A stretch of 32,853 nt of DNA from Candidatus Calescibacterium sp. (lineage in GTDB: Bacteria > Calescibacteriota > Calescibacteriia > Calescibacteriales > Calescibacteriaceae): the NCBI GenBank assembly GCA_025060505.1, contig JANXBU010000019.1:1-32853 (forward strand), read 5' to 3'. A program made the translations under genes and the position numbers. Under the pieces are notes generated by a model. It did not search any database and had not been told where the DNA came from. It saw only the letters and a list, made by a program, of their open reading frames with translations. This document shows, piece by piece, positions 1 to 32,853 of this stretch (position 1 is the stretch's first letter; every line of letters begins with the position of its first letter).

Positions 1-156
1 TGTTAGTTATGTGATAGCAAAACAGAGAAGAACTGTAAGATAGGATATTGTATCTTAATTTTAATTTGTATTTTGAGCTGTTCAGTTTCTACTTTTGTCT
101 TTGAATAATATGTCTTTACCTTTACTTTTGAACGATATGTATAATTTCTTATCTAT

Positions 157-1012
157 ATGATAACACTATTTGCATGTCCAAAACCATTTAAAGATAAGAA
201 AATAAGCATAATACAACGAAATGCAATAAGGAGCTGGACACTTCTTTCTCCAAAGCCTGATATCATATTGTTTGGAGATGATTTTGGGGTAGATAAGATA
301 TGTCAAGAATTTGGTCTGAAACATATTGCGTACGTTGTGAAAAATGAATTTGGGACGCCTTTGGTAAGCGATATATTCAGAAAAGCACAAGATGTGGCAG
401 AGTATAACATTTTGTGCTATGTTAATGCGGATATCATATTGATGAGCGACTTCATACAGGCTGTGAGTTTTGTTTCAAAATTAAAGCGTCCAGAATTCTT
501 TATCAAATTCAGAAGAGTTTTTCTTATAGCAGGACAAAGATATGATTTAGATATAGATGACGCCATAAATTTTGATGATGCAGATTGGGAAATCAAACTA
601 AAAAGTGCTGTAAAGGAGAAAGGAAAGATTCATCCACCGTACGGTAGTGATTACTTTGTTTTTCCAAGAGGTATGTTCAGAGATATCCCAGATTGCGATC
701 GGGAGACCGGGGTGGGATAATTGGTTAATTTACAAAGCTCGGGCAGAAAAGATACCTGTTGTAGATGCAACAGATGTTATAATTGCTGTTCATCAGAACC
801 ATGACTATAGTCATGCTCCTGGTGGTGATATATGGAAAGGAAAAGAATTTGATTATAATCTATCTTTGTCTAGAAATAACCTTATGAACTTAACAGCCTC
901 AACTCACAAACTTATGTATAAAGGCTCAAGTATGAGCGTCAAGTGGATTCTTCTTCAAAGAGCTCTTGAAAAATTCTTGTTCAGAATAAAGGGATTCTTT
1001 TCTAGGATCTAG
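157..1012 (+). pseudogene. Glycosyltransferase-like protein, broken by one frameshift
   Basis: Two overlapping reading frames give one continuous protein of about 284 residues if a single base is removed near 688-700. The first frame (from the ATG at 157) has a GT-A-like N-terminal half: 'FGDDFGV', a strand-turn 'CYVNADIILM' with an N-A-D in the place of a DxD metal site, and 'HPPYGSDYFVFPRGMF'. It then falls into a short nonsense tail ending at 720. The second frame carries the expected continuation 'AIGRPGWDNWLIYKAR' and 'HQNHDYSH'. From memory, this motif pair recurs in uncharacterised glycosyltransferase-like proteins of polysaccharide clusters. A role in cell-surface glycan synthesis is inferred from this and from the neighbouring GT2 gene. 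No Shine-Dalgarno is visible before the ATG. The break may be a real mutation or an assembly error. Confidence 0.7.
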
Positions 1013-1198
1013 ATCTCAGGTTTTTATTTTATCTCGTCAGGATGTAGAAAGAGATATGAAAATGAAATAATCTTAGCTCAGAGGGAACAAAACCCAGTGT
1101 TTGTTATATAGCGTTAAAATTTTGTGTGAAAATACAATATATCTTCTAAGGAGTTAATCTCAGGAAATAAATTGATAATAGCGTTTGGATTAGATGTT

Positions 1199-1247
1199 CA
1201 AATATAAACCCGTTTTAGAATTTTGAACAATGACTGCGATATTGAGA
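1199..1247 (+). repeat. Degenerate direct repeat, copy A
   Basis: The core 'gaattttgaacaa' plus 'gactg' and 'gataa' recurs in the same order at about 2377-2425, with roughly four fifths of aligned bases equal over about 37 bp. The two copies lie on either side of the GT2 gene in the same orientation. Origin unknown. Confidence 0.4.
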
Positions 1248-1252
1248 TAATT

Positions 1253-2179
1253 TTAGAATACATCAAATCCGTTGATTTTTTTACCGTACCTCATTCTCAT
1301 AATATATCCATAGGTTCCAGATAGTATGAAAGGAATTTTAAGTATATGTGATATGTTTTTTGTTGTCAAAAAACCGTCAACACATATGCGAGCGGCGTAG
1401 TATCTTTCTCCTATTATGTATGCGCTCCAAGATAGTCTTGAATATCTAAAATCAAGAAAGCTCTTGCCAAGCAGACTCATCATATCTGATTTGTACTTGT
1501 TCAGAAGATATACCCAAGCCTCAACGGTGCATCTTTTCTTCCCTGATAATCTGCTGTGTTCAGGATTTCTATTTATAACAATCAGTGGTTCAGGAATATA
1601 GTCAAACTCGCACACTCTTGAAATTCTTATCAGAAAATCTATGTCATCCATCATCTTACACATTTTGTCTGTAGTTTCATCAAAGCCTCCAATCTGTTTA
1701 ACATATTTTGCTCTGAAAAGAAATGTAGGAATACATATTCCAAGGTAGAGCATCTGCTTATATACGTATCCTCTTACCTTTGGCATCGGGCGGTAAGTAA
1801 TTTCCTTTCCTGCGTCGTTGTAAGAATCACAGTAAACACCACCTATACTTTCACTCTTAAAAAGCTCTATTTGTTTTTCTATTTTCTGTGGCATATATAG
1901 ATCGTCTGAGTCTAAGATTGCAATAAATTCTCCTTCTGCTGAGTTTACACCCGTATTTCTCGCATGAGCTGGACCGTAGTTTCTTTCGTGCTTTATGTAT
2001 TTGACTCTCTTGTCTTTTATGCTCTTTACGACCTCTTCTGTATTGTCATTAGATCCATCGTCTACCACAATTACTTCAACATTTCTGTAAGTCTGATTCA
2101 AGACGCTTTCAATTGATTTTCTAACGAGATGAGCTCTATTGTAAGTTGGAATAATAACGCTTACTAATCCATTTTTCAT
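1253..2179 (-). CDS. Family 2 glycosyltransferase
   Basis: Inverting-type GT2 of 308 residues with a GT-A fold. The N-terminus 'VSVIIPTYNRA' (6-16) is the classic nucleotide-binding strand, 'VVDDGSNDNT' (38-47) the UDP-contact motif, and 'ILDSDDLYMP' (88-97) carries the metal-binding D-x-D-D. The C-terminal third, with 'MCKMMDDIDFLIRI', resembles the acceptor region of cell-envelope glycosyltransferases. It is expected to move a sugar from a nucleotide donor onto a glycan or lipid-linked precursor at the cytoplasmic membrane face; donor and acceptor cannot be read from the sequence. There is no hydrophobic C-terminal anchor. It stands alone on this strand, next to a broken glycosyltransferase on the other strand, suggesting a remnant polysaccharide locus. 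It is bracketed by copies of a degenerate repeat. Confidence 0.9.
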   Translation of the reverse strand: MKNGLVSVIIPTYNRAHLVRKSIESVLNQTYRNVEVIVVDDGSNDNTEEVVKSIKDKRVKYIKHERNYGPAHARNTGVNSAEGEFIAILDSDDLYMPQKIEKQIELFKSESIGGVYCDSYNDAGKEITYRPMPKVRGYVYKQMLYLGICIPTFLFRAKYVKQIGGFDETTDKMCKMMDDIDFLIRISRVCEFDYIPEPLIVINRNPEHSRLSGKKRCTVEAWVYLLNKYKSDMMSLLGKSFLDFRYSRLSWSAYIIGERYYAARICVDGFLTTKNISHILKIPFILSGTYGYIMRMRYGKKINGFDVF

Positions 2180-2376
2180 TACTCAAATAAAGAAAAAATA
2201 GTTACGAGATTGGAAGATTGTAAAAAGTCAGTAATATTATGCACGAAGATAAAGAAATAGGTAAAATTTCAGATGATGAAGAATAAATTTCTCGGTGGGA
2301 TATTGGAATTTCAGTGAATGTGGAAGTAATGTTTCAGGAAGTATAGGAGAAAGTGTTGAGAATTTTTGACCTGATA

Positions 2377-2425
2377 TTCAAACGCTTTTGGAATTTTGAA
2401 CAAAGACTGTGGTGTTAGGATAACC
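2377..2425 (+). repeat. Degenerate direct repeat, copy B
   Basis: Matches copy A near 1199-1247 through 'gaattttgaacaa', then 'gactg' and 'gataa'. Copy A has about 7 extra bases just upstream of the core. Same orientation, about 1.2 kb apart, with the GT2 gene between them. Confidence 0.4.
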
Positions 2426-2597
2426 ATTGGGGATTCCTAAATGCAAACTTTGAAAATTAGAAATTTTAACTCCAAGAACAAATACATATTAAGCAATCTC
2501 ACTTGAAGAGGTAGTGATTTGTATTTTATGCAAGAAGACAGAAATAGATATGTTGAGTTGGAGCTGTTTCAAATAAAAAAACGAAAGAAATATAGAG

Positions 2598-2644
2598 AAA
2601 GTAAAAAAGGAATACAAAAGAAAAGTAAAAAAGGAATACAAAAG
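2598..2644 (+). repeat. Two-copy 24-bp-period tandem repeat
   Basis: A 23-bp purine-rich word beginning 'aaagtaaaaaaggaatac' occurs at 2598-2620 and again, identical, at 2622-2644. It is intergenic, consistent with replication slippage. Confidence 0.85.
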
Positions 2645-2868
2645 AATTGAGTGAAGGATTGGAACTATTTATATATTGGCGAATATATCGGGTCTCACTT
2701 GGGGCTTAAAAGTTTATAGCAAATTTCAGAAAAGTGCAGATGAACAGAAGAGTTGGCAAAGAAATTTTTATTAAGGTATATTTGGGGTTAGGTAAGCTAT
2801 CTGCTTAAATTTGGATTCTTTGTATTCCCAATTATTTATGTTCCCGGTTATTTATTATGAATCATGTT

Positions 2869-2892
2869 ATGAATCATCTCAATGTGATTCAT
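2869..2892 (+). repeat. 8-bp inverted repeat within a direct duplication
   Basis: 'atgaatca' (2869-2876) is the reverse complement of 'tgattcat' (2885-2892), with an 8-nt spacer. The left arm itself belongs to an 11-bp direct duplication ('ttatgaatcat' at 2855-2865 and 2867-2877). No T-run follows, so it is not an intrinsic terminator. It could be an operator-like site about 150 bp before nadA. Confidence 0.5.
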
Positions 2893-3039
2893 CATAGTCT
2901 CATTCTCAAAGTTCGTTGTAGTCTCGTTTACAAAGAGTTTTATGCTGTTAAAATTATAAATATTTACATCGTGGAAAATATCCGCGTAGTTCCGTATTTT
3001 GAATATTGTGCAAGAAATATGCTTAACATATAAGAATAG

Positions 3040-4134
3040 ATGGAAAGCAAAGAGAAAACAGAAAACAAGCCGCTACTTGACGAAGAACAAGTAAAGTATG
3101 CGAGAGAGATTTTCAAGGGATACGCAGAAAAATGGAAAAGAATCGGACCGCTTTTTATAAAAGCAAAATCGGAAAAGGGAATAGACGTTAAAGAAATACA
3201 GAACAAAATTCTGAGACTCAAAAAGGAAAAGGGAGCGTTGATTTTGAGTCATAACTACATGCTCCCGGAAATCCAGGAAATAGCAGATTTCATAGGAGAT
3301 TCTCTTGAACTTGCTATAAAGGCTGCTGAGTCTCCAAACGACCTTATAGTTTTCTGCGGTGTTCATTTTATGGCAGAAGGTGTCAAAGTTGTTTCACCGG
3401 AAAAAATTGTTCTTCTACCTAGGCTTGAAGCCGGTTGCTTTATGGCAGACATGATAAACATATCTGCTCTGAGAAAATTCAAAGAGAAGTACCAAGGACT
3501 CCCCGTTGTCTGCTACATAAACACAGATGCAGCGGTTAAAGCAGAAAGCGATATATGCTGTACATCGGCAAACGCAGTTCAAATAGTAAAAAGTGTAAAC
3601 TCAGATCAAGTTCTTTTCATACCAGATAGAAACCTTGGTCTTTATGTCCAAAGATTCACTTCTCAGAAAATAATACCTTGGGATGGCTGGTGCAATGTAC
3701 ATCACAGATTCAGACCAGAAGATATACAAAAGCTCAGGGAACAACATCCAGATGCGGTTGTTGTGGTTCATCCAGAATGCTCGCCAGAAGTAATTGACCT
3801 TGCAGATCATGTTTTCTCAACCGGTGGAATGGTAAGATTCGCAAAAGAAACTAAACACAGTAAAATAGCATTTGCAACGGAGGAAGGACTTGTAGAAAGA
3901 ATAAGAAGAGAAAACCCAGAAAAAACTATACTTTCGGTCGGATCACCAAAAACTTGCGTTAATATGAAATCTATAAGAATCCAAGATGTGCTGACAGCTC
4001 TTGAAGAAGAAAAATACAAAATAGATGTCCCAGAAGATATAATAGAAAAAGCAAGAATTCCACTCATAAGAATGCTTGAAATCTCAAAAGGAAGAGATTT
4101 TGTAAAGCAAATATTCCACAGAGCGGCTTTATAA
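3040..4134 (+). CDS. nadA: Quinolinate synthase A
   Basis: NadA condenses iminoaspartate with dihydroxyacetone phosphate to quinolinate, the second step of de novo NAD synthesis, using a [4Fe-4S] cluster. The protein has 364 residues. The substrate motif 'LSHNYMLPEIQEIADFIGDS' spans 69-88. The three expected cluster cysteines are C133 in 'AGCFMAD', C218 in 'WDGWCNVHH' and C306 in 'SPKTCVNMK'; 'HPECSPE' (244-250) and 'STGGM' (260-264) are further family hallmarks. A charged extension of about 60 residues precedes the core, so the protein is longer than the compact roughly 300-residue forms. The start is the first ATG of the frame; no good Shine-Dalgarno precedes it. The partner L-aspartate oxidase (nadB) and nadC are not in the window, so it is not in an NAD operon here. 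Confidence 0.96.
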   Translation: MESKEKTENKPLLDEEQVKYAREIFKGYAEKWKRIGPLFIKAKSEKGIDVKEIQNKILRLKKEKGALILSHNYMLPEIQEIADFIGDSLELAIKAAESPNDLIVFCGVHFMAEGVKVVSPEKIVLLPRLEAGCFMADMINISALRKFKEKYQGLPVVCYINTDAAVKAESDICCTSANAVQIVKSVNSDQVLFIPDRNLGLYVQRFTSQKIIPWDGWCNVHHRFRPEDIQKLREQHPDAVVVVHPECSPEVIDLADHVFSTGGMVRFAKETKHSKIAFATEEGLVERIRRENPEKTILSVGSPKTCVNMKSIRIQDVLTALEEEKYKIDVPEDIIEKARIPLIRMLEISKGRDFVKQIFHRAAL

Positions 4135-4308
4135 TTCGCTCACTCTCGTCTTAAGTGTTCCTGAATTCCGTGTCTTGAAAACATACAATCTTGTATCAAT
4201 AGATTTTTTGTTTGCTCTGGAAGAAAACTTCTCCATTTCAGAACTATAAAGGTAACCGTGATGCAGGATATTTTCATAGATCTTTTTCGGTAAAGCTGAA
4301 TTCTGGTT
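4129..4308 (-). pseudogene. Decayed C-terminal coding remnant
   Basis: Reading the minus strand from 4308 to the TAA at 4129-4131 gives 59 open codons with protein-like composition, including 'YLYSSEMEKFSS' and 'IDTRLYVFKTRNSG'. A TAA at 4309-4311 closes the frame upstream; above that, the same frame reads on with 'IIMNLSKEQ'. The only in-frame ATG below the stop would give 35 residues. It overlaps the last codons of nadA tail to tail. I do not recognise the family. It is probably the 3' end of a degraded gene, but chance openness cannot be excluded. Confidence 0.3.
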
Positions 4309-4558
4309 TTACTGCTCTTTTGAGAGATTCATAATAATAAACCTATGTTTTAAGGCAACGTAGCACACTGATCGCAAAACAGGTTATAACTTTGTCTTGT
4401 TGAAAACATCAGATACGATGAGAAAAAATATTATTTAAATTTGAAATACAGCATCATATTGTTGTGGCAGGTCATAACTTGAAAAAACAAATAATGTGAT
4501 TAATTAATGTCTCAGTGCTAAACTCGCAAAATTTACACTGAATTGCTAATCTTTTACT
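4309..4558. other. Intergenic region before the GH1 gene
   Basis: AT-rich, with no reading frame that looks coding. It must contain the promoter of the glycosidase gene, but no -10/-35 pair with good spacing stands out and no Shine-Dalgarno precedes the ATG at 4559. Confidence 0.4.
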
Positions 4559-6124
4559 ATGTTTTTGGTTTTATTGATTTTTCTGTTTTTGATTGTTTCA
4601 TGCGCATCGGAAAACAAAAACAAACAAAAATTTCTGTGGGGAGTTGCTATTTCTGGATTTCAAGCAGATATGGGACCGAACTCGGAGCCAGACAAAAATT
4701 CAGACTGGTGGATATGGACTCACAACGAAGAAAACTTCAAAAAAGGATATTACAAGGATGTCCCAGAAAACAGCTCAGACTTCTGGACACACTACAAAGC
4801 AGATATTGATATAGCAAAAGATGTAATAGGAGTCGATGTGTTCAGATATGGAATGGAGTGGTCTCGTGTGTTCCCGAATTCCACAACTTCTGTGAAAGTA
4901 TCTTTCAGAACAAACGAAATTGGTTATCCTCTGATTACAATAGATGAAAAAACTATCTCAGAGCTTGATAATATTGCTGACCAAAAATCAGTTAAAAAGT
5001 ACAGAGAGATTCTCGCTTATATGAAGCAAAAGGGACTCAAGATATTTATCACGCTGAACCATTTTTCTCTACCTTACTGGATACACGACCCGATAGCTTG
5101 TAGGGATTGGATTTCCGGGATAACCATCAATGCTGAGTTTTCTCCGGAACAAGCTTGTTTTGGAAAACCTTCTGGATGGATTTCCTCTCAGACGGTTGTT
5201 GAATTTGCAAAATATGTTGCCTATGTTGTATCAAAGTTTGGAGATCTGGTTGATATGTGGGGACCGATAAACGAACCCATAGTTGTTGCTACTGGAGGAT
5301 ACCTTTTTGGTGGAATTTCCGGACCTCTGGGTTTTGGAGCTTTTCCACCAGCTGGCTCGAACAAACAATCCTTTGAATATGTTCTGAAAAACCTTATTTT
5401 TGCTCATGCTATAGCATACGATACTATACACAAATTCGATAAAGAAGATGCAGATAAAGACGGTGTTCCAACAGAGGTTTTCCTTATATACAACATATCT
5501 TATATAGACGGAGATGATCAGAGAGCGGTAGATAGTGCTTGGAAGCTTCTTGTGTGGGACTATCTTGATGCAGTTCTCAGAGGAAAAATAAATTCTCAAT
5601 TTGTGCGGGAGCTTTATAAGAAAGCAGATATAATAGGCATAAACTACTACAATAGGTTTCAGGTCATATATGTTCCGGTATTTCCTTCTGTTGGAATGTT
5701 CTTTGCTCCAAAGCCTTGTCCTTCTGAAGAACCATCTGATGTTTGCCCATACGGACGCTCTGAGATGGGGTATGAGCTTTATCCTCCCGGAATATACGAA
5801 GTTATAAAAGCTGTTTGGGAAAGATACAGGGATCTTAATATTCCGATACTCATTACAGAAAATGGTTTGTCTGATTCACAAGATAAAAAAAGGGGAATAT
5901 TCATTCAGGAACACCTCAGATATGTTGGGAAAGCTCTTGATGAAGGAATTCCCGTTTTGGGATATTTCTACTGGTCATTGATTGATAATCTTGAATGGGC
6001 TCTTGGTTTTGAAAAAAGGTTTGGACTTGTTTTTGTGGATTTTTCTTCACCAGAAAGAAAGAGAACAATCAAGTCAAGTGCTTATGTTTTTTCAGATGAA
6101 ATAAAAAATTGGAGAAAAAAGTAG
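4559..6124 (+). CDS. GH1 family beta-glycosidase lipoprotein
   Basis: Retaining beta-glycosidase of family GH1, 521 residues. The acid/base is E239 in 'WGPINEP' (234-240) and the nucleophile E434 in 'LITENG' (431-436); 'NLEW' (477-480) forms part of the -1 sugar site. The N-terminal part, 'FLWGVAISGFQADMG' and 'DWWIWTHNEEN', follows the arrangement of archaeal LacS-type enzymes rather than the usual bacterial BglA type. The first 15 residues are a type II signal peptide, a hydrophobic stretch ending in 'LIVSC', so the mature enzyme should be lipid-anchored at C15 outside the cytoplasm. Most GH1 enzymes are cytoplasmic, so this is unusual. The first ATG of the frame gives the full signal peptide and so decides the start. 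It probably cleaves beta-linked glucosides or galactosides from external glycans; the exact substrate is unknown. Confidence 0.93.
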   Translation: MFLVLLIFLFLIVSCASENKNKQKFLWGVAISGFQADMGPNSEPDKNSDWWIWTHNEENFKKGYYKDVPENSSDFWTHYKADIDIAKDVIGVDVFRYGMEWSRVFPNSTTSVKVSFRTNEIGYPLITIDEKTISELDNIADQKSVKKYREILAYMKQKGLKIFITLNHFSLPYWIHDPIACRDWISGITINAEFSPEQACFGKPSGWISSQTVVEFAKYVAYVVSKFGDLVDMWGPINEPIVVATGGYLFGGISGPLGFGAFPPAGSNKQSFEYVLKNLIFAHAIAYDTIHKFDKEDADKDGVPTEVFLIYNISYIDGDDQRAVDSAWKLLVWDYLDAVLRGKINSQFVRELYKKADIIGINYYNRFQVIYVPVFPSVGMFFAPKPCPSEEPSDVCPYGRSEMGYELYPPGIYEVIKAVWERYRDLNIPILITENGLSDSQDKKRGIFIQEHLRYVGKALDEGIPVLGYFYWSLIDNLEWALGFEKRFGLVFVDFSSPERKRTIKSSAYVFSDEIKNWRKK

Positions 6125-6243
6125 AATATCTGAAATTTTGGAGTCTTCTTGATTTACTGAATGTTCAAAAGCAAAAGCTTTGTTTCATTTTGTTTTAATT
6201 TTATTCCGTATTTTCTTGTTGTTTGTTGTTCGTAATTTTATAT

Positions 6244-6918
6244 TCACAGTTCATCTTTTTTTATCTCTTTGAGTGTTCCATTTTCTATTTTGTAGATTTT
6301 ATCAAGCATTTTTGCTATGTTCATGTTGTGCGTGACAAGAACAAAGGTTGTATTTTCTCCCATGATTTTGAGAGTTTCTGTTATGACCTCATAAGCGGTT
6401 TGTGGATCAAGATTGCCTGTTGGTTCATCTGCAAGGAGTATCTCTGGAAAAACACAAAGAGCCCTCGCTATTGCAACACGCTGATATTCTCCGCCAGAAA
6501 GTTCCCATACATAAGCTCTCTCAGGTATTCCGAAAATTTTCATTATCCTTTTGACTTCATCTCTCTTGACACCTGCTCTTGAAGCGAAAAGGAGTATGTT
6601 CTCTTCAACAGAAAGTTCTTCTATCAGGTATCCGTTTTGAAATACAAAAGATATTTTTCGTCCTCTTATATTCTCAAGTTCCCTTTCGTTCATCTTAGAT
6701 ATGTTTTGTCCATCTATAATAACTTCTCCTTCGTCTGGTTTCAAGATAGTTCCTATTATAGATAGCAGTGTTGTTTTACCAGAACCTGATGCTCCAATTA
6801 TTGAAATCTTCTCTCCTCGGCGCACTTCAAGATCAACAGAATTCAGAACTCTTATCTCTTTGCTACCAGAAAAATAGGATTTCTTTATTTTTTTGAGTTC
6901 TATTATGCTTTCTATCAT
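6244..6918 (-). CDS. ABC transporter ATP-binding protein, LolD/MacB type
   Basis: ATPase subunit of 224 residues. Walker A 'GASGSGKT' (42-49), Q-loop 'FVFQ' (91-94), signature 'LSGGEYQRVAIARAL' (140-154), Walker B 'ILLADEPTGNLD' (160-171) and the H-loop 'VTHN' (195-198) are all intact. 'ADEPTGNLD' is typical of the MacB/LolD/FtsE group, which drives mechanotransmission (lipoprotein release, efflux) rather than solute uptake. It is the third gene of a minus-strand operon, 35 bp after a large lipoprotein gene. No permease (LolC/E or MacB-like) accompanies it, so its membrane partner must be encoded elsewhere. The company of two lipoprotein genes fits a link to lipoprotein trafficking, but this is inference and lolD is not assigned. 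Confidence 0.9.
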   Translation of the reverse strand: MIESIIELKKIKKSYFSGSKEIRVLNSVDLEVRRGEKISIIGASGSGKTTLLSIIGTILKPDEGEVIIDGQNISKMNERELENIRGRKISFVFQNGYLIEELSVEENILLFASRAGVKRDEVKRIMKIFGIPERAYVWELSGGEYQRVAIARALCVFPEILLADEPTGNLDPQTAYEVITETLKIMGENTTFVLVTHNMNIAKMLDKIYKIENGTLKEIKKDEL

Positions 6919-6953
6919 ATTCTAGAGGCAGAAGTTGAGTTTTTTAGAATATT

Positions 6954-9548
6954 TCATTTTGTTTTCACAAGCCATCCCTTAACTATTGTTCCATCTGGGA
7001 AGTTCCCATAAGCAGAAACGAAAACTAAGTTAGGTAGACAATACTTTTTAGCTGAAATTGATATTGGTTCAACATCGTCTGGCAGTTTTAAGAGCACAAC
7101 AACTTTCATATCGGAAGCCCTTATTATTCCAAACCCCTTTGATATCCCGAGATCCGACAAGAAAAATATATGTCCATCTTCAAAATCTGAGTCATAAATA
7201 TCACCAACAGGGAGAATGAATGATCTGCTTGAAGATTGAATTATGGAATTATTCTCAAATCTGTGTTCAGATACTCCAAATGCATTCATACAGTATATTT
7301 TTGTTTTATCATCTGAAACTGCTATATCTTGACATCCAAAAGAAACATTTAAAACTTTTTCAAGGTCATCTTTTAGTATAAGTAAGGAGTTTCCAGAAAA
7401 CAAGAAGAAGAAGGGTGAGATGTAGATAGTCTTTTTGAGCTGATATATCTCTGAAAAGTTCAAATTCAGAAAAGACGAGAAATTTTTCTTGGCATAGAAA
7501 ATTCCGGAGCTTCCTCCAGTTATGAAGTAGGTTGAGCCGGCGGAGAATCCAGTTATATCGGAGCTACCAACAGTTACTGAAAATGAAAAGTCTGTATCTG
7601 ATAAGAAAAGACTGTTTCCGGTGTTGAATATTGCATATGTTTTGTTATCTGGACCTTTTTGTACAGATACAGCGTCTTTGCTTATATACGTGGAGATAAC
7701 TGGAAATCCACCGGAAGGAGAGAAAACAGAAGATATATCTGCTGTTACTATTCCTCCTCCGTCTGGAAAAGTCATAAACGTTTTGCCGGCATTGCAATCT
7801 GTTTCTATTATCTGTGAAGTCTTTATATTTGTGTTTCTGAATCCTCCTATTTTCTTAGTTTTCTTTGAAGCTGGAAATTCAAGAATGTTTATTGTGTTTT
7901 TCTCATCAATTACTGCTACTGTGGTTTTCCCGAGAAAAGAGGAAAAAACAGCTCTGTCAGATATTTTCAGACCTTCGACTCCACCAATGCTTTGGTTCGC
8001 GCTGAAATCATGTATTTTTGTTCTGTATTCTCCAATATCTTTGTTCAGATATGAAACGGCTACATAAGATAGATCAAACGGAGAAACTTTTAAAGAGAGT
8101 ATATCAATGTTGCTTCCAACCGAGGCGTTGGCGCTACCTATGTCATAAAATTTTCCAGAAGAAAAATCAAAACCGAATGCAAAAATTTTTCCTTTGACTG
8201 AGCTAAAATCTGAGGAATACGCGGCTATAGCTTTTGAGAAATCGCCCTCTATATCGAAAAGTGAAGGTGTGTATGTTAGGTTATATTTTTCCGGTTCTTT
8301 TACCTCGCATATATCGACGAGAAAGTCAATTTTGTATGAATGAACTTCATTTATGTATCCCACAAACGCATATCCGTTTATGAATTCTATAATTCTTGGT
8401 CCTGCTGGAATGATCTTTCTGCATATTGGAGTTGAAGCATCAAAAGATGTTATATCAAAAACAACAATATCTCCATTTTCCTGAAAGCTTCTGAGAACTA
8501 TGGCATATCTTTTATTTGTGGTTTTGTATATATCAAAGCCAATGGTTCCGAATATGCTGTTTGGATTTACTACGTTTTCGGTTATGTTCCCAGAGAAGTC
8601 TATAAAAACAATATTGAATTTATCTGTTATTTTCAGTATCCATATCCCCTCGCTGGTTGATTTCAGCCATCTTATATCTCCGGCAGCTCCGCCAATTCTC
8701 TTTATTACATCACCATCTTTTGAAATCACAGATATATACGGTGGAGTTATGGCAGCTATTTTATCTTCAAAGGAACTGAAGTTTATAATTTTTCCAACCC
8801 CGTAGTTCAGAACCTCCGTAAATGGATAAGATATTATAAAAGAAAGGCAGCTTTGTTCCGTTTTTTTACCGCAGAATGATTCCGCATACCAACATAATGA
8901 CCAATCACCAAAATCGGGGGCGGAAGCAGAAATGAGACACGAGTTTTGAAATCTGTTATCCGGAATACAATTTATTTTCTGTGGAGTTTCATAACCCGCA
9001 TAAAATGTAACCTGTTGAAGACTCATGTTTTTTGGACGAACCAGTATGTTTGCTGATTTTGATGTGCTATCTATTACTTGCGCAATAACTTCAATAGAAG
9101 GTTGCGGACATAAGAAAGTAACTCTTATTTTTGATTCCTTTTTGACGCTACAATTTTTAATCTTCCCACCTTCTGATTCACTCCATAAAAAGTAAAATGC
9201 ATCTCTGAAATCTCCAACAGATGAGTATATGGCATTGTATGAAAAAGAATTCTGAGGTGTTAGCTCATAGCTGTAAATATCATCTATAAAATTATCTGCT
9301 CCAAAGTCAATCATTACCGATGTTATACCTTCGGAGTTAACTCCTTTAAATGTAGCTGAGTATGTAACCTGCAGCGGCGAATCTCCAGAAATTTCTTCAG
9401 GAAAAAAAACAACAGATGAGTCACAAGGCGGGGTAGCTGGAGGAGGATTATTACCAGAGTTCTGAGTTTTTCCGTTTTTATTGCTACTACAAGCTATTAT
9501 GAAGATTATGGCTATGGTCAAAGCATAGCTTATTTTTCTATTGAGCAT
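6954..9548 (-). CDS. Large lipoprotein with PKD-like domain and propeller-like body
   Basis: Predicted lipoprotein of 864 residues. The signal peptide ends in 'IFIIAC' with the lipid-attached cysteine at 20, followed by a low-complexity linker rich in N, G and P ('NNPPPATPP'). Residues of about 50-150 read like a PKD/Ig-type domain ('PLQVTYSATFKG', 'MIDFGADN', 'SSVGDFRDAFYF'). The rest is a long run of short beta repeats containing 'SKDGDVIKRIGG' and 'VSDDKTKIYCMNAFG', as in beta-propellers. No catalytic motif is visible. It probably sits in the outer membrane facing periplasm or surface. It is the middle gene of a three-gene operon: 9 bp after another lipoprotein and 35 bp before the ABC ATPase. 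The start is fixed by the signal peptide. The function is not recognised. Confidence 0.85.
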   Translation of the reverse strand: MLNRKISYALTIAIIFIIACSSNKNGKTQNSGNNPPPATPPCDSSVVFFPEEISGDSPLQVTYSATFKGVNSEGITSVMIDFGADNFIDDIYSYELTPQNSFSYNAIYSSVGDFRDAFYFLWSESEGGKIKNCSVKKESKIRVTFLCPQPSIEVIAQVIDSTSKSANILVRPKNMSLQQVTFYAGYETPQKINCIPDNRFQNSCLISASAPDFGDWSLCWYAESFCGKKTEQSCLSFIISYPFTEVLNYGVGKIINFSSFEDKIAAITPPYISVISKDGDVIKRIGGAAGDIRWLKSTSEGIWILKITDKFNIVFIDFSGNITENVVNPNSIFGTIGFDIYKTTNKRYAIVLRSFQENGDIVVFDITSFDASTPICRKIIPAGPRIIEFINGYAFVGYINEVHSYKIDFLVDICEVKEPEKYNLTYTPSLFDIEGDFSKAIAAYSSDFSSVKGKIFAFGFDFSSGKFYDIGSANASVGSNIDILSLKVSPFDLSYVAVSYLNKDIGEYRTKIHDFSANQSIGGVEGLKISDRAVFSSFLGKTTVAVIDEKNTINILEFPASKKTKKIGGFRNTNIKTSQIIETDCNAGKTFMTFPDGGGIVTADISSVFSPSGGFPVISTYISKDAVSVQKGPDNKTYAIFNTGNSLFLSDTDFSFSVTVGSSDITGFSAGSTYFITGGSSGIFYAKKNFSSFLNLNFSEIYQLKKTIYISPFFFLFSGNSLLILKDDLEKVLNVSFGCQDIAVSDDKTKIYCMNAFGVSEHRFENNSIIQSSSRSFILPVGDIYDSDFEDGHIFFLSDLGISKGFGIIRASDMKVVVLLKLPDDVEPISISAKKYCLPNLVFVSAYGNFPDGTIVKGWLVKTK

Positions 9549-9557
9549 AAAGTTTAT

Positions 9558-11075
9558 TTATTGTTGAGTGGTATTTTTTTGGTTTTTGATCGCTTCTTTT
9601 ACTTCGTTTATGACGTCAAATACAGAAAAATAAAGTTCAAATGATCCTTTCACTATTTTGATGTAAGATACTCCAATTTTCCCGTATATTGGTATGAAAG
9701 ATGAGAACAAATGGTATCCAGCTGATACCTGAGAAATTATAGTGCTTTTTATCCATCTTTCTTCTTGGGTTGGAGGAGAAGGATTTCTGATCAGAACTCT
9801 CACAGAGTTTCTAAGAGAATCTGAATATACAATTGCTGGTGTTGTTTTATCATCTATTTTGAAAGTTACAAGGTTTATTGGACTTCCAATCTGAGCTGGC
9901 TCAACCTCTTCGGTCTCCCAAATTTCTCCGTTTTTCTGTGAGAACTTTATTCTCATATTTGTGGAGTCATAAAACGCTATAATTGGAGCCAGAAGTTCGT
10001 TAAAGGAAACAGAGCAAAATACACCGTCATCTTCTGGGGATGTGTCTGTTCTTATGTAGCTTACATAAAATTTCATGTTCAAATTGAACTCTTTGTCTGG
10101 TCCAACAATGTTTCCTGAAAGCACTATGTTTTTCTGTCCCCTGAATCTCCAGAAATCTTTTGGAACCTCTTTTCTTCCACCTGGACCAACTGCGAATATG
10201 TAAGTATCAAGCTTTGCTTCGTTTGAGGGAAATTGGAGTTCTGCTGTGTATTCTCCGGGGGTTACTTGAGAAAATCTGATCTCTTCGTTGAAAACTCTCT
10301 GCCAGTTCGGTATTGAGATAGCCCAACTTTGTTCGCCTTTTTTCTTGAACGCATACTTTGTGTTCCCGTTTTCAGAATCATAGTAGCTAACATGAATTGT
10401 TCCTGCACTGTCCATTGTCATATCTACACATTCAGATATTCCGCCTCCTGCTGGAACTCTTGAAACTTCACCTACTGCTGGATCTATAACTTCACAGGAG
10501 ACTAGTTCTCCGTTTGTCCTGAAGGATATGTAGTATAGTTTTTTATCCATACCTATGTATGCTACATGGATTATATCTTCTGGGTCTATTATTGCATCAA
10601 GTTTTTCTGCTTTGCTCTCAAATCCGCATGTTGGAGCTGGTTCATCTATCCATTTTCCTTCATCTTCTCTGCGAGCATGAAAGATTCTGAAAAGATGCGT
10701 TCCACCTTCTATGTGGCGTATGTATATAACATGTGGCTTGTTTGATGAGTCAATAAGAACCTTTGCCGATATTCCAAAATTATCTCCGACTCCAGCTTGT
10801 GTTATTATCTCTGTCTTTTCAAATCCCTTTCTCAAATTAGAAGAGTAGCTCCAAAGAATCGTTGCCCTTGGTATCTGGTAATACACAATATGAATTCCGC
10901 CTTTTTTGTCTTGAGCAAAAGAATTATAAAGCCCACTATCTCCAGATGCTACAAGTATGTCTCCTTCATAAATAGTTATTCTTTTTTCTTCATCATAGTC
11001 AAGAGAAAATCTACCGCATCCAACAAGTAAACCAGCAAGTAAAATTAAAAAGAGATTTTTCAGTATGTTGCTCAT
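9558..11075 (-). CDS. Lipoprotein with BNR/sialidase-like repeats
   Basis: First gene of the lipoprotein/ABC operon. The frame is open back to an ATG at 11129, but the ATG at 11075 gives a clean lipoprotein signal ('MSNILKNLFLILLAGLLVGC', C20), so it is chosen; length 505 residues. The body has repeats of the form 'HVIYIRH', 'HVAYIGMDKKLYYISF' and 'IHVSYYDSENGNTKYAF', the pattern of BNR-like propellers in exo-sialidase-fold proteins. No sialidase catalytic set was identified, so it is more likely a binding or structural surface protein. It ends 9 bp before the next lipoprotein gene, so the two are surely co-transcribed. Function unknown. Confidence 0.8.
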   Translation of the reverse strand: MSNILKNLFLILLAGLLVGCGRFSLDYDEEKRITIYEGDILVASGDSGLYNSFAQDKKGGIHIVYYQIPRATILWSYSSNLRKGFEKTEIITQAGVGDNFGISAKVLIDSSNKPHVIYIRHIEGGTHLFRIFHARREDEGKWIDEPAPTCGFESKAEKLDAIIDPEDIIHVAYIGMDKKLYYISFRTNGELVSCEVIDPAVGEVSRVPAGGGISECVDMTMDSAGTIHVSYYDSENGNTKYAFKKKGEQSWAISIPNWQRVFNEEIRFSQVTPGEYTAELQFPSNEAKLDTYIFAVGPGGRKEVPKDFWRFRGQKNIVLSGNIVGPDKEFNLNMKFYVSYIRTDTSPEDDGVFCSVSFNELLAPIIAFYDSTNMRIKFSQKNGEIWETEEVEPAQIGSPINLVTFKIDDKTTPAIVYSDSLRNSVRVLIRNPSPPTQEERWIKSTIISQVSAGYHLFSSFIPIYGKIGVSYIKIVKGSFELYFSVFDVINEVKEAIKNQKNTTQQ

Positions 11076-11476
11076 TAAACTATAAAATATTAAGCATTCA
11101 TAACAAATTATGTTTAAAGTTCTGCTCAATTTACAGTTAGTTGAAGATGTTCGTTCATTGATTATACCGAAAAATTCGGAGGATTGTGGGAGCCATTATT
11201 GCAAAAAATTAATGCAAAAAATTAGGAAATCATTCAATGATTATAAAAAGAGAGAGCTGATGCAAAAAGATGAATGTTCAGAATCTGGTGAAATCATATA
11301 TTATACCGTTTTTTTGCTTTGTTGCAATAATGTAGTTTTATCTTGCGTCAATTTTTCAGACCTTTTTATTGAATTCGATGTTTTCAACAGAGCTGTTCTT
11401 TTTGTTATTGTTTCCCAAGTAATATAGACTTTTTGAAATTTGTTTTCTGGTACTCATTTTGATTAGATGTAAAATA
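11076..11476. other. Intergenic region between the lipoprotein operon and hemA
   Basis: About 400 bp holding the promoters of two divergent units. It contains a short direct duplication, 'gcaaaaaatta' at about 11200 and 11213. A 105-codon plus-strand frame (11110-11427) crosses it, with a lysine-rich first half and a hydrophobic second half. It lacks a Shine-Dalgarno and any recognisable family feature, so it is not called a gene. No RNA gene is recognised. Confidence 0.4.
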
Positions 11477-12637
11477 ATGTTACCAGACCTTATAGGCCAG
11501 CTCAAATTGGAAACCTATAACTTTTCTTCTCATTCTGTTAGCGATAGGGAGAAGATAATTTGTGGTTTTGATTTTAAGAATCTGGAAAGTATCGAGAGAT
11601 TTAAGAAATATGGGGTCAAGGATCTGGTTCCATTTGTCACCTGTGGTAGAATAGAGTTCATTTATTTTTCAGATAGATTTTTAGGATTTGATGGTTTTGA
11701 GAAACTCTCTGATTTTGATGCTATTGAGCATCTTGTTTCTGTTGTTTCTGGGGTAAACTCTCTTGTTGTTGGAGAAACACAGATAGTAAGTCAGTTCAAG
11801 AAAGCTTTTTACGATGCTATCTCAGCAGGTTTAGCAACCACAAAAATTTTTTCCATATTTTCCGAAGTCATGAGAATAGAAAAACGCGTGAGAAGCGAGA
11901 TCAATATACCTTCCTTATCTTTCGGTAGTGTCGTCAAAAGCAAATCTCTTGAAATTTTTGGAGATATAAGCGATAAGGTTCTTTTTGTTATTGGAACTGG
12001 TGAGGTGGCACACGATATATACAGGATTTCTAAAAATTTCAAAAAGACTCTGATCTTCTCTCGCAAAAAAGATAGAGCAGAGCAGAAAGTCAAAAAGATT
12101 CAGGAATTCTTCGGAGCAGACTCAGAATTTATTTGTTCTATTGAACAAGGTATAGAAATCGCAGATGTTGTTGTTGTTGCTACAGGACATTTTGGTTTCT
12201 TAATAAAACCAGATTTTGTAAAGAACATAAATAAGAAGAAAAAGATATTCTTTGATCTTTCTGTTCCAAGAAATATATCTCCAGATGTCTGCAATAATGA
12301 AAACATACTGCTTTATAATGTAGATTCTTTCAGAAGAACTGTCGCTGATTTCGAAACCATAGAACTTGCAAAAAAGATAATAAAATCTGAAATTGATAAA
12401 CTAAAATTTCGTGTTGAGATGGAAAGAAAGGTCAAAGATATAGCTACTTTAAAAAGCGATTTCCAAAAAATAATCACCGATTACACCAAAAAATATTTGA
12501 ACATTCCGGAAGATGAGATAGAAGATTTTTCAAAGTCGCTTTCAAACAGGCTCCTTGCAAGATTTTTTGAAGATATGAAGTCAGCTGATATCTTTACTGA
12601 TTCGCAGGAGATTCGTTCTTTCAAAAAGAGTAAATGA
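11477..12637 (+). CDS. hemA: Glutamyl-tRNA reductase
   Basis: GluTR reduces glutamyl-tRNA(Glu) to glutamate-1-semialdehyde with NADPH, the first step of C5 tetrapyrrole synthesis. From the ATG at 11477 the protein has 386 residues; a TTG at 11459 would add six. Seen: the 'SSHSVSDREK' region (18-26), catalytic C56, the allosteric/tRNA motif 'GVNSLVVGETQIVSQ' (92-106), 'KRVRSEINI' (136-144), the Rossmann turn 'VIGTGEVAHD' (171-180) and 'DLSVPRNISPDV'. The C-terminal helical dimerisation domain is present but short. The normally invariant 'TCNR' around the catalytic cysteine reads 'TCGR' (55-58), an Asn-to-Gly change. No other haem gene is adjacent; a downstream ATG overlapping the stop opens only a 7-codon frame. 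CcmF in this window also depends on haem supply. Confidence 0.94.
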   Translation: MLPDLIGQLKLETYNFSSHSVSDREKIICGFDFKNLESIERFKKYGVKDLVPFVTCGRIEFIYFSDRFLGFDGFEKLSDFDAIEHLVSVVSGVNSLVVGETQIVSQFKKAFYDAISAGLATTKIFSIFSEVMRIEKRVRSEINIPSLSFGSVVKSKSLEIFGDISDKVLFVIGTGEVAHDIYRISKNFKKTLIFSRKKDRAEQKVKKIQEFFGADSEFICSIEQGIEIADVVVVATGHFGFLIKPDFVKNINKKKKIFFDLSVPRNISPDVCNNENILLYNVDSFRRTVADFETIELAKKIIKSEIDKLKFRVEMERKVKDIATLKSDFQKIITDYTKKYLNIPEDEIEDFSKSLSNRLLARFFEDMKSADIFTDSQEIRSFKKSK

Positions 12638-12848
12638 AAATATCTGCTTTCCCCTGATCCAAAAAATCTAATGCTATGAGCTGCAAATTATTGGTTATAC
12701 TGATTATGGATTTGTTGTAATGGATTCTTGCCCGAATTTTTTCATATGACAACATCTGTTTTTCTCCTTAAGAAATATGGCAAAGTGCTTGAAGGAAGAA
12801 GAATTTGTTTTGTGAGAGCGGATTTATCTATTCCTTAGTTTTTTATCT

Positions 12849-12871
12849 GCTCCTTAGTTCTTAAAAGGAGC
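12849..12871. repeat. Inverted repeat between hemA and the lipocalin-like gene
   Basis: 'gctcctt' (12849-12855) and 'aaggagc' (12865-12871) can form a 7-bp stem with a 9-nt loop. It touches the stop codon of the minus-strand gene. No T-run follows on either strand, so it is at best a weak transcription or processing signal. 'tccttagtt' also occurs twice here (12834 and 12851). Confidence 0.4.
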
Positions 12872-13932
12872 TATTCGTAAATAAACTTTGCTGGATTATA
12901 TTCAAGCGGAGTTCTTGACCCAAATTCTGTGTGAAATGTTCCGTCGCAGAAAAGCTTTATTGTTTTTCCGTTGAGTTCAAAGGAGATCTCAGTGCTTTCT
13001 ACTTCGCTGTTGTGGCAGAATACCTTATCTCCACCGGGATCATCGTATATTGCCATTATAAAATTATCTTTTTTTGTGTTCATCTTCAGTGAAAAATTCA
13101 TTTTCTTTGATCTTATTTCCCAGAATACCGAGTCTTCTCCGTATTTCCATTTTGATGAGTTGAATATTATGTCTTTTATTCCGTTAAATTCATATATATT
13201 GTTTTTGTATTTTAGTGTAAAGATGTTTATTGGAGGAACTCTCAGAGGACCTGTTTTTTCAACAACCGTTAGTCCTTCAAAGAATGAGTCTTCCAGAATA
13301 TTTCCATTTTCATCTTTTATGAAGTTTGAGTGTCCCCATACCCACTTGTAAGCGTGTTTTTTGCCCCAGATGTGTGTCTGATAACCTACACCGTCGGAGA
13401 ACTCTAGGTTCTTAATAATTTCACCTGTTTGTGTGTCTTTCAGTGTGATGTATCCAGAAAATATGAGGTTTGGGTTTGGTGATAGAACAACTGTGTCAAC
13501 AGGTAGATAATAAGCGAAATCTGGTAGGTGTCTGAAGATGTAGCCTGTTGGTTCGAAGTTAAGTTCCCATGAAGCTGAAATGTTCCCGACTGTTATTTTC
13601 CCCTCTGATTTTTTTTCTGAGAAAATATTAGATTCCCCTATATTTATTCTAAAACTTCTGACTTCCCATTTGAATTCACTCAGCGGATATTTTCTGCATA
13701 TTCCAATTGGTTTTTCTCCTTTTTTGAAAACTGCACACCACACTCCTGCCCAATCGTTAAGCCCGTTTTCGGATATGTTTAAAGTGTATCTTATCCAAAA
13801 TCCATGATTATTCGCATTACCTGTTAGGTACCATACTTCGTAATGTTCTTTTGTTTTTCCATTCCATCTTGGAAGATTCTCTCTTATATAGTCTGGCTGT
13901 TCAGAAATCCTTTTCTCTGATTTTTTCCCCAT
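12871..13932 (-). CDS. Lipocalin-like protein of the CrtC/AttH/tocopherol-cyclase type
   Basis: Protein of 353 residues with no signal peptide or membrane segment, dominated by beta strands. Features recalling the AttH/CrtC/tocopherol-cyclase double-lipocalin fold are 'HYEVWYLTGNANNHGFWIRYTL' split over residues 30-51 and the central 'THIWGKKHAYKWVWGHSN' near residues 190-210, which matches the conserved H-x-W-G ... W-x-W-x-H/N signature. Such proteins hydrate or cyclise prenyl lipids, or simply bind hydrophobic ligands. The substrate here is unknown, and no carotenoid or quinone genes are adjacent. It lies divergently 98 bp from a lipoprotein gene, so promoters may overlap. The family call is from memory of the fold's motifs, at moderate certainty. 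Confidence 0.6.
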   Translation of the reverse strand: MGKKSEKRISEQPDYIRENLPRWNGKTKEHYEVWYLTGNANNHGFWIRYTLNISENGLNDWAGVWCAVFKKGEKPIGICRKYPLSEFKWEVRSFRINIGESNIFSEKKSEGKITVGNISASWELNFEPTGYIFRHLPDFAYYLPVDTVVLSPNPNLIFSGYITLKDTQTGEIIKNLEFSDGVGYQTHIWGKKHAYKWVWGHSNFIKDENGNILEDSFFEGLTVVEKTGPLRVPPINIFTLKYKNNIYEFNGIKDIIFNSSKWKYGEDSVFWEIRSKKMNFSLKMNTKKDNFIMAIYDDPGGDKVFCHNSEVESTEISFELNGKTIKLFCDGTFHTEFGSRTPLEYNPAKFIYE

Positions 13933-14030
13933 TGTATATTAAGTTTAGTTCCAATTTAATAAATTCCAAAAATTGCAATTTTTTCTGTTTTTTTGTCCAG
14001 TGAATAAAAAATTTGATTATAAATGCCCCT

Positions 14031-16073
14031 ATGTACTTTATGAATCTGTTTTCGTACTTTATAAACCTGTTTTCTTTATCGGTCAAAATTTTTATCTTTT
14101 TATCTCTTTTCTCTTGCGCTCAAAAATCTGAAAAGAAAAATAAAATAAATCTTCTGGTTCCTCAGCAGCTCGGCAATATATCTGAGTTCTTCAAAAATAT
14201 ACGCATAAGCAATCTTCAAGTCAAAAGTTGTGAAGATGCTCTATCTTGTATAGACGAAAAATCTGTGAATATATATGTTCAGAAAATAGATTGCTCTGAG
14301 TGCTATGTCATTCAGGATAAACAAAAATACTTTCTTGTTCAGGGTGGAGATCCCGCTGGTATAATATATGGTGTTGCGCATATTCTTGAGGTTCTGGGTT
14401 TTAGGTTCCCGCATCCGTTTTTCTTTGTAAAACCTAATGAGTTTGATGAGAACTCTGTAAGAAAAAATTTGAAACTCGACTCAAGATTTGAACCAACGGT
14501 TCCCCTGAGAGGATTTCAGCTCCATACTCTTCACCCAATAGAAGCTCTTTTTTCATTTCATGATCCCGGAAACTTTGAGGAAGCCAAGCAAATCATAAAC
14601 TGGGTTATTCTGAACAGGGGAAATTTTGTCCAATATGTCCCATTGGGAGATATAAGAAAAAGTGAAACAAGATATGAAACATGGAAAGACGTCAACGAAA
14701 AAATATTAGAATATTCTCACAAATACGGAGTTAAAGTTGGACTCAATCTACAGATATTTGCTCAGTCAAGTCTCCAGAACGCATACTTGCTTATAGAAGA
14801 GAAGGATTATGATAGAATTCTCAATCTACCGTTTGATGTTATAAATCTTTCTTTTGGTGAATTCGTTGGAGAAGATCCAGATACTTTTGTTCAGGAGGTA
14901 AACAAAGCTTACGATAAAATCAAAAGCAAAAAAGAAAATATAGAGATAACCGCAACAGTTCATGTAGGAGATTTTGAAGATCTATGGCTTGAGTACAGGG
15001 GAGAGAGACTTATGTACTACTTTCTTGTGAAGTTTGTCAATCCAGATATAATACCGCTTATTCACACTGTTATGTACTACAATCTCTTTGATTCGGCTGG
15101 AGGAGCATATAATCACAAGGATTTTAAGGAGCATAGGGATTTCCTTTTTGATCTGATGAAGCAGGGCAGAAAAGTCGGATATAAGCCCGAGACAGCTTAT
15201 TGGGTTGCTTTTGATAATCCTGTTCCATTGTATCTACCAATATATCTTGTTTCAAGGTGGCTTGATATTTATGAGATATTCAGACAAGCTGGGGATTCTA
15301 TCAGGAACTTTTATACTCATGTTATTTTTTCATCTGGTTGGGAGTGGGGCTACTGGCTTTATGACTACGCATCTTTGAGAATATCTTATTATCCTGCTCC
15401 TCCGACTTTCAGTGATATACTTTATGAATTTTTCGCGCCAGCAAAGAACGGAGATAAAATCGCTGAGCTTGTGTCAAAATTCGGATCAGTTCAATACAAA
15501 TATCTTATAGGAAATGAGCTTGCTGCTTATCTTGCTGGTGAGGATTTTTATGTCGGTATAGCCTGCGATACAAAGGTTATAATATCTCAACCATGCCGAA
15601 TATCTTTCAAGGAGCTCAAACAATCAACGGAGCGGCAAAGCTTCCTCAAAAACCTTGAAGACCTTGAAAAATTTGAATCAGAAATGAAGGAAATACTCGA
15701 TTCTATTTCTGGTGTAAAAACAGAAGGTGATTGGCAAAGGATTTTAGATGAGATAAAAGATGGAATGAGTATAACATATCTTCGTGCGAAATTTATAAGA
15801 AATCTGTATCTTGGTATAATAAAAGGTGATCACGCCAAGTATCTTTCCGAGGCTCAATCTATACTGGATGAAGCTCAAAAGATAGTTGAAAGAAGATTTC
15901 AGGGATTCTTCTATCCCAATCCAAGTATTCTGGTTGAGGATCTAGATAACCCAACGATATACAAATTCGGCTACTTGAAACAAGCTCATACACTCTGTTT
16001 GTGGAAAAGAGATATTGAGAAATTTAAGGAAGCTATTGGTCAGAATCACAATATACCAACCTGTATAAATTGA
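14031..16073 (+). CDS. Lipoprotein with GH20-type N-terminal domain (putative glycan-acting)
   Basis: Predicted lipoprotein of about 680 residues. The frame opens at a TTG (14013), but the ATG at 14031 gives a signal peptide ending 'FLSLFSC' with the lipid cysteine at 29; the ATG at 14040 is an alternative. 'VQGGDPAGIIYGVAHILEVL' split at about residues 103-122, then 'GFRFPHP', is the hallmark of the small alpha/beta domain preceding the TIM barrel in GH20, GH67, GH84 and GH115 enzymes. The following 'VPLRGFQLHTLHP' and alternating strands fit a TIM barrel. Catalytic acids cannot be assigned safely; 'NLSFGEFVGEDPD' contains candidates. A secreted glycan hydrolase or binding protein is inferred, in line with the lipoprotein GH1 nearby. 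The signal peptide contains an in-frame 21-bp duplication. Confidence 0.75.
   Translation: MYFMNLFSYFINLFSLSVKIFIFLSLFSCAQKSEKKNKINLLVPQQLGNISEFFKNIRISNLQVKSCEDALSCIDEKSVNIYVQKIDCSECYVIQDKQKYFLVQGGDPAGIIYGVAHILEVLGFRFPHPFFFVKPNEFDENSVRKNLKLDSRFEPTVPLRGFQLHTLHPIEALFSFHDPGNFEEAKQIINWVILNRGNFVQYVPLGDIRKSETRYETWKDVNEKILEYSHKYGVKVGLNLQIFAQSSLQNAYLLIEEKDYDRILNLPFDVINLSFGEFVGEDPDTFVQEVNKAYDKIKSKKENIEITATVHVGDFEDLWLEYRGERLMYYFLVKFVNPDIIPLIHTVMYYNLFDSAGGAYNHKDFKEHRDFLFDLMKQGRKVGYKPETAYWVAFDNPVPLYLPIYLVSRWLDIYEIFRQAGDSIRNFYTHVIFSSGWEWGYWLYDYASLRISYYPAPPTFSDILYEFFAPAKNGDKIAELVSKFGSVQYKYLIGNELAAYLAGEDFYVGIACDTKVIISQPCRISFKELKQSTERQSFLKNLEDLEKFESEMKEILDSISGVKTEGDWQRILDEIKDGMSITYLRAKFIRNLYLGIIKGDHAKYLSEAQSILDEAQKIVERRFQGFFYPNPSILVEDLDNPTIYKFGYLKQAHTLCLWKRDIEKFKEAIGQNHNIPTCIN
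14034..14075 (+). repeat. In-frame 21-bp tandem duplication in a signal peptide
   Basis: Codons 14034-14054 encode YFMNLFS and 14055-14075 encode YFINLFS. The DNA copies differ at only a few positions. Slippage lengthened the n/h region of the lipoprotein signal. Confidence 0.8.
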
Positions 16074-16075
16074 AA

Positions 16076-16095
16076 GAGCTCAAAAAATGGAGCTC
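16076..16095. repeat. Inverted repeat between convergent genes
   Basis: 'gagctc' (16076-16081) and 'gagctc' (16090-16095) are complementary and separated by 'aaaaaatg'. It sits in the short gap between two converging genes and could act as a modest bidirectional terminator, but has no T-run. Confidence 0.35.
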
Positions 16096-16106
16096 AGAAA
16101 ATAAGG

Positions 16107-16874
16107 TCATATTTTATTTATATCCTCTGGATATGAGTAAACCTCAAAGCCAAGTTCTTTCGCTAGCTCCCAGGCCTTCTGATCTACCATAGGAGAAATT
16201 ATAAGTACTCTATTTGCTTTCTTTTTTTCCTTTTTCTCGTAGAAATCTATTTTCTTCTTCAGTATAAAAACGTCAGCTTTACTCATTGAAGATTTTATCT
16301 CCGCAATTATGATTTTACCATCTTTTATTATTACATCAAGCTCTACCTGATCGGGCTTGCCAAATACATTACCCTCGTTATCAAACTTAAGATATCTTTC
16401 TACTTTAACAGGAAAATCCTCTTCCAAAATTCCCTTTATAGCATCTCTGAAGGATGTCTCTGCCATTATTCCCCATCTTGCCCCAATTGATCCGATTCCG
16501 ACATCATACTTTCTCCGTAGTTCCCTTATTTCTTTTAGTATTTCTTCGATTCTTTTGTTTTGTTCTTCAATTCTTTTGTTTTGTTCTTCAATTCTTTTAT
16601 TTTGTTCTTCAATTCTTTTGTTTTGTTCTTCAATTCTTTTGTTTTGTTCATTGAATCTTTTTTCGGAGTCTATTCTTAGTAGTTTGAGTTCTTCCAATAT
16701 GGCTTTGATTTGATCTTCTGTTTTTCTTCTATCGGCAAATTTATATTCAACAATTCCAGAAATATATTCTCTTAGCAAAGGTTCTTTTTTAATAAGTTTT
16801 GGGAGTCTTTTGGCTATGATGTATTTGAGTTCTTCATCTGTGATTATTATCTTTTTCTTGTTTCGTATGCTCAC
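16107..16874 (-). CDS. DUF3782-type coiled-coil PD-(D/E)XK protein
   Basis: Protein of 255 residues in three parts. An N-terminal helical segment (10-70) contains 'DEELKYIIAKRLPKLIKK'. A coiled coil (about 55-122) includes five perfect copies of EQNKRIE (76-110). The C-terminal domain (130-255) has a PD-(D/E)XK nuclease-like core: E139 in 'MAETSFRD', D180 in 'VELDVII', then 'IIIAEIKSS' giving E192 and K194, and 'VLIISPMVD'. This matches the DUF3782 group, frequent in thermophilic archaea and bacteria and often present in variable copy number. The catalytic D-ExK set is complete, so DNA cleavage is possible, but no member's function is known to me. It is a lone gene, divergent from the next lipoprotein gene across 179 bp. 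Confidence 0.8.
   Translation of the reverse strand: MSIRNKKKIIITDEELKYIIAKRLPKLIKKEPLLREYISGIVEYKFADRRKTEDQIKAILEELKLLRIDSEKRFNEQNKRIEEQNKRIEEQNKRIEEQNKRIEEQNKRIEEILKEIRELRRKYDVGIGSIGARWGIMAETSFRDAIKGILEEDFPVKVERYLKFDNEGNVFGKPDQVELDVIIKDGKIIIAEIKSSMSKADVFILKKKIDFYEKKEKKKANRVLIISPMVDQKAWELAKELGFEVYSYPEDINKI
16545..16649 (-). repeat. Five-unit 21-bp coding minisatellite (heptad repeat)
   Basis: Five consecutive 21-bp units ('ttcaattcttttgttttg' and three more bases on the plus strand), nearly identical in DNA, encode EQNKRIE five times in the coiled coil. One unit carries a silent g-to-a change ('cttttattttg') and the unit nearest 16545 differs at 'ttcgattc'. Confidence 0.92.
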
Positions 16875-17037
16875 GGCAATACTATAACAATTCTCAGCGA
16901 AATTAAAATTAATTTTGGCATTTTGTTTTTTACTCTCTGAATTTCGTGCTTAATACCAAAATTCTGTTCGCACAAAAATAAAATTTTTTTTTGAAAAAAT
17001 TATTATAATTTTTGTTAATTGGTAAAACAAAAAATAC

Positions 17038-17045
17038 AAAGGAGG
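17038..17045 (+). promoter_or_regulatory. Strong Shine-Dalgarno deciding the start at 17054
   Basis: 'aaaggagg' lies 8 nt before the ATG at 17054, rejecting the longer TTG start at 17012. Most other genes in the window have no recognisable Shine-Dalgarno. A 'tataat' at 17004-17009 upstream could be a -10 box, but no -35 at normal spacing is evident. Confidence 0.8.
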
Positions 17046-17053
17046 ATGTAACT

Positions 17054-19459
17054 ATGAATATAAGAAAACTTTTTGTATTTGCGTCTGCGGCTTCATTAGT
17101 TTTTCTCATTTCATGCGGAAAAGAAGAAGAGGAAACAACACCCACTGCTCAGAAAAATCAACCAGCTGGTATAAATACAATTCAGGAAGGAGATAGAACA
17201 GTTTCAACCCCAGATGATACTATGTCATCTCTGATAGCAAAGAAAAATTTTGAGAAAATAAGGGAAGACATATGTGGTAAGAACGGTTGTTCAGATGAGC
17301 TACAAACTTACAAGGATAAAATCACTTTCAATACTCTTGTAGTTTTCACCAATGTGATGATTCTTTTCAAAAGACTCGACGGAGCCCTGAACACCTTGTG
17401 TGGAGTTTTAGGTGAACAACTTGGAAGTATATGTGAAACTTCTGCTCCCATTCTCTCTCAATCTCCGAGAATTTCTCCGGGTCAAACAGATGTTATTGAT
17501 ACTCTTCTGAATCTGGTTGGTCTGAAGAGAGACGAGATAACAACTCTTATGGAGGAGGTTATACAGGCTTCTCAAAATTACAATTCAATTCAGGATAATA
17601 AAAACTACGTTTTTCGTTTGACAGCTCCTCTTAACGTAAAAATTGGAGCACTTGTTGATGTTTGGTTCAAGGCAGGTACAGAAATAAGGTATGACCTTAT
17701 GGCTATTCTTGGTTCTGTAAGCCAAGGCGTCGCCGCACTTTTCAATATAATAAACTCCCACAACTGGGAACTTGATATATCAGGTGTTCTATCAAATGCT
17801 TCTCAGCTTTTGGATGACCTCGAGGCAGATCCAGCTGGGCTTGTAAGAAGGCTACCACAAACCCTTGGACTTGATACAGCTCCAAATTTCATGAGATTTG
17901 TCTCGGGTAAAGAGAACCTTTGGAAGAATGTTCCAACAAATGTCTCCACGCTTATGAATTGGGCAAGTAGTGGTTTAGATTATTTCTTCAAAAATCCATG
18001 CGCCCAAAATGATCCAGCTTTGGTCTGCTGGAGTGGCTCTCAGCTCAAATTCAACCTTGATACATCTAAGAAAAATATATTCTTAGGTGAGGACGCAGAA
18101 GGTACCCTTGATCTCCCAGAAGGATTTAGCGATAAAACAGCTGAAGAAATAGTAAAGATTCTTTCCAGTGGCTCGCAAAAATTTGACTGCTCAAAAGATG
18201 ACAACTGGATAAAAGTTGTTGGAGCCGATGACGAATTTGATGTTCTGAAAATAGTAAACGCGGTCTTAAGCATTGCAGAAGGAGAGATTACAACCACCGA
18301 CCTTCCGAACTTCGCAAGATTCAATTTCTGCCAATTTTTCGGAGTTGAGGGAGCTGACCCAAAACCAGCCAGAGACTTAATACTACCTGCAGAAATAAGG
18401 TGGGATGAGCAGAAAAAGAGATACGAAATTGTGCAATCCGGTCCTCTTTTTGCCTTTGAAGCTGAGGGAACAAGAAACTTCTATGTGAAAGCTTTAACTC
18501 TTGGAAATACATCAGCTAATCCATTATATTTCCAAGATGTAACTTTGGGAAGCTATTACCTGTTTTCTCTTACTGTTAATTCTGATTATTCTGGTGAAGC
18601 AACAAAGTTTTATGTTTCTCCTGATGGTTCAATAGTCTACTTCCCAAATAACCTAACGAAAAACATAACCTACTACTATATAATAGATCCAGATAATTTC
18701 ATTTCCCTTTGGTTCAATCATGGTGCCTTTTTACCAGAAACTATAGCCGTTATAGTAAAGCAAAGACACATACACGGGGACTATGTTTATAGAGGAGATT
18801 GGAATACGTTCATCAATGTTTATAGTGGTGAATTCACAAAGAGAATCAGAAGAGACTACTTTGAGCCAGTTACAACTTTCTTGAGTCTTTTGCCACCAGC
18901 AGCGTATTCAAATTATCCAGCAGATGTTTTCAGCTTGGAGGGAGGCTTCTCTGAAATCATTGACCAATTTGGTCTGAAGGTGATACCTTATGTTCTGATG
19001 AAGGAAACGTCTAATGATGGAAAAATACTCAACGGAGCCGTTGAAATTGATAACTGTGTTGTAATATGGGAGTTTACAGAAAGGGTTACGAAAAAGTATT
19101 CTCAGTACAATAATCAGCTAACTGATCTTATTTTCTTGCTTCTTATAAACCCATTCATAGTTGAAAGAGCTTGGGGTAAAGATTATCTGAGTATTTTCCC
19201 GCCATCTAATCCTGTTGATTTACCGTCTTCTGTATCCTATCTGCAAGATCCGCAGGACCAACAGAACCCAAGATGCGGTCTTGCTGCTGGTGGTCGTTAT
19301 GGTCTAATAGATCATGATAGTATCCAGGCAACTCCTGCTATTCCATCTGGTTGGAACCAAGAATCAAAGAACTGGAAATTTGTTCCAGCTACAAACCAAA
19401 TCCTAAACGACCTGATTGGTGTTGGACTGTTCGCAATAGTTGCAGATGAGAAGCTATAG
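17054..19459 (+). CDS. Large lipoprotein of unknown function
   Basis: Lipoprotein of 801 residues: 'MNIRKLFVFASAASLVFLISC' places the lipid cysteine at 21, followed by an acidic, low-complexity linker ('GKEEEETTPT'). Residues of about 60-330 look helical, with paired cysteines ('DICGKNGCSDE', 'LCGVLGEQLGSIC') and 'LLNLVGLKRDE'; the remainder is mixed alpha/beta with many aromatic residues ('YYYIIDPDNF'). No catalytic motif or known domain is recognised. The start is set by the strong Shine-Dalgarno, which together with an AT-rich upstream region suggests high expression. No gene on the same strand lies close enough to form an obvious operon; the B12-binding gene begins 162 bp downstream. Composition is like its neighbours, so it appears native. 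Confidence 0.85.
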   Translation: MNIRKLFVFASAASLVFLISCGKEEEETTPTAQKNQPAGINTIQEGDRTVSTPDDTMSSLIAKKNFEKIREDICGKNGCSDELQTYKDKITFNTLVVFTNVMILFKRLDGALNTLCGVLGEQLGSICETSAPILSQSPRISPGQTDVIDTLLNLVGLKRDEITTLMEEVIQASQNYNSIQDNKNYVFRLTAPLNVKIGALVDVWFKAGTEIRYDLMAILGSVSQGVAALFNIINSHNWELDISGVLSNASQLLDDLEADPAGLVRRLPQTLGLDTAPNFMRFVSGKENLWKNVPTNVSTLMNWASSGLDYFFKNPCAQNDPALVCWSGSQLKFNLDTSKKNIFLGEDAEGTLDLPEGFSDKTAEEIVKILSSGSQKFDCSKDDNWIKVVGADDEFDVLKIVNAVLSIAEGEITTTDLPNFARFNFCQFFGVEGADPKPARDLILPAEIRWDEQKKRYEIVQSGPLFAFEAEGTRNFYVKALTLGNTSANPLYFQDVTLGSYYLFSLTVNSDYSGEATKFYVSPDGSIVYFPNNLTKNITYYYIIDPDNFISLWFNHGAFLPETIAVIVKQRHIHGDYVYRGDWNTFINVYSGEFTKRIRRDYFEPVTTFLSLLPPAAYSNYPADVFSLEGGFSEIIDQFGLKVIPYVLMKETSNDGKILNGAVEIDNCVVIWEFTERVTKKYSQYNNQLTDLIFLLLINPFIVERAWGKDYLSIFPPSNPVDLPSSVSYLQDPQDQQNPRCGLAAGGRYGLIDHDSIQATPAIPSGWNQESKNWKFVPATNQILNDLIGVGLFAIVADEKL

Positions 19460-19572
19460 TTGCGCTGCCGCTATTTTATAGTTTGCTCAGAGCTTTGCAT
19501 TACGAAATTACCTCTGACCTATGCGGAACCAGTGTTCTAGTATAGACGGCAAGGTTCTGAATTAATTTAAAA

Positions 19573-19603
19573 AAACTTGAACTTTTTAAAAATATACAAG
19601 TTT
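19573..19603 (+). promoter_or_regulatory. Promoter-like inverted repeat before the B12-binding gene
   Basis: 'aaacttg' (19573-19579) and 'caagttt' (19597-19603) form a 7-bp inverted repeat across an AT-rich spacer. The left arm overlaps a TTGAAC-like -35, with a 'tatac' about 16 bp on. It could be an operator or promoter for the downstream mutase-subunit/ccmF pair. Confidence 0.3.
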
Positions 19604-19621
19604 GTTTTTAACTTTTAATTT

Positions 19622-20056
19622 ATGATAAAGGGTAGAGTATTGGTAGCAAAAATAGGACTTGATGGGCATGATAGGGGAGCAAAGGTTGTAGCAAGAGCTC
19701 TGAAAGAAGCCGGATTTGAGGTCATATACACCGGTCTTCACAAAACTCCAAAAGAGGTTGCAGATATAGCCCTTGAAGAAGATGTTGACCTTATTGGAAT
19801 ATCTATTTTATCGGGTGCCCACAATGTTCTTATACCAAAATTGATTGAAGAACTAAAACAAAGAAAGATTGATACAAAACCTATAATAGTTGGCGGCATA
19901 ATACCAGATGAAGATTTTGACTTTCTCAAAAAGGTCGGAGTGAAAGCTATATTCATTCCCGGAACACCACTGAAAGATATCATTGAGACCGTTGAAAGAT
20001 TGATAAAAGATTATAGATCAGAATCTCATAGTCATACGCAATCTGCATCTTTGTGA
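19622..20056 (+). CDS. Cobalamin-binding subunit of methylmalonyl-CoA mutase
   Basis: Stand-alone B12-binding domain of 144 residues, typical of the small/C-terminal part of methylmalonyl-CoA mutase, which interconverts succinyl-CoA and (R)-methylmalonyl-CoA through an adenosylcobalamin radical. 'IGLDGHDRGAKVVARAL' (11-27) contains the D-x-H-x-x-G motif with H16 as the lower axial cobalt ligand. 'SILSG' (61-65), 'IIVGGIIPDED' (88-98) and 'FIPGTP' (111-116) are the other cobalamin-cradle motifs. The catalytic large subunit and the chaperone MeaB are not in the window. It may serve a related acyl-CoA mutase. It ends 7 bp before ccmF, suggesting an operon without an obvious pathway link. Confidence 0.93.
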   Translation: MIKGRVLVAKIGLDGHDRGAKVVARALKEAGFEVIYTGLHKTPKEVADIALEEDVDLIGISILSGAHNVLIPKLIEELKQRKIDTKPIIVGGIIPDEDFDFLKKVGVKAIFIPGTPLKDIIETVERLIKDYRSESHSHTQSASL

Positions 20057-20063
20057 TCTTCTA

Positions 20064-21941
20064 ATGGAAAATTTTATCCCATCTACTCTTAAGCTTGGTG
20101 AGTTCCTCGTTTACTCCGCGTTTTTGCTATCTTTGCTTGGTCTTATTCTCTCTCTAACAGGTAAAAACTTGGAATATCTGCGAAAGATAGAAATATTTGT
20201 TTTTTCTCTGGTATTTTTAGCCTGCTTTACATTGGTTTCTTCTCTCGTAAATGGACACTATTTTATAAAGTTCGTAGCTAATCACTCGAATTCTTTTCTT
20301 CCTCTCGTTTATAAAATAACCGCTCTGTGGGGCGGACAGGAAGGCTCTATTTTGTTCTGGACACTAGTTATGTCTTTTCAATCTGTTATTTCCGGAAAAA
20401 AACGTCATACGGTCTCTTATACTTTTATATTCCTCACCCTTTCTTTTTTCCTTTTTTTATCTTCATTTTTAGCGAAACCTTTTTCTTTTATGTATCCTCC
20501 TCCTGAAGATGGAAGAGAGCTTAATCCCTTACTTCAACATTTCGGAATGGTTCTTCACCCTGTTTTTCTGTATATGGGACTGACTGGAACGCTTGTTTCA
20601 TTCGTTTTTTTCGTTGAAAGATTACTTGGGTTTGATACAAAATATAGAACTTGGGCTGTTTGGAACTGGGCTTTTTTGACCTTAGGAATTGTTATAGGAG
20701 GCTGGTGGGCTTACTCAGAACTCGGCTGGGGTGGATACTGGGCTTGGGATCCAGTTGAAAATGTGTCTTTTATACCTTGGCTTTCACTCACTTCTTTTAT
20801 CCACATCAGTATGTTTGAAAGAAAGTTTCATTACTTCCAGATTTTCTCATTCGTCCTGATTGCTCTGACTTTCATTCTATCTATGGTCGGAACATTCTTG
20901 GTAAGATCTGGGCTTTTCATCTCTGTTCATTCATTTGTTCAGAACCCAGAACTCGGAATTGCTTTTCTCGTCTTCATTGCTATAAGCACTGCATTCTGCA
21001 CCTATATTGGCATGACCTACAAACCCTTTGGCTTCAATCAGAAATCAAAGAAGTTTGAGTTAAGATATCTTGTTTCCAGGGAGTTTTTCATGCTCTCCGG
21101 CGTTCTTATACTTCTTGTAATGCTCATTACAGTTTTGTTTGGCACAATTTTCCCAGTAGTTCTTGAATCTTTCACAGGAGAAAAAATAACCTTTGGAAAA
21201 CCTTTCTACAATAAATCTTTTGGCCCCCTTGCTGTTATTCTTCTTCTATTTATGATTTTAGGAGGAGTTATACCGTGGGGCAACGCTCTTTGGTTTTTAA
21301 AGAAAAATATCATACACATCGTCGCTCCATTTGTAATTTCGTTCACTCTTGTTTTTGTATTCTACTCCTCTTTTAGTTTATCGCTTGTGGTTGGACTTTC
21401 TGTTGCTGGAATATACCTTATCTTTCTACATGCTTTAAGAAGAAAAGATAAAGCTTTGAGAAAGCTTGTTCAGATGTCTTCGCACGTTGGTCTTTTTGTA
21501 TTTTACATAGGTGTCGCTTTTTCACAGCTGATGTATAAAGAAAAAGAAGTCTTCATAAAACCAAATGAAGAGATTTCCTTCGGAAATTATACAATAAAAT
21601 TTAAAGATCTGGAAAATTATCAGGGAAAAAATTTCACAGCAGTTCGCGCGGTGTTCTCTGTTTCAGATAACGGAAAACAGTTTGATATTTCATCTGAAAA
21701 AAGGATATACTTTACTTGGGAGGAGCCAACTACAGAAGCTGGAATAAAATACGGTCTGCTGAAGGATTTTTATATTGTCTTTGTGAAACCAGGAGAAGAC
21801 GGAGGCATATATGTTAAAGTTTGGGATAATCCACTTATTTCCTTCGTTTGGATTGGAACTTTTATAATGTTTGCTTCCGGTATTTTTAATTTTCTCTGGC
21901 TCATAAAAAAGGAAGCGGATGACAAACAAAGTAAAGTTTAA
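20064..21941 (+). CDS. ccmF: Cytochrome c haem lyase subunit CcmF
   Basis: Integral membrane protein of 625 residues with about 13-15 hydrophobic segments. The WWD haem-handling domain is clear: 'WGGYWAWDPVENVSF' (222-236), flanked by conserved histidines such as H166 in 'LHPVFLY'. Family signatures 'ALWGGQEGSILFW' (87-99), 'MYPPPEDGRELNPLLQ' (143-158) and 'FLVRSGLFISVHSF' follow. A periplasmic soluble domain precedes the last membrane helix ('FVWIGTFIMFASGIF'). CcmF attaches haem from CcmE to apocytochrome c CxxCH motifs. The other Ccm proteins (CcmE, G, H) are not here, whereas ccmF is usually clustered with them. Upstream is a B12-binding subunit 7 bp away. The N-terminus 'GEFLVYSAFLLSL' is the expected first helix, supporting the start. 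Confidence 0.95.
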   Translation: MENFIPSTLKLGEFLVYSAFLLSLLGLILSLTGKNLEYLRKIEIFVFSLVFLACFTLVSSLVNGHYFIKFVANHSNSFLPLVYKITALWGGQEGSILFWTLVMSFQSVISGKKRHTVSYTFIFLTLSFFLFLSSFLAKPFSFMYPPPEDGRELNPLLQHFGMVLHPVFLYMGLTGTLVSFVFFVERLLGFDTKYRTWAVWNWAFLTLGIVIGGWWAYSELGWGGYWAWDPVENVSFIPWLSLTSFIHISMFERKFHYFQIFSFVLIALTFILSMVGTFLVRSGLFISVHSFVQNPELGIAFLVFIAISTAFCTYIGMTYKPFGFNQKSKKFELRYLVSREFFMLSGVLILLVMLITVLFGTIFPVVLESFTGEKITFGKPFYNKSFGPLAVILLLFMILGGVIPWGNALWFLKKNIIHIVAPFVISFTLVFVFYSSFSLSLVVGLSVAGIYLIFLHALRRKDKALRKLVQMSSHVGLFVFYIGVAFSQLMYKEKEVFIKPNEEISFGNYTIKFKDLENYQGKNFTAVRAVFSVSDNGKQFDISSEKRIYFTWEEPTTEAGIKYGLLKDFYIVFVKPGEDGGIYVKVWDNPLISFVWIGTFIMFASGIFNFLWLIKKEADDKQSKV

Positions 21942-22132
21942 TTGTTTCCTTTTGCTCAAAATTTGTTTGATTTATATTAAAAATTCTACTGAATTTCCAT
22001 ATTTTTCAAAGCAATACGAAAACGCAGAAATAGCTCTTTATTCTGAAAAGAATATGAGATGAAAATTAATGCGGTAATCGCGAAGACGACCAAAAATATT
22101 TTAACTTCTGTGATTTCTACAGATCAACCTTA

Positions 22133-22768
22133 ATGCATAAAATTATGAATATGAGAGCATTTACTCTTCTGGAGCTTCTTGTTTCAATTGCTATTATTTC
22201 CTTCTCTGTTGTAGTGCTTTTTGGAATAGTTCTTGGTGTTATAAGATCTGGGGAGTCAATTCAAAAGGGAGCAGACAGAGAAGCTACTATGCTTTTCATA
22301 ACATATCAGATCAAAAGAGAGCTGGAGTCTGTTTATTTCTGTCCGGGCAAATGCGGAGTTTATCTTGAAGAGATGGGCTTTTTCGGAAGACCATACGATA
22401 GACTGATCTTTACAACTTTGCAATCTGGATTACATCAAGAAATAGAGTACTCTTTTGAAATACCAGAAGGATCAAAAGAGGATGTCGCAGACATGATAAA
22501 AAGGGTTGATAGGGAAATCGGAGATGATTTCTTTCAGGGAGGTTATCCTTTGAAGATTTTAGATGGTGTGAAGGAATTTGATGTGAAGATTTTTGCAAAT
22601 GGCTCATGGCATGAAAGGTGGAGTCCACAAGATGGACCCATTCAATTTATACAGATATCTGGAGCAATAAAATATGGAAATTCAGAAAGAAGATTCAGAA
22701 TGTTTGTTGAACCTATGGCAGAAAATGTTCTTGGAACCACCGGTGTTATTCAGAGACCGCAAAACTAA
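22133..22768 (+). CDS. Pseudopilin with prepilin-type N-terminus (GspJ-like)
   Basis: Protein of 211 residues with the class III signal of type IV pilins and type II secretion pseudopilins: a short basic leader then 'FTLLELLVSIAIISF', with the conserved Glu at +5 of the mature protein. The residue before the cut is Ala rather than the usual Gly. The body after the helix, with 'YQIKRELESVYFCPG' and 'RLIFTTLQSG', resembles the minor pseudopilin GspJ/PulJ. It would be cleaved and methylated by a prepilin peptidase and sit at the tip of a secretion or pilus fibre. ATGs at 22133, 22145 and 22151 are all possible starts; the first is used. No other pilin or secretion genes are adjacent. Confidence 0.82.
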   Translation: MHKIMNMRAFTLLELLVSIAIISFSVVVLFGIVLGVIRSGESIQKGADREATMLFITYQIKRELESVYFCPGKCGVYLEEMGFFGRPYDRLIFTTLQSGLHQEIEYSFEIPEGSKEDVADMIKRVDREIGDDFFQGGYPLKILDGVKEFDVKIFANGSWHERWSPQDGPIQFIQISGAIKYGNSERRFRMFVEPMAENVLGTTGVIQRPQN

Positions 22769-22874
22769 ATGTTTTCAGATAATCAAACTGTTTTCATTTG
22801 TACTTTTGTGCAGTTTTACAGGATGTTATGAAGCGTTATTTTTTGGAGAGACATTTTTGAGAAACATATCATAA
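22725..22874 (+). CDS. Possible tiny lipoprotein or remnant after the pseudopilin
   Basis: A 49-codon frame begins inside the pseudopilin gene and runs 49 bases over the 3' end of the GT4 gene on the other strand. It reads 'IIKLFSFVLLCSFTGC' and then 'YEALFFGETFLRN', like a lipoprotein signal, but position -3 of the lipobox is Phe, which is poor. There is no independent start codon after the pseudopilin stop. It may be the decayed start of a lost gene. Confidence 0.2.
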   Translation: MFLEPPVLFRDRKTKCFQIIKLFSFVLLCSFTGCYEALFFGETFLRNIS

Positions 22875-23974
22875 AGTTCTATGTATCTTTTTATCATCAG
22901 TTCTTCTGTGAATTTTGAATGAAGCTCCTTTGATCTCTGGGATAGTAATCTTGCGAGTTTTCTGTTATCTAATATCTCTTCTATTGCCTCTGCTATTTTT
23001 ATTTCATTTTTCGGTGGAACAAGTTTCACATAGCCTCCGGCGAAGTAGGGTATGCCTCCAACATCTGTTGCAACAATTGGAATTCCAAATTCACCTGCTT
23101 CCAATATGGTTATTCCCCAAGCTTCGTTCAATGAAGATACAACAAAAACATCAAACAAGGGATATATTTTGTCTTTGCTATCAATCCAGCCTGTCAGCAT
23201 ATACTCATCTTTCGGTACTTCTTTCAGAACATCTTCTATTTTTGTTCTTTCGCTACCATCTCCAACAAGTAATAAAAATACGTCTTTTCTTTTTTCTCGT
23301 AGTTTAACAAAGGCTTTTACTATGTATTCAACTCCTTTTACTGGTTCAAACCTTGAAATCGTTCCGATAATCTTATTTTTTTTCTTGATTTGCTGAATTT
23401 TTGGTAGAATCTCTTGTACTTTTTTATCTTGTTTTTTTGTTTTCACGGGAGCTTTGGGTATATTGAAAAATTTTGTTCTGCAACCTATGCTCTCAAAAGC
23501 TATTCTTTCGTCATCTGTTCTAACAGTTATCACATCTGTGAAAAAAGAAGCTATATATTCCATAACAGAAAAAACAAAAGTTTTAAGCGGAGAGAAATAT
23601 CCGTAGAAAATATGTCCGTGAGGAGAGTAGATTACATTTTTTGAACCAGTGAGCAAGGCCGCGAGTCTTCCAATGAATCCGGCTTTCGAAGTTCTCGTAT
23701 GTATTACATCTGGTCTTTCTTCTCTTATAACTCTTATACACTCAATCAGTGCCAAAATATCTTTTAATGGAGAAATCTCTCTGACAAAATTTTTTATTCG
23801 TCTTACTTTGATTTCAGGTGGAATTTCTATTTCGTTTTCGCAAAAACCTGTTGCTATTACATTCTCGTATCTTTTTGAAATTTCAGGATGAGTTGCTACC
23901 TGAACAACTTCATACGGAACTCCTCCTCTTTCCATCCTCGTTATGAGTGTAAGTATCTTAGGCTTCTCTATCAT
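22826..23974 (-). CDS. Family 4 glycosyltransferase
   Basis: GT4-type retaining glycosyltransferase of 382 residues with a GT-B fold. The N-terminal domain opens with 'KILTLITRMERGGVPYEVV', the glycine-rich acceptor-site loop, and has 'DVIHTRTSKAGFIGRLAA' and 'SPHGHIFYGY'. The C-terminal domain starts at 'IGTISRFEPVKGVEYIVKA' and contains 'LLLVGDGSER', then the donor-sugar signature 'EAWGITILEAGEFGIPIVAT', with both glutamates of the E-x7-E motif, and 'DVGGIPYF'. It probably transfers a sugar from UDP- or GDP-donors in cell-surface glycan assembly; specificity cannot be told. It lies 75 bp downstream of ribF on the same strand and may share its transcript, though function is unrelated. Confidence 0.93.
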   Translation of the reverse strand: MIEKPKILTLITRMERGGVPYEVVQVATHPEISKRYENVIATGFCENEIEIPPEIKVRRIKNFVREISPLKDILALIECIRVIREERPDVIHTRTSKAGFIGRLAALLTGSKNVIYSPHGHIFYGYFSPLKTFVFSVMEYIASFFTDVITVRTDDERIAFESIGCRTKFFNIPKAPVKTKKQDKKVQEILPKIQQIKKKNKIIGTISRFEPVKGVEYIVKAFVKLREKRKDVFLLLVGDGSERTKIEDVLKEVPKDEYMLTGWIDSKDKIYPLFDVFVVSSLNEAWGITILEAGEFGIPIVATDVGGIPYFAGGYVKLVPPKNEIKIAEAIEEILDNRKLARLLSQRSKELHSKFTEELMIKRYIELYDMFLKNVSPKNNAS

Positions 23975-24049
23975 TTTTTCTTATACCTGAACTTTATTTT
24001 GATGCTTGTGTTTATTGCTTCTATGTGAATCAAGGGGGTGCATATATCT

Positions 24050-25018
24050 TCAATACTGTGTAATAATTTCTGATATCTCATCAAGTACCAACCTTGATTT
24101 TCTTATATCTTCTTTTATCTGATTTACGAGTTCATCAGGAGAATTGAATTTCTTTATTTCTCTCAGATATTTCACGAACATAACTTCTATTTTTTTACCG
24201 TAAATTTCTTGTGAGAAATCAAGAATGTGTGTTTCAAGAGTTTCTCTGAATGAATTAAAGGTTGGCTGGTATCCGATGTTTGAAACGGAATAAATATATT
24301 TCGGTTCACCTTGTATTTTTACAAGTGAAGCATATACGCCATGCGGGGGTAGCTTGTATGTTGTTGTGATGTTTGCTGTTGGTACTCCTATTTTTTTGCC
24401 TCTTCCGGATCCCTTCACAACAGTGCCTCTTATAAGGTATGGCCTGCCGACCAAACTTATGTACTCTGAAACATTCCCGGAAAATATGAGTTTCCTCAAA
24501 TATGAAGAAGATATTTTTTCGTCACCAGCTCCTGTTGATACTTTTTCAACTATTTTCACACCTTTTCCTAATCTTTCAAAATATTTTTTTATATATTCTG
24601 CATTACCTTTTGCACCTTTACCAAATGAAAAATCGAAACCTGTGCAGATATAATCTGGATCAAAATTTTTGTCAAGAAATCCGCAAAACTCATCAGCTTC
24701 CATATTCATAATTTTTGCGAAGTTTAAAAGTATAATGTATTCTGTGTTCATATTACCGAGAATCCCTATTTTTTGTATTATGTCAGTGAGTATGAAAAAA
24801 TTCTTGGAGTTCAACAGGAGTCTTGGATGCGGTAAAAAAGACAATATACAGAGTGGCTTTTTTGATTTATCGGATATTCTTTTACCTTCGTATATTACAG
24901 CTCTGTGTCCCTGATGTATTCCATCAAAGTTTCCGATGCACATCACAGACTTCTTGGGAATTTTATAGTTTGATAAATCAGATATATCCCATATTATCTG
25001 AGTTTTTGTTTTCTTCAT
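24050..25018 (-). CDS. ribF: Bifunctional riboflavin kinase/FAD synthetase
   Basis: RibF phosphorylates riboflavin to FMN and adenylates FMN to FAD. The protein has 322 residues, the family's usual length. The N-terminal nucleotidyltransferase has 'CIGNFDGIHQGHRAV' (27-41), with the GNFDGxHxGH ATP site, 'FLPHP' (61-65), 'CTGFDFSFGKGAKGN' (125-139) and 'ISSSYLRKLI' (169-178). The C-terminal kinase domain has 'IRGTVVKGSGRGKKIGVPTANI' (196-217, with the PTAN Mg-ATP motif), 'PPHGVYASLV', 'NIGYQPTF' and 'LETHILDF', with the catalytic-base Glu. Both activities should be intact. The usual partners truB or rpsO are not beside it; it is followed by a glycosyltransferase gene and faces the exporter ATPase fragment upstream. 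Confidence 0.96.
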   Translation of the reverse strand: MKKTKTQIIWDISDLSNYKIPKKSVMCIGNFDGIHQGHRAVIYEGKRISDKSKKPLCILSFLPHPRLLLNSKNFFILTDIIQKIGILGNMNTEYIILLNFAKIMNMEADEFCGFLDKNFDPDYICTGFDFSFGKGAKGNAEYIKKYFERLGKGVKIVEKVSTGAGDEKISSSYLRKLIFSGNVSEYISLVGRPYLIRGTVVKGSGRGKKIGVPTANITTTYKLPPHGVYASLVKIQGEPKYIYSVSNIGYQPTFNSFRETLETHILDFSQEIYGKKIEVMFVKYLREIKKFNSPDELVNQIKEDIRKSRLVLDEISEIITQY

Positions 25019-25021
25019 ATC

Positions 25022-25213
25022 AGTTCACATTTCTGTTCAACGGGTTACTTTTTGGTTCTTCAATTATCAAATTTTTATTCATTTCGTTTTGGTTTTCTAT
25101 TGTACCTTTTTGAGCTTTTATTTCTGAAATATTCTTAAACACCTTTGCAAAATTTTTCTTCATTTAACTTTGAGATAATCAGAAATGTCAAGAATATTAT
25201 TTTTTCTGCATCT
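25022..25213 (+). pseudogene. Possible remnant of an ABC exporter membrane domain
   Basis: In one plus frame the region just before the ATPase reads 'FLFNGLLFGSSIIKFLFISF', then 'VPF', a TGA, and 'AFISEIFLNTFAKFFF'. This resembles the end of the last transmembrane helix and the linker of MsbA-like exporters (NG-x-x-x-x-G-x-x-I-x-F-L ... P). The frame then breaks and the ATPase continues in another frame. AT-rich DNA readily yields hydrophobic strings, so this is suggestive only. Confidence 0.25.
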
Positions 25214-25939
25214 ATGATTGAGAACTATGATATCCAAATAAAGAACTTGAACTACGGAATCTTGAAAGATATAAATCTGTATGTACCTTATCGCTCAAAG
25301 GTTGGAATAGTAGGAAAAACCGGTGCAGGAAAGACAACGCTTTTGAATCTTTTAATGAAAATATATCTTCCACCGCGAGGAACTATTTTTTTGGGAAATA
25401 AAGATATTTTGGAAATACCAGATCCAGAATACAAAGTTTTGGTTGGTGGAGTATTGCAGGAAAATTTTTTCTTCTCAACAACTATAAGGGAAAATTTGCA
25501 GATTCCTTTTTTTGATTTCTTGGACGGCCTAGATGAGCAGAAAATCTTAAAAGCTCTTGATTTTTCTTCATTTGATATAAACGAGTTCCCAAGAAAACTT
25601 GAGGAGATTGTCGGAGAAAAAGGAGTAAAACTTTCAGGAGGACAAAAAGAAAGGTTAGCTCTTGCAAGGTCAATTCTGAAAGAACCAAAAATACTTGTTC
25701 TGGATGATTCATTTGCGAATGTTGATATAAATACAGAGAGAGAAATTCAGAAAAATCTAATAGAATCAGACATGACTGTTATACTTGCAAGCCACAGAGT
25801 AATATTTATGAGAGATTACGATATGATAATCTGTATTGAAGATGGAAAGATAACAGAAATAGATACGCCGGAAAATCTGCTTTCAAAAGACTCAGTTTTC
25901 AGGAGATTCTATGAAGCTATTGCTGATTGGATAGGATAA
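25214..25939 (+). CDS. Exporter-type ABC ATPase domain without its membrane domain
   Basis: Nucleotide-binding domain of 242 residues from the ATG at 25214 (a TTG at 25145 is the longest frame). Motifs: A-loop Tyr in 'NLNYGILKDINL' (11-22), Walker A 'GKTGAGKT' (34-41), Q82, signature 'LSGGQKERLALARSIL' (140-155), Walker B 'ILVLDDSFANVD' (160-171) and H194 in 'ASHR'. The sequence is of the MdlA/MsbA exporter class, which normally has six membrane helices fused in front; here only the NBD remains. The catalytic Glu after Walker B is Asp, as in MdlA-like degenerate subunits. The NBD itself has no stops, so it may still be expressed and pair with a separate membrane protein, or be a young fragment. 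ribF on the other strand occupies the space where a membrane domain would lie. Confidence 0.75.
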   Translation: MIENYDIQIKNLNYGILKDINLYVPYRSKVGIVGKTGAGKTTLLNLLMKIYLPPRGTIFLGNKDILEIPDPEYKVLVGGVLQENFFFSTTIRENLQIPFFDFLDGLDEQKILKALDFSSFDINEFPRKLEEIVGEKGVKLSGGQKERLALARSILKEPKILVLDDSFANVDINTEREIQKNLIESDMTVILASHRVIFMRDYDMIICIEDGKITEIDTPENLLSKDSVFRRFYEAIADWIG

Positions 25940-26114
25940 TCTCTGAGTTGGAACTATCTTGAACTGAACGATTACGGTATTATTCAATAGTTTTTGCCCT
26001 TATATAGATTTTTAGTATTCTGGCTCTGAAACCATGTTTGACATATTTTAAAAAAACTACAAAATTATTTGTAGTATATCTATTAATACTGGATGGAGAC
26101 CCAAAGATGTATAT

Positions 26115-27131
26115 TTGTGTAATCTATATGGACGTAAGCTCTATACAATAGATACAGAAAAGCAGTATTGGAAGTCAGATGCAAAGGGGGTTTTTGAGTA
26201 TTTCGTTTGTCAAAAATGCGGACTTATATGGTTAGGAAATGTTCCTGATAATCTCCATGAATTATACGAAAAAACTTCTCAGATGGGAACCCATGTTGGA
26301 TTGAAAAATATTGAATACGATGCTATTGAAAAATCTGGGTTTAAGAAGAAAATAAAATTTTTTATCCTTGAAGATTATGGGTACAAGATCAACAGTAAGA
26401 AGATAGGGTTTTTTGAAAAATTCATTTCAAAGCTTCTTTCAAGTTTTCATTTTTTCAAGTTTATAGTCGGTAGAGATATAATGTTTCTGAGAGAAGAGGA
26501 GAAAGGTAAGATACTCGATGTAGGTTGCGGAAATGGGAATTTTCTTTATTTGATGAAAAGACTCGGATGGGACACCTTTGGAGTTGAAACAGATAAAGTA
26601 GCTGCTCAGATTGCAGCTCAACATGGTTTGAATGTATTTTGTGGAGATATATATCAAGCAAATTTTCCAGATAACTACTTTGATGCTGTAACAATGAATC
26701 ATGTTATTGAACATGTTGTTGATCCAAAAAAAGTCCTACTGGAATGTTCAAGGATACTAAAGAAAGGAGGAAAGATAGCGATTGCTACTCCTAATATCCG
26801 ATCTTTTTTTGCTCAATTCTACAAGCAAAATTATATATCGTTCTGGCCCCCATACCATATTTTTCATTTTTCTCCAAATAACTTGAAAAAATTAGTTGAA
26901 AGTGTTGGTTATAGAATTTTGATGCTTGAAACTTTCTGGCTTGACCCATTTTTAACAAATAGTAAATTATGCTATTTTGCAAACAAAAAAGGTTTTGGGA
27001 GTATTATAAATCGAATTTGTTACCCTTCAATATACAGAGCTTTTCCTGACTGGATGATGCTTAAGATGTTAAGTCTGAATGGATTATTCAAATTTGGAAA
27101 TGAAATTTTCATTATGGCTCAGAAGTTATGA
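26115..27131 (+). CDS. Class I SAM-dependent methyltransferase
   Basis: Methyltransferase of about 339 residues with a Rossmann core: motif I 'ILDVGCGNGNFLYLM' (133-147), acidic loop 'FGVETD', then 'FDAVTMNHVIEHVVDPKKVL' and 'LKKGGKIAIATPN'. This is the UbiG/Methyltransf_11 pattern used on small molecules, sugars or lipids; substrate unknown. The N-terminus keeps half of a zinc ribbon, C32 and C35 in 'VCQKCGLIWL', while the first pair reads C-N-L-Y, so one ligand is lost. The start is uncertain: the frame begins at a TTG (26115), yet an ATG at 26107 in another frame would join it if a 'gt' dinucleotide in 'tttgtgtaat' were removed. It is followed by a convergent OmpA-like gene and has no same-strand partner close upstream. 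Confidence 0.88.
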   Translation: MCNLYGRKLYTIDTEKQYWKSDAKGVFEYFVCQKCGLIWLGNVPDNLHELYEKTSQMGTHVGLKNIEYDAIEKSGFKKKIKFFILEDYGYKINSKKIGFFEKFISKLLSSFHFFKFIVGRDIMFLREEEKGKILDVGCGNGNFLYLMKRLGWDTFGVETDKVAAQIAAQHGLNVFCGDIYQANFPDNYFDAVTMNHVIEHVVDPKKVLLECSRILKKGGKIAIATPNIRSFFAQFYKQNYISFWPPYHIFHFSPNNLKKLVESVGYRILMLETFWLDPFLTNSKLCYFANKKGFGSIINRICYPSIYRAFPDWMMLKMLSLNGLFKFGNEIFIMAQKL

Positions 27132-27215
27132 TGTTAACGCCCGGTGCTTAAGTAAGTTCAAACTTGTCTTTCTTCCTGAATGTTTTCTATGTTGTATATA
27201 ATTGTATGTATGTAT

Positions 27216-29525
27216 TTAATCTTGTATATAGAAATATACTCTCCTGTTTCCGGCTCTCCCCTCTGGAGTATCGTTGGAGAATATAGGAAAGTCTGAGCCT
27301 TTGCCAACTGGAATTAGATTTTCTTTGCTTATTCCGTATTTCTCAAGTAATAGAACTAATTTCTCAGCTCTTCTTTGGGTGATGATTCTATCTTCTTCTT
27401 TGCTCTTTATAGGTGATGTATGGACTTCAACAAGTATCTTCTTGTTAGGGATTTCCCTTTTTATAAAATCGGCCAGTTCTTTTACCATTTCAACTGATGT
27501 AGAAAGAACATCATTTGTTTTATCATCAAAGAGGATTTTTTCCGGAATTAGTATTGACTTTGTTTCTTTTTCTATTGTTATTTTTCTTTGTGGAGATTTC
27601 AGAGCGGTTTCTCCTCTCCTTTGTATGATTTCTTCAATGGGTTCAAGGACAATATCATATCTTTTTTTATCTCCGGGCAACAGTTTTACATCAATTTCTA
27701 CTGGGTTGAATCCTTGAGACGAGAATTTAACCTTGTAGCTCCCGGGTTGCAAAGAGATCTCATAGCTTCCATCTTGCGGTTTTGAGAAAATTGGTGGAAG
27801 ATTGCTTCCTTCAATTTCAACTCTTGCTGATATAGGAGAACCGTCAGCGGCTGATCTAACTGCGCCAAAGACATATGAAAATCCTTTCTGTTTGCTCATT
27901 GTTATCTCTACTTCTTTTACTATCCCTTTTTCTATTTGTATCTTTGCAACTTGTACCTCATATCCGGTTTTCCTGAAATTGAGTTCCCATTCTCCGGGCG
28001 GTAGTTCGTATGAAATAATTTCCCCAGAAGACGGATCCGTTGACTGGTTAGAGACCTCAAGACCGGGATATGAGACTACAACATCGCCTATGGGAAGTTG
28101 TGTTTCTGAATCAATAACTTTTATTTTTGCTTTCCCTCCTTCTCCCAAAGCAAACCTCTGACCACTCTCCCAGGGATTCCAAAATATGTTCAGGCCAAAG
28201 AAAAGTGCCCATGGATAGCTGTTTTTAAGATATACTGTGGGACCTATTTCAAATGGAACAGAAATCGTTGAAGCTGTGTTAATGTCGGCTGCTATGAAAA
28301 AAGAAGAATCTTTTATCTCTTGTGGGACTGGTGAAATGAAAGTTGATATAAGCGGTATTGGTTTGAGCCTTATTCCAATTGAAAAAAATTGGGGCATGCT
28401 TGAGAAAGTTGCTAGCGGTGGAGGAGGAGTATAGTAATAAATATACCACTCAAAAAAACCTGATATATACTTACCAATTCCCTTTTCAGCATCACCTGCT
28501 TCTACTCCAAAACCTACTTGAAATTGATTGTATGGTTCCATCATCAAAGATGTTTTAACGAAAGATGGAAATAGCTCAGATAAATTGCTTGGAACAACCC
28601 TTTCTGAATTATCAAAGTTGAATGAAAGAGATAAGTATATTTTCGGATTTACAAAATCTATTTCTTTCCAGAGATTTCTAAAATATTCAAGCTCATCAAA
28701 ATCAAAAACAGAAGATAACCCGGGTGCAACTGATATTGCAGATATAGTGGGAGATCGGTATCTTGAAAGCATATATATTTTGCTCCATAGACCAAGACTT
28801 AGGAATCTTGCCTCAAGAGTATATGATACCTTTGGTGTTATTATGAAATCTCCAAAAGACTGTATATTGTCTTCTATAATTTCCTGTCCCCTTAGTTTTT
28901 GTGATACAAGTATTGATGAATTTCTAACAGCCAACGATATATCACCTGATAAAAATCCAGCTGTGCGTACAATAGGAGCACCGAATCCGAGAAAAATGTA
29001 GTTGAACACACCGAAAGAATCAAATTTATCGAACATAACTTTCTCTTTTCTTTCTTTCAATGCAAAATAATCTCTGCTGATTACAAGTACAGTGTTATCT
29101 GGGGTATTGTAGAAACCAAAATAAGTACCAATTGAAAAAGTTCTAAAACCTATTGCTCTTGGTGAAACTGTACGCAAAAGTCCTCCTGTTCCTTCAAGAG
29201 AAGGATTTGGATGAGTAAACTCCCACCCGAGTTCAGCACCCTGTAGCTGGTATTTACTTGGAAATAACAAAAAAACTAACAAGAAAATAACAAAAGCTTT
29301 TAATCTGGACCTCCTACCTGAATATATCAAAAAGATAGAAAAAACAAGTAAAAATATCCCCCAAACAAACGATGTGTTTATAGCAAATATCTTCGGTTCA
29401 TAAATTAGTCCAGAGATTACAAGTACTATTGAATAAAAGCCTAAAATAATTCCAGTCCACTCCCATACTGTTATCATCTTTTTCTCGCTCTCTGGTTTTT
29501 CAAGATTTTCCTCTCTCTTCTCCAT
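27216..29525 (-). CDS. Fusion of a 2-TM module, outer-membrane barrel and OmpA domain
   Basis: About 769 residues from the ATG at 29525; an ATG at 29561 adds 12 residues but would leave only 10 bp to the divergent dtd. In order: a charged cytoplasmic tail (1-18), two membrane helices (about 22-42 and 51-70) resembling small stand-alone 2-TM proteins, a third hydrophobic stretch (76-90) that looks like a signal peptide (ending 'FPSKYQLQGAE'), a beta-rich barrel-like region with many aromatic strand ends (to about 460), two carboxypeptidase-regulatory-like (CarbopepD_reg) domains ('ELPPGEWELNFRKTGYEV', 'SLQPGSYKVKFSSQGF'), and a C-terminal OmpA peptidoglycan-binding domain ('RRAEKLVLLLEKYGI', 'GKGSDFPIF', 'GRAGNRRVYF'). 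It should tether the outer membrane to peptidoglycan. The inner-membrane front part is odd; there is no Met between it and the signal-like helix to serve as a separate start. Confidence 0.82.
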   Translation of the reverse strand: MEKREENLEKPESEKKMITVWEWTGIILGFYSIVLVISGLIYEPKIFAINTSFVWGIFLLVFSIFLIYSGRRSRLKAFVIFLLVFLLFPSKYQLQGAELGWEFTHPNPSLEGTGGLLRTVSPRAIGFRTFSIGTYFGFYNTPDNTVLVISRDYFALKERKEKVMFDKFDSFGVFNYIFLGFGAPIVRTAGFLSGDISLAVRNSSILVSQKLRGQEIIEDNIQSFGDFIITPKVSYTLEARFLSLGLWSKIYMLSRYRSPTISAISVAPGLSSVFDFDELEYFRNLWKEIDFVNPKIYLSLSFNFDNSERVVPSNLSELFPSFVKTSLMMEPYNQFQVGFGVEAGDAEKGIGKYISGFFEWYIYYYTPPPPLATFSSMPQFFSIGIRLKPIPLISTFISPVPQEIKDSSFFIAADINTASTISVPFEIGPTVYLKNSYPWALFFGLNIFWNPWESGQRFALGEGGKAKIKVIDSETQLPIGDVVVSYPGLEVSNQSTDPSSGEIISYELPPGEWELNFRKTGYEVQVAKIQIEKGIVKEVEITMSKQKGFSYVFGAVRSAADGSPISARVEIEGSNLPPIFSKPQDGSYEISLQPGSYKVKFSSQGFNPVEIDVKLLPGDKKRYDIVLEPIEEIIQRRGETALKSPQRKITIEKETKSILIPEKILFDDKTNDVLSTSVEMVKELADFIKREIPNKKILVEVHTSPIKSKEEDRIITQRRAEKLVLLLEKYGISKENLIPVGKGSDFPIFSNDTPEGRAGNRRVYFYIQD

Positions 29526-29571
29526 ACCTATAAAATTAAGTAATATGTAAAATTTTTTCAAAACTTTCTGT

Positions 29572-30024
29572 ATGAGAGCTGTTGTACAAAGAGTGCTTTC
29601 TGCATCAGTTCGTGTTGATGGAGTTGAGATAAGTTCAATAGGGAAAGGTATATTGGTTCTGGTGGGGTTTTCTAAAGATGATACCGAAGAAGATATAAAA
29701 TACGTCTCAAAAAAAATAATTAATCTTCGTATTATGGATGATCATATGGGAAAGATGAATCTTTCTGTTAAAGATACAAATTCAGATATACTTGTGGTTT
29801 CTCAGTTTACATTGTATGGAGATGTAAGGTCGGGAAACAGACCTTCTTTTGATCAGGCCTGTGATTACAAAAAAGCAGAAGAGCTTTACAATACTTTCTG
29901 TGAGATACTCTCAAAGGATATTGGTAAAGAAGTTAAAAAAGGAAAATTCGGAGCTTTTATGGAAGTCAACCTTGTGAATTACGGTCCTGTGACCATACTT
30001 ATTGATTCAAAGAAAAATTTTTGA
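29572..30024 (+). CDS. dtd: D-aminoacyl-tRNA deacylase
   Basis: Dtd hydrolyses D-aminoacyl-tRNA (D-Tyr and others, and Gly-tRNA(Ala)), a chirality check on translation in the cytoplasm. The protein has 150 residues, the normal size. The N-terminus 'MRAVVQRVLSASVRVDG' is textbook. The active-site pair 'SQFTLYG' (77-83) and 'NYGPVTI' (136-142) is present, the second replacing the common N-x-GPVT residue with Tyr. 'GNRPSFDQA' (88-96) also fits. It is divergent from the OmpA-fusion gene, and followed by a short hairpin with a T-run and then a tRNA-Ala on the other strand, a fitting neighbour given Dtd's action on mischarged tRNA(Ala), though this may be chance. Confidence 0.96.
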   Translation: MRAVVQRVLSASVRVDGVEISSIGKGILVLVGFSKDDTEEDIKYVSKKIINLRIMDDHMGKMNLSVKDTNSDILVVSQFTLYGDVRSGNRPSFDQACDYKKAEELYNTFCEILSKDIGKEVKKGKFGAFMEVNLVNYGPVTILIDSKKNF

Positions 30025-30036
30025 CCTTTTTGGATT

Positions 30037-30054
30037 TTCCGGAGCGGAATTTTT
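30037..30054 (+). terminator. Short intrinsic terminator after dtd
   Basis: 'ttccg' and 'cggaa' (30037-30049) form a 5-bp stem with a 3-nt loop, directly followed by five T. It lies 13 bp after the dtd stop. The stem is short, so strength is uncertain. Confidence 0.45.
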
Positions 30055-30092
30055 CAAATAACAAAATTAACTAGGAAAGATTTATTCTAGAG

Positions 30093-30165
30093 TGGAGCTG
30101 AGGGGATTTGAACCCCCGACCCCCGGAGTGCGATTCCGGTACTCTCCCAGCTGAGCTACAGCCCC
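30093..30165 (-). tRNA. tRNA-Ala (anticodon CGC)
   Basis: The minus strand folds as a standard 73-nt cloverleaf: acceptor GGGGCTG/CAGCTCC, D-stem GCTC/GAGT, anticodon stem CCGGA/TCCGG with the 7-nt loop ATCGCAC (anticodon CGC, reading GCG), and T-loop TTCAAAT. The acceptor contains the G3-U70 wobble pair, the identity element of alanine tRNA. The 3' CCA is not encoded; after the discriminator A the DNA reads CTC. Confidence 0.97.
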
Positions 30166-30215
30166 ATTTCATAAAGTAAAAATTTTTTGTTCTACTGTTA
30201 GCTAAAACAAAAATT

Positions 30216-30980
30216 TCAGCTTATGAGCTCAAGAAACATTTTGGCATTTTTTACAGCTTGTGCTCTTGGGTGATTGTTGAAATATACGAAAAATTTTGAT
30301 GTATCTGATTTCTTTATTCTGTCAGCCCATTCTTTGAGCTCATCTTGCGAATATAAATAATCATATCTTTCCTCAGGTTTATTATGTTCGTACCACTTCT
30401 CAGCGTTTCTACCATGAAATCTTATATATGCAAATTTTTTTATGGTCGATATGAAAACTGATGGAGGAAGTCCTTTTATTCTAGGCTCATCAACACAAAC
30501 TAAACTTGCATCTATATCTCTCAGAAGATTATAAACTGCATCTGAAAACCATTCGTAAGACCTGAATTCAAAAGCAACATCGAACTCAAAAAAATCTTCT
30601 CTAAGTTTCTTAATATAGTCCTCATTTTTTGGGTTCCTGTGGAAAGAATGAGGGAACTGGAAAAGTACCACTCCGAGTTTTCCGTCAAATGCGAAAATTA
30701 CATCTTTCATTTTGCTCATATCTTCTCTGGTGTATTCTCTTTGATGTGTAAATATCTGATTTGCTTTGACAGAGAAAATGAAATCTTTGGGGGTCTTCAT
30801 AATCATAGATTCAACGGTTTTTAAAGAAGGTATGAGATAATATGTAGAATTTATTTCCGTCGTTCTGAAATGTTTTGAGTAGTACCATAGGAAATCGGAT
30901 TTTCTAATGTCTTCTGGATAAAAAAATCCTTTCCAATCAATGTAGCTGAATCCGGAAGTTCCAACAATATACTTACTCAT
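30216..30980 (-). CDS. DUF72 (YecE-like) family protein
   Basis: TIM-barrel-like protein of 254 residues of the DUF72/YecE family, function unknown. Hallmarks are the N-terminal 'YIVGTSGFSYIDWKGFFYP' (4-22), 'YYSKHFRTTEINSTYYLIPS', 'FIFSVKANQIFTHQRE' (68-83), 'GVVLFQFPHSF' and 'AFEFRSYEWF', and the C-terminal 'AYIRFHGRN' and 'FVYFNNHPRAQAVKNA'. The length is normal and the family's conserved acidic, histidine and asparagine residues are present. There is no signal peptide, so it is cytoplasmic. It is not co-transcribed with an obvious partner; the tRNA-Ala on the same strand lies 50 bp downstream. Confidence 0.9.
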   Translation of the reverse strand: MSKYIVGTSGFSYIDWKGFFYPEDIRKSDFLWYYSKHFRTTEINSTYYLIPSLKTVESMIMKTPKDFIFSVKANQIFTHQREYTREDMSKMKDVIFAFDGKLGVVLFQFPHSFHRNPKNEDYIKKLREDFFEFDVAFEFRSYEWFSDAVYNLLRDIDASLVCVDEPRIKGLPPSVFISTIKKFAYIRFHGRNAEKWYEHNKPEERYDYLYSQDELKEWADRIKKSDTSKFFVYFNNHPRAQAVKNAKMFLELIS

Positions 30981-30989
30981 ATGATTAAT

Positions 30990-31027
30990 TCTATATGAAC
31001 TCTAATAATCTATATGAACTCTAATAA
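30990..31027 (+). repeat. Perfect 19-bp tandem duplication
   Basis: 'tctatatgaactctaataa' occurs at 30990-31008 and immediately again at 31009-31027, just upstream of the DUF72 start. This could duplicate a promoter element of that gene. Confidence 0.92.
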
Positions 31028-31140
31028 GAATATATCAATGAATATCATTGCTACGAAATTCCTTGATGTTTTGCGGATACTTTATGTGCAAAACAAAGGG
31101 AACAAAGGTATTTTGTTTTTGAGGATGTTTGAGAATTATC

Positions 31141-31880
31141 TTATAGGCATATGACAATAACTCTATACCGCATGTGGAAAAACATAAAAAAACTTAGCTT
31201 CAGAAGTGTCATAAGGTTCCAGAGAATGAACCTTATCAATACAGATACACTCGCAAGCTTGTATAGCCTCGTATTATCCCTATCACCCCAAGCCCTCTTC
31301 ACATTCCCGAACAACTGCTCAACCTTATACCTATTCCGCCGATATATCTTCCTGTGATACCTCTCATCCTCATACCTCTCCTTTACCACCTTCCTGTATC
31401 TATTCCTCACCTCTTGCTTCGGCGTCTCACTTATCGGAATTACACACTTGATTTGCCTCTGCTCAAAATGCTTTATCAATCTCACACTGTCGTAGTATCC
31501 ATCCGCTACAAAATGTTGAGCCTTGAACTCAGCCCTATCAAGTATCGCCCACAAAAGCTTTAATTCATCAGAATACGCCTCGCCAACTTTTACTCCTAAA
31601 ACTATCTTCTTTTTACCTCTAACACTATCAAAACTTCTGTCTTTACATGTGCCTTTACTTCTCTTATTTGTTTGCCTCTGAGATAGCTAAGTTTCACCGT
31701 GTCGTCGTATCCAAAACCTGTAGCATTTTTAATACATGGTATTCCTTTATATCAAAAACTTTCTCACAGATTTCTGCGGTTTTTGACAAGACGAACGAGA
31801 GAAGCTCAGGGTTTAGTTTTTTGAACCTGTAGAAGATTGTGGAAAAGTCGGGGGAGTGTCCGAGTATCGTCTTCTACCCA
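31141..31880 (-). pseudogene. Decayed DDE insertion-sequence transposase (IS4/IS5-like)
   Basis: Only the C-terminal 137 codons (31141-31554) are open: 'FVADGYYDS', 'YRRNRYKVEQLFGNVKRAW', carrying the second catalytic D and the E. Upstream the gene continues in other frames. Bases about 31555-31720 encode pieces like 'GFGYDDTVKLSYLRGKQIRE' (first catalytic D) and 'GVKVGEAYSDELKLL'; about 31730-31870 gives 'LGHSPDFSTIFYRFKKLNPE'. Several frameshifts and stops separate these parts, so the transposase is inactive. Family placement rests on the D...D...E pattern and the YxxRxxVEQLF motif. Terminal inverted repeats were not found with confidence. Confidence 0.82.
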
Positions 31881-31967
31881 AAACGTGCCTTTTTGCGGTA
31901 TGTATATTATAAGCACTGTAGTTCTTACCCTGAAAGAATTTAAAACATTCTGAGACCTATAATAAAA

Positions 31968-32043
31968 GCTGGCAGGAGGCAGGGACTAAAATTATTAGGA
32001 GGCAGACGCCCCCAGAGCTCTATAATCCTGACCTCCTGTCAGC
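31968..32043 (+). ncRNA. Long hairpin in the IS110 leader; candidate bridge-RNA part
   Basis: 'gctggcaggaggcagg' (31968-31983) can pair with 'cctgacctcctgtcagc' (32027-32043): 16 base pairs, including one G-U, with one bulged A and a 43-nt loop. It lies in the non-coding stretch before an IS110 transposase, where IS110-group elements encode their bridge RNA (established for this family). 'tataat' boxes flank it at 31958 and 32021. The loop contains a second copy of 'aggaggcag' (31997-32005). Whether it is a bridge RNA, a translational control hairpin, or both cannot be told from one copy. Confidence 0.45.
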
Positions 32044-32064
32044 CAACAACAAGAAAAAAAAAGA

Positions 32065-32072
32065 AAAGGAGG
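32065..32072 (+). promoter_or_regulatory. Shine-Dalgarno of the IS110 transposase, third copy of a leader motif
   Basis: 'aaaggagg' lies 5 nt before the ATG at 32078. It is within the third copy of 'aggaggcag' (32067-32075; others at 31974 and 31997). The arm 'ctgacctcct' (32028-32037), which contains an anti-Shine-Dalgarno, can pair with it. Confidence 0.75.
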
Positions 32073-32077
32073 CAGAG

Positions 32078-32853
32078 ATGAGGCTATTAGGCTGTGATGT
32101 AGGAGCGGAGTTTATTATAATCCACGATGGCAAGACCGCAACGAAAATAACAACCCCCTTAGAGGCACAAGCCTACATAAAGAATAGTGATGTAGTGATA
32201 TTGGAGCAGACGGGGGCATATGGTGTCAGATGGTGTGAGCTTTTCCAAAGCCTTGGAGCAAAAGTTTACATAGCAGACGGCAGAGACTTTAAGAGCTACC
32301 GCAACGCCTACAGCAGAAAAAAGGACGATGCAACAGACGCCCTATACCTAATCCAATACTACAAAGAAAAGCCCCACAAGTGTAGACCATATAACCCCCA
32401 GCAAGTTCACATAAGAGCATTAATACGCCAACACCTAAGAAACCAGAAAGACATAACCCAGCACGCCAACAGACTACGGCAATATTTAGCAGTCATATAC
32501 CCAACAGAGGAGCTTTACAACTCCACACGCCACCGCCTATTTAAGAACCTAAGCCAGCTCATACAACGCCTAAAAGAAACACCCCACGCCCTTAGCCCTT
32601 TAGCCCTATCCGAAGCCCAGAAGCTATCAATATGCCTACAGGAAGCCCAGCACCTACAAGAAGAGATAATCTCAATAGCCCGCAACCATCCAGATTATGA
32701 GATACTTAAAACCTTTGTGGGTTTAGGAGAGCTTACAATAGCCACCCTTTTAGCCTACAGCTGGGACATCTCAACCTTTAAAAGTAAAGATAGCTATATA
32801 GCCTATGTTCTCATGGGAACAACGCTGGAACAATCAGGAAAAAGCATAAACCG
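32078..32853 (+). CDS. IS110-family transposase (DEDD), partial at the window end
   Basis: Open for 258 codons to the window edge with no stop. The N-terminal RuvC-like domain has the DEDD residues: D7 in 'LLGCDVGAE', E43 in 'VILEQTGAYG', and D84 and D87 in 'SRKKDDATDALYL'. A central helical region follows. The C-terminal Transposase_20 part starts at 'LKTFVGLGELTIATLLAY' and reaches 'GTTLEQSGKS', the expected G-x-x-P/E-x-x-x-S-G region near the active serine. Such enzymes excise and insert the element using a bridge RNA. Codon use is richer in GCC, CAC, CTA and AGC than in the chromosomal genes, which points to recent transfer. The ATG is chosen by its strong Shine-Dalgarno. Confidence 0.93.
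   Translation, partial: MRLLGCDVGAEFIIIHDGKTATKITTPLEAQAYIKNSDVVILEQTGAYGVRWCELFQSLGAKVYIADGRDFKSYRNAYSRKKDDATDALYLIQYYKEKPHKCRPYNPQQVHIRALIRQHLRNQKDITQHANRLRQYLAVIYPTEELYNSTRHRLFKNLSQLIQRLKETPHALSPLALSEAQKLSICLQEAQHLQEEIISIARNHPDYEILKTFVGLGELTIATLLAYSWDISTFKSKDSYIAYVLMGTTLEQSGKSIN

Follow-up and report, generated by a model that had tools for sequence, protein, structure and literature searches.

The most likely role of a hairpin in the leader of an IS110-family recombinase gene in Candidatus Calescibacterium sp., to judge from sequence comparison, is that of a guide RNA with which the recombinase finds its target, and not that of a translation switch. The stretch of DNA analysed (the window) is one whole contig of 32,853 nucleotides (C26) from an incomplete genome of 115 contigs. 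We hold it very probable that this account of the hairpin at 31968-32043, including the interpretation of its core as the -10 box of a host promoter, is the best explanation as a whole. The basis lies in relatives of the element: a conserved hairpin, covariation of its stem, matches between guides and flanking DNA, an empty insertion site and a position upstream of host genes. From these we infer the production of the RNA, its binding by the protein, catalysis and the function of the window's own copy. An odd leader thereby becomes a readable guide with a testable rule, namely that the insertion site can be predicted from the guide and is itself the -10 box of a promoter.

The hairpin and its locus

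The first-pass annotation of the leader had reported three copies of the 9-mer AGGAGGCAG, at 31974, 31997 and 32067, and an arm, CTGACCTCCT, at 32028-32037. All were located as described. The 9-mer occurs nowhere else in the 32.8 kb, in which 0.05 copies are expected, and none of 100 shuffles reached three. The stem formed between the arm and the first copy is also present, but the 16 bp originally given was too short; we found 17 bp (31968-31984 with 32026-32043). The hairpin has a predicted folding energy of -37.7 kcal/mol (z = -4.5 versus dinucleotide shuffles), and its internal loop is symmetric, with 13 + 13 nt surrounding a small apical stem (31998-32012). The polarity of this apical stem is reversed compared with the relatives: the purine-rich strand is the 5' strand in the window and the 3' strand in the others. 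The only Rfam match in the window was a tRNA.

Table 1. Features at the right end of the window
Feature	Position	Strand	Basis or remark
Degraded DDE-transposase IS, abutting the leader	31120..31951	-	91% copies on contigs C39/C44; ~220 bp internal deletion
TATAAT, candidate -10 box for the guide RNA	31958..31963	+	Sequence, by inference; also present in L016 at a similar position
Putative guide-RNA hairpin (bridge/seekRNA-type target-binding loop)	31968..32043	+	Fold z -4.5; covariance model match
Predicted left target guide, ACTAAA-ATTAT, identical in sense to the left half (top strand) of the predicted target	31985..31995	+	Position equivalent to left guides of homologues
Apical stem between the two guides, holding most of the second AGGAGGCAG	31998..32012	+	Fold; apical stem in all homologues
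Predicted right target guide, GAGCTC-TATAAT, complement of target right half ATTATA-GAGCTC	32015..32026	+	Equivalent to L016 and L019 right guides, which match right flanks
Bulged A in 3' arm	32031..32031	+	In most homologues also bulged or mismatched, five pairs away from the loop
RBS of recombinase, third AGGAGGCAG	32067..32075	+	Sequence; unpaired with the arm in predicted ensemble
IS110-family DEDD recombinase, cut by contig end	32078..32853	+	PF01548, E 4.3e-13

Near the right end of the window, a DDE IS (31120-31951) is followed by a 126-nt leader and then by the IS110-family gene, which runs off the contig. The right end of the DDE IS at 31951 places the hairpin downstream of it, on the IS110 side. 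No target duplication was seen at the DDE IS. The left-end motif of the related elements, ATTATCTTACA, is absent between the DDE IS and the hairpin. A 9-bp left-end motif at 31135 was rejected as the left end of the element; it lies within the DDE IS and is expected by chance. The right part of the IS110 element is beyond the contig end. The assembly contains no second copy of the element, and a search of the same genome with the C-terminus of a homologue did not find the remaining part of the recombinase. Incomplete on both sides and carrying an unusual apical stem, the window's own copy may be dead.

The encoded protein has the DEDD (RuvC-like) catalytic domain of the IS110 family (PF01548), and D7, E43, D84, D87 and S253 are invariant among 11 aligned proteins. 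The recombinase profile matches the structures of IS621 and ISCro4, and a QSG motif with the invariant S253 aligns to the SG of ISCro4, the window protein being truncated. PF02371 was found only in L046, just above the cut-off.

Conservation among relatives

Exact 8-mer comparison detected no close relatives in GTDB, IMG/VR, plasmids or phages. The homologue search covered one phylum, Aquificota (Aquifex sp., Thermocrinis sp., Hydrogenothermaceae and others), and returned recombinases with 67, 67, 63, 54, 53, 52, 47, 43 and 41% identity and lower, down to 37%. Twelve of these Aquificota relatives carry the same hairpin. It stands in the leader in the window and in 11 relatives, and there represents the upstream non-coding, guide-encoding region typical of IS110 elements. 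The shared plan consists of an outer stem, five closing pairs, a left loop ending in ATTAT, an apical stem and a right loop ending in TATAAT; z values of the relatives' folds range from -3.5 to -8.9. L044 is an exception: its hairpin (6566-6645, minus strand) lies outside the leader, at the right end of an 8-kb element. If that element were circular, the hairpin would once more be upstream of the recombinase gene.

The stem covaries. Eighteen of 27 pairs changed on both sides, and the score of 0.483 compares with 0.246 in shuffled data (reached in 0 of 500 shuffles); slid controls scored far lower. The arms of a given hairpin paired best, or equally best, with each other when compared with swapped arms in 11 of 13 cases. 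A covariance model built from eight hairpins of other species, without the window, found 31967-32044 with 37.8 bits (E = 1.3e-7 in 256 kb), and it also recovered the hairpins of L025, L036 and L015, none of which had been used in building it.

The leaders of distant IS110 elements (26-28% identity) could not be aligned. One of these elements (L005) contains two similar hairpins, and five Aquificota leaders with recombinases of about 30% identity (L026, L027, L028, L029 and L031) contain hairpins of similar plan with other core letters. In L053:2222-4273 (also L080:9766-11817; recombinase 38%), four hairpins, one upstream and three downstream of the recombinase gene, share CAATAG...TTAACGC around the apical stem. 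Together they may form a guide-RNA array that serves a single recombinase.

The internal loop as a guide

As its second option, the first-pass annotation had assigned the hairpin to the bridge RNA. This proposal is strongly supported, since the stem covaries and the internal loop of the relatives matches target DNA. The relatives' elements begin with ATTATCTTACA or a close variant, located 21-85 nt 5' of the hairpin (of the start codon in L015). In ten elements the left guide equals the left flank at 39 of 50 positions, against a mean of 17.7 when guides were swapped (permutation p = 1e-5). The guides of L021 and L015 mismatch their left flanks; with both included, the test still gives p = 2e-5.

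Matches to both sides of the target, so that loop segments could pair with both strands, were found in two relatives. The two loop sides of L043/L016 together predict AGAGC-ATTAT-AATTC, the 15-nt site AGAGCATTATAATTC, and the uninterrupted site is present in five genomes of the same genus: two have the 15-mer unchanged, and three have one or two changes on the left side. In L048/L019 both flanks match in place (left TATAG-ATTAT, right TTAT-AACACT). In addition, the empty sites in relatives of L046/L018 begin with ATTATAAC(A), in agreement with the right guide. For the window, the predicted target ACTAAA-ATTATA-GAGCTC has nothing closer than three mismatches in its own genome. As for a donor-binding loop, no other consistently structured stretch was found from -220 to +420, and no locus contained a donor guide resembling TGTAAGATAA.

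In the mechanism that we propose, the long stem, presumably bound by the recombinase, would display the symmetric internal loop. Its 5' side, ACTAAA-ATTAT, would pair with one strand of the predicted target and its 3' side, GAGCTC-TATAAT, with the other, and the recombinase would exchange strands in the shared core TTAT. Throughout the family, the core would correspond to a host promoter's -10 box, whose TATAAT is read on the opposite strand, and the element would insert there facing away from the host gene.

Promoter targeting and alternative explanations

The right guide of standard-core members has TATAAT at its end, so that their target contains ATTATA, which is the -10 consensus in reverse complement. 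In 10 of 12 elements, a gene read away from the element (leftward) has its ATG 13-37 nt from the core, against a background of 16%, taken from the ATTAT[AC] sites of the same contigs (binomial p = 5e-7). These genes include speE, sucD, rpmB, acpP, rpiB, smc and tyrS (names assigned by eye), and in L052 the insertion is inside a gene. It is possible that the -10 match arises by chance only: TTAT would be the exchange core, and AT-rich promoters hold TTAT anyway. Indeed, the core must be common to the element's own end (ATTATCTTACA). However, in all 11 standard-core members the guide has an invariant A following ATTAT, where the element's own end carries C or T, and the distance from start codons departs from the background as stated. 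We therefore regard coincidence as rather unlikely.

After insertion, the box beside the host gene reads GATAAT or AATAAT. At a distance of 16-18 bp, outward -35-like hexamers are better than those in shuffled ends (p = 0.0002; p = 0.002 without two near copies). In four of 12 left ends (L019, L020, L037 and L015), an outward-facing TTGACT is separated by 17-18 bp from the GATAAT that adjoins the host DNA. From this pair, a putative promoter, the interrupted host gene might be transcribed, which would mean that the promoter is rebuilt after insertion. On balance we lean slightly towards a general scheme in which IS110-type recombinases borne by viruses and ISs of hot-spring bacteria use single-loop guides whose fixed part reads the -10 box and whose variable part picks the promoter. 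The element would split the -10 box while keeping five of its six bases, bring its own outward -35 and leave the host gene expressed, so that rebuilt promoters serve as safe harbours. What is new here is that the guides hold ATTATA (TATAAT reversed) and that 10 of 12 insertions, by their distance from a host start codon, are in promoter -10 boxes; an incomplete search of the literature found no IS110 elements aimed at -10 boxes.

The first-pass annotation had put forward a translation switch. In it, the RBS is masked by the arm at 32028-32037 except when the first copy engages this arm, and a ligand on the left arm, such as the transposase, stops translation. In its favour, the RBS motif occurs in three exact copies, and with the 5' arm forced open in the computation the arm does pair with the RBS. 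The arm had been thought able to pair with any of the copies. At 37 C its pairing has a probability of about 1.0 with the first, 4e-6 with the second and 0.005 with the RBS copy; at 70 C the first pairing is again about 1.0 and that with the RBS 0.005 or less. The RBS is thus left free when the arm holds the first copy, as had been proposed, and the step by which translation would be turned off is not supported. Among 13 homologues, the arm pairs no better with its own RBS than with those of other elements, so the leader lacks the conserved alternative pairing that defines an RBS-sequestering leader. The distance from hairpin to start codon varies from 16 to 171 nt, L044 has its hairpin at the opposite end of the element, the L015 leader has no hairpin, and the loop letters match target DNA instead. 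The complementarity of the arm to the RBS follows from a purine-rich 5' strand and a pyrimidine-rich 3' strand, which are common to most members. A switch is thus highly improbable.

A combination, in which the guide RNA is retained and the recombinase also lowers translation by binding the hairpin on its own mRNA, stem opening exposing the anti-RBS arm, would fit the single predicted transcript that carries hairpin and RBS 34 nt apart. Since neither the RBS pairing nor the spacing is conserved, and a protein on the double-stranded stem would stabilise it and not open it, we consider this improbable. Least probable of all is an attenuator or terminator that shields the transposase from outside transcription. 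The hairpin is strong and lies 5' of the transposase gene, but no T run follows the stem, and termination has no need for a symmetric internal loop with conserved ATTAT/TATAAT and letters matching the flanks. The guide RNA remains our preferred explanation of the hairpin.

Virus-like cargo of related elements

L048 is a plain IS of about 2 kb, and other elements reach 7-12 kb (L043, L044 and L050). The cargo of L043 includes a YdjM-like protein, a SWIM zinc finger and a P-loop ATPase; that of L044, a secretin matching M13 pIV and a P-loop ATPase; and that of L050, a transglutaminase-like protein, a holin, an endolysin and a lytic transglycosylase. A transglutaminase-like gene is also present in L046, which is cut by a contig end. 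Judged by the M13-pIV-like secretin and the lysis genes, some relatives are virus-like elements. In L050, a unit of about 105 bp that begins with ATAAAAACAGTATGGATTTTTAGG is repeated three times in tandem 3' of tnp. If the proposed targeting rule holds, it shows how proviruses with RNA-guided recombinases find insertion sites that do no harm, and a class of interest for DNA engineering gains a compact single-loop system from thermophiles.

Comparison with known systems

The bridge RNA of IS621 has 177 nt and comprises a 5' stem-loop, a target loop and a donor loop (PMC11208160). As in that RNA, the left and right guides of the internal loop here both include the core, the left guide having the same sense as the left target and the right guide being complementary to the right target. 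The hairpin RNA does not follow the rest of the IS621 plan, with its donor loop and 5' stem-loop: one structured loop is seen, many start codons are only 16-19 nt away, which leaves no space for a second, and the core is TTAT instead of CT (PMC11208160).

The seekRNA of ISEc21 (IS110/IS1111) has 74 nt (PMC11187229). Both systems have a 70-90 nt hairpin upstream of tnp with one segment for each target strand, in the order of IS110-type elements, where the 5' segment pairs with the bottom strand and the 3' segment with the top one (PMC11187229). By these features the predicted hairpin RNA would qualify as a seekRNA, strand-match order included (PMC11187229). Unlike the described seekRNA systems, the hairpin here has a symmetric internal loop with a constant ATTAT/TATAAT core, the hosts are Aquificota, the proposed target is a promoter -10 box, the elements can reach 7-12 kb, and the recombinase has ~460-500 aa with a long C-terminal tail (PMC11187229).

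Filamentous proviruses with an IS110-type transposase are known in Thermus (phiOH16/Zuza) and Neisseria (Nf) (PMC11437467). They likewise have the IS110-family gene at one end, and L044 encodes an M13-pIV-like secretin. What differs from those proviruses (PMC11437467) is that a guide RNA and a target rule are proposed here. The secretin is that of the relative L044, and the window contig ends within tnp.
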